NCBI GenBank assembly: GCA_007694185.1
Contig: RECD01000088.1
Coordinates: 62,001-126,000, forward strand
Origin: Planctomycetaceae bacterium
GTDB taxonomy: Bacteria; Planctomycetota; Planctomycetia; Pirellulales; Pirellulaceae
DNA length: 64,000 bases
Direction of reading: 5' to 3'
Part shown: positions 1 through 64,000 of the stretch, one piece after another
How the letters are laid out: every line of letters starts with the position of its first letter
Position numbering within the stretch: position 1 is the first letter of the stretch
Position numbers and translations under genes: made by a program
The notes under the pieces: generated by a model
What the model saw: only the letters and a program-made list of their open reading frames with translations
Told to the model about the DNA's origin: nothing
The model's database searches: none

Positions 1-121
1 ACTGGCCGTCAAAGCTACCGCAACGGCGGTGCCAAGCAGGCTCTCTCGCGAGGCATTCTAAACAAATGACGAAATCCCGCCATCACCGGACCTCGGCGAA
101 CCGGGAGGGCGTCTCACGCGC
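1..121. other. left window edge, no gene assigned
   Basis: Plus-strand frames 1 and 2 are open from the window edge and stop at positions 67-69 and 59-61. Either could be the last 20 or so codons of a gene starting outside the window, but these few residues show no recognisable motif. The remaining bases form the 3' flank of the minus-strand gene that ends at 122. I see no terminator hairpin here. Confidence 0.3.
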
Positions 122-2938
122 TCATTCCACAGCGGGTTCGCCCCGGAAACGCCGCAACTGCTCATGCAGGTGCCACTCACCAGGACGATCGATCAAACAG
201 GCCTCAGCGATCGCGATCGCTTCCTCGACCCGGCCTTGGCGGTACAAGATTTCCGCAAAAGTGTCGCGATAAACGCTGCTATCGGGGGCCAACCAGACCG
301 TTCGCCAAGACAGCGATTCGGCCTCTTCCAATCGGTGGTTCGACAACGCCAAGATCCAAGCCAAGTTGTTGGCCGTCGTGACGTCGAGCGGAAACCTCCG
401 CAAGTGGCGATCGCCCGCCACGAAAATTCTCTCGATCGTCGCGTCGGCCAACGGTTCCCAACCGACCTCGCGGATACGTTTGATCACCTTCTCCCCGAAA
501 TCGATGTCGATCGGATTGAGCCGCAGGATCGCGTCGATCTCCGCTTGAACCCGCTCGACATCGCCCGACTCGACCGCCTGCAGGACCCGCTGACGATGGA
601 CCAATCCGGGCAGAGAGACATAAGCGGCGGGATAAAACACGGACGACTCGATCGTGCCGACAAGCGCCAAATCGAGCATCTCCGCAGCCCAACCGGGGTC
701 TCGCCGAACCAACGACCGGTGATAATCTCGGGCCGCCCCATAAAAATCGACCCTGTCTTCGGTCCCCAGCAGGATCCAAGCCAACGAGTCGCGATAGATC
801 CGTTCCGCGCGTTCCTCGAAGCCCTGATCGACCAGCAACGTGGCAAACGCGTTTCGTAATTTCGCCGACGGACTGGTCATCATCAGGTCGATCAGACGCC
901 ACAATTCGGTCGCCCCTTCCGCGTCACCCAAACGCGTGGCGGTGATCGCTTCGCCCAGAATGGCTCGCATCGCGATCGACGCCGATTCGTCTGCCAAGTG
1001 CAGTCGCTCGGGCTGACGCCGCTCCCGATCGAGCCGCTTCCAGACCGCCTGGAACAACCCGCGAGCCGACTGCCCACGGCCGGCTTTCAACTCCGACTCG
1101 GCCAATTCCAGGATCGCTTCTTGATCTCCCATCGAGGCCAGACGGAGCCGCGACGTTTTGGCCAATTCGATCTGCCCGTGAGACTCGAATAATCGCGGAA
1201 AGTCCGAGGTCAAACGCACCGTCGGGCGTTGCTGCCGCGACTGTCGAAACCGTGGGGGCGGCGTTTGCCCGTTCAACCACTCATAAAGGCGGCGATAGTC
1301 GTCCGTCGCATCGAACCCCACCGGCACCCGCCCGTCCAAGAAGTCGACCGCGGCGCGCAGCAACCGCTGGTCATCGCTCGGGATGATCTGCCCAAGGCCA
1401 TTGAGCAACGCGTCGAACGTTTCAGCTTGGACATCGTATTGCCGGGTCAGAAAGTACCGGTCGGTGCTGGTCAGCGCGACCGTTTCCTGCTGGGTCATTA
1501 GGTCGAGCAGCCAGTCGGGACGATTCATCCGCAACATCGCCTGCATGACGAATGCACGTGTCATCGGCTGGGTTTCCGGCCTCACGGCCGGTTCCTCCGG
1601 GCGGACCACCTCGCTCAACGCCTCCCACGCCGCATCGCGTCTGCCGACCTGATGGAGCAGCCGGGCGACCGACATCAGCCGTTCCAAGGCTGGGGGGACA
1701 TCCCTGGGCGTCGGCTGCCAATCCCTCATCGCCTCCCTGGCTTCGGCGATCAAGGTCTTCACCGCGGTATCGGTCTCGTCAGGCTCCCAACCCAAAACCG
1801 TAAACGCCTGCTCAACGCGACCGGCCTGAGCGAGCAACTCGGCGGCGATCAGCGGCCGGCTGGGACTCAAGATCGCCACCGCCGCATCGATCTCTCCGTG
1901 CATCGCAAGCACCTGCCAACGCAAACGCATGACGGGATCATTCTCCGCGTCGCCGAAATCGTCGCCGACTCGATAAGCCAGCGCCGCGATCGCCAACTCG
2001 CGCAGCTCTTGGTCCCCACTTCGAGCGGCGGCGACCAAAACGTAAACCCAATGCCGGTCTTGCTCGGAGATGTCGGTAGCCTCGGCAGCCGCTTGGGCCT
2101 CACGGCGAGCCAGTTCGTCCCAGTTTCTTCCCCAAATCTGACACTCTCGAATCCATTCGGTCTCGCCGAACCGCGAAGACAACTCTTCCGCGATCGCCTT
2201 GGCCTCGTCGTCACGCCCCGCCGCCATCAGGGCGATCACCGCGCCAGCCGCTTCCAGCTCACCCGCGGCAATCCCGGCGACCGCTGCCCATTCCGGGAAT
2301 CGCTCCGGTCCCTTATTCAACCGCTGCCAAAACTGATTTCGTGCGACGAGCCAGTCGCCGCCAGAAGCCAACCGATCGATCAACTCCGCCAACTCGTCCA
2401 GCCGATCCTCTTCGTCCGCCAAGCGGACATGAAAGGGAAAACCGAGCCGCAGGGCGATCGACGCCCGGGACAAGACGGCCTGATCCCCGGCCGCGATCGC
2501 CTCTTCGATCGCCACCAACGCCCCTGAAAAGAGGCCCAGGTCGAGCAGTTTCGGTACGGCGTCCGGCAGACTGGAAGATTCCAACTGTCGGGTGGCTCCC
2601 GGCGGCGTGTCAGCCAAAATACCCCGCCGCCAACGTTCCCAAATCCATTCGGCACGGCTGGAGATTTCGGGGTCCGGGTCGGAGATGGCGAGCGACACCG
2701 CCTCGCGATTGGCCGGACGATCCGCCCATAAATCCCACATGGCCCGCTGACGTTGATCGAACGTACCATCCGCCAGTCGCCGCGTGGTCGGCGTCGACCG
2801 GTCGGCAACTGCCGACGATTCCTGCGACCACAACGCCCGATCCTCGCCGCTGAACGGATGCAAGCAAAATGACGCCACCAGCCACCAGCGCAACACCCGC
2901 GGCAAGAGGAGAACCGATTCGGAACGCGACAAGCACAT
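122..2938 (-). CDS. secreted tetratricopeptide-repeat protein
   Basis: About 938 residues. I place the start at the internal ATG (2938) rather than the longer frame because it is followed by a basic and then hydrophobic stretch (LLLPRVLRWWLVASF) that looks like a signal peptide, and an AGAGGG lies about 8 bases upstream. The body is a long alpha-helical series of degenerate repeats rich in Ala, Leu, Glu and Arg. The last 80 residues are clear TPR units (NNLAWILA, then AEILYRQGRVEEAIAIAE). No catalytic motif is visible. TPR arrays bind proteins, so an envelope scaffold role is an inference. It diverges from the PQQ-type gene at 3082; the 143-base gap must hold both promoters. Confidence 0.75.
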   Translation of the reverse strand: MCLSRSESVLLLPRVLRWWLVASFCLHPFSGEDRALWSQESSAVADRSTPTTRRLADGTFDQRQRAMWDLWADRPANREAVSLAISDPDPEISSRAEWIWERWRRGILADTPPGATRQLESSSLPDAVPKLLDLGLFSGALVAIEEAIAAGDQAVLSRASIALRLGFPFHVRLADEEDRLDELAELIDRLASGGDWLVARNQFWQRLNKGPERFPEWAAVAGIAAGELEAAGAVIALMAAGRDDEAKAIAEELSSRFGETEWIRECQIWGRNWDELARREAQAAAEATDISEQDRHWVYVLVAAARSGDQELRELAIAALAYRVGDDFGDAENDPVMRLRWQVLAMHGEIDAAVAILSPSRPLIAAELLAQAGRVEQAFTVLGWEPDETDTAVKTLIAEAREAMRDWQPTPRDVPPALERLMSVARLLHQVGRRDAAWEALSEVVRPEEPAVRPETQPMTRAFVMQAMLRMNRPDWLLDLMTQQETVALTSTDRYFLTRQYDVQAETFDALLNGLGQIIPSDDQRLLRAAVDFLDGRVPVGFDATDDYRRLYEWLNGQTPPPRFRQSRQQRPTVRLTSDFPRLFESHGQIELAKTSRLRLASMGDQEAILELAESELKAGRGQSARGLFQAVWKRLDRERRQPERLHLADESASIAMRAILGEAITATRLGDAEGATELWRLIDLMMTSPSAKLRNAFATLLVDQGFEERAERIYRDSLAWILLGTEDRVDFYGAARDYHRSLVRRDPGWAAEMLDLALVGTIESSVFYPAAYVSLPGLVHRQRVLQAVESGDVERVQAEIDAILRLNPIDIDFGEKVIKRIREVGWEPLADATIERIFVAGDRHLRRFPLDVTTANNLAWILALSNHRLEEAESLSWRTVWLAPDSSVYRDTFAEILYRQGRVEEAIAIAEACLIDRPGEWHLHEQLRRFRGEPAVE

Positions 2939-3081
2939 GACAAACCCTCTGAGGACGCCCCCGGGGGTGCGATTGATTCGACTACAGTATAGGTTATTCG
3001 AAACGGCTCGGAAGTAATCGGCCGGGCTCCCCACTCCGTCCGTCCCGCACGAGTCTCGACCCGACCTGGAGATCCCCTCCG

Positions 3082-4419
3082 ATGAAACCGCACCTACTCA
3101 ACCGCCACCGGCCCGGCCGCTGCTCCGCTGCCAGCCGACTCACCGCGGGAATTCTGGCGTTCGCCGTCGCCTGCGGAACCCCCGATCGCTCGGCAACTCA
3201 CGCGGACCAACCTTGGACCCAGTGGCGTGGTGCCGGCGCCGCGGGTGTCGCCCTTGGAGAAGGCTTTCCGACCACCTGGTCAGCCGGCGAAGGGATCGTC
3301 TGGAAATTGGCCGACCCGGGTGTCGGCAGCAGCACCCCGATCCTGCAAGGTGACCGCGTGCTAATGACCAGCGGGGTCGATCATCAGAATCGGCTGCTCT
3401 GCATCGACGCCACGAGCGGCTCCCAAATCTGGTCCGCCCGTCTCGGGACGGACCGTGGCGGCAAACACCGCAAAGCGAGCGGGGCCAACTCATCAGCGGT
3501 CACCGATGGGACTTTGACGTTCGCCTACTTCCGCTCTGGAGACCTGGGATGCGTCGATACAGACGGCAACGTCCGTTGGCAGAAAAACTTGCAGGACTCA
3601 TTCGGAGAAGACACCCTCTGGTGGGACCTCGGCACCTCGCCGATACTGACCGACAACGCGGTGGTCGTGGCCGTGATGCAGAGCGGCCCGAGTTACCTGG
3701 TCGCATTTGATAAACAGACCGGCAAGCTTCTGTGGCGAACCGACCGCATGCTCGACGCACCCGAGGAAGCGGCCCACAGCTACTCGACTCCGGTTCGCGT
3801 CCAGATCGGGGACACCCGCGCCATCGCCGTGCTCGGCGCTGATCACCTGACCCTGCACGCGGAATCGGACGGCCGCGAATTGGCCCGAGTGGGAGGATTC
3901 AACCCGACCGGACAACGCTTTTTCCGCTCGATCGCGTCGCCAGCGGTCAGTGGAGAAATGATCCTTTGCCCCTACGCCCGCGGCTCCACCTTAACCGGCA
4001 TCCGCCTGCCCGACCTGCTGGCGGGTAAAGGGGAAGCGGCAGTCGCTTGGTTTCGGGATGACCTCGGCAGCGACGTGCCGACCCCCGCCGCGCTGGACGG
4101 CAGCTTTTTTGTCTGCACCGACAAGGGAGAAGCTGTCTGCCTGGATGCCGAAACCGGCAAGACGCGCTGGCAGGTGAGCCTGCCCCGCAGCCGCCACGCA
4201 TACAGCAGTTCTCCCCTGGTCGCCGGCGCACACCTTTATCTGACCCGGGAAGACGCGACCACCTTCGTGGTCGGCCCGATATCCTCCGCCCAGCCCCAAT
4301 TGGTTGCGACCAACCAGGTCGACGACGATTCGCTGAACACCGTCGCCAGCTTGGTGCCCGTCGGCGCCGACCTGTTGCTGCGAAGCCGTCAGTTCCTGTA
4401 CCGCATCACCCGTCCCTGA
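3082..4419 (+). CDS. secreted PQQ-like beta-propeller repeat protein
   Basis: 445 residues with an N-terminal signal peptide (basic RHRPGR, then LTAGILAFAVACG). Mature repeats have the WD40/PQQ-like form: WTQWRGAGAAG, GSSTPILQGDRVLMTSG, LLCIDATSGSQIWSA, LVAFDKQTGKLLWRT and VCLDAETGKTRWQVSL, which is the G-x-x-x-W blade signature. This is the BamB / quinoprotein-dehydrogenase fold. I do not see the residues that would prove PQQ binding, so a scaffold or sugar-oxidase role stays open. A GGAG sits about 10 bases before the ATG. Such propeller proteins are very common in planctomycete periplasms. Confidence 0.8.
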   Translation: MKPHLLNRHRPGRCSAASRLTAGILAFAVACGTPDRSATHADQPWTQWRGAGAAGVALGEGFPTTWSAGEGIVWKLADPGVGSSTPILQGDRVLMTSGVDHQNRLLCIDATSGSQIWSARLGTDRGGKHRKASGANSSAVTDGTLTFAYFRSGDLGCVDTDGNVRWQKNLQDSFGEDTLWWDLGTSPILTDNAVVVAVMQSGPSYLVAFDKQTGKLLWRTDRMLDAPEEAAHSYSTPVRVQIGDTRAIAVLGADHLTLHAESDGRELARVGGFNPTGQRFFRSIASPAVSGEMILCPYARGSTLTGIRLPDLLAGKGEAAVAWFRDDLGSDVPTPAALDGSFFVCTDKGEAVCLDAETGKTRWQVSLPRSRHAYSSSPLVAGAHLYLTREDATTFVVGPISSAQPQLVATNQVDDDSLNTVASLVPVGADLLLRSRQFLYRITRP

Positions 4420-4480
4420 TCCGCTGGCCCACCCCTAGTCGGGTCACCACGGTCCGCCTCCATCCTTTGGTAACCGCGCC

Positions 4481-5782
4481 TTGTACCCCCGTATCTGCAT
4501 CGTCGGTATCGGTGACGACGGAATCGACGGACTGACCCGCCAGGCCCGCTCGGCGATCGAAGCGGCAGAATCGCTCCTCGGCAACCGTTCGCTGATCGAG
4601 TCGCTGCCACAAACGCTGAACCCGTCGGCCGAGCGCGTCGTGGTCGGCAACGGCCTGGACGACCTGCTCGAGAGCCTCCAAGAACATGCCGCCCGCCGTA
4701 TCGTCCTGCTGACCGGTGGTGACCCGCTGTTCTACGGGATCGCCCGCTTCCTGACCGAACGACTCGGCAAAGACCGGTTCGAGGTCGTTCCGCATGTCAG
4801 CAGCATGCAGTTGGCCTTCGCCCGCGTGAAGGAGAACTGGGACGAAGCCTACCTTTCCAACCTGGCCACCCAACCGTTGGATCGTGTCGTCGATAGCATC
4901 CGCACGGCCGACCGCGTCGGACTGTTCACCACCGATTCGATCACCCCGGGGATCGTCGCCTCGGCGCTACTCGATCGTCGCATCGACTACTTCACGGCTT
5001 ACGTCTGCGAAAATCTCGGTACCCCGGACGAAACCGTCACCCAAGGTGAACTCAAAACCATCGCCGGCATGACGTTCAAGCCGCTCAACGTGATGGTGCT
5101 GGTGCGTAAGGTCGGCAGAGCGGACCGCCCGAGCGAGTCGGGAAACATGCGGCTGTTCGGCAACCCTGATGACGCGTTCCTGCAATCGCGTCCCAAACGG
5201 GGCCTGTTGACCACCTGCGAAGTCCGCTGCATCGCGCTCGCGGAACTCGATCTGTCGCCGACAAGTGTCGTCTGGGACGTCGGTGCCGGAAGCGGATCAC
5301 TGGCGATCGAAGCGGCCCAAATCGCTCACCAAGGAAAAGTCTTCGGGATCGAAATGGATGCCGAAGATTATGGACTGATGGTCGAAAACGCCGCCGACTT
5401 TCAATGCCCCACGTTGGTCCCGGTTCACGGTCGGGCGCCCGAAGCTTGGGCAAATCTGCCGGACCCCGACGCAGTGTTCGTCGGTGGCACCGGGCGGGCC
5501 GTTGCGGAATTGGTGAAGTCGGCCGTCGCGCGACTTCACCCTGCCGGCCGGATCGTGATCAACATTTCTTCCCCGGATAGTTTGGTCGACGTGCAGCAGG
5601 TGCTCGAAGACTGCGGCTTGCGGGTGGAAGTACGGATGATCAACATCGCGCGAGGACAGAAGCAGTTCGATCGGATGCGCTTCGAAGCCCTCAATCCGAC
5701 CTTCCTCGTCGTCGGTGTCGATCCGAACCGCTCGCGTCGATCGGGTGACCCCAGCGACGAAACGGACGTTGGCGACCGCTGA
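4481..5782 (+). CDS. cobL: precorrin-6Y C5,15-methyltransferase (decarboxylating), CbiE-CbiT fusion
   Basis: 433 residues combining both halves of CobL. The N-terminal CbiE/tetrapyrrole methylase part has GGDPLFYG (about residues 79-86). The C-terminal CbiT part has the SAM-binding loop DVGAGSGS (about 266-273) followed by an acidic residue in GIEMDAE. CobL methylates precorrin-6B at C5 and C15 and decarboxylates the acetate side chain during corrin synthesis. The reading frame opens at TTG (4481) because the conserved first strand RICIVGIG begins three codons later and no ATG fits. No other cobalamin gene is in the window, and no B12-box motif was seen upstream. Confidence 0.87.
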   Translation: MYPRICIVGIGDDGIDGLTRQARSAIEAAESLLGNRSLIESLPQTLNPSAERVVVGNGLDDLLESLQEHAARRIVLLTGGDPLFYGIARFLTERLGKDRFEVVPHVSSMQLAFARVKENWDEAYLSNLATQPLDRVVDSIRTADRVGLFTTDSITPGIVASALLDRRIDYFTAYVCENLGTPDETVTQGELKTIAGMTFKPLNVMVLVRKVGRADRPSESGNMRLFGNPDDAFLQSRPKRGLLTTCEVRCIALAELDLSPTSVVWDVGAGSGSLAIEAAQIAHQGKVFGIEMDAEDYGLMVENAADFQCPTLVPVHGRAPEAWANLPDPDAVFVGGTGRAVAELVKSAVARLHPAGRIVINISSPDSLVDVQQVLEDCGLRVEVRMINIARGQKQFDRMRFEALNPTFLVVGVDPNRSRRSGDPSDETDVGDR

Positions 5783-5815
5783 CCCCCGCAGCCGTCTCGC
5801 CCCCGATTCGCCGGC

Positions 5816-6223
5816 TCAGCCCGCTGCTTGCAGCGAGCTTCCCGGTCGCAAGAAAGCTCGCAACGGTGCCGATTGGTCTTCGCGTCGAGGCCTGGCGTCC
5901 AAATCCGACTCCTCACGGAGGCTCTGCAAGTCCCCGTCCGCGGCCAACTTACCGACAAACACGCGGTTCCCGGTCGGCTCGGGCGAATCGACCACGGTGG
6001 CGACAACCGAACCCGTGCCCCACGATTGTTCGGCGACACGATCAATACCCGCGATCGGCCCCGGAACTTCCGCCAATGGCTGCAGCTCCTCACGCACCAC
6101 ACGGATCTGCTTCGGCGCTTCAATGCCGATCCGCACCGTGTTCCCCTTCACGCGGAGGACCGTGATGCGGATCCCTTCACCGATCCGGATCGTTTCATCG
6201 AGCTTGCGGGTAAGAACGAGCAT
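5816..6223 (-). CDS. csrA: carbon storage regulator CsrA with an extended C-terminal tail
   Basis: The first 50 residues are a canonical Csr[16 protein letters not shown], then VRIGIEAP and VVREEL, including the Thr-Arg-Lys of strand 1 and the Arg of VVRE that contact GGA in target RNAs. Typical CsrA is about 60-70 residues; this one has 135, with some 75 extra residues of low-complexity, polar, probably disordered sequence. AGGAG lies 8 bases before the ATG, an unusually good ribosome-binding site for this window. CsrA represses or stabilises mRNAs and often controls flagellin. Flagellar genes occur at 54-59 kb, but no fliW is visible. Confidence 0.9.
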
Positions 6224-6579
6224 GACTGCACTCCTGTTTGCTGGTTTCCGGTCCTAAGATGATCTCGCAGTAGCGATTTCCTACCCCGATGGGACAACCA
6301 TGCCGTTGGTCAGTCTCGTTGGGAACGATCATGAGTATTAGCATTGGGCGTGCCAAAGCGATGAAAAATCATCATCGATCGCAGAGATCCCATTTTTCGC
6401 CTTGATTGAGACGGTTTCGCCTCAAGCGGAGTTCCCCGTGCAACCTCCTCGTATCCACTCTAATTCCCAAAATTTACAATTACTTGTAATGGAATGATGT
6501 GCGGCCGCGCGGTTTGCCCGCAGCGGCCTGGGGAGAAGCCGGGCCGTCCTGCCCCCCTCACTTTTCTGCTCGAGGACCG
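6224..6579. other. divergent intergenic region, csrA / unknown gene
   Basis: 356 bases, more AT-rich than the surroundings. It carries the csrA promoter on the minus strand and the promoter of the gene at 6580 on the plus strand. The only strong signal is the 16-bp palindrome at 6474-6489. A GTG at 6499 opens the downstream frame earlier, but those 27 codons are Gly/Pro/Arg-rich and non-conserved in style, so I treat them as untranslated leader. Confidence 0.5.
6474..6489. promoter_or_regulatory. perfect inverted repeat TTACAA-TTAC-TTGTAA, candidate operator
   Basis: Two 6-base arms are exact reverse complements with a 4-base spacer, in an AT-rich island about 90 bases before the ATG at 6580. 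The size suits the binding site of a dimeric helix-turn-helix repressor. No adjacent gene in the window encodes such a regulator. Its role is an inference. Confidence 0.4.
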
Positions 6580-7425
6580 ATGACCCCATTTGCCCAAATT
6601 CCGCTCGAGCGATCGGAATACATTGAACAGGCCTATCTCTACGAGCTGTTGGAAGCCCGGATCATCCAGCAGGTCCCGATTCAGGAGCTGCTGGAACAGG
6701 TTCGACTGGAGATCGCGGCGAACACCCGCCTTCCGCTGGCGATCGATTTTTTGCTAACGGAACTGAAGCATTCCGGAACGATGGCCCCGGCCATGCGTCG
6801 GCTGGGGCACTATTTCACGCCCTTCCAGACCTACTTGGTCGAGGAAGCGGAAGCGGACCGGGGCAAGTTTGACATGCGAGTCGCCCTGAAAATTCTCCGC
6901 TGCGAAGTGACTTACCGCGCCGAAGGGGGCACCTGCGAGGGGCTGTTTTTCTTTCAGTTCGAGGCGATCTGTCGCAACCGGTTGCGTTACGACCCAGGCC
7001 TCACGGCGATCGGGGCAGATCCCGGCTACCCGCCGACCTGGAAAGCCTTCATCCACAAACTCAACCGTGAACTCGGGTTGGTCGACTTGGCCGATTTAAT
7101 CTTTCTGCACAGCGACCATTACCGAGAGCAGTTGCTGGCACGCGGTGACTCGCTCGAGCGACGCGGCCCCTTCCTGCTGGGCAGCCAGGAAGGCCGAATC
7201 GCGGTAGCCTGCCGCCGACGCGACCCGCTCTACCTGTTCGGCGCGTTGCAACGACACCTCGGTTATCCAGCCGTACCGAGGGTCCAACCCCCGGATCGCA
7301 CACTCGAAGTGATCCCGCAAATCCTCCGAAAGCTCGAACAGCTGGAACAGCGTCTCAAGCTGATGGAACAAGAAAACCAGAGTGGCATCGACATCACCCG
7401 GTACTACGGCCGAACGCCCGACTGA
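6580..7425 (+). CDS. conserved-looking protein of unknown function
   Basis: 281 residues from the ATG at 6580, chosen because GAGGA stands directly upstream and the sequence becomes protein-like there (MTPFAQIPLERSEYIEQAYL). It is predicted cytoplasmic: no signal peptide or membrane segment. It is rich in charged helices and ends in a coiled-coil-like segment (RKLEQLEQRLKLMEQEN, about residues 250-266). I do not recognise the family. Its last 22 bases overlap, tail to tail, the end of the minus-strand gene at 7404. The palindrome at 6474-6489 may control it. Confidence 0.75.
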   Translation: MTPFAQIPLERSEYIEQAYLYELLEARIIQQVPIQELLEQVRLEIAANTRLPLAIDFLLTELKHSGTMAPAMRRLGHYFTPFQTYLVEEAEADRGKFDMRVALKILRCEVTYRAEGGTCEGLFFFQFEAICRNRLRYDPGLTAIGADPGYPPTWKAFIHKLNRELGLVDLADLIFLHSDHYREQLLARGDSLERRGPFLLGSQEGRIAVACRRRDPLYLFGALQRHLGYPAVPRVQPPDRTLEVIPQILRKLEQLEQRLKLMEQENQSGIDITRYYGRTPD

Positions 7426-9767
7426 TCGGTCTCGATCACCGACTCGGCCCGGCCCGGTTCGTTCGCCCAGCGGATTTCCCCTCGACGCAACCGAATCTCC
7501 CAGCGCCGAATGTCGGTCGCGCGCCGAACCGCCGCGTCGACTTCGGGTCGGTAATTCATCAAGCTTCCCGTGATCCGCCGCAGGTTTTCCGCCGCCAAAA
7601 CACGAACGGTCAAATTGGGATCGTCCAGAGCTCGAACAAGCGTTTCGTCGGCACCCGCTTCGAGTTGGGCATCCGAATACAGCCACAACAGCCGATAGAT
7701 CAAGGCGGCCTGGGCGCCGTCCATCCGCCCGATCGCCGCGCTCACTTCTGACGCGGTCTCCGGACCGCGGTTGATCGTTCGGACCATCGCGTCAAAGTGT
7801 TCGGGCCACGAATTCCGTTGACGGGGCTGATTGAAAACGCCCTCCGCACCAAAGTAAACGTCATGCCGCCCCAACAAAAGCAGCGTCCGCGCGGCCAAAG
7901 CCCCGACCTCAGCCCGCCGGAAATCCATCGCTTCCCGCAAGGATAACTCGATCGATTCGTTGCCGCGTACCAATTCCAGCAAACCGGTCCGGGCCAGTGC
8001 TGCCAATGAATCGGGGGCCTCGATCGGTTCATCCAACCAACCGGGGACCGAACTGACTTCATCAAGAGACACCTGATACCCGGCCGATAAGCGGAGCAGT
8101 TGCCCGGCCTCCAAGGTCACTTCGGGGCGAGTCCCCGAACGCCAACGTGGCTCACCACCAACGGCCAGCACATGGATCACCGATCGGGTAACCGCCGGGT
8201 CCTCCGGGTCTGCTCCTGGTGGCCGCAACGACGTGACCTCGACCGCCACCCCGCTTTCGGGCGTCGGCAACGTGAGCACACTCGAAGTCTCGCCGAAACG
8301 GATCGTCAATTGCTCGGGCAGTTCCGATCCCGAGATCAAAAACCTGCCATAGACCAACCGGATTTCCGCCACTCGGCCGGTCGGCGCAGACATTTCCAGC
8401 CGGGCCGGACCGACCAGAGTCAAGTTGGACCGCCCGTGCAAAGAAAGCCGATCTCGATACAACGGCGGACAGATCAATTCCCCGTTCGGATCGATGACGT
8501 CACCTTGACGCCCCAGCATCCAGTCTTCGACCCCCGCGTCCCGAATCAGCAACAACGTCCCGTCACCGGTAACCAAGACCGGGTCAACGGCCTCCACCGG
8601 TCCCGGCACGTCGCCCGCTCGACCGGCCTCCGCCGCCGATTCAACCGGTGTCGGCGGCAAATCTGCCGTCGGTTCGACAGCAACCACCGCGGGAGGTCGA
8701 CTTTCTTCAGCCGCCATTTCGCCCGATTCGGGATCGACTGCTGGAGCTCCCGTGATCGGCAGCGCTGGGTCGACCTGGACGGGCGGAACGACCGCCACGA
8801 CCGCAGGACTGTCAGCCGCCTCCGCGAGTTCTTCAGACAAGGGAGGTTCAGTCAATTCGGCAACGTCCTCCTCCACCTCGCCCTTGAGGACAACATCCGG
8901 CTCCCGTCCGTTCAACTCCGCGGCGCCATCCCCGAGCCTCGCGATGTCGCCCGTGGCCGATCTGTCAGAGGGCGTGCGAGCCTCAACCCGATCACCTGCG
9001 GCCAACCGATCTTCAACAGCAGACGTCCCTCCCGAGCCCCCGTACCAGACCAGGCCGATGAACAGTGCGGCCAGCCCACCCAGCCCTACCACCCAGGGCA
9101 CCCACCGGGAACGACCGACTCGGTAATCCGATAAATCGGTTTTGGATAGTCGGCGAGACTTACCAAACCGTGCCTCCGCAGCCTCGCCAGCCGCCGTGGC
9201 GGCATATCGCTTCAACCGGGCCGGAGCATCCCAAACCCCGGAATCATCAACACCCACCGGTGCGACCGGCGGCGGAAGGACCGACAACCCGGCGTCCGCC
9301 GTCAATTGATCACCCGCCGGCAGAGGCGGTGTCGCCTCCCCCCCGCCGAAAATCCCATCCTCGACCGCGTCCCGAAACGATCGATCGGGATCGAGCCGAT
9401 AAATCCGCTGACGCAGCGTCCCCGGTACCTCCGCCGATTGTCCCAACACGATGGTCAACACCTGGTGACAGGCCGCCACCTCCGCCAAATGCGAGTCCGA
9501 CTCCAAGCAAACTCGCTCTACCTCCGCGATCTGAGCCGGAGACAGCACGCTGTCCAGGTATTCGGCAACCCGATTCGGGTCATCGATTCTTCCCGTCGGC
9601 TCCCACGACAAAGCGTCCAAATCCACACTGGCCATGCTCGCCCTCACGCGAGCGACCAACTGCGAGGCGAACTCGCTCGTGCCGAGCTTGGCCGAGATAA
9701 CCGCATCGTCCTCGGCATCCAACGTCCGATCCAAATGGGCCAGTAGAGTTCGCAGAGTCAATCGCAT
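7404..9767 (-). CDS. single-pass membrane protein with FecR-like extracytoplasmic region
   Basis: 787 residues. About 220 cytoplasmic residues come first, with a motif ESDSHLAEVAACHQVL (about 90-105) that I recall from planctomycete membrane proteins. One membrane segment follows (about 222-243, WVPWVVGLGGLAALFIGLVW), then a long Pro/Ala/Val/Glu-rich linker and a beta-rich region (about 430-570) resembling FecR-like domains (GDGTLLLIRDAG, LVGPARLEM). The end is an alpha-helical HEAT-like region. FecR-like proteins often transmit an envelope signal to an ECF sigma factor. No sigma gene is adjacent, so that role is only an inference. The start has a GGGG about 10 bases upstream. Confidence 0.7.
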   Translation of the reverse strand: MRLTLRTLLAHLDRTLDAEDDAVISAKLGTSEFASQLVARVRASMASVDLDALSWEPTGRIDDPNRVAEYLDSVLSPAQIAEVERVCLESDSHLAEVAACHQVLTIVLGQSAEVPGTLRQRIYRLDPDRSFRDAVEDGIFGGGEATPPLPAGDQLTADAGLSVLPPPVAPVGVDDSGVWDAPARLKRYAATAAGEAAEARFGKSRRLSKTDLSDYRVGRSRWVPWVVGLGGLAALFIGLVWYGGSGGTSAVEDRLAAGDRVEARTPSDRSATGDIARLGDGAAELNGREPDVVLKGEVEEDVAELTEPPLSEELAEAADSPAVVAVVPPVQVDPALPITGAPAVDPESGEMAAEESRPPAVVAVEPTADLPPTPVESAAEAGRAGDVPGPVEAVDPVLVTGDGTLLLIRDAGVEDWMLGRQGDVIDPNGELICPPLYRDRLSLHGRSNLTLVGPARLEMSAPTGRVAEIRLVYGRFLISGSELPEQLTIRFGETSSVLTLPTPESGVAVEVTSLRPPGADPEDPAVTRSVIHVLAVGGEPRWRSGTRPEVTLEAGQLLRLSAGYQVSLDEVSSVPGWLDEPIEAPDSLAALARTGLLELVRGNESIELSLREAMDFRRAEVGALAARTLLLLGRHDVYFGAEGVFNQPRQRNSWPEHFDAMVRTINRGPETASEVSAAIGRMDGAQAALIYRLLWLYSDAQLEAGADETLVRALDDPNLTVRVLAAENLRRITGSLMNYRPEVDAAVRRATDIRRWEIRLRRGEIRWANEPGRAESVIETDQSGVRP

Positions 9768-10130
9768 GGTCGTGTCCCCGTTAGTTCACCTGGAAAGGTC
9801 GCAAGACCGCCCACCCCGTTCAGCGGCACCTTCATTCGACTCGATACCAGCAAGTCGCTGAGGACTCGCCCGCTTCCCGAGCCGCCGATCTCAGTCGCCA
9901 GCCGGTTACTTGCCGCACCCTTCCCGTCCAATGGGTTGTAGTGACCGACAGCAGACATCCCCGGTCAAAAAAATTGTGATTTTCTTAAAACGGACACCAC
10001 CCAGCTCCCCGCGCGCAGGCCCCTGGCGGCCACCCCCAATGACCTCCGCCGGCCGGTCAAGCGAGGACTAGCAAACAAGTTTCGAAGGTGGTTTTAACAC
10101 ACAAGAATCCAATCTAAGGGAAGCTCACAA

Positions 10131-10143
10131 GCCCCAAAGGGGC
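10131..10143. repeat. inverted repeat GCCCC-AAA-GGGGC
   Basis: Perfect 5-bp arms around AAA. It could form a small RNA hairpin on either strand. No T-run follows, so a terminator is unlikely. It lies 7 bases from the next inverted repeat. Confidence 0.4.
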
Positions 10144-10149
10144 ACCGGC

Positions 10150-10166
10150 TGTCAAAACGATTGACA
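10150..10166. promoter_or_regulatory. inverted repeat TGTCAA-AACGA-TTGACA, candidate operator
   Basis: Perfect 6-base arms with a 5-base spacer. The right arm also equals the sigma-70 -35 consensus TTGACA, but I find no matching -10 element 16-18 bases downstream. Shape and position, about 205 bases before rpe, suit a repressor site. Confidence 0.4.
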
Positions 10167-10249
10167 AACCTCATGCCGACCAATCAACGTCTGCATCTTG
10201 TGGTTTGCTGGTGGCACGGTGCTGTCAGGTGAACCGCCCCGAGACGGAA

Positions 10250-10266
10250 CGGATCGCAGCGATCCG
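10250..10266. promoter_or_regulatory. 17-bp palindrome CGGATCGC-A-GCGATCCG
   Basis: Perfect 8-base arms around a single A, about 107 bases before the rpe ATG. As RNA it could fold as a 6-bp stem with a 5-base loop. As DNA it is a symmetrical operator candidate. It contains the GATCGC core that is frequent throughout this window, so part of the symmetry may reflect that bias. Confidence 0.4.
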
Positions 10267-10372
10267 CTACCCCGCTGTGGACCTCCGAACCAGGACCGAA
10301 AGCGGCCGGGTTGCTGTCGTGATCACCACGATACCTGCAACCGGTGACGGGTAATCCCATTTGCGAATCCCC

Positions 10373-11053
10373 ATGTCAACGGACGCCCTTACCAAGATCC
10401 GCAACGCAAGCCCGGCTATTTTGCCAAGCTTGCTGATGTGCGATTTCGGTAACCTGCTCGGCGAACTCGACCGGCTGCAACAGGCCGGTGTCGAGGCCCT
10501 GCACTTGGATGTGATGGACGGGCATTTCGTCCCCAATTTGACCTACGGCATGCCGATCGTGGAGGGAATCCGGCGTCATACGGACTTGCCTCTGGACGTC
10601 CACCTGATGATCAGCGACCCGCTGCGGTACGCGGCCCGATTCGTTGATGCCGGCGCCGACCTGCTGACGTTCCACGTCGAAGCGGTGGCCGACCCCATCG
10701 AGGTCGCCACCCGAATCGCGAAACTGGGTGTGGCCGTCGGCGTCGCAGCCAATCCGGAGACGCCCGTCGAGAAGCTACTCGAACTGGCCCCGCATTGTGA
10801 TTTGGCTTTGGTGATGAGCGTGAATGCTGGCTTCGGTGGCCAGTCGTTCAACCCGATCGCGCTGAACAAACTTCGCTCCCTGCGTGAACGCTTTCCCGAT
10901 TTGTTGCTACAGATCGACGGCGGAATATCCCTGCAAACGATCGGCCTGGCCAGCCAGGCCGGTTGCGACCTGTTCGTGGTCGGCTCAGCCATCTTCGGCC
11001 AACCCGACTACGCCACTGCGATTCGAGATTTGAGAGACCAACTTGTTTCTTAA
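10373..11053 (+). CDS. rpe: ribulose-phosphate 3-epimerase
   Basis: 226 residues from the ATG at 10373; a TTG four codons earlier is possible. It interconverts ribulose 5-phosphate and xylulose 5-phosphate in the pentose phosphate pathway. It is a TIM barrel with the family signatures HLDVMDGHFVPN (about 44-55, metal ligands and catalytic Asp), DVHLM (about 75-79) and DGGI near the C-terminus. The phosphate-binding loop reads SVNAGFGGQSF where most family members have SVNPGFGGQ. The ribosome-binding site is weak. The next gene starts 40 bases downstream on the same strand, so co-transcription is likely. Confidence 0.95.
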   Translation: MSTDALTKIRNASPAILPSLLMCDFGNLLGELDRLQQAGVEALHLDVMDGHFVPNLTYGMPIVEGIRRHTDLPLDVHLMISDPLRYAARFVDAGADLLTFHVEAVADPIEVATRIAKLGVAVGVAANPETPVEKLLELAPHCDLALVMSVNAGFGGQSFNPIALNKLRSLRERFPDLLLQIDGGISLQTIGLASQAGCDLFVVGSAIFGQPDYATAIRDLRDQLVS

Positions 11054-11093
11054 GCTGTTTTTTCCCGGCCCCTCGATCGGCTCAGGCAATCCC

Positions 11094-11654
11094 ATGGCAC
11101 GGTTCATTTTGATTCGACCGGGGGCAACCGACTTCGATGAACAGGGCCGTATGAAGGGTTGCCTCGACATGCCTTTGAGCACCACCGGTCGCAGCCAAGT
11201 CGAAAAAATCGTCGCCGAACTGGCTGCTGTTGAGATCGACGCGATCGTCTCATCCCCCTGTGAGTCGGCGGTGGAAACCGCGAATAGCCTGGCTCAAACC
11301 CGTGGGCTGAAGGTTCGCATCGTCGACTGTTTGCGAAACCTCGACCATGGGCTCTGGCACGGCAAGCTGATCGAGGAGGTCCGCCGGACCCAACCGCGGG
11401 TCTACAAGCAGGGCCAGGACTGCCCACTGCACCTCTGCCCGCCAGGTGGCGAATCGATCCGCCAAGCACAGGAGCGGGTCATGAAAGAAATCAATCGTCT
11501 GGCGAAGCAGGCGTCCACCGGAAGCGTCGCGTTGGTGATCCCAGACCCTTTGGCAAGCATCGTCCACTCGATGCTCGAGGGCGAGGAATTGAGGGACCTC
11601 TGGAAATCCGAAACGGATGCCGGCAGGTGGGAATTGATCGAGGCCGGCAGCTAG
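11094..11654 (+). CDS. histidine-phosphatase-fold protein lacking the catalytic histidines
   Basis: 186 residues from the ATG at 11094, where the conserved first strand begins. The layout follows the phosphoglycerate mutase / histidine phosphatase family: MARFILIRPGATDFDEQGRM, PLSTTGRSQ, SSPCESAVETA, GLWHGKLIEEV, PPGGES. However the catalytic motif Arg-His-Gly is Arg-Pro-Gly (Pro9), the usual Arg after the SSP motif is missing, the Glu of GxWEG is His, and the late SHG reads IPDP (about 150-152). It is therefore unlikely to act by the phosphohistidine mechanism. Coupling to rpe suggests, weakly, a regulatory or sugar-phosphate-binding role. Confidence 0.75.
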   Translation: MARFILIRPGATDFDEQGRMKGCLDMPLSTTGRSQVEKIVAELAAVEIDAIVSSPCESAVETANSLAQTRGLKVRIVDCLRNLDHGLWHGKLIEEVRRTQPRVYKQGQDCPLHLCPPGGESIRQAQERVMKEINRLAKQASTGSVALVIPDPLASIVHSMLEGEELRDLWKSETDAGRWELIEAGS

Positions 11655-11687
11655 ATAACCGGATCACGTCTTCCGTTCTCCTGACCG

Positions 11688-14234
11688 TCACTCCGTCCGC
11701 CGCCTGTAGCCAGCCCTCAGCACTTCATCATCTGGAGGCCAGGCGGCCAACAAGAACGCGGCTCGTCGGGCGGCCTCGTCATCACGCCCCAACTGCTCGA
11801 GCATCCCGATCGCGGCCAATTGCAGCCGATGCCAACGGCCGCTCCCTGGACGTTCTCTGGCGATTGCCGCCTCGCAGTACCGGACCGCCTGCTCCCGATG
11901 AGCCGTTTCGGGGGACCCGGCAAGCAATTGGGCGGCTGAGGCCAACGCGACCGGCAATTCCGTCGGTCGCCTCCCTGCCAACCACCGCTCCAAGGCCACT
12001 CGCGCCCCGTCGAAATCACCGTGCCAAACGTCTGCTTGAGCGACCGCCAGCCCAACCTCCAGCCCCGCATCCAGGCCTTCCGCTAACCGCCGAATCGCCG
12101 ACGCCATTTCGCTCTGTCGCTCAGGGGCCGCGAGCCCATCTGACACGAATCGGCGAATCGCGGCTAAACGCAATCGGTCGGGTAACCCCGCCAAATCGCC
12201 CGCCTCGACCTCGCCCGACGCAGCCAAACCCAACCGTTGTGCGATGATCCAGCGGAGCCCCACCTCGGCGGGAACGGAGTCGGTCAGCACGCTCGGCTGC
12301 CACACCCTCTCCAGACGGTCGACCGAACCCCACAGGGCCAATAGCCAACATCGCCCCAGTCGCATGGCCGGCGACTCGTTGGGCACCAACTCCGCGAGCT
12401 TCTGTTCGAGCGCCGCCTCGGCATCCTGAGAATAGGCCTGCTCCGTCGCTAACCAGGGCTCGACCATCAACGCGTCCGACCAGCGGCCGGCCGCCACAAC
12501 CCAGGCATCGAGAAGGCGTGACCGGTCATCGGCGGTGGATAACGTGGCGTCGCCTGGCGTCGCGACCCGCGCCGCTTCGATCAACTCCCCAGCCCGAGCC
12601 CGCCGCGCCGCCAACCAATTCCTGGAACGCAAATCGGCCGCAGACCCGCCACCGATTTCTAGCACCTGGCCCAAGTGCCGTTCCACGCTGGCAGGGTCAC
12701 CAGCCCGCTCGGCTAGCACCGCCGCTTGCAACAGCAAATCGGCCGAACCCGGTTCGCCCCGCCAGGCGCCGGCCACCGCCGCCAACAGCTCCGCCGCGTC
12801 CGCCTCCCGACCCGCACGTGCCCACGCCGCCGCGCCGGCGATCCCCAACGCACTTGCGGCGGTCGCCCGCGGTGACTCGCGAGCGGCTTGGTCGAGTCGC
12901 TCCGCGACCGCCTGCACCTGGCCCGCTCGCAAACCCCAAGCCGCCTCGGCCAACAACAACCGTTCGTCGGTAACCTGATCGATCGCCGGACCAAGCCACT
13001 CCAACGCCAACGTTTCGGCCCGCCGCCGCGCCACCTCGCCGCCGCGACGACCGATCGCTTCGATCCAATCGCCGATCGCTCGTGAATCGCCTTGCCCGCC
13101 GTCTCTCTTCTCCGGGATCAGCTCACGGCTCGGGCTCGGGGCTGGGGCTGGGGGCGATTGGGCGTCCGGCCGATCGATCGATGCCGGATCATCCGCCGGC
13201 AGCGGTCGGGTCAGCACCAGGTAACGCAGTCTCGCCAGATCGGTTTCATCCGTGTCGCCAGCGTCCGGCAACGGAAGCTTCGCCAACAACCGGCCGGCTT
13301 CGTCCAACCGTTCGCGATCGATCGCGATTCGGATGGCGAGCGCCAGGGTCGCGTCCGAGACCGGCCCCTCCAGGTCGACCGTTGACGTTAACCACTCCGC
13401 GGCTCGTTCCGATTCACCCAACCGACGCCAGGCCTCGCCGCGGATCAGCACCAGCCCGATTCGGTTCGGATGATTTTCGGGCAACATTTCCAGCCCCTCC
13501 GCCGCGATGCGTTCTGCACGTCCTGCCGCCGCGAGAAAATCGGTTGTCCCCGAGGCAAAAAAATCGCCACGTCGCAACCACAGTTCCGCCTCGGCGACCA
13601 CGATCCGATCCCGCAATATCAACCACGGCTCCATCCCCTCGGTCGGCTCACGACGCGCGCGCCGTCGGTCGATCTCGGCGGTCACTCCCGAGCGCAATTC
13701 ACTCAGGTCCCGCGCCGATTCGAGAGACGCTGCGAGGAGTCGCAAGCGGAGATCGGCATCGCCCGGTGTCGAGAGGACGATTTGCTCGGACGGCTTTAAC
13801 AGGCCGATGCTCACCAGTCGACGCTGAACTCGCAACCAAGGCGCCCTGGGATGGTCGGGGTAAGCCGCCAACAAACGCTCGACGGGCTCCAGCGGCGAAA
13901 ACGTCCCGGCGTCATCACCCCCCGCCTCCGGCGGCCGATTCGTCACCGCACCGCGCATCTCCATCGCGAACATCGACATCAAGATCGCCCACTTCGCGCC
14001 GGCATCCTCCGCCAGCGGGGAAGCCTCCAACCGCTCCTTCGCCAACCGGTAGGCGTCGCCCCACCGCCGGGCCCGAACCAACGGGCCGATCTCCGGGGCG
14101 AGCAACCACGACGATTCCGCAACGCTTTGCTCCTGGCCCGCCGATCGCCACGGCTCCACGAAACCACCCCCAAACCCGGTGGCCAGGGTCAACAACAGCC
14201 CCAACCGAAAACTTTTTCCAGCTAGCGAATTCAT
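11688..14234 (-). CDS. secreted tetratricopeptide-repeat-like protein
   Basis: 848 residues with an N-terminal signal peptide (KSFRLGLLLTLATGFGGGF). The rest is Ala/Leu/Arg/Glu-rich and helical, with many degenerate TPR-like pairs (RRWGDAYRLAKERLEA, RADAAELLAAVAGAW, EQAVRYCEAAIARE, LEQLGRDDEAARRAAFLLAA) and a Pro/Ser-rich linker around residues 345-370. No enzymatic motif is seen. Its ATG overlaps the stop of the upstream exbD-like gene as ATGA, so translation is probably coupled, and the two proteins likely act in one envelope complex. It faces the phosphatase-fold gene tail to tail. Confidence 0.75.
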   Translation of the reverse strand: MNSLAGKSFRLGLLLTLATGFGGGFVEPWRSAGQEQSVAESSWLLAPEIGPLVRARRWGDAYRLAKERLEASPLAEDAGAKWAILMSMFAMEMRGAVTNRPPEAGGDDAGTFSPLEPVERLLAAYPDHPRAPWLRVQRRLVSIGLLKPSEQIVLSTPGDADLRLRLLAASLESARDLSELRSGVTAEIDRRRARREPTEGMEPWLILRDRIVVAEAELWLRRGDFFASGTTDFLAAAGRAERIAAEGLEMLPENHPNRIGLVLIRGEAWRRLGESERAAEWLTSTVDLEGPVSDATLALAIRIAIDRERLDEAGRLLAKLPLPDAGDTDETDLARLRYLVLTRPLPADDPASIDRPDAQSPPAPAPSPSRELIPEKRDGGQGDSRAIGDWIEAIGRRGGEVARRRAETLALEWLGPAIDQVTDERLLLAEAAWGLRAGQVQAVAERLDQAARESPRATAASALGIAGAAAWARAGREADAAELLAAVAGAWRGEPGSADLLLQAAVLAERAGDPASVERHLGQVLEIGGGSAADLRSRNWLAARRARAGELIEAARVATPGDATLSTADDRSRLLDAWVVAAGRWSDALMVEPWLATEQAYSQDAEAALEQKLAELVPNESPAMRLGRCWLLALWGSVDRLERVWQPSVLTDSVPAEVGLRWIIAQRLGLAASGEVEAGDLAGLPDRLRLAAIRRFVSDGLAAPERQSEMASAIRRLAEGLDAGLEVGLAVAQADVWHGDFDGARVALERWLAGRRPTELPVALASAAQLLAGSPETAHREQAVRYCEAAIARERPGSGRWHRLQLAAIGMLEQLGRDDEAARRAAFLLAAWPPDDEVLRAGYRRRTE

Positions 14235-14713
14235 CCCTCCGGTACCTCCACGGCCAAAGCAACGTCGCCGCCCCCAGCCTCCAACAATGCGTCGTGGACC
14301 GACATGACTTGGCCCAAGCTGACCCCCGATTCCGAGGATATGACCACCGAATGGCCAAACCCCAACCCCGCAACCTGCCGGAACCGATCGGCAAGGTCAG
14401 CAGGACCTCCCAACAACCTGTCGTTGAGCCTGATTTCGACGCGACCTGCCGCATCGAGACCGATTCGGACATGCAGCCGTGACCAGCTTGGGTCGGCCCG
14501 CTCGACGACCGCCGCCGCATCGGTCCAATCGTCAGCCGCGGGCGCCGCCGCGCTACCGTCAGCACCCGGCGTCAAACGGCCCCCCCAGTCATATTCCGGG
14601 GGCTCAAAACCGGTCGTCCAGAGGAAATAGATCAGCAGCAAAAACACGACGTCGATCATCGCCGCCATCGGCAACACGACCCGCTGGCGGCTGCCGGAAC
14701 AAGGAAAACGCAA
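14231..14713 (-). CDS. ExbD/TolR family biopolymer transport protein
   Basis: 160 residues. The signature is the single N-terminal membrane helix with its conserved Asp, LPMAAMIDVVFLLLIYFL, the proton-path residue of ExbD/TolR, followed by a short periplasmic domain ending in VHDALLEAGGGDVAL. I choose TTG at 14713 because AGGAG lies 6 bases upstream; the longer open frame to 15019 is non-coding in character and overlaps the divergent EVE-domain gene. ExbD works with an ExbB/TolQ motor to energise outer-membrane processes. No exbB is nearby, so its partner must be elsewhere. It overlaps the downstream TPR gene by 4 bases. Confidence 0.75.
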   Translation of the reverse strand: MRFPCSGSRQRVVLPMAAMIDVVFLLLIYFLWTTGFEPPEYDWGGRLTPGADGSAAAPAADDWTDAAAVVERADPSWSRLHVRIGLDAAGRVEIRLNDRLLGGPADLADRFRQVAGLGFGHSVVISSESGVSLGQVMSVHDALLEAGGGDVALAVEVPEG

Positions 14714-14851
14714 ACAAAACTCCTGCGGAAAAGGCGGGCTGCCCGAACGAGTCCCTCGGCCAGAGCGACTCCCTCCAGTATATTGTCCGCCGCAACCGCC
14801 GCTGATAAACGTCTCTCCCGAGCCCCTGCAAGCCCCAAGCCCCTCCGAGCC

Positions 14852-15328
14852 ATGAGCCGATCCTGCTGGTTGATGAAAAGCGAACCGACCACCTTTTCCA
14901 TCGACGACTTGGCGGCCGCGCCGAACCAGACGACATGCTGGGAAGGCGTTCGAAATTACCAGGCACGCAACCTGCTGCGAGACGAAATCGCGACGGGAGA
15001 CCGAGTCCTGTTCTACCACTCAGCTTGCGCCGTGCCCGCCTGCGTCGGCACGGCCGTGGTCGTTCGCGAAGGCTATCCGGACCATCACGCTTGGGATCCT
15101 CGACACCACTACCACGATCCAAAAAGCTCGCCCGAGAAACCGACTTGGTACATGGTCGATATCCGTCTGGAAAGCCGGTTCGATAAGCCCGTGTCGCTAA
15201 CAGAAGTCAGGCAGGACCCGCTGCTGGCCGACATGCCGCTGCTTCGAAAGGGAAATCGTCTCAGTATCCAACCGGTAACCAAACGGCAGTTCGATCGGAT
15301 CGTTCGCTTGGGAAAAGCACAGCAATGA
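14852..15328 (+). CDS. EVE domain-containing protein
   Basis: 158 residues from the ATG at 14852. A single EVE domain (PUA/YTH-like fold) is recognised by WLMKSEP at the N-terminus, WEGVRNYQARN, GDRVLFYHS and GNRLSIQPVT. The aromatic residues of these motifs form the cage that binds modified bases in the family (5-methylcytosine, hydroxymethylcytosine or modified RNA). The length fits stand-alone EVE proteins. No restriction or defence gene is next to it, so a housekeeping role is more likely than membership in a defence island. Its first codon lies 138 bases from the divergent exbD start. Confidence 0.9.
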   Translation: MSRSCWLMKSEPTTFSIDDLAAAPNQTTCWEGVRNYQARNLLRDEIATGDRVLFYHSACAVPACVGTAVVVREGYPDHHAWDPRHHYHDPKSSPEKPTWYMVDIRLESRFDKPVSLTEVRQDPLLADMPLLRKGNRLSIQPVTKRQFDRIVRLGKAQQ

Positions 15329-15467
15329 AGTTTTCGGCGCCGAGTTGACCAGACGTGTCAACGGGATCGCGATGATCTATCTGGCGGGGTGGTTCGAGCC
15401 CGATCACGACTCGAACGAACCCTGCAAGGCTGACTCGCTTCCCTACCCATCCCACAGGAAAATCACC

Positions 15468-15788
15468 ATGGGCAAGTACTACGTCGAATCCGGAACGCTC
15501 CGCTGTGTCGTGTCGGCCGAAAACCCCCGTCGAGCGGCACTCTGGGCGGTGCACCGTGCGATGCAGCAAATCATGCCGATCGACGAATCGGTTGCGGTCG
15601 CCCCCGAGGAAAAACACGAGCGGGCCAAGACCCAAGGCGTGATGGTCCTGAGCGGATCGATTCGCACCAGCCAACGTGGCTATGGCGCTGACGACAGCGA
15701 AACGCTGCCGACGTTCGAAGTGGTTACCGAATGGAACCAGTTGGTCAACACGCTCGATCGCCTGGAAAACCTTTTGGGGCGGATCTGA
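15468..15788 (+). CDS. small conserved-looking protein of unknown function
   Basis: 106 residues from the ATG at 15468, which has AGGA 8 bases upstream; the longer frame from 15345 has no such site. The protein starts MGKYYVESGTLRCVVSAENP and contains an amphipathic helix (RRAALWAVHRAMQQIM) and a Glu/Lys-rich middle. There is no signal peptide, membrane segment or cysteine motif. I do not recognise the family. It follows the EVE gene by 139 bases on the same strand. Confidence 0.65.
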   Translation: MGKYYVESGTLRCVVSAENPRRAALWAVHRAMQQIMPIDESVAVAPEEKHERAKTQGVMVLSGSIRTSQRGYGADDSETLPTFEVVTEWNQLVNTLDRLENLLGRI

Positions 15789-15860
15789 ACCAACCTGCGG
15801 GCCATGACCCATCGGACCGACGACGGCGAACGGTCCGCGGCATATCCGGGCCGTCCCACT

Positions 15861-16661
15861 TCAGGGCCGCGTCCCCGCACCGGCCTTCACGCCATGTTCA
15901 TGCCAACCCGGATCGCGATCGTGATGGGCTTGGTCGATGTGTACATGCAGGTGAGGATACCGCTCGAACAGTTGCTCCCAACCGGCATCGGTCACCCGCG
16001 AATCGTCCAGATACAACGATTGCAATTTCGGTAACCCGGCGACGCTCAGCAGCCCCCCGTCGGTGATCGAGACCCCGATCAGGTGGACGCTGCGAAGCGT
16101 TGTCAGTTCGGCGATCGCTGCGGCCACACGATCGTCACCCGTGGTCATCCCGAGCCGCAACTGCCGCAACCCTGGCAACCTCGCTAGGCTCGCGATTCCC
16201 TCTGCGGTGAAGCCGCTGCCGACCACATTGAGCAGCCAAAGCGATTCGCTGTTTGCGAGTCGCTCCAGCATGCCATCGTTCACCACGACGTTCCGCAGGT
16301 GCAACTGTTCGAGATGCGGCATCGCCGCCAACGCCTCGCCGGCGACAGCGGTCAAATGGCCGCCGTCAATCCGGATGATCCGCAACCGCTCCACGCTCGC
16401 GAGCGTCTCGATCCGCTCGTCATCGATGTCTCCCGCTTCCAAGCGGATCGTGTCACCACCGTATCGGACGAGCCGAGCCAAGGCCGTCGCGAAGGGCTCC
16501 GCGGCCGGCGTCTCTGACTCGCGCCGAGCCGGCTGTGGCTCCGCGGTGGGGTCCTTTTGGCGGATCGCCATCGATCCGGCCGCAAGGGCCAGCAACGCGA
16601 CGAGCAAACCGGTCGCCATTACGAACTGACGGAAGCGGGTATCGGATTCTAGCAAGTTCAT
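15861..16661 (-). CDS. membrane-anchored leucine-rich-repeat protein
   Basis: 266 residues from the ATG at 16661. That start overlaps the stop of the upstream gene by one base (TGATG), which argues for translational coupling. After a short basic N-terminus there is one hydrophobic anchor (VMATGLLVALLALAAGSMA), then a linker and about six LRR units (LRIIRIDGGHLT, LEQLHLRNVVVND, LWLLNVVGSGFT, LRQLRLGMTTGDD, LRSVHLIGVSITD, LQSLYLDDSRVTD). The tail is His/Asp-rich (about residues 237-258). LRR folds bind proteins. The likely partner is the FlgI-like lipoprotein encoded upstream. Confidence 0.75.
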   Translation of the reverse strand: MNLLESDTRFRQFVMATGLLVALLALAAGSMAIRQKDPTAEPQPARRESETPAAEPFATALARLVRYGGDTIRLEAGDIDDERIETLASVERLRIIRIDGGHLTAVAGEALAAMPHLEQLHLRNVVVNDGMLERLANSESLWLLNVVGSGFTAEGIASLARLPGLRQLRLGMTTGDDRVAAAIAELTTLRSVHLIGVSITDGGLLSVAGLPKLQSLYLDDSRVTDAGWEQLFERYPHLHVHIDQAHHDRDPGWHEHGVKAGAGTRP

Positions 16662-18448
16662 CAATTTGCGTCGCGTTTCCACCAGACCCACCAGCGTGAG
16701 CTCGGTTCCTCCACCGTCTCCGCATCAAGGTTGCTCGGAGGAACCGTCGCCGGGTCGCTCGGCTCGACCGAATCCTCACCATGGTATTCTCTCTGAGCCT
16801 TGGGCAGCGGGTCGATGGCCACGTTACAAGCCATGAACTGCTTTTGCTTAGCCGCTCGCAGCACCGACACGCAATCGCCGTAGTCGCCGCCGGTCGCCCC
16901 GATCCCAGCCAGCAACCCGCTGACCGTGGCCGGCACCGTGGCCCGCCGATCGTCTGCTCCGGGCCGAAATCGGCTGACCCGCAAATGGCCCGCTTGCTCC
17001 TCGTCGGCCCGGATCACCAGCCCGCCCGGCCCCATCAAGAAATCGGGGATCTCGACCGGGCAGTCTGGACCGAACAACACGATCTCCGCCTTGTCAACCA
17101 ACGACACCGCGATGAACGGCTGGGTTTCCGAGGCGACCGTGTAGAAATCGACTCCGGTGGCGACCGCCACCGGTCGCAACGCGACTTTGCCGTCCGGCCG
17201 TCGGCGAATTGAGCGGAAGGCGCCGTAGCGGGTCTCGATGCTCGGCTGATTCATGAGGCGTCGCAACGCGTCGAGCGACGAACGATTGTCCATCCCTTCC
17301 AACGCCAGCAGCCCCGGATGTCGAAACGCCGGATGCGCGGCGATCAACCGCTCCAGCGGCTCGATCGCCTCGGACCGATCGAGGTAAGCCAATGCCTCGG
17401 CCGCATAAAAGCGAATCTCCGCATCGGAATTGCGAACGGCCTCCAGCAACGTCGGGATCGCCCGCTCCCCGAGCGCCTCCAACTGCAAGGCCGCCTCAGC
17501 CGCCGTCGTGGGTTCGGCCATTCGCTTTCCCAACTCGACCAGGCGGTGCTGGGTGTCCTGCGATTCGCCCTTCGCGGCGACCTTGCCGACCACGGCCATC
17601 AGCCGATGGATGTTGCGACGGTACCGGGGATGGACGGTGATCTCGATGTAATCGTCCTCGCGGGGATTGGCGATCCCCCCACGGTTGCGTCCCTCGAAGA
17701 AATAAAATCTTTGATTGATCGCTTTCGCCATCTCCGCCGCGATCTTGACATGCTTGTATTCCCCACGGATGAACAGCCCCATCATGCGATCCTGTTGGAT
17801 GCGGCCACCGCCCAGCACGATCCCTTGCAGCTTTTGCGTTATGTCCTCGCCACCTTCGGAACTGGCCCTCGTCAAGATTTGGCCGGTGCCGACCACCAGC
17901 ACTTCGCTTTTCCTCAAAGCCCCCGACAGCGTCTGTTGTTGACGCAATCGGGTGTCCATCAGCCAGCCCCCGTGCAGGTCGGTCGCGCCCGTCTGCGGCG
18001 GACTGATCACCCTCAGGTCAATCGGGTCGCCTCGCCGAACCCCGGGCGGGATGATCGCCTGGACCCGCACCAGGGCCGTTTCTGACCGCTCCAGAAAACG
18101 GTTCGGGTCGGGCACCTCGTGCTTCTTCATCTCCTCAACGAGCTGATCACGAAAGCTCGATGGGGGCACCGTCCCGCCGGTTCCGGGCAACCGGTTGATC
18201 GCCGCGACGCCTTCGACCGAGACGAAGGTCAGCCCCTGAGGGGTCGCCGCTTCGCCGATCAGATCAGGCATCTCCGGGACCTTGAGCAGCTTGTTCAACT
18301 GGTCGCCCGAATCGCCCTTGTCGCGCCAGCCCGGCATCAGGTTGCAGCCGCCCAAACCGACCAACAGTCCCAAGGCCATGCGGCGGGGGACCCGGACGGC
18401 GCGGGAGGCGGTTTCGGTAACGGCACCGCGGGGTGTACGAGAACTCAT
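16661..18448 (-). CDS. lipoprotein with FlgI-like (P-ring) domain fused to HEAT repeats
   Basis: 595 residues. The N-terminus ends in a plausible lipobox (LGLLVGLGGC, Cys35). Residues about 70-290 match the flagellar P-ring protein FlgI in order: a GVAAINRLPGTGG segment, VRVQAIIPPGVRRGDPIDLRV, LHGGWLMDTRL, a VGTGQILT segment, GGRI, and AAEMAKAINQRF. Residues about 310-400 form HEAT-type helical pairs (ALGERAIPTLLEAVRNSDAEIRFYAAEAL). A C-terminal beta-rich region ends in a Trp/Arg tail. FlgI normally forms the peptidoglycan ring and is not a lipoprotein with HEAT repeats, so function here is uncertain. AGG lies 9 bases before the ATG. Confidence 0.7.
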   Translation of the reverse strand: MSSRTPRGAVTETASRAVRVPRRMALGLLVGLGGCNLMPGWRDKGDSGDQLNKLLKVPEMPDLIGEAATPQGLTFVSVEGVAAINRLPGTGGTVPPSSFRDQLVEEMKKHEVPDPNRFLERSETALVRVQAIIPPGVRRGDPIDLRVISPPQTGATDLHGGWLMDTRLRQQQTLSGALRKSEVLVVGTGQILTRASSEGGEDITQKLQGIVLGGGRIQQDRMMGLFIRGEYKHVKIAAEMAKAINQRFYFFEGRNRGGIANPREDDYIEITVHPRYRRNIHRLMAVVGKVAAKGESQDTQHRLVELGKRMAEPTTAAEAALQLEALGERAIPTLLEAVRNSDAEIRFYAAEALAYLDRSEAIEPLERLIAAHPAFRHPGLLALEGMDNRSSLDALRRLMNQPSIETRYGAFRSIRRRPDGKVALRPVAVATGVDFYTVASETQPFIAVSLVDKAEIVLFGPDCPVEIPDFLMGPGGLVIRADEEQAGHLRVSRFRPGADDRRATVPATVSGLLAGIGATGGDYGDCVSVLRAAKQKQFMACNVAIDPLPKAQREYHGEDSVEPSDPATVPPSNLDAETVEEPSSRWWVWWKRDAN

Positions 18449-18599
18449 CGGGAACCTGCATCAACGATGGCGCGATCGCCGGCTCGGCAGCGATAGGGAC
18501 CGGGAAGTGACCGTACCACTCCCCGCACCGTCCCCCGTGGAACAGTCCCCCGTGCATACGGTTTTCACGACCCCGAAGACAAGACGAATCGGAGTCGGC

Positions 18600-20219
18600 T
18601 CACAAAGTCGGCCCGACCGTCCAGGGGACGAACTCGTTGTCCCCGATCCCCAACATCTCACTAGCCGTCCGCTCGCCACTGGCTACCCGCAGGGCAAACT
18701 CGAAGAACTCGTCGCCCACCTCGGCGACGCTCCGGCCTTCGGCGATCTCACCCGCGTTCAAGTCCATGTCTTCCCGCATCCGTTCGAACAGGGCCGTGTT
18801 GCTGGCGATCTTGATCGACGGCACCGGCTTGCAGCCGTAACAACTGCCCCTGCCGGTGGTGAAGAGGACCAAGTTTGCCCCCCCGGCCACCTTGCCCGTG
18901 ATGCTCGCCGGATCGAACCCCGGGCTGTCCATGACCCCCAAGCCGGGCCTGTCGATCGGTTCCGCGTAGTGATAGACCGCTTCGAGCGCCGTGCTGCCGC
19001 TTTTGGATACCGCCCCCAACGACTTTTCGGTGATCGTCGTCAGCCCCCCGGCTTTGTTCCCGATCGAAGGGTTGTTGTCGATCGTCCCGCCGTACATCGC
19101 GACATGCCCCTTCCACCATTCAATCCGCTCCAACAGCCGGTCGGCCACCTCGACGTTGCGACTGCGTTCCACCAACAAATGCTCCGCCCCGTACAATTCC
19201 GTCGTCTCCGACAAAACCGCTTTACCGCCACACGCGACGATCCGATCGGCCACGATCCCGACCGCCGGATTCGCGGTGATCCCGGAATACCCGTCGGACC
19301 CGCCACACTCCAATGCCAGCGTCAGACGCGAAGCGTCGACCGTCGTGCGTGTCGCCTGATCGGCCTGATCGAGCAACGTCTCCACCCATTTCTCGGCTTT
19401 GGCGATCGTCGCCCGCGTCCCGCCCATCTGCTGCATCGTCATCACCGGGGTCGCCCCGGCCCGCAACAGCGGACGATCGTCGGTCGTCGTGATCGGGACC
19501 ACCTGATGAGCTTCGGCGAGATAAGCCGCGGTCGTCTGCTCACAGCCCAAACCGACCATCAACGACGCCCCGACATTGGGATGACGACTGTAGCCGGTCA
19601 ACGTGCGGCCGAGCATCTGGTGTTTCAACGACCCATAGGCGAGTGCGCAGCCCGTCGTGTGCGTCGCGGCAAATACCCCATCGACGTTCGGCCAACGCCG
19701 CATCCGCTCCGCGTCGAACCTGGCCGCCACAAGCCGGCACACGGTGGCGCTGCAATTGACGGTCGAAACCAAACAGACGTAATTCCGTGTGCCGACTCGG
19801 CCGTCCGGACGCAGGTAGCCCTGGAACGTTCGCCGCAGCGGCGTCGGCGAGTCCGGGGGGAAGGTCGCCGCGACATGCCGCAGCGGCTCGTGATCGTCTC
19901 CCAGGTTGTGCGAATGAACATGCCTCCCCGCCCCGATCTCGGCCGTCGCCTTGCCGATCGGCTGGCCATATTTGAACACCGGTTCTCCCAGAGCGATCGG
20001 CCGAATCGCCAGTTTGTGACCGGCGGCGATCGCTTCGGTGACCGGTACCGTCCGCCCGTCCACCAAAACCGTTTGCCCCGCTACCAAAGCCCGCACGGCG
20101 ATCGCGACCTGGTCGCGCGGGTGCAGCACCACCACCGCCGGTGAGGCCACCGACGGTGGTGGCGATCCGGAGTGCGTGTCGGGAGAGGACGAAGTGGAAG
20201 CGTTTTCAGACGGGCTCAT
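18600..20219 (-). CDS. altronate dehydratase / UxaA family dehydratase
   Basis: 539 residues from the ATG at 20219 (GAGG upstream); an ATG at 20294 would add 25 low-complexity residues. The order is an SAF-like N-terminal domain (AGHKLAIRPI, KYGQPIGKA, AGRHVHSHNL) and then the large catalytic domain (GYLRPDGRVGTRNY, THTTGCA, MVGLGCEQ, ALECGGSDGYSG, GRGSCYGCKPVPSIKI). The family removes water from altronate, galactarate or related sugar acids using a metal. Full-length members unite both domains, as here. No other uronate-pathway gene is adjacent, so the exact substrate is open. Confidence 0.85.
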   Translation of the reverse strand: MSPSENASTSSSPDTHSGSPPPSVASPAVVVLHPRDQVAIAVRALVAGQTVLVDGRTVPVTEAIAAGHKLAIRPIALGEPVFKYGQPIGKATAEIGAGRHVHSHNLGDDHEPLRHVAATFPPDSPTPLRRTFQGYLRPDGRVGTRNYVCLVSTVNCSATVCRLVAARFDAERMRRWPNVDGVFAATHTTGCALAYGSLKHQMLGRTLTGYSRHPNVGASLMVGLGCEQTTAAYLAEAHQVVPITTTDDRPLLRAGATPVMTMQQMGGTRATIAKAEKWVETLLDQADQATRTTVDASRLTLALECGGSDGYSGITANPAVGIVADRIVACGGKAVLSETTELYGAEHLLVERSRNVEVADRLLERIEWWKGHVAMYGGTIDNNPSIGNKAGGLTTITEKSLGAVSKSGSTALEAVYHYAEPIDRPGLGVMDSPGFDPASITGKVAGGANLVLFTTGRGSCYGCKPVPSIKIASNTALFERMREDMDLNAGEIAEGRSVAEVGDEFFEFALRVASGERTASEMLGIGDNEFVPWTVGPTL

Positions 20220-20342
20220 CAGTCGCTGACCTCGGATCGGATCGGGCGGAATCGAAGGGTTCGCCCCACTTCGTTCATTTCCATTCCCATTCATTCCTTA
20301 CATTACCTGGTGCTCCGCGGTTGCCGGTTCACTCGATGATCC

Positions 20343-20367
20343 GATCAGGGCCGAAGCCGCCCTGATC
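20343..20367. repeat. 9-bp inverted repeat GATCAGGGC / GCCCTGATC, 7-base loop
   Basis: The arms (20343-20351 and 20359-20367) are exact reverse complements. There is no T-run on either side, so an intrinsic terminator is unlikely. The site lies between two divergent starts and could be an operator or an RNA element in either leader. Confidence 0.4.
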
Positions 20368-20520
20368 CGTGCCGGAGGCGGCGGGTAAGCGTCGGTGGCG
20401 AGTCCTGCGCCAGGTGCGGCCAAAGCTTACCACGGAGCGAACTTCAGCGGGCAGCCAAGCGATGCGGCGAGGATGTGCGGCAACGGGGTGCGGCAAAAGG
20501 ACCTCCACCATCCCCTCACC

Positions 20521-20549
20521 TTACGAGACCCGAGGGGCGGTTCTATAAT
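20521..20549 (+). promoter_or_regulatory. sigma-70-type promoter of sucC
   Basis: The -10 box at 20544-20549 is a perfect TATAAT. A weak -35 (TTACGA, 3 of 6) stands 17 bases upstream. Transcription would start near 20556 and leave a leader of about 50 bases before the sucC ATG. Confidence 0.5.
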
Positions 20550-20605
20550 CCCGGCTCGAATCGTCGAACCGTTGTTGCTGGCATCCCGCAAGGCCCTTTG
20601 TCGTC

Positions 20606-21799
20606 ATGAAAATTCACGAATACCAGGGTAAGGAATTGTTCCGAGCCGCCGGAGTTCCCGTACTGCAAGGGCTCGTCGCCCGGACCCCGTCCGAAGCCGC
20701 CGAGGCGTTCACCAAACTGGGTGGCTCGCTGGCCGTGATCAAAGCGCAAATCCATGCCGGCGGCCGTGGCAAAGGGAGCGTCATCGGCAACCCCGCCCAG
20801 AAGGGTGTCGTGCTGGTGCGGTCGCCCGAAGAGACCTCCCAAGCGGCCGAAGGGTTGCTCGGCAAAAAACTGGTGACAATCCAAACCGGTCCTGACGGCC
20901 AAACGGTGAACCAGGTCTTCATCGAGCAGGGGTGCTCGATCGAGCGAGAACTCTATCTCGGCATCGTGCTCGACCGCTCCGCCGCCATGCCGGTGCTGAT
21001 GGTCAGCTCCGAAGGGGGCGTCGAGATCGAAAAGGTGGCCGAAGAAACCCCCGACCTGATTCTCAAAGAACACTTCGATCCGGCGGTCGGACTGGAAAGC
21101 TTCCAAGTCCGTAAACTCTGCAAAAAACTCGGGATCGAAGGCCCCGCGGCCCGCGCCGCGGACCGGTTCATGAAGTCGGTTTGTCGGTTCTATGTCGACT
21201 ACGACTGCTCCTTGGCCGAGATCAACCCGTTGGTGATCACGACCGACGGCCAGATGATCGCGTTGGATGCGAAAATCACCTTTGATGACAACGCCTTGTA
21301 CCGCCACCCCGCCATCAAGGAACTGCGGGACCTGAACGAAGAAGACCCCAACGAAGTGCGGGCTGCCGACGCGGGACTCAGCTACGTGCAACTCGAAGGC
21401 AACATCGGCTGCTTGGTCAACGGCGCCGGCCTGGCGATGGCGACGATGGACATCATCAAGTACCACGGCGGCCAACCGTCCAACTTTCTCGATGTCGGCG
21501 GCGGCGCGAACACGGCTCAGGTGACCGAGGCGTTCCGTATCCTGCTGGCTGACCCCAACTGCAAAGGCGTGCTGGTGAACATCTTCGGCGGCATCGCCCG
21601 CTGCACCACGATCGCCACGGCGATCATCGAAGCCAGCAAGGAGGTCGGCTTCCAGGTCCCGCTGGTGGTCCGGTTGGAAGGGACCGAGGTCGAGGAAGGC
21701 CGAAAAATGCTCGAGGAAAGCGATGTCGACATCATCACCGCGGCCGACCTGACCGAGGCCGCCGAAAAGATCGTCGCCGCCGCGAGCGGTGCCGCCTGA
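20606..21799 (+). CDS. sucC: succinyl-CoA ligase (ADP-forming) beta subunit
   Basis: 397 residues, the usual length. The start [19 protein letters not shown] and the ATP-grasp motifs IHAGGRGKG and AEINPLV are typical. The C-terminal ligase domain has [26 protein letters not shown] and [10 protein letters not shown]. With SucD it makes succinate, CoA and nucleoside triphosphate from succinyl-CoA in the TCA cycle. sucD follows 64 bases downstream. A clear promoter lies at 20521-20549. Confidence 0.97.
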
Positions 21800-21863
21800 A
21801 CCCGCCTTCCGGTCGCATCGTTTTCACTCCCACACCGATCACTCCCACACCCACCACGCTTCC

Positions 21864-22742
21864 ATGTCCATTCTCGTTGATCGCAACACCCGCGTCATTT
21901 GCCAGGGCATCACGGGCAACGCCGGGGCTTTCCACACCCGCGGATGTCGAGATTACGGCACCCAAATGGTCGGCGGGGTCACCCCGGGCAAGGGCGGCCA
22001 GGCCTTCGATGGCCTGCCCGTCTTCGACACCGTCGAGGAGGCCGTCGCCCAAACCGGGGCCGACGCGACGATGATTTTCGTCCCCGCCCCGTTCACCGCC
22101 GACGCGATCCTCGAAGCGATCGATGCCGGCATCCGCGTGATCTGTGCGATCACCGAAGGCGTCCCGGTGATCGACATGGTTCGTGTCTACCGTGCGGTCA
22201 AGGCGAGCGGTTCGGTGTTGATCGGGCCCAATTGCCCCGGCATCATCACCCCGGGTCAGTGCAAAATCGGGATCATGCCCGGTTACATCCACCAGCCCGG
22301 CAAGATCGCGATCATGAGCCGTAGTGGAACATTGACCTACGAAGCCGTCTGGCAAACGAGCAATTTGGGGCTCGGCCAAAGCACCTGCGTGGGCCTGGGG
22401 GGTGACCCGATCGTCGGCACCTCCTTCATCGATCTGCTCGCCCGCTTTCAAGAAGACGACCAGACCGAAGCGATCCTGATGATCGGCGAGATCGGCGGTT
22501 CGGCCGAGGAAGAAGCCGCGGCCTTCGTGAAAGAAAACGTCACCAAGCCGGTAGCGGCCTTCATCGCCGGCCGCACCGCACCGCCCGGCAAACGGATGGG
22601 ACATGCCGGGGCGATCATCAGCGGCGGCAAAGGGACAGCGACCGAAAAGGTCGCGGCCCTCGAAGCGGCCGGGATTACCGTTGCCCCGACCCCCGCAAAA
22701 ATGGCGGATGCCGTCGTCCAAGCGATGCAGAAGAAAAGTTAA
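21864..22742 (+). CDS. sucD: succinyl-CoA ligase (ADP-forming) alpha subunit
   Basis: 292 residues from the ATG at 21864; upstream codons in frame are His/Ser-rich and non-conserved. The CoA-binding Rossmann half has [14 protein letters not shown] and GGVTPGKGG. The signature [19 protein letters not shown] follows, and the active-site phosphohistidine is in [11 protein letters not shown]. It forms the catalytic dimer with SucC and is almost certainly in one operon with it. Confidence 0.97.
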
Positions 22743-23094
22743 CTCGCCCCTTCTGCATTCCGACGCCCCCTCGGGCCGACAAAAAACTGACCTCGACGTT
22801 GTATTCGTCGATCAGTGACAGCTCCTTACCCCGGCAGCGTCCCGCCCGGGAATAGCGGCTATCCCCACTCACCATGCCCTCGAATCGACTCGCTTGCGTC
22901 CGATTTCGATGCGGATCATGTTGTAGCAAGTGGCGGTACGGACAGATCGCCATCGACAAACCGGCTCGCCAGACGCTTTCCCGCCGCGCCTGCGTCGTTG
23001 TATCCGCACCCGATAACCGGGCATTCCGCCGCGAAAAAATACTGAGCGAGTGGCTGCGTCGCTCGGGATTCATCACCGCGTTTCGGGCAGCAAG
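22743..23094. other. convergent intergenic region without a supported gene
   Basis: 352 bases between the ends of sucD (plus) and the epimerase gene (minus). Two short ORFs exist (22874-23161 plus, 22675-23076 minus) but both run into neighbouring genes and lack convincing coding character. A small hairpin (CGACG/CGTCG near 22794-22810) lies next to an A-run near 22781-22786; on the minus strand this could weakly terminate epimerase transcription. Confidence 0.4.
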
Positions 23095-24087
23095 TCAAAA
23101 GTGGCTCCGAACCCAATGCGTCGCCTCGTCGAGCGTTTGGGCCAACTCGCGGCGGGTGTAACCGAGTTCTTGCTCCGCCCGCCGACTGTCGTACCACATC
23201 CGGTGACTGGTCAATTTTAAGGCGGCGGAGTTGAGTTCCGTTTCCTGACCTACCCGCCGGGCCTGGAACCGACCGTACGCCGCGACACCGACTCGAATCA
23301 ACGGGCCGACCGGAAAGATCGGCCGCAACCGCCTCTGGCGGCGGGCCAGTTCGGTCCACAATCGACGATAACTCCAATTCTCACCTGCCAGGATATAGTG
23401 CCGACCGCGCCCCCCATGATCGAGCGCCGACACGATCGCCTCGGACACGTCGCGGACGTCACACACGCTGCAGCCCCCCGTGGGACAGCCGGGAACGTAT
23501 CGCTTGCCCAGTTCCAGAATCATCCGCCCGCTGCTCGGTTTCCAATCCCAAGGCCCTAGCATGAAGCCGGGATGGACGAGCACCGCGTCGAGCCCGCGAT
23601 CGAGCCGCCGCTCGACTTCCGCGACCGAGGCCCGTTTGCTGACTACATAGGCACAGGGAACTTGGTCGTTGGCCGGCGTCAGCGGCGTCTCTTCATGCAC
23701 CGCTGGTGCCGTGGCCCTGCCGACATGCCGTGGCAGCGTGTTGACCGTCGCCACATGCACCATCCGCCGGCCGTGCCGTAGGGCCGCCGCGGCGACCACC
23801 GCCGTGCCATCTCGGTTGACCCGCAGCGACTCCTCCAGCCGTGTCCAACCGACATGAATCAGCGCCGCCGAGTGGATAACCGCCTCACAACTGGCGACCG
23901 CCCGGTCGATCACCTCGGCGTCCCCCAGATCACCACAAATTTGTTCAACGTCCAACCCCTCCCAAACACGTGGGTCCGGCTTTCCACGAACGAGGGCCAC
24001 AACCTGGTTGCCCCGCTCGGTCAACGCGCGCGCGAGGTTGTTTCCCAAAAACCCGGTCACCCCGGTCAAAAAGACTCGCCTTCCCAA
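23095..24087 (-). CDS. NAD(P)-dependent epimerase/dehydratase (extended SDR)
   Basis: 330 residues. The N-terminal nucleotide-binding motif TGVTGFLG, the catalytic Tyr-x-x-x-Lys (YVVSK, about 145-149) and the strand VIHSAALIHVG are those of extended short-chain dehydrogenases. The sequence layout resembles dihydroflavonol-reductase-like or HpnA-like enzymes acting on sugars or isoprenoid-linked intermediates; the substrate cannot be told. Translation starts at TTG (24087), supported by AGGAG 8 bases upstream and by the Rossmann strand beginning at codon 4. Confidence 0.85.
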   Translation of the reverse strand: MGRRVFLTGVTGFLGNNLARALTERGNQVVALVRGKPDPRVWEGLDVEQICGDLGDAEVIDRAVASCEAVIHSAALIHVGWTRLEESLRVNRDGTAVVAAAALRHGRRMVHVATVNTLPRHVGRATAPAVHEETPLTPANDQVPCAYVVSKRASVAEVERRLDRGLDAVLVHPGFMLGPWDWKPSSGRMILELGKRYVPGCPTGGCSVCDVRDVSEAIVSALDHGGRGRHYILAGENWSYRRLWTELARRQRRLRPIFPVGPLIRVGVAAYGRFQARRVGQETELNSAALKLTSHRMWYDSRRAEQELGYTRRELAQTLDEATHWVRSHF

Positions 24088-24273
24088 TTTGCACGCTCCT
24101 CAACCTGATGACCTAGCGCTCCACACCGATCTCGTCACGGCCGCTACCGAGGGCTTGAATCCTTGATCCGATGGCGAATCCCCATCGCGATCTCAACCGG
24201 GTTACAATTTTAACCGGCGGGTTCAAGCGGTGTCAGCGCGCATCGAGCATCCTTCCGTTAGCAATCGACGACG

Positions 24274-27200
24274 ATGAACGCACGCTTCGTTTTGGCAGCC
24301 TTGGTGGCGAGTTGGTTCGCTCACCCATGCGACTCGTTCGCCGAGCCACCCGACGGCGGGTTTGCCCCTGCGGTCGCGGTCCGTCGAATGCAAACCCCAG
24401 GCGGCCTCGACGTCAGCTTGGTGGCCAGTGAACCGCTGGTTCGCCAACCCGTGGCAATCGAGTTCGACGATCGAGGCCGAATGTGGGTGATCCAGTACCT
24501 GCAATACCCCAATCCCGAAGGGCTGCGACGGGTCGAGGTCGATCGCTACTCCCGCACCCGCTACGACCGGATGCCGGAGCCGCCACCGCATGGGCCTCGC
24601 GGTGCCGATCGGATCACGATCCTGTCAGACACCGACGGCGACGGGCTGTACGACACGGGTCACGATTTCGTCGACGGCCTGAACCTGGCATCCGGACTGG
24701 CCTTGGGTCACGGGGGCGTCTTCGTGCTGAACGTCCCCTACCTGTTGTTCTACCCCGACCACGATCGCGACGACGTCCCCGACAGCGACCCAGAGGTCCT
24801 GCTGACCGGATTCGGGATGGAGGATGCCCACAGCGTCGCGAACTCGCTGACCTGGGGGCCCGACGGCTGGCTGTACGGCTGCCAAGGCAGCACCGTCACC
24901 GCGAACATCCGCGGGATCGAGTTTCAACAGGGCGTCTGGCGTTACCACCCGATCACCCGCGAGTTCGAACTCTTCTGCGAAGGGGGCGGCAATTCCTGGG
25001 GGCTCGATTTCGACCGCGTCGGCGAACTGATGTACAGCACGAATTACGGCGGCTTCGTGCTATTGCATGGCGTCCAAGGTGGCTACTTCGTGAAATCGTT
25101 TGCCAAGCATGGCGGTCTCCACAACCCCTTCGCTTATGGCTATTTCGAACATGCCCCGCATACCGATTTCCGAGGCGGCCATGTGACCGTCGGCGGGATC
25201 GTGTATCAGGGCGATGCCTTGCCACAAGCGTTCCGCGACAAGTACATCGCCGGTGACCTACTGGGGCACGGCGTCCGCTGGCATTCGATTCATCCCGACG
25301 GATCGACCGTCCGCACGGCGAACGGTGGCGAACTGCTGGTCAGTCACGACACCTGGTTCGCGCCGACGGACATCACCACCGGCCCGGACGGGGCGATCTA
25401 CGTGGCTGACTGGTATGACGCCCGCACCGCACACCCCGACCCGGATGCCCAGTGGGATCGGTCCAACGGCCGGATCTACCGGATCGGGCCTTCCGAAGCG
25501 AATCGCCCCGCCGCATTCGACTTCGCCCAGCTCGAAACTTCCCGGTTGCTGGAATTGCACGACAGCCCGAACCAGTGGGTTGTGCGACGGGCACGCCTGG
25601 AACTGGTCCGGCGCGGCGATCGATCGCTAGTGGAAACGTTTCGGGCTCGAGCCCGGCAGGAAACCTCTGAAACCGTCGCGTTGGAATCGCTGTGGTCTCT
25701 CAACGCCTTGAACGGATTCGATGAGCCGACCGCGGAGCGTTTGCTCACCAGTCCCCATGCCTCTGTCCGTTCTTGGACGGTTCGCCTGCTGGGAGATCTG
25801 AGGCAGGTCTCCGACGACATGGCGGAGCGGTTGGACGACTTGGCCGAACGAGAACCCGAACTCTCGGTTCGGCGACAATTGGCTTGCACCGCCGCTCGCT
25901 TGCCAGCGGTTCACGCCATGCCGATCATCAACGCGAACATCCTCCGCGACATCGACCACGACGATCCTCGCATGCCGCTGTTGTGGTGGTGGGCGGTGGA
26001 ACGCCACTGCGTGAACGCGCGGGACGAGGTCTTGAAACGTTTTCGAAGGCCGTCGGCGTGGCGATCTCAGTTGGGTCGCGAAGCGTTGCTGCCACGTCTG
26101 GCCCGGCGATACGCCACCGAGGCGACCGACACGGGTTGGGCATCGGTTGACGACCTGCTGAATTCCGCCCCGGACGAAGCCGCGATGCGATCACTATGGC
26201 GGCCGATCCTGGCCGGTTGGTCCGAACAATCGGGCGATCAGGCTGCCGAGTTCCGCAGCCAGCTCGATCCCGCTCACCCGATCGCGACCAAACTGCTAAC
26301 GCACTGGCGGGCCACGCCGCAAGACCCGGTATTGCTCCGCTTGGCCATCGAACTGGGCCTCTCAGAACCACGCCAGACCGCCGTGAGCTTGGCGTTCTCG
26401 GATGCCACCCCACCGGATCGCAGGACCGAACTGCTGAATGTCCTGTCCCCACACCCGAACCCCGACCTACAAGCGCCGGCATGGGACGTGTTGATGTCCT
26501 CCCATCCCGAAGCGGTTCGCATCGCCGCCCTTGGAATCGTCGCCCGAGCGACCGACGAGGCAACGCTCGACCGGTTGGTCGAATTGTTCGCCACGGAACT
26601 CGGTCCCCGCTTGCAAACGGCAATCGGGGATGTGCTGCTCAGCCGCAAGGCCGCGGCTCGGAAATTGCTGACTTCGATCGACCAGGGGCTCCTACCGGCC
26701 AGTCATCTGCCGCTGGAACAAGCCCGGCGGGTCGCCATATTCGACGACCCCGAGCTCAACGCCTTGGTCACGCGCCACTGGGGCAGCTTGCGTGCCGAAA
26801 CGCCCGAGGAACTGTTGGCGGAAGTTCGCCGGCTCAACAACGACCTTCGCGCCGGCCCGGGCGACGTTCGCGCGGGTCGAACCGTCTATACAAAGCACTG
26901 CGGCAATTGCCACCGCCTGTTTGACGATGGTGGAGGGGTCGGCCCCGATCTGACTTTAGCCAATCGGCAGGACCGCGATTTCTTGCTGACCAGCCTCGTC
27001 GATCCCAGCGGAGTGATTCGCAAGGAATATGTCAGCCAGGTGATCCGAACGACCGACGGCCGGATCCTGACGGGGTTGCCGGTCGCTCCTGACAGCACGG
27101 ACCGTGGCGACGAGTTCGGCGTCACCCTGATCGACTCCAAGCTTCAGAAGCTCACCGTGCCGATAAGCCAGATCGAGGACCGCTACGAATCCGCCGTTTC

Positions 27201-27297
27201 CTTGATGCCCGCCGATTTGTATCGACAATTTTCGCCGCAGGAACTCCGCGACCTGTTCGCCTACCTGCAATCCGCCGGGCCGCCGCGGGAGCCCTGA
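24274..27297 (+). CDS. secreted PVC-type heme-binding protein (beta-propeller, HEAT, cytochrome c)
   Basis: 1007 residues with a signal peptide (FVLAALVASWFAHPC). The N-terminal 390 residues form the membrane-bound-dehydrogenase-type propeller typical of planctomycetes (VAIEFDDRGRMWVIQYLQYP, LTWGPDGWLYGCQG, ITTGPDGAIYVADWYDAR). A HEAT-like helical middle part follows. The C-terminus is a cytochrome c domain with CGNCH (residues 876-880) and the later GPDLT and the DPSGVIRKEYVSQV segment. These proteins are thought to be periplasmic redox enzymes acting on sugars or polysaccharides; no substrate is proven. It heads a co-directional run with the hydrolase and deacetylase genes downstream. Confidence 0.88.
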   Translation: MNARFVLAALVASWFAHPCDSFAEPPDGGFAPAVAVRRMQTPGGLDVSLVASEPLVRQPVAIEFDDRGRMWVIQYLQYPNPEGLRRVEVDRYSRTRYDRMPEPPPHGPRGADRITILSDTDGDGLYDTGHDFVDGLNLASGLALGHGGVFVLNVPYLLFYPDHDRDDVPDSDPEVLLTGFGMEDAHSVANSLTWGPDGWLYGCQGSTVTANIRGIEFQQGVWRYHPITREFELFCEGGGNSWGLDFDRVGELMYSTNYGGFVLLHGVQGGYFVKSFAKHGGLHNPFAYGYFEHAPHTDFRGGHVTVGGIVYQGDALPQAFRDKYIAGDLLGHGVRWHSIHPDGSTVRTANGGELLVSHDTWFAPTDITTGPDGAIYVADWYDARTAHPDPDAQWDRSNGRIYRIGPSEANRPAAFDFAQLETSRLLELHDSPNQWVVRRARLELVRRGDRSLVETFRARARQETSETVALESLWSLNALNGFDEPTAERLLTSPHASVRSWTVRLLGDLRQVSDDMAERLDDLAEREPELSVRRQLACTAARLPAVHAMPIINANILRDIDHDDPRMPLLWWWAVERHCVNARDEVLKRFRRPSAWRSQLGREALLPRLARRYATEATDTGWASVDDLLNSAPDEAAMRSLWRPILAGWSEQSGDQAAEFRSQLDPAHPIATKLLTHWRATPQDPVLLRLAIELGLSEPRQTAVSLAFSDATPPDRRTELLNVLSPHPNPDLQAPAWDVLMSSHPEAVRIAALGIVARATDEATLDRLVELFATELGPRLQTAIGDVLLSRKAAARKLLTSIDQGLLPASHLPLEQARRVAIFDDPELNALVTRHWGSLRAETPEELLAEVRRLNNDLRAGPGDVRAGRTVYTKHCGNCHRLFDDGGGVGPDLTLANRQDRDFLLTSLVDPSGVIRKEYVSQVIRTTDGRILTGLPVAPDSTDRGDEFGVTLIDSKLQKLTVPISQIEDRYESAVSLMPADLYRQFSPQELRDLFAYLQSAGPPREP

Positions 27298-27410
27298 GTC
27301 CGTCGACTTTCGGGACGCCTGGCTGCGAGAAGCGATGCGTGGCAGGCGGTTCGTCACCAACCGCAATCGGTCCATCCCGTTTCGTCTGCCCCTTACCAAA
27401 AGAGACCTTG

Positions 27411-28553
27411 ATGCCTTCGCTTCGCCTCGTCCTTCGGATCGGACTACTGGGATTCGGATACCTGCTCGGCGAAACCGTGACGGCAGACGATGCCCCAAAC
27501 ACCTCGGAACCGAGAGCCTACTTGAATGTCCTGAGACCGATCGAAAACCCACAACCTCTGCTCGCGGATCACCCGGAATTCTTCGAACCGATTCGGGAAC
27601 AGCAACATTTCGAAGCCGCCGCGATCGTCGACGACGCCGAGGCAGACCTGTCGGTCCGCGCCTGGCGATTTTCCTACAACGCGCGAGGGATCATCGAAAT
27701 GCCGAACCGGCTATCCGCCTCTCAAACCGCGATCATCATGGTCCACCCTTGGGGGATCGATGACGGCCAGGGCTGGAACACGCCGGAGCCGGCCGGAGTC
27801 GCCGATTTCTGCACAGTCGAGAAAAATCATCTCGCCGCTCGCCATACCCGCGAGGTCGTCCGCCCGTTCATCAATTCGCTGCGAGAGCACGTTGGCTTCG
27901 TGATGTACAGCCTGCCGGGCGGCAAGGACCCGATCCGCGAAAAGCTGTATCGATCGCTCAGCCACAGCCCGACCGACGAAGAACGCGGGCAAGGTGCGGC
28001 CGAGTTGGCAACCAAACTGGGAAACTTCGAATACCGTGGCGAACCGCTGCCGAGCAGCTTGTCGCTGTCAGCCGATTTCCCCGTGATCGATTACTTCCGA
28101 CAATTCCCGGGACTCGATGCGGGCTCGCGGTTCAACAACACCGGCTTTTGGGATTTGCCGATCCCCGTCACTCGTGACGTCGACGTCCATCGGGACGACA
28201 TCGTGATCTATGATTCCGAAGGCTACGAACCGCTCAAGGCTTTCCTGCGGCAGCAAGGCATCCGACACGTGCTGCTGACCGGCTACGCGACCGACATGTG
28301 TTTTTGCCGCACGACCGCCGGCTACGAAAACCTGTCGCGGGACTTCAACGTGTTCCTCGTCGGTGACGCGTCGCTGGCAACCTTCCCGGCCAATACCACG
28401 CCCCGCTTTGCGGTCAATGCCGCGATCTCCTTCGCGTCGCTCAACCAATTGATCACCCAAGTCTCCTGGGTTCGACCGCTCACCCCCGCAGCGGGCGCCG
28501 AGTCATCTTCCGCGCGCGATCCCGACGGCGGGTCCGCCACACCTCGAGACTGA
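27411..28553 (+). CDS. secreted isochorismatase-like cysteine hydrolase
   Basis: 380 residues from the ATG at 27411, which is followed by a basic-hydrophobic signal (LRLVLRIGLLGFGYLLG). The isochorismatase fold is shown by AIIMVHPWG at the first strand and by the nucleophile segment HVLLTGYATDMCFCRTTAGYENL, where TDMC carries the catalytic Cys. The family hydrolyses C-N or C-O bonds (nicotinamide, isochorismate, N-carbamoyl compounds). The N-terminal 70 residues and secretion are unlike cytosolic members. It lies 4 bases before the deacetylase gene, so they are likely co-transcribed. Confidence 0.8.
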   Translation: MPSLRLVLRIGLLGFGYLLGETVTADDAPNTSEPRAYLNVLRPIENPQPLLADHPEFFEPIREQQHFEAAAIVDDAEADLSVRAWRFSYNARGIIEMPNRLSASQTAIIMVHPWGIDDGQGWNTPEPAGVADFCTVEKNHLAARHTREVVRPFINSLREHVGFVMYSLPGGKDPIREKLYRSLSHSPTDEERGQGAAELATKLGNFEYRGEPLPSSLSLSADFPVIDYFRQFPGLDAGSRFNNTGFWDLPIPVTRDVDVHRDDIVIYDSEGYEPLKAFLRQQGIRHVLLTGYATDMCFCRTTAGYENLSRDFNVFLVGDASLATFPANTTPRFAVNAAISFASLNQLITQVSWVRPLTPAAGAESSSARDPDGGSATPRD

Positions 28554-28557
28554 GCCG

Positions 28558-29613
28558 ATGAAGGCATCTGAATACCCAGCCACCTCGGCCACACAGCGAG
28601 ACCCGCTGTGGCATCCGATGTCCCGCCGCGATCTGCTACGTCACGCGGCGTTCCTCGGGGGCGGCCTGACCATCCCCAACCGGTTGCTCAGCGACTCACT
28701 TCAGGCGGCCGCGCCGAGCAAGGTCGCCCGGATCGCGATCACGCTCGATCTCGAAATGAGTCGGAACTTTCCCGAATGGGATGACACCCATTGGGATTAC
28801 GAAAAGGGCAATCTGAACGAATCGGCGAAAAACTACGCCGTCGCGGCCGGCCAACGGGTCCGACAACGTGGCGGCACGATCCATTACTTTTGTGTCGGCC
28901 GGACGCTCGAACAGGCAGACATCGCGTGGCTGCGAGGACTGGCAGAAACCGGCCACCCGATCGGCAACCATACGTACGATCATGTCAACGTGCTCGCCGA
29001 CGAACCGTCGCAACTGCAGTTCCGATTTCAACGCGCCCCTTGGTTGATCGAAGGCCGCAGCCCGGCAGAGGTCATTCGAGAAAACATCCGGCTGACGACC
29101 GCCGCGATGCGGGAACGTCTCGAAGTCGACAATCGCGGCTTTCGCACACCTGGCGGCTTCCACACCGGTCTTCACGGCCGTGAAGACGTGCAGCAATTGC
29201 TACTCGATTGCGGCTTCACTTGGGTCAGCAGCCTCTATCCGGCGCACGCCAATTCCCGCCCGTCAGAACGGCCGTCCGAGTCGGTTTACGACAGCATCGT
29301 CGGGGCGCAGGCGGCGGCTCAGCCCTCCGTCTACCCCAGCGGTCTGATCGAAATCCCGATGAGCCCGATCAGCGATATCGGCGCGTTTCGTGGCGGCCGC
29401 TGGAAACTCGACTGGTACCTCGAAGCGATCCGCAGGGCGGTCAGTTGGACGATCGATCATGCCGCCGTGTTCGATTTCCTGGCCCACCCGTCCTGCCTGG
29501 GCGTCGTCGACCCCGACTTCCGCACGATCGACCTGATCTGCGACTTGGTGGAACAGGCTGGCCCGAAAGCCCAATTGGTCGACCTCGATCAACTCGCCTC
29601 AGAACTCCGCTGA
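28558..29613 (+). CDS. polysaccharide deacetylase (NodB-type), Tat-like signal
   Basis: 351 residues. The Ser-Arg-Arg-Asp-Leu-Leu motif followed by HAAFLGGGLTIP indicates a twin-arginine-type export signal; a later ATG at 28618 starts just before it. The NodB core has ITLDLEMSRN with the catalytic-base Asp and the metal motif HTYDH (in IGNHTYDHVNV), then RTPGGF and a late FLAHPSC. The family removes acetyl groups from chitin, peptidoglycan or other polysaccharides using a divalent metal. The gap to the upstream hydrolase gene is 4 bases. Confidence 0.87.
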   Translation: MKASEYPATSATQRDPLWHPMSRRDLLRHAAFLGGGLTIPNRLLSDSLQAAAPSKVARIAITLDLEMSRNFPEWDDTHWDYEKGNLNESAKNYAVAAGQRVRQRGGTIHYFCVGRTLEQADIAWLRGLAETGHPIGNHTYDHVNVLADEPSQLQFRFQRAPWLIEGRSPAEVIRENIRLTTAAMRERLEVDNRGFRTPGGFHTGLHGREDVQQLLLDCGFTWVSSLYPAHANSRPSERPSESVYDSIVGAQAAAQPSVYPSGLIEIPMSPISDIGAFRGGRWKLDWYLEAIRRAVSWTIDHAAVFDFLAHPSCLGVVDPDFRTIDLICDLVEQAGPKAQLVDLDQLASELR

Positions 29614-29710
29614 TCCCACGGCGTTTACCCGCCAAACAGGCTGCAACCCCAAAAGGGAATGCCTCGCGGCTTCACCTTTGGGCAACGGCGAGCCAACTCC
29701 CGCCGCGCCC

Positions 29711-32359
29711 CTATGGCTCCAGCGAAATCTCGTCCTCGCCCGTCGACCGCACGTCGATCACCCGCCGCCCGTCGACCACGATCTGAAAATCGATGCCGGC
29801 GGGCCCACGTAGCAACGCCCGTCCCTCGCGCAAGGTGACCGGGAAGGGGGAAACGACCCGATGCTTCCCGTCCGTGGCCATCGCCAAGCCGTCTTGGTGC
29901 CCGGACAGCTTCAGCCGGAGGTCGACCAACACCCCCGGGTGAATGTCCGCGGGAATCCGAGTCTGAGTCGGCAACGAAAAGGCGTCAGGCAAACAGCCGA
30001 CCGAAGGGCCGTCGGGATACTGCATCTGCTCCGCACAGATCAAAATCCCCTCCGCCACTCCGCGCCAATCGAACGACGGCTCATGCTCCGCCAACAACAG
30101 CAACGCGTAGGCGTAGACCGTCCCGCACCACTGCACCGGCAAGCCGATCCAATTGGGTGCCTGCCACTGGGTGGCGCCATAAACTGCGGTGGTCGCGTAG
30201 TTCATGACCGGCCGGTTCGACCACTGGTAGACAAAGGGCAATCCGGCGACCGCCCAGCGTCGGGCATGCTCCAGGTGTTCCCTTTCCCCGGTCAACTCGA
30301 AGGCCCGAACATGGGCCCAAACAAGGTGAGCGGATGCCAGGATGTCGGGGGTGTGCAGCGGCACCTCCCAGGTCTGAGCCCCGCGGGGCGTTCGAAACCT
30401 TTCGGCGTACTTCAACGCCAGCAACCCGGCGGCCTGCGAATCGGCGTTGCCCGTCAGGTGAGCATGTTCAAGCAGCAAAAATGCCGGCCTGCCGCAAACC
30501 CCGCTGGCGGTATCCTCGAAATGGCCACGGCGGAACTCGCCCCCGTAGCGATAGGAGCCGTCCGGCTGCTGGGCGCCGCGTAAATCGGCCGCCTGTCGGT
30601 CAACGATCCTCAACCACTCCGCCGCGCGACCGCTGACGAAGTAGCTGGTCGGGTTACTGATATGAGCCCCACCGTATTGCAACCGTTCGAGTTCGGGGAC
30701 TTCGCCGGTGAGCCGAAAGATCGCCGACGCACAATCGGCAAACGGGGCCCCCCGAGCGGGCATAGTTCGCAAACCCGGGACCACCGCGTGAAACCAACCG
30801 CCATGGGTCTCATCGAGGATCGCGCCGCGATAAGCGGCGAGTGACAACGCCTGCTGTTCATCGAAAGGCCGTGGCAGCGGAGGCAACGGCGGCAACCCGC
30901 GCCGCCGAACCGCCCATTCGATCGCGTCCTCCAAACGGCCACCATCGCTCCAACCTTCACCGATGCGAAGCGAAGCGGAAACCCGTTTCCCCTTGAGCCC
31001 CAACCGATGGCCGGGTCCGTGGTCGATGAAGTCCGGGACGGCAAACGTCGGCTGCAGTTCGCTGTCCTGCCACAGCATCGCGACCGCGGAGCCTTCGGTG
31101 ACCAACGCCATCAGCGGCATGGTCAGGTGCATCGGCGGCGGTTCCACCCGAAGGTGCTCTTCCGTCTCGATGTCGAGCCGCGAACTCGACTGCTCCCCGC
31201 GGCCCAAGTATTCGACACCGGCCATCAGTCCCTGTTCGAGTTGCCCGAACACCCGTACCACCGGCCCCTCGATCTCACGCTCGCTATCGATGTCGATCTG
31301 CAACTCACCCGGTTCCGATCCGGCCAGACGGATCCGAATCCCCTCGCCACGAAGTTCAATCGGCCAGGATGACGGGTCGACCACGCCCAGTTCGATCGGT
31401 TCCGTGCCGACATGTGCCAGCGGCGCGATCGCTGCCACCACCACCCCGTGGCGATACAAACGCAGGACCTGTCCGTCACGGGCAAGTTCCAATCGCAGGT
31501 CACCCAGATCACGCCGATGGGTTTCCGTCGGCACCGCAGGGTCGTATTGCCAGAACCGTCGGGTCAAAGCCGGCAACCCCGCGGCCTCGACGACAACCTC
31601 GCGAGATTCCAACGCGGCTGGCGGCCGCTGGGGCAACGGCACGTCGGTCGACTGGCTCGGTTCCAGCCGAAACGGCTTGCCGTCAACCCGAGCTTCCACC
31701 GGCCGCTCATCGTGATTCAGGATTCGCACCGAGGTTTGACCGCCGTCGCGAACCAATCCGAGAATCTCAAGCGGATGATGCCGACCGCGATGAACGGAGA
31801 TCCGATCGATTTCGATCTCACCCGGAGCCGTACCGGGATCGAACCGCAGGGCCGTCAGCCCCCCATCTTCCGGAGACAACGTGAGCGGCACGAGGTATTC
31901 GTGCCATTGGCCATCGTGCTTTAGGTCAAAGCGGACTTGACGTGACTCGCTGCTACCAGGATGCCGTCGCGTCGACCAGAACAGCTGCCCCTTGCCGTCC
32001 GTCTCGGCTCGGACCCTCAACCGGACGGCAAAGTCGCTCCCGTCCGCCACCACCGGAGCGAGCAAGTAGGGGTCGCCACCGCTCGCACGGATCCGTAAGC
32101 GTCCGTCGGTCACTTCGAGCGTGCAGTCGTTCAGCGCCCGCCATCCCCTATCGGCAGACCCATCGGCGGGGGATTCAAAATCCCAACTCTTGACGAGTTC
32201 CTCGAGGACATACTCTCGCGGATAAGGATTCGGGAGTTCGGCCGCGTGGGCCGACATCGACATCACGCAGGCGGAAAGAAACATGATCGCCGCCCTACCA
32301 GTTGAACTTCCGAAAAACGTCAACAGCGAGTGAGCAATCCAGGTAGAGAGAGACGTCAC
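29711..32359 (-). CDS. large secreted protein, probable carbohydrate-active or six-hairpin fold, function unknown
   Basis: 882 residues. The start is GTG at 32359, supported by GAGGA 5 bases upstream, and gives a signal region ending near SMSAHA. Residues about 55-190 look like a beta-sandwich binding module (SWDFESPADGS, GRLRIRASGGD, VRFDLKHDGQWHEYLVPL). The second half is helical with Trp/Tyr/Gly-rich repeats (GGWFHAVVPGL, GSYRYGGEFRRGHFEDTASG, VMNYATTAVYGATQW, YAYALLLLAEHEPSFDW) recalling alpha/alpha-six-barrel glycosidases. I cannot name catalytic residues. It converges on the deacetylase gene, and a polysaccharide role is an inference. Confidence 0.65.
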   Translation of the reverse strand: MTSLSTWIAHSLLTFFGSSTGRAAIMFLSACVMSMSAHAAELPNPYPREYVLEELVKSWDFESPADGSADRGWRALNDCTLEVTDGRLRIRASGGDPYLLAPVVADGSDFAVRLRVRAETDGKGQLFWSTRRHPGSSESRQVRFDLKHDGQWHEYLVPLTLSPEDGGLTALRFDPGTAPGEIEIDRISVHRGRHHPLEILGLVRDGGQTSVRILNHDERPVEARVDGKPFRLEPSQSTDVPLPQRPPAALESREVVVEAAGLPALTRRFWQYDPAVPTETHRRDLGDLRLELARDGQVLRLYRHGVVVAAIAPLAHVGTEPIELGVVDPSSWPIELRGEGIRIRLAGSEPGELQIDIDSEREIEGPVVRVFGQLEQGLMAGVEYLGRGEQSSSRLDIETEEHLRVEPPPMHLTMPLMALVTEGSAVAMLWQDSELQPTFAVPDFIDHGPGHRLGLKGKRVSASLRIGEGWSDGGRLEDAIEWAVRRRGLPPLPPLPRPFDEQQALSLAAYRGAILDETHGGWFHAVVPGLRTMPARGAPFADCASAIFRLTGEVPELERLQYGGAHISNPTSYFVSGRAAEWLRIVDRQAADLRGAQQPDGSYRYGGEFRRGHFEDTASGVCGRPAFLLLEHAHLTGNADSQAAGLLALKYAERFRTPRGAQTWEVPLHTPDILASAHLVWAHVRAFELTGEREHLEHARRWAVAGLPFVYQWSNRPVMNYATTAVYGATQWQAPNWIGLPVQWCGTVYAYALLLLAEHEPSFDWRGVAEGILICAEQMQYPDGPSVGCLPDAFSLPTQTRIPADIHPGVLVDLRLKLSGHQDGLAMATDGKHRVVSPFPVTLREGRALLRGPAGIDFQIVVDGRRVIDVRSTGEDEISLEP

Positions 32360-32606
32360 GGTTTCCTCAGGCGGTCAGAGTCGATTCTCGAGAAGGCACA
32401 GCCGGTCAACGAGCCGTCGGAGAAGCAGGGTAGCAGGATGGGGCACTTTGTTCAAGACAACGGAAGGCAGCCTCGCCGGCAGGGGCGGTGGGCAAACGGG
32501 TTCGCAGGGTGTCAAAGCTTTGTCGCGCCCCTCGGTACTTCAGGTTACCCTCGGGCGGTCAAATGAATCCAGAGTCCCCCGCACCCATCGGGCAGACAGC
32601 TCCGCA
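32360..32606. other. divergent intergenic region upstream of the cimA promoter
   Basis: About 250 bases between the minus-strand secreted protein start (32359) and the cimA promoter (32607). The ribosome-binding site GAGGA of the minus-strand gene lies at its left end. I see no ORF, terminator or clear -10 for the minus-strand gene. Together with the leader that follows, about 580 bases here lack a protein gene. Confidence 0.4.
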
Positions 32607-32634
32607 TTGACAATCGGGGAAGGAAACTTATCAT
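32607..32634 (+). promoter_or_regulatory. strong sigma-70-type promoter of the cimA leader
   Basis: The -35 is a perfect TTGACA (32607-32612), the spacer is 16 bases, and the -10 is TATCAT (32629-32634, 5 of 6). This is the best-matching promoter in the window. Transcription would start near 32641, about 300 bases before the cimA ATG. Confidence 0.65.
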
Positions 32635-32640
32635 GCGGAC

Positions 32641-32940
32641 TCGGAATGGCCAGCTTCGCCATGGCCCGGCTCCCCGACCCCCGTTCGATTTGGCAAATGC
32701 GAGTTCATCATCCCATCGCGTCGATTACCGGCTCCGCTTTCCGGCGACAGACCTGATCCGGGGGATAGGGTTTGCGGTGGGGGAAAGCGGAGCAGACTCC
32801 CAGCCGGTTCCCACGCCAAGCTTTGAGAGCCGCCCGAGATGCATGATCACCGCGGCGGCTGAACCCGCGACCCACCAGCCGACAAATCCCCCGAGGCCCT
32901 TCCCGCCACGGGGGATTTTTTTTCAGCCGCCAATCCGAGC
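32641..32940 (+). ncRNA. structured cimA-valS leader, candidate attenuator/riboswitch or small RNA
   Basis: Between the promoter at 32607 and the cimA ATG no convincing protein is encoded, but RNA structure is strong. There is a small hairpin at 32646-32662 (ATGGC/GCCAT) and a perfect 12-bp helix GCTCCGCTTTCC (32731-32742) with GGAAAGCGGAGC (32782-32793). Four segments can pair alternatively: CCCCCG (32678-32683), CGGGGGAT (32759-32766), ATCCCCCG (32886-32893) and CGGGGGAT (32909-32916). Pairing 3:4 builds the terminator; 2:3 would prevent it; 1:2 would free segment 3. A 19-codon ORF (32697-32756) ends 2 bases before segment 2. I do not recognise a known riboswitch class. Confidence 0.55.
32884..32923 (+). 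terminator. intrinsic terminator inside the cimA leader
   Basis: A perfect 10-bp stem, AAATCCCCCG (32884-32893) and CGGGGGATTT (32909-32918), encloses a 15-base loop and is followed by an unbroken run of eight T (32916-32923). It ends 17 bases before the cimA ATG. The nearest plus-strand gene upstream ends at 29613, so the only transcript it can sensibly stop is the one starting at 32607. That makes it an attenuator or the 3' end of a small RNA. Confidence 0.75.
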
Positions 32941-34605
32941 ATGACCATGAACTCGATGACAGCAACTCCATCGGCCAAACGTTTGGTCGAAATCTACGAC
33001 ACCACCCTGCGTGACGGTACCCAAGGGGAAGGGGTCAGCTTTTCCCTGCAGGACAAACTGAACATCGCCCGCCGCTTGGCGGAAATCGGGATCGATTACA
33101 TCGAAGGTGGCTACCCGCTGTCGAACGAAAAAGACGTGGCCTTTTTCGACCGGGTCCGCCGACTCGACCTGGGCGCCACCCAGGTTTGTGCGTTCGGGAT
33201 GACCCGTCGCCGCGCCTTCCGCGCCGCGGACGACCCCGGCATGAAAGCCCTACTGGCGGCCGAAACTCCGGTGGTGACATTAGTCGGAAAATCGTGGGAT
33301 TACCATGTCACCGAAGTGCTCGGCGTGTCGCTCGAGGAAAACTTGGCAATGGTCGGCGAAAGCGTCGAACTGTTGGCAAGCAGCCGCCAGGTGATCTATG
33401 ACGCGGAGCATTTCTTTGACGGCTGGAAGGCCAACCCGCAGTACGCCGCGAAAACGTTGCAGGCCGCCGCTTCCGCAGGCGCCACCCACCTGATCCTGTG
33501 TGACACCAACGGCGGCTCGCTACCCGAGGAAATCGCAGAACTGGTCGAGGCCGCTCGCCAAGCGGTTGCCGGTCACGACGTGACGATCGGTATCCACTGC
33601 CACAACGACAGCGAGTTAGCGGTCGCCAATTCGCTCGCTGCGGTCGACGCGGGAGCCGGGCAGGTGCAAGGCACCATCAACGGGATCGGCGAACGTTGCG
33701 GGAATGTCGACCTGATCTCCGTGATCGCGAACTTGGCGTTGAAGAAGCGTGGCTACCAGGTGCTCGGCGGCGGGTCACTCGAATCGCTGACCGAGCTGAG
33801 CCGGTTCGTCTACGAAACCGCCAACCTGCAGTGGCGCGGCAACCAACCGTTCGTCGGCAACAGCGCCTTCGCCCACAAAGGCGGCATGCACGTCCACGCG
33901 ATCAACAAATCGGCCAAAACCTACGAGCACATCGACCCGGTCTTGGTCGGGAACGAACGACGGATCCTGGTTAGCGAGCTGAGCGGTCGCAGCAACATCG
34001 CCGCGGTGACGGCGCATCACCGGCTCGGCGAAGACCGCAAGCTGATGGATGCGATTCTGGCGGAGGTCGTCCGCCTGGAAAACCAAGGTTACCAGTTCGA
34101 GTCCGCAGGCGCGTCGTTTGACCTGTTGGTCCGTCGCGTCGCCGGCACGTTACGCGGACACTTCGAACCGATCAAGTACCGGGTCGTCGCCGGCGATCGG
34201 AACGCCGCGACCCACCACGTCTTCGCTGAAGCGATCATCAAACTGAAGATCGGTGACCGACTCTGCTTCGACGCCGCGGAGGGACACGGGCCTGTCAACG
34301 CGTTGGACGCGGCCCTCCGCAAAACGCTCGAACCGGTCTACCCCACGCTGTCGGAAATGCGGCTGGTCGACTACAAGGTCCGTGTCGTCGATTCGGGCGG
34401 TGGCACGGCGGCATCGATCCGAGTCAACATCGAGAGCGGCGACCATAACGAAACCTGGGGCACGATCGGCGTCAGCGAAAACGTGATCGAAGCCAGTTGG
34501 CAGGCACTCGTCGACGCCGTCGAATACAAACTTCACAAAGATGAGTCCCAACCCGCGGGGCCGGTTCGCCCACCGGCCGCGGCGATCACGGAACCGACGC
34601 GATGA
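32941..34605 (+). CDS. cimA: (R)-citramalate synthase
   Basis: 554 residues. It condenses pyruvate and acetyl-CoA to citramalate, the threonine-independent route to isoleucine. The HMGL-like TIM barrel has YDTTLRDGTQGEG (about 19-31), LCDTNGG and the metal motif IHCHNDSELAVANS, then GTINGIGERCGN. The C-terminal LeuA-type regulatory domain (from about residue 400, FEPIKYRVVAGDRN) is the usual site of isoleucine feedback. The start among ATG 32941, 32947 and 32956 is uncertain because no good ribosome-binding site is visible. Its stop overlaps the valS start as ATGA. It is controlled, most likely, by the structured leader upstream. Confidence 0.93.
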   Translation: MTMNSMTATPSAKRLVEIYDTTLRDGTQGEGVSFSLQDKLNIARRLAEIGIDYIEGGYPLSNEKDVAFFDRVRRLDLGATQVCAFGMTRRRAFRAADDPGMKALLAAETPVVTLVGKSWDYHVTEVLGVSLEENLAMVGESVELLASSRQVIYDAEHFFDGWKANPQYAAKTLQAAASAGATHLILCDTNGGSLPEEIAELVEAARQAVAGHDVTIGIHCHNDSELAVANSLAAVDAGAGQVQGTINGIGERCGNVDLISVIANLALKKRGYQVLGGGSLESLTELSRFVYETANLQWRGNQPFVGNSAFAHKGGMHVHAINKSAKTYEHIDPVLVGNERRILVSELSGRSNIAAVTAHHRLGEDRKLMDAILAEVVRLENQGYQFESAGASFDLLVRRVAGTLRGHFEPIKYRVVAGDRNAATHHVFAEAIIKLKIGDRLCFDAAEGHGPVNALDAALRKTLEPVYPTLSEMRLVDYKVRVVDSGGGTAASIRVNIESGDHNETWGTIGVSENVIEASWQALVDAVEYKLHKDESQPAGPVRPPAAAITEPTR

Positions 34606-37600
34606 GCATGAGCCAGCCCGAAGATTCGAGCATCCCGAACCGCTTCGATTTTGCCGCGGCCGCCAGTCGGATCTCGCAGCGTTGGGACGCGGCAGGGTGT
34701 TGGCGAGCCACGGTCAACCCTCAGCGGCGACCGTTCACGATCGTCATCCCGCCGCCGAACGTCACCGGTGCCCTCCACCTGGGACACGGCCTCAACAACA
34801 CCCTGCAGGACGTGTTGATCCGCACCCGGCGAATGCAGGGTTTTGAAGCCCTCTGGGTCCCCGGGACCGACCACGCGGGGATCGCCACCCAAGCGGTCGT
34901 CGAACGTCGGCTCAAGGAGCAGGAAAACCTGACCCGCCACGACCTGGGACGCGAGGCCCTGGTGCAGCGGATTTGGCAGTGGAAAGACCAATACGAAACC
35001 CGCATCCTGAGCCAACTCAAACGGATGGGCTGCAGTTGCGATTGGGATCGCACCCGCTTCACCCTGGATGATCGCTGTGCGGCCGCCGTCCGAGCGACAT
35101 TCTACGACCTATTTCGCCAGCGGCTGATCTACCGGGGCAAGCGGCTGGTCAATTGGGACACGTTCCTGCAGACGGCGATCAGCGATGACGAAGTGTTCAA
35201 CGAGACCGTCAAGGGAAATTTTTGGCATATCCGCTATCGGGTGATCGCCCCTCAACCGGGCGAACCGGACACGGTCGAGATCGCTACCACACGGCCGGAA
35301 ACCCTGCTGGGGGACACCGCGGTCGCCGTGCATCCCGACCCCGCCGCCGCCCTCGAACATGCGATCGCCCAACTACGCGACAAGACGAACGAGGCCGGCG
35401 AGAGGGACCGCGTCGAACTGAATCGTCAACTGGCTGAACTGATCGCCCGCCGCGATCGGATGTTGCCGGGGTTGCTGACCTTGCGAGACATGGCCCTGGC
35501 GGGACGCCAATTGATTTTGCCATTGATGGATCGCCCGATCCCGCTGATCGCGGACCCTTGGGCCAAACCGGAAATGGGCAGCGGCTGCGTCAAGATCACC
35601 CCCGCTCACGACGCCAACGACTACGAGGTCGGGCTGCGTTGTGGGCTGCCGATGATCAACATCCTCAACCCAGACGGCACCCTGAACGCAGCAGCCGGGC
35701 CCTACCAGGGCCTGACGATCAAACAGGCCCGCGAGCGGGTGGTGGCGGAACTCGATGTCCTCGGGCAATTGGGCGAGGTCGAAGATCGCGACATCGAATT
35801 GCCTCACAGCGATCGCAGCAAGACGCCGATCGAGCCACTGTTGGCGGATCAGTGGTTCGTGAAGATGGATTCGCTCGCCCAATCGGCGATCGAAGCGGTC
35901 GAGTCGGAGCGGGTGAAGATTTTTCCGACCCGTTACCGCAAGGGCTACCTCGACTGGCTGGGTGAAAAAAGGGACTGGCCGGTCAGCCGCCAACTCTGGT
36001 GGGGACACCGGATCCCCATCTGGTCAGCCGGCCCGATGGAACCGACCGAGGCCGAGCAGCTCGCGTCACGGGTCGATGACCTCGGTATCGGGAACGAATC
36101 GCTAACCCACATCCTCGATCACGATGAAGCCGGCCAGGCATTCCTGTTCGTCTGCCTGCGTTCCGAAAACACCGACTGGGAAAATGCCATCGAAAGCCTC
36201 GGGCTGACCCGCGACCCCGATGTGCTCGACACCTGGTTCTCCTCGGCCCTCTGGCCACACAGCACGTTGGGTTGGCCCGAGCCGACTTCAGAACTCGATT
36301 ATTTCTATCCCACCAGCACCCTGATCACGTCGCGAGACATCATCACCCTGTGGGTCGCTCGGATGGTGCTGATGGGCCTGAACAACACCGGCCAAGTCCC
36401 GTTCGACGAAGTCTTCATCCATCCGAAAATCTTGGATGGGCTGGGCGAAACGATGAGCAAGTCGAAGGGGAATGGTGTCGACCCGCTCGACATCATCGAC
36501 AAGTTCGGTCCCGACGCGCTGCGGTTCGCACTCGCTTGGTTGGCGACGGAAACGCAGGACGTGCGAATGCCCGTCCAGTACGAATGCCCGCACTGCGAGA
36601 AACTGGTCGACCAGACCAAGAAGAATCGCAGCCTGCCGAAGATCGCCTGCCCGGCGTGTGGCAAGTCCTTTTCGACCCAGTGGGCCGAGTCGGCGGCGGA
36701 TCGAGAACTGCCCCGAGGGGCGGTGGTCAGCGAGCGGTTTGAGACGGCGCGAAACTTTGTGAACAAGCTTTGGAACGCCGCCCGCTTCACCCTGCTCAAC
36801 CTGGATGACTTCACGCCGGTTCCCGTCGACCGCGAAACGTTGCCGCTTGAGGACCGCTGGCTACTCAGCCGATTGTCGAGCGTCACCGCAGAAGTGACCG
36901 AGTCGCTGGATCACTATCGTTACGCCGAAGCGGCGCGGGTGTTGTACGATTTCGCCTGGGACGAGTTCTGCAGCCTGTATGTCGAAATGGCGAAAGCTCG
37001 CCTGGCGGACCCGGTGTCACGGCCGGCAACCCAGACGATCATCGCCCACTCCCTCGACCAACTGCTCCGGTTGCTACACCCCTTCATGCCCTTCGTGACC
37101 GAAGAGATTTGGGATCACCTGGGGCAGGTCGCTCCCCGCCGAGGACTAACCGCCGGGGCCGACGATCCCGGGCCTTTCGTGATGCTCGCCCCGTGGCCGA
37201 CACCGGATGCGCAAGACCGAGTGGATGACACGATCGAACGACAGTTCGCGGTCTTTCGTGAGGTGTTGGGGGCGGTCCGCAAGATCCGTAGCAGCCAAAA
37301 CATCGCGCCCCGTGAGTCGGTCCCGGTCTCCGTCCGCTGCGACGCCGAGATCGCCGAATTGCTGACGCCGATGAAGGTGCTGTTGGAATCGCTCGCCACA
37401 GCCAACGTCGTCGATCTCGGCCCCCAAGCGACCGCCTTTCCGACCGACGCGGCGTTGACGATTCCCGCATTCGACATTGACGTTCACGTCGATTTAGAAC
37501 AATTTATCGATGTCGATGCCGAACTGCAGCGGCTCCAACGTCTGCTGACTCAAGTCGCCAAACAGATCACGGGCAAGCAACAGAAGCTCGCGAATGAAAA

Positions 37601-37724
37601 CTTCGTCAGCCGCGCGCCGGCCCAGGTCGTCGACCAGGAACGCCTATCGCTCGACGAACTGCTAAAGCAACAAACTGGCTTGGCCGCCGATATCGACAAG
37701 CTACAAGCCCGAATCGGCACCTGA
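34602..37724 (+). CDS. valS: valyl-tRNA synthetase with a zinc-ribbon-like insertion
   Basis: 1040 residues, a class I synthetase that charges tRNA-Val. The HIGH motif reads HLGH (59-62, after PPPNVTGAL) and the KMSKS motif reads MSKSK (618-622). The editing domain, the DxWFSSALWP motif and the C-terminal coiled coil (QRLQRLLTQVAKQITGKQQ) are present. Directly after the catalytic domain (LAWLATETQDVRMPV) there is an insertion with two CxxC pairs, C662/C665 and C683/C686, that could bind zinc. The ATG overlaps the cimA stop (ATGA), so the two genes are translationally coupled. Confidence 0.96.
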   Translation: MSMSQPEDSSIPNRFDFAAAASRISQRWDAAGCWRATVNPQRRPFTIVIPPPNVTGALHLGHGLNNTLQDVLIRTRRMQGFEALWVPGTDHAGIATQAVVERRLKEQENLTRHDLGREALVQRIWQWKDQYETRILSQLKRMGCSCDWDRTRFTLDDRCAAAVRATFYDLFRQRLIYRGKRLVNWDTFLQTAISDDEVFNETVKGNFWHIRYRVIAPQPGEPDTVEIATTRPETLLGDTAVAVHPDPAAALEHAIAQLRDKTNEAGERDRVELNRQLAELIARRDRMLPGLLTLRDMALAGRQLILPLMDRPIPLIADPWAKPEMGSGCVKITPAHDANDYEVGLRCGLPMINILNPDGTLNAAAGPYQGLTIKQARERVVAELDVLGQLGEVEDRDIELPHSDRSKTPIEPLLADQWFVKMDSLAQSAIEAVESERVKIFPTRYRKGYLDWLGEKRDWPVSRQLWWGHRIPIWSAGPMEPTEAEQLASRVDDLGIGNESLTHILDHDEAGQAFLFVCLRSENTDWENAIESLGLTRDPDVLDTWFSSALWPHSTLGWPEPTSELDYFYPTSTLITSRDIITLWVARMVLMGLNNTGQVPFDEVFIHPKILDGLGETMSKSKGNGVDPLDIIDKFGPDALRFALAWLATETQDVRMPVQYECPHCEKLVDQTKKNRSLPKIACPACGKSFSTQWAESAADRELPRGAVVSERFETARNFVNKLWNAARFTLLNLDDFTPVPVDRETLPLEDRWLLSRLSSVTAEVTESLDHYRYAEAARVLYDFAWDEFCSLYVEMAKARLADPVSRPATQTIIAHSLDQLLRLLHPFMPFVTEEIWDHLGQVAPRRGLTAGADDPGPFVMLAPWPTPDAQDRVDDTIERQFAVFREVLGAVRKIRSSQNIAPRESVPVSVRCDAEIAELLTPMKVLLESLATANVVDLGPQATAFPTDAALTIPAFDIDVHVDLEQFIDVDAELQRLQRLLTQVAKQITGKQQKLANENFVSRAPAQVVDQERLSLDELLKQQTGLAADIDKLQARIGT

Positions 37725-37756
37725 CCAACGCCCCTCCGCACCACCGGGAAACATGG

Positions 37757-38434
37757 ATGGATTTCACCGCGATCGATTTTGAGACGGCCAACCAGTGCCG
37801 GCACAGCGCTTGCCAATTGGCGGCCGTCAAAATACGCAACGGCCAAATCGTCGACCAGCGCTGCTGGCTGATCCGGCCCGAACCGTTCACGTTCAGCCAC
37901 ATGAACATCCAGGTCCACGGGATCCTGCCCGAGATGGTCGCCGCAGAACCCAACTTCGGTAGCCGCTGGTGCGAGATCTCGGAACACCTGCAGGGCGAGT
38001 GCCTGATCGCGCACAACGCCCCCTTCGATATCGGCGTGCTCCGCGCCTGCTTGGACTTTCATCACGTCGACATACCGGACCTCGAGTTTTCTTGCACTCG
38101 TCTGGTCGCTCGCAACACCTGGCCCGATCGACCTGGCTATGGGCTGCGGGCTTTGGCCGATTGGCTGGGTATCCGATTCCGGCACCACGACGCGCTGGAA
38201 GATTCGATTGCTTGCGCCAAAGTCCTGTTGGCCGCGGCCGAGACGCTAGGGACCGAATCGATGCCGCAACTCGAGGCCAAACTGTCCCTTCGCCGAGGCA
38301 CGGCAGGCCGCTGGGGATATCGCGGGGCCACTCGCGTTCCCGCCCCGCGACGACGTGTCACGAATCGGCGTGTTGCCTCCGCCCCCGACACGCCAGCATC
38401 CGCCACCAGCGGCCTGACCACAGGCGACCGTTAA
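37757..38434 (+). CDS. DnaQ-like 3'-5' exonuclease
   Basis: 225 residues. DEDDh-type motifs are in order: Exo I AIDFETA (Asp7, Glu9), Exo II in LIAHNAPFDIGVL, and Exo III HDALEDS. HGILPEM fits the epsilon-like subfamily. The last 45 residues are Arg/Ala/Pro-rich and probably unstructured. It may act as a polymerase III epsilon-like or repair exonuclease; no polymerase gene is adjacent. It follows valS by 32 bases, and its 3' end overlaps tenA tail to tail by 4 bases. Confidence 0.85.
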   Translation: MDFTAIDFETANQCRHSACQLAAVKIRNGQIVDQRCWLIRPEPFTFSHMNIQVHGILPEMVAAEPNFGSRWCEISEHLQGECLIAHNAPFDIGVLRACLDFHHVDIPDLEFSCTRLVARNTWPDRPGYGLRALADWLGIRFRHHDALEDSIACAKVLLAAAETLGTESMPQLEAKLSLRRGTAGRWGYRGATRVPAPRRRVTNRRVASAPDTPASATSGLTTGDR

Positions 38435-39114
38435 ATCGGCCACCCCGATAGCCGATAAGCGCTGTCCCAAAACAGCCATTCGTATTGAGCCGATCGCCGA
38501 AAAGCACGCGACATCGCCTCGCGAGTCGCTTCGGTCGCGTTCACCGCCGCATCGTCGACCAGTTGAATCACCTTGCGGACCGCATCCGCAAACGATTCGT
38601 CGCTGTAGGTATCGATCCAGGGCTGATACGGGTTGCCCGCGGCCGATCGCTCGGCGATCGCCACCCCCACATCTTCGTAGATCCAGAAGCAAGGCAACAC
38701 GGCAGCCACCGCGACGGGGTAGGGCTGCTCATAGCAAGCCGCGATCAGAAAGTCGGTGTAAGCCTGACAGGCCGGGGTCATTTCGCCATGCTCGCCGAGT
38801 TGCCGCTCGGTAACCCCCAACCGGTCGAGCAGCCCGGCGTGCATCGACCGCTCGACCGCGATCGCGACATGTGCCGAACGGGCGAAAAAATCGACCGCGT
38901 CCTCACCCGGTGACTTCGCCGCACACAGGCTAAGCGCCCGCCCGTAGCGACGCAGGTACAACCGATCCTGCGCTAAGTAGTGCGTGAACCGCTCGGGCGA
39001 CAGCGTCCCCAGCGTCAACTCTTCGTTGAACGGCAGCCGGTGAATCGACTCGATCAACGGGGCGTTGTCCGACCAGGCTTGACGCGAAAAAACGCCGGAT
39101 GCGTGTCGATTCAT
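38431..39114 (-). CDS. tenA: TenA family protein (aminopyrimidine aminohydrolase / thiaminase II)
   Basis: 227 residues, all-helical TENA/THI-4 fold. Recognisable segments are FTHYLAQDRLYLRRYGRALS near the N-terminus, VAAVLPCFWIYEDVG with the Cys of the family active site, and QYEWLFWDSAYRL with the late catalytic Glu. TenA salvages base-degraded thiamine by hydrolysing the aminopyrimidine. No TPP riboswitch is seen upstream. It lies 109 bases behind the end of the minus-strand heme protein gene and may be read from the same promoter. Confidence 0.87.
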   Translation of the reverse strand: MNRHASGVFSRQAWSDNAPLIESIHRLPFNEELTLGTLSPERFTHYLAQDRLYLRRYGRALSLCAAKSPGEDAVDFFARSAHVAIAVERSMHAGLLDRLGVTERQLGEHGEMTPACQAYTDFLIAACYEQPYPVAVAAVLPCFWIYEDVGVAIAERSAAGNPYQPWIDTYSDESFADAVRKVIQLVDDAAVNATEATREAMSRAFRRSAQYEWLFWDSAYRLSGWPI

Positions 39115-39223
39115 CTTGCTCGTTACCGAATCGTGTGACTTGGATAGGACGGGGAACGGAACGCGTCGATCGCAGCGACCGATCCGACCCGCCGATGGGA
39201 ATCCGTGTGAAAGGCGATGACGA

Positions 39224-41752
39224 TCAACGTCGCAACAACGCGATCAGGTCGAGGATTTCTTCGCGGGTCAACGTATCCAGCAACCCCTCGGGCATCGGCG
39301 ACCGCGTGGTCGGCAGCGAGGCTTCGATGTCCGCACGATCGACGGACAAAGTTCGCGCCGTCATCGGCTCGACCTCGATCACCAACTGGTTCTTGCTGAC
39401 CCCGACGGTCCGACCCGTGACGACCCTGCCGTCGCTCAGCAGGTAACTCGATTCGGCGTACTTCGGATCGAGTTGCCGTGACGGCTCCAGGATCGACTCG
39501 AGCAAAGCCCGGCCGTCGAACCGCTTGCCGACATGAGTCAAATCCGGCCCGGTCGGACTGCCCCGCTCGCCGATCCGATGGCAGCGGAGGCAAGCGGTGG
39601 CGGCCAAAGCCCGCTCACCCGCTGCGGCCGATCGCTGTGCGGGATCCACCGCCAACACGTCGTCGATCAGGTCACCCATCTTCCAGGCTTGGACGAGCGG
39701 ACGCGGCGGGAGCAGGGTGAGCGATTCGGCGGGCAACGGCTCGTCCAAGCGAGCGAGTTCCATAACCAGCTCGGCTTTCAACTCGGGGTTGAACCTCGCC
39801 TCGAAATCGGCTCGCAACCGTTGCCATGCGGTTTCGACCAACTTGCCTCCGGACATCCCCCGGGCACGCGCCAACCAATCGATGACCCGACCGGCCGTCG
39901 CCCGATCCCAACCGGTCTCGATCTGGGTCATCGTCTTGGCGTACTGCACCTGCTCTTCTTGCGTGGAAGCCTGCTCCAGCAGGTCCAACGACCTTGCCAG
40001 GATGCCCGGAGCACGGAGCTTGACGAGCAATTCCTGCAGCAACCAGTTGGCCGCAAAACCGTCCTGCGGGAACAACGGGTCAAGCGTTTGCAGCAGTCGC
40101 GACTGACCGTCCGGGTCAGGCATGCCGTGTCGGATCAGGGTCAGTTGTGCCGTACGGAGCGACAACAACCGATCGTCAGGACTCAGCGTCGACCAATCCT
40201 TCGCGCCGAGCCGCTGCAGAACCACAGGCTGTTCGGCCGATTGCCCGACACGAGCCATAGCCAGCAACGCCATGTCGACCGCTCGTAAATCCTTCGCCTC
40301 GTCCAACCGGTGACGCCAACTCTCCAGCGGCTGGTTCTCCAGCGCCACCCGCGCGGCTTGCCGCAACCACGGGTCCTGGTCGCCCAAATGGTCCCAAATC
40401 AGATCGAGCGACGACGGGTCGACCTGCCGATGGAAGGTCTCGAGTTGACGGCGAAGTGCCCGCGCCACGACGGGATCGCGATCCGGGTCGCCCCCCACCG
40501 CTTCGGCAACCGGTGGCTGCGAAGTTGAGACCACCGGCGAATCGCTGGGGCTCGTCGCGCCAGCCCCTTCGCCACCGTCTCCCACCCAGGTAACGCGATA
40601 CAAACCCGACTGCGACCCCCGGCCGCCGGTGATGAAGTACATCGCCCCGTCGGGGCCGAACACGAGATCACAAACGTTCAACGGGCCGCCGTCAAGAAAC
40701 CAGCCCGCGCTCGCCGAATAAGTTGCCCCCTGAGGAACCAAGTCGACGATCAAAATCCGGCCGAACTGCCAATCGGCCATGAACAAGGCATCACGGTAAC
40801 GCTCCGGCCATCGGCTGGTGTGCCCGAACACCAACCCCGTGGGTGAACTCAGCCCCGTGTCGAGCGTGCTCGGGAGGCTGTCTGGAAACCAAGACGGCCA
40901 CTTCCCCGTCCCCCAACGCCAGCCATACTCGCCTCCCGACACGACGTGATTTAGCCGAGTCGGGCGATACCACGGCAAGCCGACATCCCACTCCATGTCG
41001 GCATCCCATGTGAACATTTCTCCGTCCCGGTTGAACGCCACGTCGACCTGGTTGCGAAAACCGCCGGCGAGCACCGTCCAAGACTTGCCCTCGGGGTCGA
41101 CCTTCGCGATGTAACCGACACGGTCATCCTGACCCATGTCATGCTGGCTTGGCAACAGCCAATCGTTTTGCGGTTCCCGATACGGCGAATCGGGTTCCAT
41201 CGGGTCAGGAAATACCACATCGTTGCCGATCACGAAGTAGATCATCCCATCCGGTCCGAGCGTGATCTGATTCGTCCCGTGGCCATAACGACTGTCGTAC
41301 TTCAGCGATTGCAACCGCTGTTGGTCTTCGTACTGGTCATCCCCGTCGAGGTCCCGGAGCCGATAAATGCCCTGGCTGTTGGTCGCGCTGACGTAGAGCG
41401 AATCGTGAGCATGCAGCACCCCACGAACATGCCGCAGCGATTCGGTGTGCCCCAGCAACTCGAAGTCGGCTTCGCCGGTCGATTCGTTCAACGTCAATCG
41501 AGCTAAGCCGCGATCATCCAACCCGACAACGATCCGACCGGAGTCATCGAACGTCATGCTGATCCACGAACCCTCACCTTCCTGAGCCGAACGCAGCAAT
41601 TCGACTCGAAAACCTTCCGTCGTGCGGATCGAACCGACCGGCGTCGCCTGACGCTCTGCTCCCGCGCCTTGGCTGACCCCAATCCCGGTCACAGCCACGA
41701 CCGCAGCGACGGCTCCCAACACACCCCGAGTCCCGAATCGACACAATTTCAT
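39224..41752 (-). CDS. secreted PVC-type heme-binding beta-propeller protein
   Basis: 842 residues from the ATG at 41752 (GGAG upstream); a GTG five codons earlier is possible. Signal peptide: VLGAVAAVVAVTGIGV. The propeller region (about 30-390) has ISMTFDDSGRIVVGLDDRGL, QITLGPDGMIYFVIGNDV and LVFGPDGAMYFITGGRG. A helical HEAT-like middle follows. The C-terminal cytochrome c domain carries CLRCH (721-725) with GPDLTHVG and a conserved Arg/Glu tail. The type is common in planctomycetes; its electron partner and substrate are unknown. It diverges from the DUF1549/1553 gene at 42024. Confidence 0.87.
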   Translation of the reverse strand: MKLCRFGTRGVLGAVAAVVAVTGIGVSQGAGAERQATPVGSIRTTEGFRVELLRSAQEGEGSWISMTFDDSGRIVVGLDDRGLARLTLNESTGEADFELLGHTESLRHVRGVLHAHDSLYVSATNSQGIYRLRDLDGDDQYEDQQRLQSLKYDSRYGHGTNQITLGPDGMIYFVIGNDVVFPDPMEPDSPYREPQNDWLLPSQHDMGQDDRVGYIAKVDPEGKSWTVLAGGFRNQVDVAFNRDGEMFTWDADMEWDVGLPWYRPTRLNHVVSGGEYGWRWGTGKWPSWFPDSLPSTLDTGLSSPTGLVFGHTSRWPERYRDALFMADWQFGRILIVDLVPQGATYSASAGWFLDGGPLNVCDLVFGPDGAMYFITGGRGSQSGLYRVTWVGDGGEGAGATSPSDSPVVSTSQPPVAEAVGGDPDRDPVVARALRRQLETFHRQVDPSSLDLIWDHLGDQDPWLRQAARVALENQPLESWRHRLDEAKDLRAVDMALLAMARVGQSAEQPVVLQRLGAKDWSTLSPDDRLLSLRTAQLTLIRHGMPDPDGQSRLLQTLDPLFPQDGFAANWLLQELLVKLRAPGILARSLDLLEQASTQEEQVQYAKTMTQIETGWDRATAGRVIDWLARARGMSGGKLVETAWQRLRADFEARFNPELKAELVMELARLDEPLPAESLTLLPPRPLVQAWKMGDLIDDVLAVDPAQRSAAAGERALAATACLRCHRIGERGSPTGPDLTHVGKRFDGRALLESILEPSRQLDPKYAESSYLLSDGRVVTGRTVGVSKNQLVIEVEPMTARTLSVDRADIEASLPTTRSPMPEGLLDTLTREEILDLIALLRR

Positions 41753-42023
41753 CACGGATCGCTCCACCAGTTTCGTTCTCAGGCCAACGCCGGCCCGCTT
41801 CGATCATCCGCGGCACGGCCACACCCCCCCGATGTTAGCAACCGAGCGCCGAGTCGTGTTAAACTACGGGCGGTGATCTGCGAGCGAGAGCCGTTGCCCC
41901 GTAGCGAAATTGGTCCGGCCGAGATAACGCCCCGGCCGAGACGAGCTGCGGGGCCTGGCGTGCCGTCTCCCAAAGCCTCGCAACCTTACCCACCTCCCGC
42001 CTATAACGTCCTGCCGAGATACC

Positions 42024-44885
42024 GTGCCGTTCATCCCACGCATCGCGAACCGTCGTCGACTCACGGCTCTTTTTGACCGACTGCTCACGCCGGGCTTGCG
42101 TGCGGTGACGTTCGGCCTACTTCCGATCTGGGTGGGTGCGTCGGCCCCGTTTGCGTTCGCGACCGAGCCCGCCACGACCGCGGTCGATTCGCCACCCGTT
42201 TTCGAAGATGACATCGCACCGCTCCTGCGCAGCCACTGTGCGGATTGCCATAACGAGGATGCCGCGGAAGGCGGCCTCGACCTGTCCTCGCCCGCCACCC
42301 TTCTCCGCGGCAGCGACTCGGGGCCGGTCGTGACCGCTCGGAACCGCGACCGCAGCCTGCTGTTCGAGGTCATCCGCGATGGAGAAATGCCCCCTGACGG
42401 CCCGCACCTGACCGACGAGGAAATCCAACGAATCGGGAACTGGATCGATCAAGGGTTGACTTTCCGTGAACCGACCGAGTCGGCCGTTGCGATGGCGGAC
42501 GAACACGAAGTCTTGCCGATCCTGCTGCTCCGCTGCACCGCGTGTCACGGCGCCGAATTGAAGCGGGGAGACCTCGACCTCCGCTCGGTCACGGCACTAT
42601 TGGCCGGCGGCGCGAGCGGAGCCGTGGCGATCCCGGGCGATCCGGACTCCAGCCCGATGATCACGCGAGTCGAATCAGAAGCTTGCCCGCCGCCAGGTCA
42701 ACTGCTCAACTTTTTCGTATCCCGCCCCTCCACCAGCGAAATCGAAACGCTCCGCCGCTGGATCGCCCAAGGGATGCCTCGGGAGAGCGACCGGCAAGCG
42801 GGTGCCTTGGCACCACCGGACCCTCACGTCACGGACGCCGATCGCCAACACTGGGCGTTCCGCCCCTTGCCCAGCAGGGTCGCCGTCCCCGTTGTGCCCA
42901 ACTCCGAACCGCTGCAACCCGTCGATGCTTTCATCGGTCAACGACTGAACGCCGCGGGCCTTCCTTTCGCCCCCCTCGCCGAACGTCCCCCGTTGATCCG
43001 CCGAGTTTTCATCGGATTGACCGGGTTGCCGCCGACGTCCGAGGAACTCGCCCGCTGGCGAGATTCCGACGATGAGGCATGGTACCCCAAGCTGATCGAC
43101 GAACTGCTCGCTTCGCCCCGTTACGGCGAACGCTGGGGGCGGCACTGGTTGGACATCGCCGGATACGCCGATTCCGAAGGCGGACAGTCGGAAGATCCGG
43201 TCCGCGAGTTCGCTTGGAAATATCGCGATTACGTGATCCGGTCACTCAACGAAGACAAGCCTTGGGATCGCTTCCTGCTGGAACAGTTGGCCGGCGACGA
43301 ATTGGCCGACTACACCGACCCGGCGACGTTGACGCCCGAGATCGTCGACAACCTGATCGCGACCGGTTTCCTGCGGATGGGTGTCGACGAGACAGGCTCG
43401 CGGACGATGAACTTTGTCCCCGAGCGACTCGGGCTGGTCTACGACGCGTTGAACATCGTCGGTTCGGGGCTCCTCGGCCTGTCGGTCGATTGCGCCCGTT
43501 GCCACCATCACAAGTACGACCCGATCCCCCAAGCCGACTACTATCGGCTCAAGGCGATCTTTCAGGGCGCGTTCGACGAACACGACTGGATGAGTTGGAA
43601 AACGCGGCGGCTCGATCTGGAAACACCGAATGACGCGAACCGACGCTCCGAGCACAACACGCCGTTGGCACGGCAACTGAAATCGCTCCAACAAGAACGG
43701 CAGACGCTACTGAAAAGCCGACGGGGCGAATCGGGCATGACCGAAGCGATGTTGGTCGCCAAACTTCCGGAATTGGCTGATTCACTTCGAGAGTTCGACC
43801 AGGCGATCGCTGCCGTTCGCGAGCAGATGATCCCGGCTCCCACCGTTCGTGCCTTGTGGGATCGCGGGCGTCCGTCGCCAACCTACGTTTTGATTCGGGG
43901 CGAACACGACCGCCCCGGACGTCGTGTCGATCCCGGCGTGCCGGCGGTGCTGACCGACGGGACGATGCCGCTGGAAGTCTCGCCACCCTGGCCGGGGGCC
44001 ACATCGACCGGCCGTCGACTGGCGTTCGCCCGGTGGTTGGTCGGCCCCGATCATCCGCTGACCGCGAGAGTCCTGGTGAACCGCGTCTGGAGCCTGCACA
44101 TGGGGCGAGGCATCGTGCCGACCCTGGACAACTTCGGCCACCAGGGCGAGCCCCCCAGCCACCCGGAACTGCTCGATTGGCTGGCTCGAGATTTCATCGA
44201 TGGCGGTTGGAGCCTGAAATCGCTTCACCGCCGCATCTTGCTGTCGCGAACCTTTCGGCAAACGAGCGACGTGACGCCGCAGCAACAGGAGCTCGACCCA
44301 GACAACCTGCTCTGGTCTCGAATGTCCGTTCGTCGGGTCGATGCCGAAGCGCTGCGAGACTCCTTGCTGGCCGTGACGGGTCGGTTGAGCGACTCGATGC
44401 ATGGGCCTCCCGCGCCGGTCACCGTCCGCGACGATGGCTTGGTGATGGCGACACCCGACGCCGATGGCCGCAGTCGTCGCAGCGTTTACCTGAGGATGCG
44501 AAGGACCGAACTGCCGTCACTGTTGGCGTTGTTCGATTATCCCGCGATGCAGCCCAATTGCATTCAGCGAACGGTTTCGACCGTTTCGCTGCAAGCGTTG
44601 ATTCTGAAGAACAACGCGCAAATCCATCTGTGGTGCGGCGACCTGGCCCGACGGATCCTCTCTGCACCTGACTTGCCGCCACCGGCTCAAATCGACGCGG
44701 CCTACCAAACGCTGTTTTGCCGCCAGCCTACCGTAAGTGAACAGGACGAGGCGGTTCGGGTACTGCTGCGGTTGACCGAACTGCACCAGCAGAACGGGGC
44801 ATCACCCGCCGACGCGCCCGGGATGGCACTCACGACCCTGTGCCATACTTTGGTCAATTCGGCCGAGTTTTCCTTTCTCGACTAA
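42024..44885 (+). CDS. secreted DUF1549/DUF1553 protein with planctomycete cytochrome c domains
   Basis: 953 residues starting at GTG 42024; a signal region (RAVTFGLLPIWVGASAPFAFA) follows. Two c-type heme motifs are present, CADCH (72-76) and CTACH (171-175), in PSD1-type domains. DUF1549 (IGLTGLPPTSEEL, SPRYGERWGRHWLDIAGYADSEG) and DUF1553 (GRRLAFARWLVGPDHPLTARVLVNRVW, HRRILLSRTFRQTS) follow. In planctomycetes this architecture is almost always paired with a DUF1501 gene, which is next here, 6 bases away. The pair is presumed to act in the cell envelope on sulfated or other polymers, but no activity is proven. Confidence 0.92.
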   Translation: MPFIPRIANRRRLTALFDRLLTPGLRAVTFGLLPIWVGASAPFAFATEPATTAVDSPPVFEDDIAPLLRSHCADCHNEDAAEGGLDLSSPATLLRGSDSGPVVTARNRDRSLLFEVIRDGEMPPDGPHLTDEEIQRIGNWIDQGLTFREPTESAVAMADEHEVLPILLLRCTACHGAELKRGDLDLRSVTALLAGGASGAVAIPGDPDSSPMITRVESEACPPPGQLLNFFVSRPSTSEIETLRRWIAQGMPRESDRQAGALAPPDPHVTDADRQHWAFRPLPSRVAVPVVPNSEPLQPVDAFIGQRLNAAGLPFAPLAERPPLIRRVFIGLTGLPPTSEELARWRDSDDEAWYPKLIDELLASPRYGERWGRHWLDIAGYADSEGGQSEDPVREFAWKYRDYVIRSLNEDKPWDRFLLEQLAGDELADYTDPATLTPEIVDNLIATGFLRMGVDETGSRTMNFVPERLGLVYDALNIVGSGLLGLSVDCARCHHHKYDPIPQADYYRLKAIFQGAFDEHDWMSWKTRRLDLETPNDANRRSEHNTPLARQLKSLQQERQTLLKSRRGESGMTEAMLVAKLPELADSLREFDQAIAAVREQMIPAPTVRALWDRGRPSPTYVLIRGEHDRPGRRVDPGVPAVLTDGTMPLEVSPPWPGATSTGRRLAFARWLVGPDHPLTARVLVNRVWSLHMGRGIVPTLDNFGHQGEPPSHPELLDWLARDFIDGGWSLKSLHRRILLSRTFRQTSDVTPQQQELDPDNLLWSRMSVRRVDAEALRDSLLAVTGRLSDSMHGPPAPVTVRDDGLVMATPDADGRSRRSVYLRMRRTELPSLLALFDYPAMQPNCIQRTVSTVSLQALILKNNAQIHLWCGDLARRILSAPDLPPPAQIDAAYQTLFCRQPTVSEQDEAVRVLLRLTELHQQNGASPADAPGMALTTLCHTLVNSAEFSFLD

Positions 44886-44891
44886 CCTCCC

Positions 44892-46328
44892 ATGCATCCA
44901 CTCGACCCGACCACCCGACGTTCGTTTTTCTCCGGCCTGGCGGGAATGCTCGGCAGCGCCGCCCTGACCGACCTGCTCGGCCAGGAAAACTTCGCGCGGG
45001 CCGCCCCGCCCAGCCCCAGCTCGGCGCTCGCGGCCAAGCCGACTCATCACCCGGCGACAGCACGTTCGGTCATTCATCTGTTCATGAATGGCGGCCCTAG
45101 CCAAATGGACCTGTTCGACCCGAAGCCGATTTTGGATCGACACGCCGGGGAATCGTTCCCCGGCAATGCCGAACAGATCGGAAACGTCGCGACCGCGAAC
45201 GTCGGCACCTTGATGCCCTGCCCGTATCGGTTCGAGCGTCATGGCGAAGCGGGAATTTGGATGTCGGACGTGCTGCCCCACACGGCAAAAGTCGTCGACG
45301 AACTCTGCTTCCTGCATTCCATGTGGACCGATCACCCGAACCACGACAACGCCCTGTACAAGATCCACAGCGGTCGATTGTTCATGGGCCACCCGTCGCT
45401 CGGTTCCTGGATCGCGTACGGCCTGGGGTCGGAATGCGACGACCTGCCGGCTTACGTCGTGCTGGACGATCCCTTGGGCCTGCCCAAAAACGGCGTTCGA
45501 AATTGGACCTCTGGCTACCTCCCTCCCGTGTACCAAGGCACTCGGTTTCGGACGGTCGGCGCGCCGGTGCTGAACCTGACCCCCGAACACGATCGCCCCA
45601 GCGAAATCGATCGCGTTGCCGGTGATTGGCTGGCCCGGCTCGATCACGAACACCGCCGACGACGCCCGGGACAACTCGAACTGGATGCCCGCATCCAGGC
45701 GTACGAACTCGCCGCCCGCATGCAGTTGACGGCCAGCGACGTGCTCGACCTATCGAACGAATCGAAAGCGACCCTCGAAGACTACGGGATCGACGATCCC
45801 GTGACCGAGTCGTACGGACGGCGCTGCCTGCTCGCCCGCCGGATGGTCGAACAAGGCGTCCGCTTCGTGCAGTTGTTCTTGGACGATCAGCCTTGGGACA
45901 ACCACAGCGACCTGGCAGAAACCCTCCGCGACGTTTGTCGTCGGACCGACAAGCCGGTCGCCGCGTTGATCCGTGACCTGCGGCGTCGCGGATTACTCGA
46001 CACGACACTGGTCGTCTGGGGCGGCGAGTTCGGCAGAACGCCGACTTCCCAAAAGGTGGGTGGCAAGTTCACCGGCCGCGATCACAACATGCAAGGCTTC
46101 ACCTCCTGGCTGGCCGGGGGCGGGGTACGACCGGGTATGGTCTATGGCCAAACCGATGAACTCGGCCATGCGGTCGTCGAAAACCCGATCAGCGTCCCGG
46201 ATTTCCACGCCACGTTGCTGCATGCCCTGGGACTGAATCATCAACAGATTTACCACGAACGGCAGGGATTGAAGGAACGGCTGACCGGCCTGAAGGAACC
46301 GCGGGTCGTCACCGAGATCTTCGCCTGA
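44892..46328 (+). CDS. DUF1501 family exported protein
   Basis: 478 residues with a Tat-like N-terminus (TRRSFFSGLAGMLGSAALTDLLG). Family motifs are HLFMNGGPSQMDLFDPKP, the HSMWTDHPNHDNALYKIHSG segment, and LVVWGGEFGRTP followed by GRDHN. The fold is related to sulfatase/alkaline-phosphatase-type enzymes, and the His/Asp-rich motifs suggest metal binding, but the reaction is unknown. It is the standard partner of DUF1549/1553 proteins and starts 6 bases after that gene. Confidence 0.93.
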   Translation: MHPLDPTTRRSFFSGLAGMLGSAALTDLLGQENFARAAPPSPSSALAAKPTHHPATARSVIHLFMNGGPSQMDLFDPKPILDRHAGESFPGNAEQIGNVATANVGTLMPCPYRFERHGEAGIWMSDVLPHTAKVVDELCFLHSMWTDHPNHDNALYKIHSGRLFMGHPSLGSWIAYGLGSECDDLPAYVVLDDPLGLPKNGVRNWTSGYLPPVYQGTRFRTVGAPVLNLTPEHDRPSEIDRVAGDWLARLDHEHRRRRPGQLELDARIQAYELAARMQLTASDVLDLSNESKATLEDYGIDDPVTESYGRRCLLARRMVEQGVRFVQLFLDDQPWDNHSDLAETLRDVCRRTDKPVAALIRDLRRRGLLDTTLVVWGGEFGRTPTSQKVGGKFTGRDHNMQGFTSWLAGGGVRPGMVYGQTDELGHAVVENPISVPDFHATLLHALGLNHQQIYHERQGLKERLTGLKEPRVVTEIFA

Positions 46329-46337
46329 GGCCAACCG

Positions 46338-47246
46338 ATGCGTAGCGACCGCCGACAATGGTTTCGTGATACCTGGATGACCGCGACCGCCGTCTCGATA
46401 GCGGCCGCCACAGCCGAAACTCCAAGGGCCTTCGCCACGGAGCCGGACGTCGCCGAATCGCCGGCGACAGCTCCGCTCGTGCCGATGGTCGACACGAACG
46501 TTCACGTAGGGTCGTGGCCGTTCCGACATCTGGCCGATTCGGAACCCCAAAGGCTGGTGACCAAATTGCGGCGTCTGGGCTTCACCCAGGCTTGGGCATC
46601 CAGCTTTGACGCGATCCTCCATCGCGACCTGAGCGACGTCAATTCAAGGCTGGCAGCGTCCTGCCGAGAAGTGGGCACCGACTTCCTAGTGCCGTTCGGT
46701 GCGATCAACCCGAGCTTGCCCGATTGGGAGGAGGACCTGCGGCGTTGTCATGAAGTTCACCAAATGCCCGGGATCCGGATCTATCCCGGCTACCACGATT
46801 ACCGACTCGATGAACCGGTTTTCCGCAGACTGCTCGACCGAACCGTCGCCCGTGGCCTACTGTTGCAGCTCGTTGTCGCTCTCGAGGACACGCGAACCCA
46901 GCACCCTCGCCTGCGGGCGGAGGATGTCGACCTGTCGCCGCTACCCGAACTGCTCAAGGGGTTGCCGCGAGCCCGCGTCCTGCTGCTGGGCGGACGTCCA
47001 ACCGGCAACCGATTCGGCGACCTCGCCGACGACCCACGGGTTCGTTTCGACACCTCTCGCATCGACGGGACCGACGGGATCGCGGCATGGGCCCGCCGCA
47101 CTTCGCCCAACCGTGTCCTGTTGGGAACTCACAGCCCGATGCTGATCACCCAAGCCAATCTGATCAAACTTTACGAGTCCGACCTGACCGACGCCGAATT
47201 GCGCCAGATCTCCGGAACAGCCGCCTCCGAATGGCTGACGAACTGA
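46338..47246 (+). CDS. amidohydrolase-fold protein with altered metal-site motifs (1)
   Basis: 302 residues. The N-terminus resembles an export signal (RRQWFRDTWMTATAVSIAAATA). The rest has the TIM-barrel order of the amidohydrolase-2 family, but the HxH motif after strand 1 is Asn-Val-His (residues 54-56, in MVDTNVHVGSWPFR) and the late catalytic Asp (normally GxDxP) is His265 in LLGTHSP. Classic metal-dependent hydrolysis is therefore doubtful; another metal set or a binding role is possible. It sits 9 bases after the DUF1501 gene and 12 bases before a second gene of the same type. Confidence 0.75.
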   Translation: MRSDRRQWFRDTWMTATAVSIAAATAETPRAFATEPDVAESPATAPLVPMVDTNVHVGSWPFRHLADSEPQRLVTKLRRLGFTQAWASSFDAILHRDLSDVNSRLAASCREVGTDFLVPFGAINPSLPDWEEDLRRCHEVHQMPGIRIYPGYHDYRLDEPVFRRLLDRTVARGLLLQLVVALEDTRTQHPRLRAEDVDLSPLPELLKGLPRARVLLLGGRPTGNRFGDLADDPRVRFDTSRIDGTDGIAAWARRTSPNRVLLGTHSPMLITQANLIKLYESDLTDAELRQISGTAASEWLTN

Positions 47247-47258
47247 TCGAAAGAACTC

Positions 47259-48146
47259 ATGCCGCTGACCTCCACGCCTCACCGCCAACCCCCGGAACGC
47301 CTCGGGTTGCCGCCACGCGAAGTCTTGGATCGCTACGAGATTTGGGATTCCTACCTGACCCCCTCGATGGTCGATCCCGACGGCACCCGCCTGATGAATG
47401 ACATCCGGCGATCCCTGCCGACCCTCGATAAGGGCTCGATCCGTAAGTTTTGTGTCTTTTTACATGTCGGCTTGGGGACCGCGGAGCCGGCAACCGAAGC
47501 CCGCGTGCGGGAACATCCCGAAGATATCCTCGCCCCGCTGCAGGCTTGGCCGGACCGTGCGCTGGGAATGATTCAGCTTCAACCCGGCGACCCCCACCGA
47601 TCACTCGACGCGATCAACCGCTGGATCGCCGACGGCCCGATGATCGGCGTTTATTTTCCCGGGGATCGCCGAAATCCGCTGCCTTGCAACCACCCGAATT
47701 ATGAGCCGCTGGTCGCCCGAGTCGGTGAACTCGGCGGTTTGATCATGCAACACACCTGGGCGAGGACCGGCGGCAAAGATCACCCCGGGGTTTCGCATCC
47801 GACGGATCTAGCCGACTTGGCCGCCCGATTCCCGAACGTCCATTTCGTTTGCGCCCACGCCGGCGGAGAATGGGAAACGGGAATCCGGGCCATCCGGCGG
47901 CTGCCGAATGTCAGTATCGAAACCTCCGGATTCGATCCGACCGCCGGCTTCCTCGAAATGGCGGTCCGTGAATTGGGGGATGAGCGAATCCTGTTCGGCA
48001 GCCATCTGCCGTCTCGCTCTTTGGGTACCGAATTGAGCAAGGTCTTGGGGGCGGATTTGAAGGAATCTTCCAAACGCAGGATCCTGGGCGAAAACCTCCG
48101 TAAGCAACTGCGGCCGATTCTCGCGTCCCACGGCCGTTTGCCCTGA
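47259..48146 (+). CDS. amidohydrolase-fold protein with altered metal-site motifs (2)
   Basis: 295 residues without a signal peptide, a divergent paralogue of the preceding gene. The strand-1 motif is IWDSYL instead of HxH. The later motifs MQHTW and CAHAGGEWE are kept, and the late Asp position is His249 (FGSHLP). Loss of the first two histidines combined with Asp-to-His at the same place as in the neighbour suggests a shared, non-canonical site. Co-directional spacing (12 bases) implies one operon with the DUF1501 gene. Confidence 0.72.
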   Translation: MPLTSTPHRQPPERLGLPPREVLDRYEIWDSYLTPSMVDPDGTRLMNDIRRSLPTLDKGSIRKFCVFLHVGLGTAEPATEARVREHPEDILAPLQAWPDRALGMIQLQPGDPHRSLDAINRWIADGPMIGVYFPGDRRNPLPCNHPNYEPLVARVGELGGLIMQHTWARTGGKDHPGVSHPTDLADLAARFPNVHFVCAHAGGEWETGIRAIRRLPNVSIETSGFDPTAGFLEMAVRELGDERILFGSHLPSRSLGTELSKVLGADLKESSKRRILGENLRKQLRPILASHGRLP

Positions 48147-48312
48147 TCGCGAGGCCCAGCTACCGAGGTCACGCCCCCAGGCCATGCCGCCAAGTCGCGA
48201 CGCTTGGCGGTCGCGAACTCGTCGCCTCGAACTTCGACCTCCCCAACACCCCGGGGGCTAGAATGGGCGATTGCCAACCCCGTCGATCCGTCACCAAACC
48301 ACTCGCCTTGCG

Positions 48313-50634
48313 ATGCCGAATTTTCTCCGCAAACCTCGCCTCCTGCTCCTGTCGGCATGCTTCGGTTGGACCGTCGCGGGACCGCCCGCTCAAGAGGGCT
48401 CTACGCAACCGCCACCTCCAGCGGAGTCGGAATATCAACAATCAGTCCTCCCGAGCTTGCTGACCTACTGTGGCGATTGTCATTCCGGTGACCAACCCGC
48501 AGCTGGGGTGGCGTTCGAGAAGCTAGACGTCGGACGCGCTCAGACGTCGGACCGGTCGATCTGGAAAAAAGTCCATACCCAGATCGAAGCCGGGATCATG
48601 CCGCCCCCTGATTCGGAGCAACCCTCGGACGCCGAACGACAACGTTGGACGGACTGGATCGACCGACACTCGCTTCAGGTCGCTTGCGACGGCCCGGCCT
48701 ATCCCGGCCGCGTCACCCTCAGGCGGTTGAACCGAAACGAATACAACCGGACCATCCGTGACCTGATCGGCATCGACCATCGCCCCGCCGATCAATTCCC
48801 CTCCGATGACGTGGGTTACGGGTTCGACAACATCGGCGACGTGCTGACCCTGCCACCGGTCCTGCTGGAACGCTATCTCGATGCGGCCGAGGAGGTCGTC
48901 AGGCGCGCGATCATCGTCCCCGAAGCCGAATTCGCCCCGGTCCGATCGATCGCCGGCAAAACCCTCGCCTCGGTCGGGGAAGCCGGGGACGATCACGACT
49001 TCACTGCGACCGCCGACTACTTGATCCGCGTCGATGCCTACGGCGATCAGGCGGGACCGGAACCGGCCAAGATGGCTTTCCTGCTCGATGGCGAAAGTTT
49101 GATTGTGGCCGATGTACCTGCTACAGCGGACGCTCCGGGAACCTATGAACATTCCCTGCGGGTCGATTCCGGACGCCATCGGGTCGCCGTCAAGTTCCTG
49201 AACGATTACTACCAACCGGAACACCCAGACCCCAAACTTCGTGGCGACCGAAACCTACACGTGCGGGCGATCCATGTGATCGGGCCGATCGGGGTGCTCC
49301 CAGACGACTTGCCCGCGTCTCACCGCCGATTGATCCCCCGACCCCCGGTCAAGGATGCCGACAGCGCCGCCCTGTCGGCGGCGGCACGCTCCAACTTGGC
49401 AACCTTTTTGCCGCACGCTTTTCGCCGCCCGGTCGATCCGAGCGAGACGGAGCGGTACGGCCGGATCGCCGACCTGGTGCTCGCCGATGAAGGCAGTTTC
49501 GAGCGGGCGATGCAGGTCGCGGTTCAAGCCGCCCTGGTTTCTCCGGCCTTCCTGTTTCGGGTCGAAAGGCAGCCCGTCGAAGACTCCTCGGAACCGTTTC
49601 TGCGACTGAACGATTTCGAACTCGCTACCCGACTGAGCTACTTCCTATGGGCCGCCCCGCCGGACCTACCGCTCTTGCGGGCCGCCGCGGACGGGAAGCT
49701 AAGTGACCCGAAAACCGTTCGGCAGCAGATTCGCCGAATGCTCCGCGACCCGCGGATCGAAGGCCTGGTCGAGGACTTCGCGGGTCAATGGCTGCAACTG
49801 CGTAACCTGGAAACGATCGCGATCGATCGCGATCGCTTCGCCGAGTTCACTCCGGAATTGCGGACGGCCATGCGGCAAGAAACCGAATTACTATTCGCGT
49901 CGATCATCCGAGAAAATCGTAGCGTGATCGAATTATTGTCAGCCGATTACGCATTCCTGGACAGCCAATTGGCGAAACTCTACGGGATCGAGGGTGTCGA
50001 CGGAGACGAGTTCCGCCGCGTGTCGCTGTCCGGCACATCGCGTGGCGGCCTGCTCGGTCAGGCCGCGATCCTGACCGTGACCTCGAACCCTACCCGAACG
50101 TCACCGGTAAAACGCGGCAAATGGATCCTCGAAAATCTGCTCGCCGCACCGCCTCCACCGGCGCCGCCCAACGTCCCCACTTTGGAAGCCGCCGCCGGAG
50201 ACAACTCGGCCCCGGTCTCGCTCCGAGAACAATTGGAATTGCATCGCTCAAAAGCGGAGTGCGCGGCCTGCCATCGGTTGATGGACCCGCTCGGCTTCGG
50301 TCTGGAGAACTTCGACGCGATCGGCCGCTGGCGAGACGAAGATCAGAGGCGACCGATCGACGCACAAGGTGAACTCCCCGACGGCCGCTCGTTCACCGGG
50401 CCAGCCGAATTGCGAACGGTTCTGCTGGAGCGGCAACACGAGTTCCGCCGCTGTGTGGCCTCCAAATTGTTGACCTTTGCCCTGGGGCGGGGGTTGGAAT
50501 ATTTCGACGAATGCACCCTCGATGACATCACCGCCGGCATGTCTGCGGAGGGCGATCGCTTCGAAGCCCTCGTGTGGCAGATCGTCAAGAGTCGGCCCTT
50601 TCGGTTCCAAGCCCGCACGCGGATGCCGGAGTAA
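48313..50634 (+). CDS. secreted DUF1587/1592/1588/1585 protein with cytochrome c motif
   Basis: 773 residues from the ATG at 48313, which is followed by a signal peptide (FLRKPRLLLLSACFGW). An N-terminal heme motif CGDCH (53-57) is followed by DUF1587 (VTLRRLNRNEYNRTIRDLIG). A carbohydrate-binding-like insert comes next (AFLLDGESLIVADVP, YEHSLRVDSGRHRVAV). DUF1592 (LNDFELATRLSYFLWAAPPD), DUF1588 (RGGLLGQAAILTVTSNPTRTSPVKRG, AECAACHRLMDPLGFGLENFD) and DUF1585 (RRCVASKLLTFALGRGLEYFDE) follow. Another CxxCH, CAACH, occurs in DUF1588. It is the standard partner of a DUF1552 gene, found 183 bases downstream. Confidence 0.92.
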   Translation: MPNFLRKPRLLLLSACFGWTVAGPPAQEGSTQPPPPAESEYQQSVLPSLLTYCGDCHSGDQPAAGVAFEKLDVGRAQTSDRSIWKKVHTQIEAGIMPPPDSEQPSDAERQRWTDWIDRHSLQVACDGPAYPGRVTLRRLNRNEYNRTIRDLIGIDHRPADQFPSDDVGYGFDNIGDVLTLPPVLLERYLDAAEEVVRRAIIVPEAEFAPVRSIAGKTLASVGEAGDDHDFTATADYLIRVDAYGDQAGPEPAKMAFLLDGESLIVADVPATADAPGTYEHSLRVDSGRHRVAVKFLNDYYQPEHPDPKLRGDRNLHVRAIHVIGPIGVLPDDLPASHRRLIPRPPVKDADSAALSAAARSNLATFLPHAFRRPVDPSETERYGRIADLVLADEGSFERAMQVAVQAALVSPAFLFRVERQPVEDSSEPFLRLNDFELATRLSYFLWAAPPDLPLLRAAADGKLSDPKTVRQQIRRMLRDPRIEGLVEDFAGQWLQLRNLETIAIDRDRFAEFTPELRTAMRQETELLFASIIRENRSVIELLSADYAFLDSQLAKLYGIEGVDGDEFRRVSLSGTSRGGLLGQAAILTVTSNPTRTSPVKRGKWILENLLAAPPPPAPPNVPTLEAAAGDNSAPVSLREQLELHRSKAECAACHRLMDPLGFGLENFDAIGRWRDEDQRRPIDAQGELPDGRSFTGPAELRTVLLERQHEFRRCVASKLLTFALGRGLEYFDECTLDDITAGMSAEGDRFEALVWQIVKSRPFRFQARTRMPE

Positions 50635-50817
50635 GCCGCCCCGCCTCGCCGGAACGCACGATGGGGCACGCCTGCTGCCCGGCGGCGACACAGCGATAAC
50701 TCGGGTTTTGACTGGAGCCGACCAGACGAACCCCCTAAACTGATCTGCGGTGGGCCGTTACCTAGGGCCGCGATTCTCGTTCCTGGCCTTCACCATCCCC
50801 TCCTTGCAGGCTGCCCG

Positions 50818-52149
50818 ATGAACCTCCCACGCATCTCCCGTCGGACCACGCTCAAAGGCCTCGGCACCGCAGTCGCCTTGCCGATGCTCGATGCCATGCA
50901 ACCACGGGCCTGGAGCGCGGAAGCCGTCCAACGTCCGCTTCGCATGGCCTTTTTGTATGTCCCCAACGGCAAACACATGCCGGATTGGTTACCCGCAGCG
51001 GAAGGGAACGATTACGAACTGCCCCGAACCCTTCTGCCACTCGCCGACCTGCGAAGTGACTTCTGCATCCTGTCAGGTTTGACCCACAAGAAGGCCAACG
51101 CGAACGGGGATGGTGGTGGCGACCACGCCCGTGCGCTAACCACGTTTTTGACCGGAACCCAAGCCCGCAAAACCGATGGCGCCGACATTCGGGCGGGCGT
51201 CTCGGTCGATCAGATCGCCGCGACCCAGTTCGGAAAACAGACCCGTTTCGCGTCGCTGGAAATCGGCGCCGACTCAGGAGCACAATCCGGAAATTGCGAC
51301 TCGGGTTATAGCTGCGCCTATTCAACCAACATCTCGTGGCGAAACGAACGTCAACCGGTTCCCAAAGAGGTCGACCCACGGCTGATTTTCGATCGCCTGT
51401 TTACATCCGGACGGCCCGGGGAATCAGCCGAAGCCCGTGCCCGACGCGAGCGTTACAACAAGAGCATCCTCGATTTGGTCCGAGAAGATGCCGACAAATT
51501 GCAGCGAACTGTCGGGCTGTCTGACCGACGAAAATTGGACGAATACCTGAACGCGATCCGGGAACTGGAAGTTCGCATCGCCAAAGCCACCCAAGCCCCG
51601 GACAGCGATTCGATCGCGTTAGAACGTCCCCAGGGCATTCCTGCGTCGTACGAAGATCATCTGCGGATCCTTGGAGATCTCGTTGTGCTCGCCTTCCAAA
51701 CGGATACGACGCGGGTTTCGACCTTCGTGTTCGCGAACGAAGGGAGCAACCGCAGTTACCCGTTCCTGGAAGTCCCCGAAGGGCATCACGACCTTTCGCA
51801 CCACGAGGGCAAGCAGGAGAAGCAAACGAAGATCCAGAAGATCAACGAGTTTCATGTCACCCAGTTGGCCTACTTCCTGAAACGCATGAAGGAGGTTCGT
51901 GAAGGGGACGAATCCTTGCTCGATCGCAGCTTGGTCGTGTACGGCAGCGGCATCGGGGACGGCAATGCGCACAACCACAACAACCTGCCGATCCTGTTGG
52001 CCGGCGGTGGCGGCGGATTCGTCCGGCCCGGCAAGCACATCGCCTACCCGGACGGCACGCCGCTGACGAACCTCTACCTGTCGATGCTCGATGCCGCCGA
52101 CATCCACCTCGAACAACTCGGCGATAGCACCGGCCGACTCGCTCTCTGA
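50818..52149 (+). CDS. DUF1552 family exported protein
   Basis: 443 residues with a twin-arginine-like N-terminus (ISRRTTLKGLGTAVALPMLDAM). Typical segments are MAFLYVPNGKHMPDWLP, SGLTHKKANANGDGGGDHARA, LEIGADSGAQSGNCDSGYSC and VYGSGIGDGNAHNHNNLPILLAGG. The fold is probably related to DUF1501. No enzymatic activity is established. It functions, by constant genomic association, with the DUF1587/1592 protein encoded upstream. Confidence 0.93.
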   Translation: MNLPRISRRTTLKGLGTAVALPMLDAMQPRAWSAEAVQRPLRMAFLYVPNGKHMPDWLPAAEGNDYELPRTLLPLADLRSDFCILSGLTHKKANANGDGGGDHARALTTFLTGTQARKTDGADIRAGVSVDQIAATQFGKQTRFASLEIGADSGAQSGNCDSGYSCAYSTNISWRNERQPVPKEVDPRLIFDRLFTSGRPGESAEARARRERYNKSILDLVREDADKLQRTVGLSDRRKLDEYLNAIRELEVRIAKATQAPDSDSIALERPQGIPASYEDHLRILGDLVVLAFQTDTTRVSTFVFANEGSNRSYPFLEVPEGHHDLSHHEGKQEKQTKIQKINEFHVTQLAYFLKRMKEVREGDESLLDRSLVVYGSGIGDGNAHNHNNLPILLAGGGGGFVRPGKHIAYPDGTPLTNLYLSMLDAADIHLEQLGDSTGRLAL

Positions 52150-52173
52150 TTCCCCCCGGCCCAGGTTCGCCAC

Positions 52174-53157
52174 TCAGACGCCTGCCAGGACGTTCCCGAC
52201 CGATCGACGGCAGGCGGAGAGATACCCCTCGCCGAACAGGTTCAGATGGTTCAGCAAGTGGTAGAGTTTGTAAATTTCCGCACGCCGTCGCCAGCCACTT
52301 GGCAACGGCCATTCCTCTTCGTACCCCCGAAAGAATTCCGCCGGACAGCCCCCAAAGAGTAGCAGCATGCCGAATTCGGCCTCCCGACAACCGTGGTAGC
52401 TTGCCGGGTCGAAGATCACCGGTTGGCCGTCGAGGTCCCGTAAGTAGTTGCCGCTCCACAGGTCGCCGTGAAGCAAGCACGTTTCCTCCGCACGCCCATG
52501 CAGCAAGTCGCCCAATGACTCGATCACCCGATCGACGTCGCGACGGAGTGTCACGTCGGCTTTTCCGCTGTCGGTGGCCCAGCGGATTTGAATGCCCAAG
52601 CGATTCTGAGCAACGAAATCTTCCCATGAATCCGACGGCCGATTGATCTGGCGGGAAGCGCCGAGAAAATTGTCTGAGTCCGATCCGATCCGCCGGCCGA
52701 CCGAAAGCCGATGCAAGGCCGCCAATCGCCGGCCGAAGGTCTCGAAAAAGGCCCCATTACCCGAGTTCGGTTCAGCCGACTCGATCCACTCGGTTACCAG
52801 GTAGGCCCTGTCGCCGATCGACCTGACCTGAATCGGCTCCGGCACCCGAACGGCCCCCACCGCTGCCAGGGCTCGCAGGCCCTCGACTTCCCGCTGATAC
52901 GGTTCCAGGAAAGCCGCAGTCTTGGTTTTAACCAAAAACGCCCGCTCCACCGCCGCCGGCGAGACCGTCGATTGCCCGCTGGTCTCGTCCACGAAGCCGG
53001 GCGGGTTCGCACCATGGACCGGCCCATCGATTCGGGCGACCAGCCGAACTTGAACCCTCCAGGCGTCGCTGATGCAACCCCCGGCCACGGGCCGGCAGTC
53101 GACAACCTCACCATGCGATCGAAAAAGTTCGGCGAGGCGAAGATCGGAAAAACGCAT
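52174..53157 (-). CDS. fructosamine kinase family protein
   Basis: 327 residues from the ATG at 53157; the frame is open to 53415 but those codons lack protein character. Kinase-like motifs are the Lys of AFLVKTKTA, LLHGDLWSGNYL (catalytic loop with HGD) and VIFDPASYHGCREAE (the DFG-equivalent Asp-Pro). The family phosphorylates fructosamines and related ketoamines on proteins, a repair of glycation damage; bacterial members are often small-molecule ketoamine kinases. An insertion of about 35 residues lies before the kinase Lys. It is last of the minus-strand run. Confidence 0.85.
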   Translation of the reverse strand: MRFSDLRLAELFRSHGEVVDCRPVAGGCISDAWRVQVRLVARIDGPVHGANPPGFVDETSGQSTVSPAAVERAFLVKTKTAAFLEPYQREVEGLRALAAVGAVRVPEPIQVRSIGDRAYLVTEWIESAEPNSGNGAFFETFGRRLAALHRLSVGRRIGSDSDNFLGASRQINRPSDSWEDFVAQNRLGIQIRWATDSGKADVTLRRDVDRVIESLGDLLHGRAEETCLLHGDLWSGNYLRDLDGQPVIFDPASYHGCREAEFGMLLLFGGCPAEFFRGYEEEWPLPSGWRRRAEIYKLYHLLNHLNLFGEGYLSACRRSVGNVLAGV

Positions 53158-53227
53158 CAGATCCGGTTCAAAAATCAACCCTTCCGCTGCCCTGATGCCT
53201 CGAAATCGTAACCGGCCGGCAACGGGG

Positions 53228-53791
53228 TCAGGCGCGGGAGGGCATCTGGCGGGGAAACGGCGGATGTTCTCTGGGAGGTGGTTCTCGGTCAAACTCCTCT
53301 TGCCAGCGCCGTCGCTCCACCGGGCTCGCGTAGTAGCGCAGCCAGGTTTCATCGTCCGCATCGTCCAGACAGCGCCAATGCAGGTAATTTCGCGGCAGGT
53401 CCACCTTCTTCTCACAACTCGGCAAGATGTCCCGATAAATCAACGTGTAGAGTTGGCGGTCGCTGAGATGATCAGTGCATTCCAGGATGATCTTGGCGGA
53501 ATGGAGCTGCCGGATGGTCTGCCAGAGAAGGTGATGAATCGTGTCTTGATCGAGGTGGTCAGGGTGCGGCAATTGCAATGGCGGTTCGAACCACTGCGCG
53601 ATCGGCATCGCCGGAGCTCGCTCCCAGGCCAGCATGGAGGCGAGGTACTCGTTTTCGACGATCAGCGACATTCGCCCCGCAGACGTTTCACCAAACGAAT
53701 CATCGATGTATGGCTCCAACTCGTCACGCAACCTCGCATTGTCGAGCAACAAATCGACTTCGTCGAACATCGGTCGCCCCATTTCATTCAT
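53228..53791 (-). CDS. protein of unknown function downstream of fliJ
   Basis: 187 residues, acidic and Trp/His/Leu-rich (LHWRCLDDADDETWLRYYASPVERRRWQEEF near the C-terminus). There is no signal peptide or membrane segment. The tail is Pro/Arg-rich. I do not recognise it, although the segment HLSDRQLYTLIYRDILP suggests a conserved planctomycete protein. It lies between fliJ and the kinase gene with gaps of 181 and 70 bases. A flagellar role would be a guess. Confidence 0.65.
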   Translation of the reverse strand: MNEMGRPMFDEVDLLLDNARLRDELEPYIDDSFGETSAGRMSLIVENEYLASMLAWERAPAMPIAQWFEPPLQLPHPDHLDQDTIHHLLWQTIRQLHSAKIILECTDHLSDRQLYTLIYRDILPSCEKKVDLPRNYLHWRCLDDADDETWLRYYASPVERRRWQEEFDREPPPREHPPFPRQMPSRA

Positions 53792-53950
53792 GCTTCACCC
53801 GGCCAACATCGAAACGTTCGCAGACGTAAAGACCGACTCGTGATCATCCCCCGCAGAAGCGGATGGACAACCGACTCGGAAATCGCCTCTGAGTTCGATC
53901 TTATCTTTGCCAGGCCCTAGCTCAAGAATCGGATGAGGGAAAATGGTCGA

Positions 53951-53979
53951 AGGTGGAAAAAAAGCACTTTTTTCACTCA
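53951..53979 (-). terminator. A/T-rich hairpin at the fliJ stop, possible weak terminator
   Basis: On the minus strand the fliJ stop is followed by AAAAAAG-TG-CTTTTTT, flanked by GGTG and CACC that can also pair, ending in a T-run. The stem is mostly A-U, so efficiency would be low. It may still mark the end of the flagellar transcript. Confidence 0.3.
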
Positions 53980-54437
53980 CCTGATCGTTGCGACCGGTCC
54001 ATTTTCACTTTGCCGCGATTGATTTCTTCGGCTTCCCGCTGCTCGGCCGCCAAGAAGCGTTCCCGATGAGCCCGGTGATCGCGACTGGAAAGCTTATCCC
54101 AACGACGGCATTCGATTTCGGCGGCTTGCAACCCGGTGCGGATGGCTTCGACCCGAAGCTCGGCCTCCGCTTCCTCGGCAACAAGTCTCGCGTCTTGGAG
54201 GGCGAGCGTCTGTTCGTAACGAGCCTGTTCTCGCAACGTCTCGGCACGGATGACGCCGAGCCGGGAGGCCCGATGTCGCCACATCGCCTCCCGCTTGAGC
54301 GCCGCCAAGTCCGACCGTCGCTCTCGAATCGTGTCCGCGGTCGCCATCGCGGCAGCCAGTTCCATGCGGATCGCGTCACGCTCCGCCTCCCGGACCCGCA
54401 GGACAGCCTGAAATCGAAAATGAAAACGCTGGCTCAT
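53973..54437 (-). CDS. fliJ: FliJ-like flagellar export chaperone
   Basis: 154 residues from the ATG at 54437 (MSQRFHFRFQAVLRVREAERD), the typical FliJ opening. Nearly the whole chain is an Arg/Glu/Ala-rich coiled coil, as expected of FliJ, the central stalk that couples the FliI ATPase ring to the export gate. FliJ sequences diverge strongly; the call rests on this opening, the length, the coiled coil and the position after fliI. Confidence 0.78.
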   Translation of the reverse strand: MSQRFHFRFQAVLRVREAERDAIRMELAAAMATADTIRERRSDLAALKREAMWRHRASRLGVIRAETLREQARYEQTLALQDARLVAEEAEAELRVEAIRTGLQAAEIECRRWDKLSSRDHRAHRERFLAAEQREAEEINRGKVKMDRSQRSGE

Positions 54438-54545
54438 GGAACTGTCGGCGATTTTGCAGATGGTGCGAACCAAAGGAACCGGAGACATCGCTCAACCGCC
54501 CGAACCCTTGCGATCGACCGCTTCCCCGGCAGGCACGTCGGCGGA

Positions 54546-55880
54546 TCACGGCACGCTCTGAACCAAGGACAACAGGTCCTGTTGGGCCGCGTCCAGGGTG
54601 AATCGTTGGTCAGTCCGTTGCCGCAGCAAACCGCCGGCGGCATCGCGGATGGCGATCGCCCGATCGACCGATGGCTGGCTACCAGCCCGGTAGGCACCGA
54701 TCGAAATCAGGTCGGCATGTCGGCGGTATTCTGCCAAATCTCGCCGCAACGACTCCGCCGCGTCGGCCACCTCGGGACGAACCAAGTGGGGCTGCAAGCG
54801 GCTGACACTCTCCAGAATGTCGATCGCCGGCCAATGGGCCTCTTCGGCAAGCGCTCGACTGAGCACAATGTGACCGTCGAGCAAGCCACGCATCGTGTCC
54901 GCGATCGGTTCGTTCAAATCATCTCCCTCCACCAGCACGCTGTAAAAAGCGGTGATCGACCCGGTTTCCGACCGCCCCGCCCGTTCGACCAACCGGGGCA
55001 GTGCCGCAAACACCCCCGGCGTGTAGCCACGACTCGTCACGGGCTCTCCCGCCGCCAAGGACAATTCCCGCTGGGCCATGGCCATGCGGGTGATCGAATC
55101 GACCAACAGCAACACGTGGCCGCCTTCGTCTCGCATCGATTCGGCGATCGCGGTGGCGGTCCAAGCCGCCTGCACCCGCAACGCCGCGGGCTGATCGCTG
55201 GTCGCCACTACCAGGACACAGCGGGCCATCCCGTCCGGTCCCAGCGCTCGCTCGACAAAGTCACGGACCTCACGGCCACGCTCGCCGACCATCGCGACGA
55301 CGATCGCGTCGGCTCCCGTGCCTCGAGCTAACATCCCCAACAAACTGCTCTTCCCGACCCCCGAACCGGCGAAGATGCCCATCCGTTGACCTCGCCCCAC
55401 CGTCAGCATCGCATCGATCGCACGGACACCGGTCGAGACGGGCTGGTCGATCGGCGGACGCGACCAGGATGCCGGCGCTCTCGAATCGCCTGCCAAGGCC
55501 GTCGCACCCCGCCCCACTTCGCGGCCATCTAAAGGACAGCCCAAAGCATCCAAGACTTGGCCCATCAACCGAAACCCGACCGGAATCCTCAACCCCTGAT
55601 CGACCAATGTGACGACGTCCCCGGCCGAAAACGCCGCTTCTTCCCCAAGCGGTGCCAAGACCGGCCTTGTCCCCTGAAAACCGATCACTTGGGCGTCACA
55701 ACTGCGCCCCCGAGCCAATTCGATGCGCAGGACCGCCCCCAGAGGAACAGTCATCCCCTCGACGATCACGTTCCCGCCCAACACCGCGGCAACCCGCCCG
55801 CGAATCGCCAGCGGACAAGTCGCGTCTAGCCGTTGTCGGATCACGTCCGCTGTGGGCAGCGAGGGCGGCTTAAGCATCAT
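54546..55880 (-). CDS. fliI: flagellum-specific ATPase FliI
   Basis: 444 residues. Walker A is GSGVGKSS (172-179), preceded by the typical GQRMGIFA. VVAMVGERGREVRDFVE and Walker B in HVLLLVDSITRMA follow, then SRGYTPGVFA and SITAFYSVLVEGDDLNEPIADTMRGLLDGHIVLSR. These are the FliI/SctN signatures that separate it from F1-ATPase beta. It energises type III export of flagellar subunits and is regulated by FliH. Its start overlaps fliH by 11 bases. Confidence 0.95.
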   Translation of the reverse strand: MMLKPPSLPTADVIRQRLDATCPLAIRGRVAAVLGGNVIVEGMTVPLGAVLRIELARGRSCDAQVIGFQGTRPVLAPLGEEAAFSAGDVVTLVDQGLRIPVGFRLMGQVLDALGCPLDGREVGRGATALAGDSRAPASWSRPPIDQPVSTGVRAIDAMLTVGRGQRMGIFAGSGVGKSSLLGMLARGTGADAIVVAMVGERGREVRDFVERALGPDGMARCVLVVATSDQPAALRVQAAWTATAIAESMRDEGGHVLLLVDSITRMAMAQRELSLAAGEPVTSRGYTPGVFAALPRLVERAGRSETGSITAFYSVLVEGDDLNEPIADTMRGLLDGHIVLSRALAEEAHWPAIDILESVSRLQPHLVRPEVADAAESLRRDLAEYRRHADLISIGAYRAGSQPSVDRAIAIRDAAGGLLRQRTDQRFTLDAAQQDLLSLVQSVP

Positions 55881-56559
55881 TCAACGCCTCCGCCAGACGC
55901 TCCAATTGCCCTTGCAAAGTCGCCGAGACTTCGCCGCCGGTTTGACGAACACTCACCCCCTCGCGAGGCACCGTTTCATCGGGAATGATCGAAATGTCTT
56001 CCGGCAGTCCCGGTCGCGTCAGGAGTTCATCGAGTTTCGGCCCCAACTCCGCAAGCGTCTCCGGATGGACCGCGACGGTCAACCGATCTGCCGACCGCGC
56101 GGCCCACAAAGCCTCCTCGGCCCAGCGGGCGATCAACTCCGGCTCCTGCCGTAAACATTGACGCACCACCCGTTCCGCGATCGCGACCGCAGTCGCGGTC
56201 AAGGACTCGGCGTAGTCGGCCATCCACGCCTGATGCGACTCGGTGATCTGCCGCAGCATCCCTTCCGTGGCAGAAACCAACTTTCCCACGCGTTCCTCGA
56301 CCTGGTGACGCAACCGCTCGTCCGCCTCGGCAGCCGCGACCGCTCGACCGGCTTGCAACCCTTCCTCATGGGCCTGCTGCTGGATCCGCTTCGCCTCGGC
56401 AACGGCCCGCTCCCGAATCCGGACGAGTTCCCGATCGCACGTCTCCAATTGGCTCTTAGCACGCTGCGAAAGGTCCTCAAAGTTGAAACCGGCCAGTCCC
56501 GCGGGAGCTGGTTGACCTTGGCCGATCGCAACGGTTGGCGACTTCAGGACAACTGCCAT
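55870..56559 (-). CDS. fliH: flagellar assembly protein FliH
   Basis: 229 residues. A helical, Ala/Glu/Gln-rich first half (about 25-140) contains a coiled coil with QQQAHEEGLQAGRAVAAAEAD. The C-terminal domain has AIAERVVRQCLRQEP, then VAVHPETLAEL and ISIIPDETVPREGVSVRQTGGEVSATL, the conserved FliH/HrpE pattern. FliH dimers bind FliI and link it to the motor C-ring, here the FliG part of the upstream fusion. GGAAG precedes the ATG by about 10 bases. Confidence 0.87.
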   Translation of the reverse strand: MAVVLKSPTVAIGQGQPAPAGLAGFNFEDLSQRAKSQLETCDRELVRIRERAVAEAKRIQQQAHEEGLQAGRAVAAAEADERLRHQVEERVGKLVSATEGMLRQITESHQAWMADYAESLTATAVAIAERVVRQCLRQEPELIARWAEEALWAARSADRLTVAVHPETLAELGPKLDELLTRPGLPEDISIIPDETVPREGVSVRQTGGEVSATLQGQLERLAEALNDA

Positions 56560-56629
56560 CTGGTATTCACTTCCAACGAATCACCGGAACTCAAATCCGC
56601 CCACGCCATCCGTTGGCGCATGCTTTCTC

Positions 56630-59041
56630 TCAAGCGGCCCCGGCCAACTTAGACGGAGCCTGCCGTGCCCGAGCCATGCTCTCATCCGCGTCATGCCCGG
56701 CCTCTCCGTACCGGCGATCGAGAGTATCCAAGTGCCGCGCGACCAAGGCTTGAGCCTGATCGATCTCGCGAAGCTCGAGCCTGCCGAGATTCACGATCTG
56801 CTTTCGAACCTGCCGTGCCTGCCTGCGTGGTAGAGCCCCCAACAGGGCTTCCGCCACCGATGGTGGCAAACCACACACCGCCAATACCGCTTGCCGGCCC
56901 TCGACCATCGCCAAGGCCTCGCGCAGTCGCCAAGGTTCCGCTTCGATCAGGCGGTCCTGCGGCCGGATGGCAGCCGGTTCGGCGACCGAACGAACCCGCT
57001 GGAATTGATCTCCGGGAGATCCCTCCGCCACTCCCGTCGCTCTCGACTGAGTCTGCGACATCTCTTCGAGGATCGCACTCAAGGCAGCCATCCCCAAAGG
57101 GGTCGATCGGCTCGCCTCCAACGACTCGGCCTCGAACAAACTTGACAAAGCGTCGTCGGATCGCTGCGGAAGGCTGCACAAACGCGTGCGAAGTTGCGCG
57201 GCAATGTCCTCCATCACTTCCGGGGGCGGCAGAGCTAACTTGGATAACCGACGCATCGCCTCGGACTTCAATTCGCCACCGAGGTTGGGGACCAAATCGG
57301 CCGCCAAGCCGGGCGGGATCGAGGCGAGGATGATGGCAACGGTTTGCGGGTGCTCTTCCCGAAGCCGCGCGACCAAGGTAGGCGGATCGACCTCGGTCAG
57401 AAACGCCAACGGATAGTTCGTCGCCCGGCCTAAATCGGCGGCTACTCGCGTGCTCGTATCCCGTTCGCCCGGGTGGGAAGCCACGCCCTCCGATCCCGAC
57501 CAATGCTCCTCGCTCGATTCCTGACGAATCGAGCGCTGCGAGTCGGCCGAGTCACAGGACGGGGCGACCGACGACCACGCATCGCTGGGCCAAAACCAGC
57601 GGGTCGCGACGACGAGCCCCAACGCCACAACCAATCCCAACAGATACAAACCGCTCTCGATCAATCGTTCCGTCCAGCCCTCGGCAACTTTAGCAACGAC
57701 CGCCTCCGAATCCGGCAGATCGGGATAATCCCAGACGTGTACCCGGGCTGCCGCCTCCTCCGAATCCGCTGCCATCGGCAGCAAAGGGGTCACGGCATCC
57801 CGAATTCGCCTCTCCGTCTCCACCCGCAGGCGTTGCCGGACCTCCTCGGTCGGGACCGGCAGATCAACCTCGGAACTCCCAGGATACTGACGAAGAAACT
57901 GCTGCCGCAGCGTCTTGTCGTAGTAACTGGATGGCAGCCCGACCGTGACCCGAACCCGTCGCACCTGTGCCGCGACAGCCGTGGACGGGTCAACCCGCAG
58001 GTCCCGTCGGGCCGTTTGCTCACCGCCGGTGCCCTGCTCACGGGTGCGATGTTCAGACCGATGGAAAGCGGTCGTACCAGCGGATCGATCGAGCAGAACC
58101 GGACGACTGACGGAGAAGGAGGTGGCGAATTCCTGCGAACGGCCAACGCCACCTGCAGCCCCTACTTCCGATTCGCCCGAATGGGGTGCCCCCATCGATC
58201 CCACCTCGGAATTTTCTTCATCCGCCCCTGCCCATCGCTTGGGGAAATCGAGTTCGACATGAGCGGCAACCCGCAGATCGCCATAACCGACCAAAGCTCG
58301 GAGGATCTTTTGTTCGTAAGCCTGCTCCTCCTCGAGTCGCTTGCGGAGCAGGGGGTCTCCTTCCTGCCAAGCCGATTCCGACTGCGAAGCGTTCGTATCG
58401 ATGACCGCCACGTCATCCCCGTTCAGACCGGCATACGACGCCCGGACAAGCTCCTTGATCATCCCGATACGGGCTTTGCCCAAAGGCTCTGTCCCCTCAG
58501 GCGAAACGACCACGGACGCCGATTGAGCCCGACTGCGTGACAAGCCTGGACGCTCTCCACGGTCATACTCGACACTGGCCCAGCGAACATCCGGAAACGA
58601 CGCGATGATCTTGCGTCCCAAGTCCTGAGCCTTGGCGTGGGCCTCACGAGAACTGCGTTGCTCACTCGACTCAAATAAGCTCGCTTTGTCCATCGCCTCT
58701 TGGAGACGCGATCGGAGTGCCAACGGCAGGGAATCCGAATCTCGCAATACGGACAGGTATTCGTTGCGATTCGAAAGCGGCACCCGAATTTGACGCCCCT
58801 CTCGGACCCACGCAGTCAATCCCGCTTGGCTAAAGGCCAATTCGATCGAGTCGACTTCGGCCTCGCTGAGTATTCGCCCGCCGAATAGCACCTCCGATTG
58901 CGGCACAGAGCCGAACCGCACCAGCCAAAGCAAGCCGATGCTGATGAGACACATCAACGCGGACGCCAGCAACCGTGAGCTCCAGGGCAGCGCACGGAAA
59001 CGGTCGCATATCCGCTGGAAAGCCTCGAGGGGTGGATTCAT
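56630..59041 (-). CDS. FliF-FliG fusion: flagellar MS-ring protein joined to rotor switch protein
   Basis: 803 residues from the ATG at 59041. FliF part: membrane helix about 22-43, ring-building motifs (SVPQSEVLFGG, KASLFESSEQRSSREAHAKAQDLGRKI, DLGRKIIASFPDVRWASVEYD, ASVVVSPEG), a long variable periplasmic loop, and a second membrane helix about 462-480. After a linker (485-540) comes a FliG part: middle domain with LREEHPQTVAIILASIP (560-576) and a C-terminal domain with AVLAVCGLPPSVAEALLGALPRRQARQVRKQI (718-749). The FliG N-terminal domain, which normally binds the FliF tail, is missing, as expected if covalent fusion replaces it. No frameshift is needed; the frame is continuous. Confidence 0.85.
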   Translation of the reverse strand: MNPPLEAFQRICDRFRALPWSSRLLASALMCLISIGLLWLVRFGSVPQSEVLFGGRILSEAEVDSIELAFSQAGLTAWVREGRQIRVPLSNRNEYLSVLRDSDSLPLALRSRLQEAMDKASLFESSEQRSSREAHAKAQDLGRKIIASFPDVRWASVEYDRGERPGLSRSRAQSASVVVSPEGTEPLGKARIGMIKELVRASYAGLNGDDVAVIDTNASQSESAWQEGDPLLRKRLEEEQAYEQKILRALVGYGDLRVAAHVELDFPKRWAGADEENSEVGSMGAPHSGESEVGAAGGVGRSQEFATSFSVSRPVLLDRSAGTTAFHRSEHRTREQGTGGEQTARRDLRVDPSTAVAAQVRRVRVTVGLPSSYYDKTLRQQFLRQYPGSSEVDLPVPTEEVRQRLRVETERRIRDAVTPLLPMAADSEEAAARVHVWDYPDLPDSEAVVAKVAEGWTERLIESGLYLLGLVVALGLVVATRWFWPSDAWSSVAPSCDSADSQRSIRQESSEEHWSGSEGVASHPGERDTSTRVAADLGRATNYPLAFLTEVDPPTLVARLREEHPQTVAIILASIPPGLAADLVPNLGGELKSEAMRRLSKLALPPPEVMEDIAAQLRTRLCSLPQRSDDALSSLFEAESLEASRSTPLGMAALSAILEEMSQTQSRATGVAEGSPGDQFQRVRSVAEPAAIRPQDRLIEAEPWRLREALAMVEGRQAVLAVCGLPPSVAEALLGALPRRQARQVRKQIVNLGRLELREIDQAQALVARHLDTLDRRYGEAGHDADESMARARQAPSKLAGAA

Positions 59042-59075
59042 GGTGATCAGTCCGTGACACTCGCCCCGTCGTCGC

Positions 59076-59537
59076 TCAAGCCGCCTTTCGAGTCGATGCG
59101 ATCGGATTGGCATCGGGCAGGGTGATCGTCACAGCAACACCACCTTGGGGGCAATTCTGCCAATGGGGCTTGCAACCCAATCCGGCAGCAGCGAGCGAAA
59201 CCGGCAGTTCCCGATCCTCCACACCCCCCACCGAGTCCGCGATCTCCAACTCGATACCCTGTACCGAATGGACCGCAGTGACCGTGAGCTCTCCCCCATC
59301 GGACATGGGCTTCAACGAGCCGCGGACAAGGCTCTTGAGCAAATCGCTAAGCAACTCCGGATCGGCCGTCGTCATCAAATCGATCGGCACGGCCAAATCA
59401 AAGTGGATCGGCGCGGGATGCTCCCGAAGCAAGGGAAAGATCACACATTCGACCAGCACCGCTAACTTGACGGGTGTTCGGTCGACTGCTGCCCTCGACG
59501 CCTGGAAAGGCACTCGCCCTGAAGATCTGTCCGACAT
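59076..59537 (-). CDS. small HATPase-like protein with degenerate nucleotide-binding motifs
   Basis: 153 residues from the ATG at 59537, chosen for GGGAG 7 bases upstream over the longer frame. The layout fits the ATPase half of histidine or anti-sigma kinases: PIHFDLAVPIDLMTTADPELLSDLLKSLVRG, a beta pair GGELTVTAVHSVQGIELEIADSVGG, then AAAGLGCKPHWQNCPQGGVAVTITLP. The N-box Asn is absent (DLLKSLV) and the G1 box is ADSVGG instead of DxGxG, so ATP binding is doubtful. It lies 34 bases ahead of the fliF-fliG fusion and is probably co-transcribed. A chemotaxis or motor-linked adaptor role is conceivable. Confidence 0.6.
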   Translation of the reverse strand: MSDRSSGRVPFQASRAAVDRTPVKLAVLVECVIFPLLREHPAPIHFDLAVPIDLMTTADPELLSDLLKSLVRGSLKPMSDGGELTVTAVHSVQGIELEIADSVGGVEDRELPVSLAAAGLGCKPHWQNCPQGGVAVTITLPDANPIASTRKAA

Positions 59538-59685
59538 GCTTCTCTCCCTGAACTCCCGAAACACCTCATAAACCGCCCATCCTGCGGCTTGATAAAGGTG
59601 TCCATAAAGGATCAAGGGAGCCGGCCACAAGAGCGAAAAGATCTTACGGTCGTGACCATGCCAATGTCGAACAAAAACGGACGGC

Positions 59686-60294
59686 TCACGCCTCCGCTGA
59701 CTCGGCCACGGCAGCGGTTTCTTCACTCGCGAATGACGGCTTGATACTCGCCTTCTTCACGCGGTCGTTCTTACCGACCAATTCCAAAATGGCGCGAGTC
59801 CCGGCATCACCCAACCGCGGCGTCGCCAACCGGACGACTCGCGTGTAACCACCGGGCCGATCGACAAACCGTTCGGCAACCCGATCGAACAAGACCTGGG
59901 TCGCCTGCTTGTCACCGATCAGTTGCAACACGCGACGACGGGCATTGACGACGGGGGCACGAGCCGCCGCCCATTTCTGCCACTCCTCGCTCTTTCGCCA
60001 CGCTTTGTATTCGTCAGAGCCACGCGGACCCGGCGTCGCGAACTTCTTCGCCTCTTCCGCCGAAATCAACGACTTCTTGGCAATCGTGATGCATTTTTCG
60101 ACCAACGGCCGGACTTCCTTGGCCTTTTCGAGCGTGGTCACGATACGCCCGGGGACCTTGGGAACATTCCCAGCCAACTCGGCCACCTCGGGGTCGCGTT
60201 CGGTCAAGAATATGGCACTCGCCAAGTTCTTCAACAAGGCTTTACGGTGACTGGGACTACGCCCCAGAACGCGGCTTTTTCTACGGTGTCGCAT
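59686..60294 (-). CDS. rplQ: 50S ribosomal protein L17 with an internal insertion
   Basis: 202 residues against about 120-130 in most bacteria. The N-terminus MRHRRKSRVLGRSPSHRKALLKNLASA and the C-terminal GGYTRVVRLATPRLGDAGTRAILELVG are classic L17. About 45 extra residues rich in Lys, Glu and Ala (near 70-115) separate the first conserved half from NARRRVLQLIGD, and a Glu/Ala tail follows. It sits directly downstream of rpoA, its usual place. The gap to the next gene on the strand is 148 bases. Confidence 0.95.
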   Translation of the reverse strand: MRHRRKSRVLGRSPSHRKALLKNLASAIFLTERDPEVAELAGNVPKVPGRIVTTLEKAKEVRPLVEKCITIAKKSLISAEEAKKFATPGPRGSDEYKAWRKSEEWQKWAAARAPVVNARRRVLQLIGDKQATQVLFDRVAERFVDRPGGYTRVVRLATPRLGDAGTRAILELVGKNDRVKKASIKPSFASEETAAVAESAEA

Positions 60295-60413
60295 GGTTCG
60301 GTCCGTTGCCGAAGCAACTAATTCGATTCGAAAGGTAAGGTGATGTGTTCAAATCGCCAGGTCGGTGTCGACGATCCCAAATGAACCAACAACACCCACG
60401 GCTCAGTTTCAGG

Positions 60414-61400
60414 TCACAGCGAAGCCGAAGGCACCCGCATTCCCAAATGGAGGCCATACTGGGCCAATTTTTCACGAACCTCGTTCAGGGTCGTGTCGCC
60501 AAAATTGCGAACCTCTAACAATTGATCCTCCGTACGCTGCACCAAATCGCGCAGGGTCGCGATGTTCTCGCTCTCCAAGCAATTGTTGGCCCGCACGGAA
60601 AGCTTTAATTCAGCCAACTTCATGTTCAGCTTGCTCTCCAACTGAACTTCCGCCGAACCCGTCCCCCCACGGCCAGCAGAGAAAATACTTGGCCCCAACT
60701 CGCGATACTGCACGAACGGGTTGAGGTGCTTGCGGAGGATCTTGGCCGCTTCGATCAAAGCCAGTTCGGGAGAAAGCGAACCGTCCGTCCAAACCTCCAA
60801 GATCAGCCGATCGTAGTTCGTCTTTTGGCCGACCCGCGTGTCCTCCACCTGATACCGAACCCGGGTCACCGGGCTGAACACCGCATCGACCGGAATGATC
60901 CCGATCTCGTGATCGACCACACTGTGTTCGGTGCTGGGAACGTACCCGCGTCCGTTCTCGACGACCATTTCCATCATGAACGGGACGTCACGGGTCAGCG
61001 TGGCCACCACATGCTCACGGTTGATGATCTCGACGTCCGCATCCGTCTCGATGTCCCCGCCGGTCAACACCCCGGCCTTGTTGCTCTCCAGAGTGATCAC
61101 ACGCGTCGCATCGCTGCTGTTCCGCACGATCAAACTCTTGACGTTCAACACGATGTCGGTGACGTCTTCGACCACGCCTTCGATGGTCGTGAACTCGTGC
61201 TGAGCCCCGCGAATCTTGATCTGAGTCACCGCACTGCCCATCAGGCTGCTGAGCAGCACCCGACGGAGGCTGTTACCAACACTCGCACCGAACCCCCGCT
61301 CGAAAGGCTCCGCGACGAACCTCCCGTAAGTCGCTGACAGCGTTTCGCGATCAACCTCCAGAGTCCCGGGCAACTCCATTCCGCGCCAACGAATGTGCAT
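60414..61400 (-). CDS. rpoA: DNA-directed RNA polymerase alpha subunit
   Basis: 329 residues from the ATG at 61400 (AAGG upstream). N-terminal dimerisation domain: [28 protein letters not shown] and the [19 protein letters not shown] segment. C-terminal domain: LELSVRANN-type motif (here [44 protein letters not shown]), which binds UP elements and activators. It follows rpsK by 81 bases; rpsD, often between the two in other bacteria, is missing here. Confidence 0.97.
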
Positions 61401-61481
61401 CGGAAACAACCTTCTCAGTAAATAATGAATGGGCCAAGCGACGCCAACCGATGGCGCAGGGACAATCCGCAAAAAATCCGA

Positions 61482-61865
61482 TCAGACACGCCGCTTTTTG
61501 CGAGGGCGACAGCCGTTGTGCGGAATGGGCGTCACATCCTCGATCAACTTCACGTTCAATCCGGCAGCCTGCAGCGACGTGATCGCACTTTCCCTACCAG
61601 ACCCCGGCCCCTTGACCCGAACCTCCACGTCACGCATCCCAAACTTGGTCGCCTTCTCGGCCGCTTGCTGGGCAGCGCACTGGCCGGCAAACGGAGTGCT
61701 CTTGCGACTCCCCTTGAACCCGGACGTTCCGGCGGTCGCCCAACAGAGCGTGTCGCCACGCGGGTCGGTGACCGTCACCGTCGTGTTGTTGAACGTGCTG
61801 TGAATGTGCACGATCCCGCTGCTGACATTCCGCCGAACGCGCTTCTTCTTATTCGTCTTTGCCAC
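61482..61865 (-). CDS. rpsK: 30S ribosomal protein S11
   Basis: 127 residues, starting at GTG (61865) with AGGG about 9 bases upstream. The conserved stretches [46 protein letters not shown] and [18 protein letters not shown] identify S11 of the platform of the small subunit. It follows rpsM by 128 bases. Confidence 0.97.
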
Positions 61866-61993
61866 CGAAAACCCTATGAAACCGATTCTGTCATGTGCTC
61901 CGCAGCGCCCCTGACCACCAACCGTGGCCGAGAACCAACTACGCCCTAAACCGAATCACCGCCGCCCCCTGGACAACCGGCAACTGACGGACA

Positions 61994-62377
61994 TTACCGC
62001 AAGTCCTTGACGCCCTTCTTGCCAGCGACCGTCTTCCGAGGGCCCTTCCGAGTCCGGGCGTTCGTCTTGGTCCGCTGACCACGCACCGGCAATCCGACAC
62101 GATGCCGAACCCCGCGATAACACTTGATCTCACGAAGCCGACTGATATTCTGCGTCACCTGCCGGCGAAGCGGGCCTTCCACCGTGTAATCACGCTCGAG
62201 AGCCGAAGCCAAACGGCTCAACTCCTCCTCTGTCAAGTCGCTCGCACGACGCAGAGGATCGATCTGCAACCGCTCGCAAATCTCGCGAGCGGTGTAGAGA
62301 CCGACACCGTAAAGGTAGGTCAAAGAGTACTGAATCTGCTTTTCATTGGGGATATCGACCCCCATCATACGCGGCAT
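61994..62377 (-). CDS. rpsM: 30S ribosomal protein S13
   Basis: 127 residues from the ATG at 62377, where GGAGG stands 6 bases upstream; the longer open frame is not coding. [26 protein letters not shown] and [28 protein letters not shown] are typical S13. It is the first gene of the rpsM-rpsK-rpoA-rplQ block. rpmJ and infA, often just upstream in other genomes, are not seen; folA is there instead. Confidence 0.97.
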
Positions 62378-62513
62378 GGAGAACCTCCGGGACGACCGGT
62401 GTTTGAGCGAGCCGAGCGTCCTACCTCGCCGGGCGAAGGGACGCCGAGCCGGTACTACAGGGAAGGAGCGCTGATCGGCGGCCCAAGAATATAGATTGAA
62501 GTTCCGGAAAGAC

Positions 62514-63065
62514 TCAATGGGGACCGGCAAATTTTGAGCCGGTTTTTTTTTCCAAAACCCATTTTTGCAGCTCGGTTGGCGAAGAATCACGCCCCGTTTG
62601 GGGGACCCGAACGACCTCCCGCAAGCGAAATCCCGGCCATTCCGGTTCGATTCGCGTGTCGCCGGGCACTTCGGACCAAACTCGGGTCAACCAGATTTGC
62701 CCCACCCAAGGAAATAGCGAGCGATAAATTTCGGCCCCGCCGACCACGAATCCCGTGGCGGACAACTCCCGGAGTCGTGCCAACGCTTCGACGGGCGAAC
62801 CGACCCGATCGACCAAATCGCTCGGATAGCCCCAATCCCCGTCGCGACTCAATACGATCGTCCTGCGTCCGGGCAACGGCCTGCCGATCGAATCGAACGT
62901 CTTGCGGCCCATCAGCAACGTGCCGCCCATGGTCAACCGCTTGAATCTCGCCAAGTCGCTACCGAGCCGCCAGGGCATCGTTCCCGCGCTGCCGATGACA
63001 CCCGTCGGGGTTGCGGCGACGACCATGATCAACGGCTGTCCCAAGTCGGCTTCCTCACCTTGCAT
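62514..63065 (-). CDS. folA: dihydrofolate reductase
   Basis: 183 residues. It reduces dihydrofolate with NADPH. Family motifs: [21 protein letters not shown] (substrate loop with the conserved Trp), [19 protein letters not shown] (NADPH binding), [19 protein letters not shown] (nucleotide loop). The last few residues ([12 protein letters not shown]) overlap, on the other strand, a perfect terminator-like hairpin. It lies between the TPR gene and the rpsM block on the same strand; 136 bases separate it from rpsM. Confidence 0.93.
62523..62551 (+). terminator. plus-strand intrinsic terminator inside the 3' end of folA
   Basis: ACCGGC (62523-62528) and GCCGGT (62538-62543) form a perfect 6-bp stem with a 9-base loop, followed by nine T (62543-62551) on the plus strand. 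On the minus strand, the coding direction of folA, the T-run would precede the stem, so it cannot end folA transcription. It would stop antisense transcription coming from the rpsM side. Confidence 0.5.
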
Positions 63066-63125
63066 TCAAGCCCCCGCCGCATCGACCGATCCGGACACTG
63101 ACCGCCCCGCGAGCTCGCGGGCATT

Positions 63126-64000
63126 TCAAGTGTCAATCAACGCTTCCGGAGGCAGCAGCGGCACCTTGTTTTCCTCGGTCTCCTGCTTTTCCCGCCACGG
63201 CTTCTCAGCTCGAAAGCTCTCCAACTCCTCCTCTAACTGCTCCAGTTGGTCGTGGTCTTGCTCCTTGGCCAATTCGACCGCCTGGGTGCTCCATTTGACG
63301 GCCGCCGCGAAATCACCGCTCTCGGCGTAACTAGCCCCCAGCGTGCTCAAAATGTGAGGTTCCTTGAATTCAGTCAGCTCGGAAGCCTCCGTGGCCAACT
63401 CGACCGCTCGCTTTCCGTCCCGAACCGTGTCCTGTGGGGAGGTCGCCAGCACCCAAGCCAGGTTGTTGAGAATGCCGCTCTTGAGTTGGGGGTCATCGAC
63501 CCCAATCTCGAGCGCCCGTTCGTAGTCTTGGATCGCTTCGGCGTGCTTCCCGAGCCCCAACAGCGTATCGCCACGGGTCCGCAAAGCCGACGTGTTTTCC
63601 GGATCACGTTCCAAAATCTCGGTCGTCAAAGCGATCGCCTTCCGCGGCCGGTTGTCGCGAATGTAGAGGCTAGCCAATTGCAGGGACCAAAACGGGTCCT
63701 CCGGACTGGCTTGGACGATCAACGTCATGTCGTTGATCGCGTCGGCGATCCGCCCCTCTTCCAACGCGATGTAACACCGAACCCGAACGGCGGCGACGCT
63801 GTCTGCCACCCTGGGCTCGACGCGAATCGCTTCGTCCAGGTCGGCCTTGGCCGCCTTGACGTCACCCCGCCCGAGCGAGATTTCGGCCCGTTGCAGCAAG
63901 GAGATCGGGTCCTTGGGTTGCATCGCCAAGGCTTTGCCGAAATCGGCCAACGCCTCGTCCTCTTGCCCCTCCGCCCGTCGAATCAACCCCCGCAACCGGT
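63126..64000 (-). CDS. tetratricopeptide-repeat protein, truncated by the window edge
   Basis: The frame is open to the right edge, so the N-terminus lies outside; at least 291 residues are present. At least six TPR units are clear (EDEALADFGKALAMQPKD, GDVKAAKADLDEAIRVEPR, GKHAEAIQDYERALEIG, NNLAWVLATSPQDTVRDGKRAVELATEA, LSTLGASYAESGDFAAAVKWSTQAVELA). The segment NNLAWVLATSPQ is typical of planctomycete TPR proteins. The C-terminus is Glu-rich. It is 60 bases upstream of folA on the same strand. Confidence 0.8.
   Translation of the reverse strand, partial: RLRGLIRRAEGQEDEALADFGKALAMQPKDPISLLQRAEISLGRGDVKAAKADLDEAIRVEPRVADSVAAVRVRCYIALEEGRIADAINDMTLIVQASPEDPFWSLQLASLYIRDNRPRKAIALTTEILERDPENTSALRTRGDTLLGLGKHAEAIQDYERALEIGVDDPQLKSGILNNLAWVLATSPQDTVRDGKRAVELATEASELTEFKEPHILSTLGASYAESGDFAAAVKWSTQAVELAKEQDHDQLEQLEEELESFRAEKPWREKQETEENKVPLLPPEALIDT

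What the first reader, a model, noticed from the sequence alone, without database searches (positions are those of the whole stretch)
56630..59041. Natural FliF-FliG fusion without the FliG N-terminal domain
One uninterrupted frame encodes a full FliF (two membrane helices, ring-building motifs) followed by FliG middle (EHPQTVAIILA) and C-terminal domains. In most bacteria FliG is separate and its N-terminal domain binds the FliF tail; here that domain is absent and covalent linkage would replace it. This fixes FliF:FliG stoichiometry at 1:1 and constrains how the rotor switches. I know engineered FliF-FliG fusions in Salmonella that still rotate; I do not know how widespread natural ones are.
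Basis: partly seen in the sequence, partly recalled or inferred. Interest (0 to 1): 0.75.

Follow-up and report, generated by a model that had tools for sequence, protein, structure and literature searches.

The report
Fused FliF-FliG in non-flagellar exporter
A planctomycete bacterium that appears to have no flagellar filament makes the flagellar base-ring protein FliF and the switch protein FliG as one chain, apparently the frame of a leftover protein-export machine rather than of a rotating motor, and several relatives seem to have arrived at the same fusion independently.

Summary
The fusion is real. One open frame (56630-59041, minus strand, 803 aa) encodes FliF, then FliG middle and C-terminal domains, with no FliG_N. 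It is the only FliG found in a genome estimated 99% complete. The motor reading is not supported: no Flagellin_N, rod/hook or MotA_N family was found (the MotA test is weak), and the torque charges of FliG_C are gone. What remains is FlhA, FlhB without its cytoplasmic switch domain, FliO/P/Q/R, FliM, FliN and FliH/I/J. Best reading: the membrane ring and covalent C-ring tether of a flagellum-derived, non-flagellar export system. The FliF tail that binds FliG_N and FliG_N itself are both missing, with a linker in their place. N-less fusions occur in three other genomes, also without flagellin, and a FliF tree needs four origins, two of them on long, unsure branches. A natural FliF-FliG_M fusion was already described in Chlamydiaceae (Bergeron 2016), so this is a new variant, not a new kind. 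Secretion itself is inferred, not shown.

The parts
56630..59041 (-). fused FliF-FliG gene, 803 aa
   Evidence: one open frame; Pfam YscJ_FliF, FliG_M, FliG_C
58919..58975 (-). first transmembrane helix, residues 23-41
   Evidence: hydropathy
58388..58903 (-). FliF/YscJ ring-building region, residues 47-218
   Evidence: Pfam PF01514; local FliF profile, which includes this protein, covers 25-537 in the 827-aa numbering with 472 bits
57608..57664 (-). second transmembrane helix, residues 460-478
   Evidence: hydropathy
57422..57607 (-). linker, residues 479-540, where relatives have the FliF tail motif and FliG_N
   Evidence: alignment to G474; tail profile absent; residues 511-541 have pLDDT under 50 in the model
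57164..57412 (-). FliG middle domain with EHPQ motif, residues 544-626
   Evidence: Pfam PF14841 555-626, local profile from 544, structure match 4fq0_C
56720..56953 (-). FliG C-terminal domain without the torque charges, residues 697-774
   Evidence: Pfam PF01706, 1qc7 match, residue comparison
55870..56559 (-). fliH
   Evidence: Pfam PF02108 E 1e-10
54546..55880 (-). fliI, export ATPase with intact Walker A
   Evidence: Pfam ATP-synt_ab 1.2e-83 and T3SS_ATPase_C; motifs
53973..54488 (-). fliJ-like
   Evidence: NCBIfam TIGR02473 E 2e-10, below its cut-off; Pfam FliJ weak, E 0.0088
59076..59726 (-). histidine-kinase-like ATPase gene, frequent neighbour of fliF in relatives
   Evidence: no Pfam hit, weak NCBIfam kinase hits; similar genes upstream of fliF in many loci

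Best explanation
The gene makes the inner-membrane ring of a flagellum-derived but non-flagellar type III export system. Shown by sequence: FliF and FliG_M/FliG_C are one chain; the FliF C-terminal FliG_N-binding helix and FliG_N are both missing and a linker of about 60 residues stands in their place; the genome keeps the gate (FlhA, FlhB transmembrane part, FliO/P/Q/R), C-ring proteins FliM and FliN, and FliH/I/J; Flagellin_N, rod/hook and MotA_N families were not found. Inferred: about one FliG_M per FliF hangs under the ring on a flexible tether, holds FliM/FliN through the FliG_M EHPQ face (and perhaps FlhA, as the FliF C-terminus does in Chlamydia), and so positions the FliH-FliI-FliJ loading complex under the gate. 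FliG_C is kept as a ring-packing or FliM-binding domain; it has lost the charges that take torque. Without FlhB's cytoplasmic domain there is no early-to-late substrate switch, as expected if no rod, hook or filament is built. What is exported, and how far, is unknown; export to the periplasm is the simplest guess.
For: One FliG in the genome. Flagellin_N 0, PF00460 0, MotA_N 0; one FlhA. FlhB matches its Pfam profile only at 1-236 of 335, against 1-335 in flagellated G321; FliP, FliR, FliO, FliM (PF02154, E 9.2e-18) and FliN present, FliQ read. Torque Lys and acidic pair: present in 8 of 8 canonical FliGs, 0 of 17 fliF-operon FliGs of this order, 0 of 4 N-less fusions. FliF tail motif at the C-end of 26 of 27 separate FliFs not used in training (some are close kin of training rows; the exception, G543, has no FliG found), absent from 5 of 5 fusions. 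N-less fusions: 4 of 12 examined genomes without flagellin, 0 of 34 with it. Four origins in the FliF tree. N-P cleavage pair lost in 5 of 5 FlhBs read from genomes without flagellin, kept in 2 of 2 flagellated ones. C. pneumoniae FliF residues 271-341 are required for binding FlhA (PMC2830194, passages).
Against: No secretion or assembly was tested. The genes lie on four contigs (C131, C138, C154, C157). FliF and FliI branches are about 1.6-2.8 times longer in G000 and G482 than in their nearest flagellated relatives, which also fits decay. MotA_N is a weak test here: planctomycete MotA scores about 24 bits, under the cut-off, and 7 of the 34 flagellin-bearing genomes also lack a hit. PF00460 scores one relative's FlgB just below cut-off. 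I chose several genomes for fetching because they lacked flagellin; the Fisher test (p 0.003) ignores kinship, counts G549 (cut by a contig end) as unfused and G365 (hook and MotA present) as lacking flagellin. Some genomes without flagellin keep fliF and fliG apart (G453, G526).
Confidence: 0.68

Rival explanations
1. A working flagellar rotor with FliF and FliG locked at 1:1.
For: Engineered Salmonella FliF-FliG fusions are motile with altered rotation bias; one lacks a major part of FliG_N (PMC7355467, passages). FliM and FliN are present.
Against: No Flagellin_N, rod/hook or MotA_N found; torque charges lost; FlhB switch domain missing.
Confidence: 0.04
2. A decaying relic: leftover flagellar genes drifting after loss of motility, with the fusion as a step of decay.
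For: Longer branches for FliF and FliI, scattered genes, truncated FlhB; a further reduced form without FliG exists in G543.
Against: The retained genes read have open frames: FlhA scores 775 bits over 2-655 of 657 profile positions and FliI keeps GSGVGKS and GERGREV. Loss of FliF tail and FliG_N with in-frame fusion arose in four lineages by the FliF tree, and G000, G450 and the FliG-less G543 lack the same part of FlhB.
Confidence: 0.2
3. An assembly or sequencing artefact joined two neighbouring genes.
For: The genome is in 288 contigs, and fliF and fliG are neighbours in relatives.
Against: The FliF tail motif and the whole FliG_N are missing, not merely a stop; three other genomes show an N-less fusion.
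Confidence: 0.02
4. One ancient fusion spread by transfer between planctomycetes.
For: Four genomes of one class share an N-less fusion.
Against: The FliF tree needs four origins and none of 200 bootstrap trees has one; G482 groups with unfused G459 (99/97) and G000 with unfused G474 (93/56). Two of the four branches (G450, G266) are long and unsure, and what is kept of FliG differs.
Confidence: 0.06

Closest known systems
Chlamydiaceae FliF-FliG fusion (Bergeron 2016, PeerJ e1718, PMC4768692; passages read)
   Same: natural single chain of FliF plus FliG_M after the second membrane helix, no FliG_N reported, non-flagellated bacterium
   Different: Chlamydia's FliF is about 330 aa with a shortened periplasmic part and only FliG_M, beside few flagellar genes and a full injectisome. 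Here FliF is full length, FliG_C is kept, FliM/FliN/FliH/I/J and the gate are present, and only one FlhA-family gene is found. G450's 632-aa form, with a shorter FliF and FliG_M, is nearer to Chlamydia's.
Engineered Salmonella FliF-FliG fusions (reviewed in PMC7355467; passages); PDB 8z4d/8z4g list a 945-aa chain named FliF plus FliG (listing only)
   Same: FliF joined to FliG; in the deletion fusion a major part of FliG_N is missing
   Different: the Salmonella strains are motile; this one evolved naturally in a genome where neither stator nor filament was found
Myxococcales 'Myxo' non-flagellar T3SS (Abby and Rocha 2012, PMC3459982; passages)
   Same: flagellum-derived export system lacking parts essential for motility
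   Different: that paper lists Planctomycetes only under flagella; here FliG and flagellar-type FliM/FliN are kept

Membership tests
natural FliF-FliG fusion (Chlamydiaceae type) | FliF and FliG_M in one uninterrupted frame | tested here: met
natural FliF-FliG fusion (Chlamydiaceae type) | FliG_N absent | tested here: met
natural FliF-FliG fusion (Chlamydiaceae type) | shortened FliF periplasmic region and no FliG_C | tested here: not met
   FliF part full length, FliG_C present
flagellar motor | filament and junction proteins with the Flagellin_N domain | tested here: not met
   0 in own genome; family found in 101 of 198 class genomes
flagellar motor | rod and hook proteins | tested here: not met
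   PF00460 0 in own genome; the model does hit relatives' FlgC and FlgE above cut-off, FlgB just below
flagellar motor | MotA stator | tested here: inconclusive
   MotA_N 0, but planctomycete MotA scores weakly; the broader MotA_ExbB family was not searched
flagellar motor | charged torque residues of FliG_C | tested here: not met
   which residues matter, and their E. coli numbers, are recalled
flagellar-type export apparatus | FlhA, FlhB, FliP, FliQ, FliR, FliH, FliI | tested here: met
   FlhB lacks its cytoplasmic domain; FliQ by reading and by similarity to relatives
flagellar-type export apparatus | secretes proteins | not testable with these tools
   needs experiment
injectisome (NF-T3SS) | separate SctJ and SctD rings, secretin, needle | not tested
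   no search for secretin or SctD was run; one FlhA/SctV-family gene only; the FliF part scores 37 bits with the YscJ model and 20 with the fliF model, both under cut-off

The most novel reading that the evidence does not exclude
Planctomycetes have repeatedly turned the flagellum into a rod-less, stator-less protein exporter. Each time a torque-less FliG became a covalent tether of the export platform to the FliF ring, and FlhB lost its substrate switch: a natural, replayed series from flagellum to minimal secretion machine.
Probability: 0.4. Interest if true: 0.78.

Novelty: new variant of a known kind. Interest (0 to 1): 0.6.

Why it matters
How the flagellum gave rise to non-motile secretion systems is an old question with few living intermediates. 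This class holds what looks like a graded series: flagellated with fliF and fliG apart; no flagellin but genes apart (G453, G526); fused without FliG_N (G000, G482); reduced fusion (G450); FliF without a FliG (G543). It also suggests that FliG can have a job without rotation, as a platform tether, and that loss of the FliF tail/FliG_N joint may go with loss of the FlhB switch domain.

Tried and rejected
Rotor reading: rejected on gene content and torque residues. Artefact: rejected. Single origin: not supported by the FliF tree. First idea that the fusion belonged to a second export system beside a flagellum: rejected, since one FlhA and one FliF (which scored 5 of 21 candidates) were found and relatives' flagellar cluster is the homologous locus. 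Absence of flgB/flgC between the kinase-like gene and fliF looked diagnostic: the gap is about 250 nt or less in eight genomes without flagellin (G000, G482, G450, G543, G549, G453, G526, G502) and 1.4 kb or more in seven others (G474, G353, G546, G514, G424, G430, G365), but G490 and G510 carry flagellin and also have a short gap, so it is not used as proof. Combined FliF+FliG alignment A2 was misaligned and not used. FlhB of G482 was not located. A relaxed-selection test was limited to branch lengths. The first tail test used 5 held-out FliFs with a FliG plus G543; it was widened to 27 held-out FliFs. Eight literature searches (open PMC library only) showed no planctomycete FliF-FliG fusion in the rows listed; subscription journals are not in it.

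Full report
Observation. The ORF at 56630-59041 (minus) is one frame of 803 codons. Pfam finds FliF, FliG_M and FliG_C above their cut-offs and no significant FliG_N. A model of the FliG part (mean pLDDT 74, its two domains about 90) matches solved FliG_M and FliG_C structures domain by domain (Z 13.4 and 11.9); the segment before FliG_M and the one between the domains are low-confidence. In the whole genome (5.78 Mb, 99.02% complete) there is one FliG_M, one FliG_C and no FliG_N.

What else the genome has. FlhA is single and full length. FlhB, FliR, FliQ, FliP, an FlhF-like GTPase and FlhA lie together on contig C131; FliN with FliO on C138 and FliM on C154; FliH, FliI and FliJ follow the fusion in the window. 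Not found: Flagellin_N, rod/hook PF00460, MotA_N. Controls for these three families ring in 4 of 14 reference genomes each. In relatives PF00460 hits FlgC and FlgE, with FlgB just under the cut-off, while MotA_N is weak on planctomycete MotA, so the stator result alone is inconclusive.

Junction. In relatives with separate genes FliF ends in a conserved helix-like motif (of the kind L-V-R-E-D-P-D-x-A-A-x-I-L-R-x-W-I-G) and FliG starts with FliG_N. That this tail binds FliG_N is established for other species (recalled; also stated in PMC4768692). A profile of the tail, made from 16 FliFs, finds it at the C-end of 26 of 27 separate FliFs not used for training (weakest: G257, 8.6 bits; some rows are close kin of training rows). 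The exception, G543, has no FliG found. It is absent from the fusions of G000, G482, G450, G266 and G524 (5 of 5). So the two partners of one joint are lost in the first four and the chains are joined by a linker, here about 62 residues. G524 is different: its 894-aa fusion keeps FliG_N.

Torque residues. Eight canonical FliGs of relatives keep the Lys, Arg and acidic pair of the torque region: six lie without any FliF within their 18-20 kb stretch (G167, G321, G389, G350, G474, and G456, a genome without flagellin) and two are next to fliF in another family of the class (G369, G492). The stand-alone gene sits near CheX in G321 and near a chemoreceptor-like gene in G167. In this order the FliG in the fliF operon lacks the Lys and the acidic pair (0 of 17, most from flagellated genomes). 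The fusions of G000 and G482 stand at the place of that operon FliG; G266 belongs to the other family and must have lost the charges separately. 0 of 4 N-less fusions have them, while G524 keeps the Lys. E. coli residue numbers are recalled.

FlhB. The cytoplasmic domain is absent in G000 (profile 1-236 of 335), G450 (6-220) and G543 (2-241), complete in G321. G526 and G453, without flagellin and with separate fliF and fliG, keep the domain but have lost the N-P cleavage pair; G321 and G350 keep N-P-T-E. In Salmonella, cleavage between Asn269 and Pro270 is needed for the substrate switch (PMC7911332, passages). FlhB of G482 and G266 was not read.

Distribution. A phylum search with FliG_M matched 233 of 392 genomes. 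The fused protein matched 97 of 198 class genomes; flagellin was found in 101 and MotA_N in 68 of 198 class genomes drawn the same way. I fetched and classified FliF ORFs of 46 of the 97. N-less fusions: 4 of 12 without flagellin (G000, G482, G450, G266), 0 of 34 with it; Fisher p 0.003, not corrected for kinship. Of the 12, G549 is cut by a contig end, so its state is unknown, and G365 still has MotA, FlgD, FlgE and FliK and is probably flagellated. All frames longer than 600 codons in the printed rows were examined, except G216, whose match is broken by two stops; one search printed only its better rows, and I chose several genomes because they lacked flagellin. In G266 only FliG_C is recognised; in G450 FliG_M, with FliG_C below cut-off and the related MgtE_N above it.

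Origins. In a FliF tree of 33 rows the four N-less fusions need four changes, also the least that well supported branches force. G000 is next to flagellated G474 (93/56), G482 next to flagellated G459 (99/97). G450 and G266 are long branches of unsure place. FliI branches: G000 0.93 against 0.59 for its sister line to G474 (0.42+0.17), G482 0.63 against 0.35 for G459 (fork 84/44), G526 0.31 against 0.31 for G424. FliF branches: G000 0.91 against 0.54, G482 0.86 against 0.31.

Placing.

Known work. Bergeron 2016 described the Chlamydiaceae fusion (passages). PMC2830194 shows that the C-terminus of C. pneumoniae FliF is required for binding FlhA (passages). Salmonella fusions are reviewed in PMC7355467 (passages). 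Abby and Rocha list Planctomycetes only under flagella (passages).

Verdict. Observation confirmed; interpretation partly supported; a new variant of a known kind of fusion, in a probable non-flagellar export system.

Noticed in passing
L106 8677-9702, L113 8807-9802, against operon FliG L105 8031-9188: Flagellated relatives carry two FliGs: a stand-alone one with intact torque charges near chemotaxis genes and a fliF-operon one without them; the C-ring may be mixed.
   Followed up: partly
L064 15216-16016 (G000), L079 13513-14208 (G450), L086 5074-6363 (G543): FlhB ends before the cytoplasmic cleavage domain in three genomes without flagellin.
   Followed up: yes
L077 8277-10961: G524: a FliF-FliG fusion that keeps FliG_N, in a genome with flagellin.
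   Followed up: partly
L184 1296-3605: Solirubrobacterales bacterium 70-9: FliF, FliG_N and half of FliG_M in one 769-aa frame, perhaps a fusion broken by a frameshift.
   Followed up: no
L086 8532-10049: G543: FliF without a FliG found and without the FliF tail, followed by fliO-P-Q-R and a short flhB.
   Followed up: partly
L070 5701-6453 and similar ORFs in 13 other loci: A conserved esterase-like alpha/beta hydrolase gene lies near the kinase-like gene and fliF in genomes with and without flagellin.
   Followed up: partly
59076-59726: Short histidine-kinase-like ATPase without a detected sensor part, a frequent neighbour of fliF in this group.
   Followed up: partly
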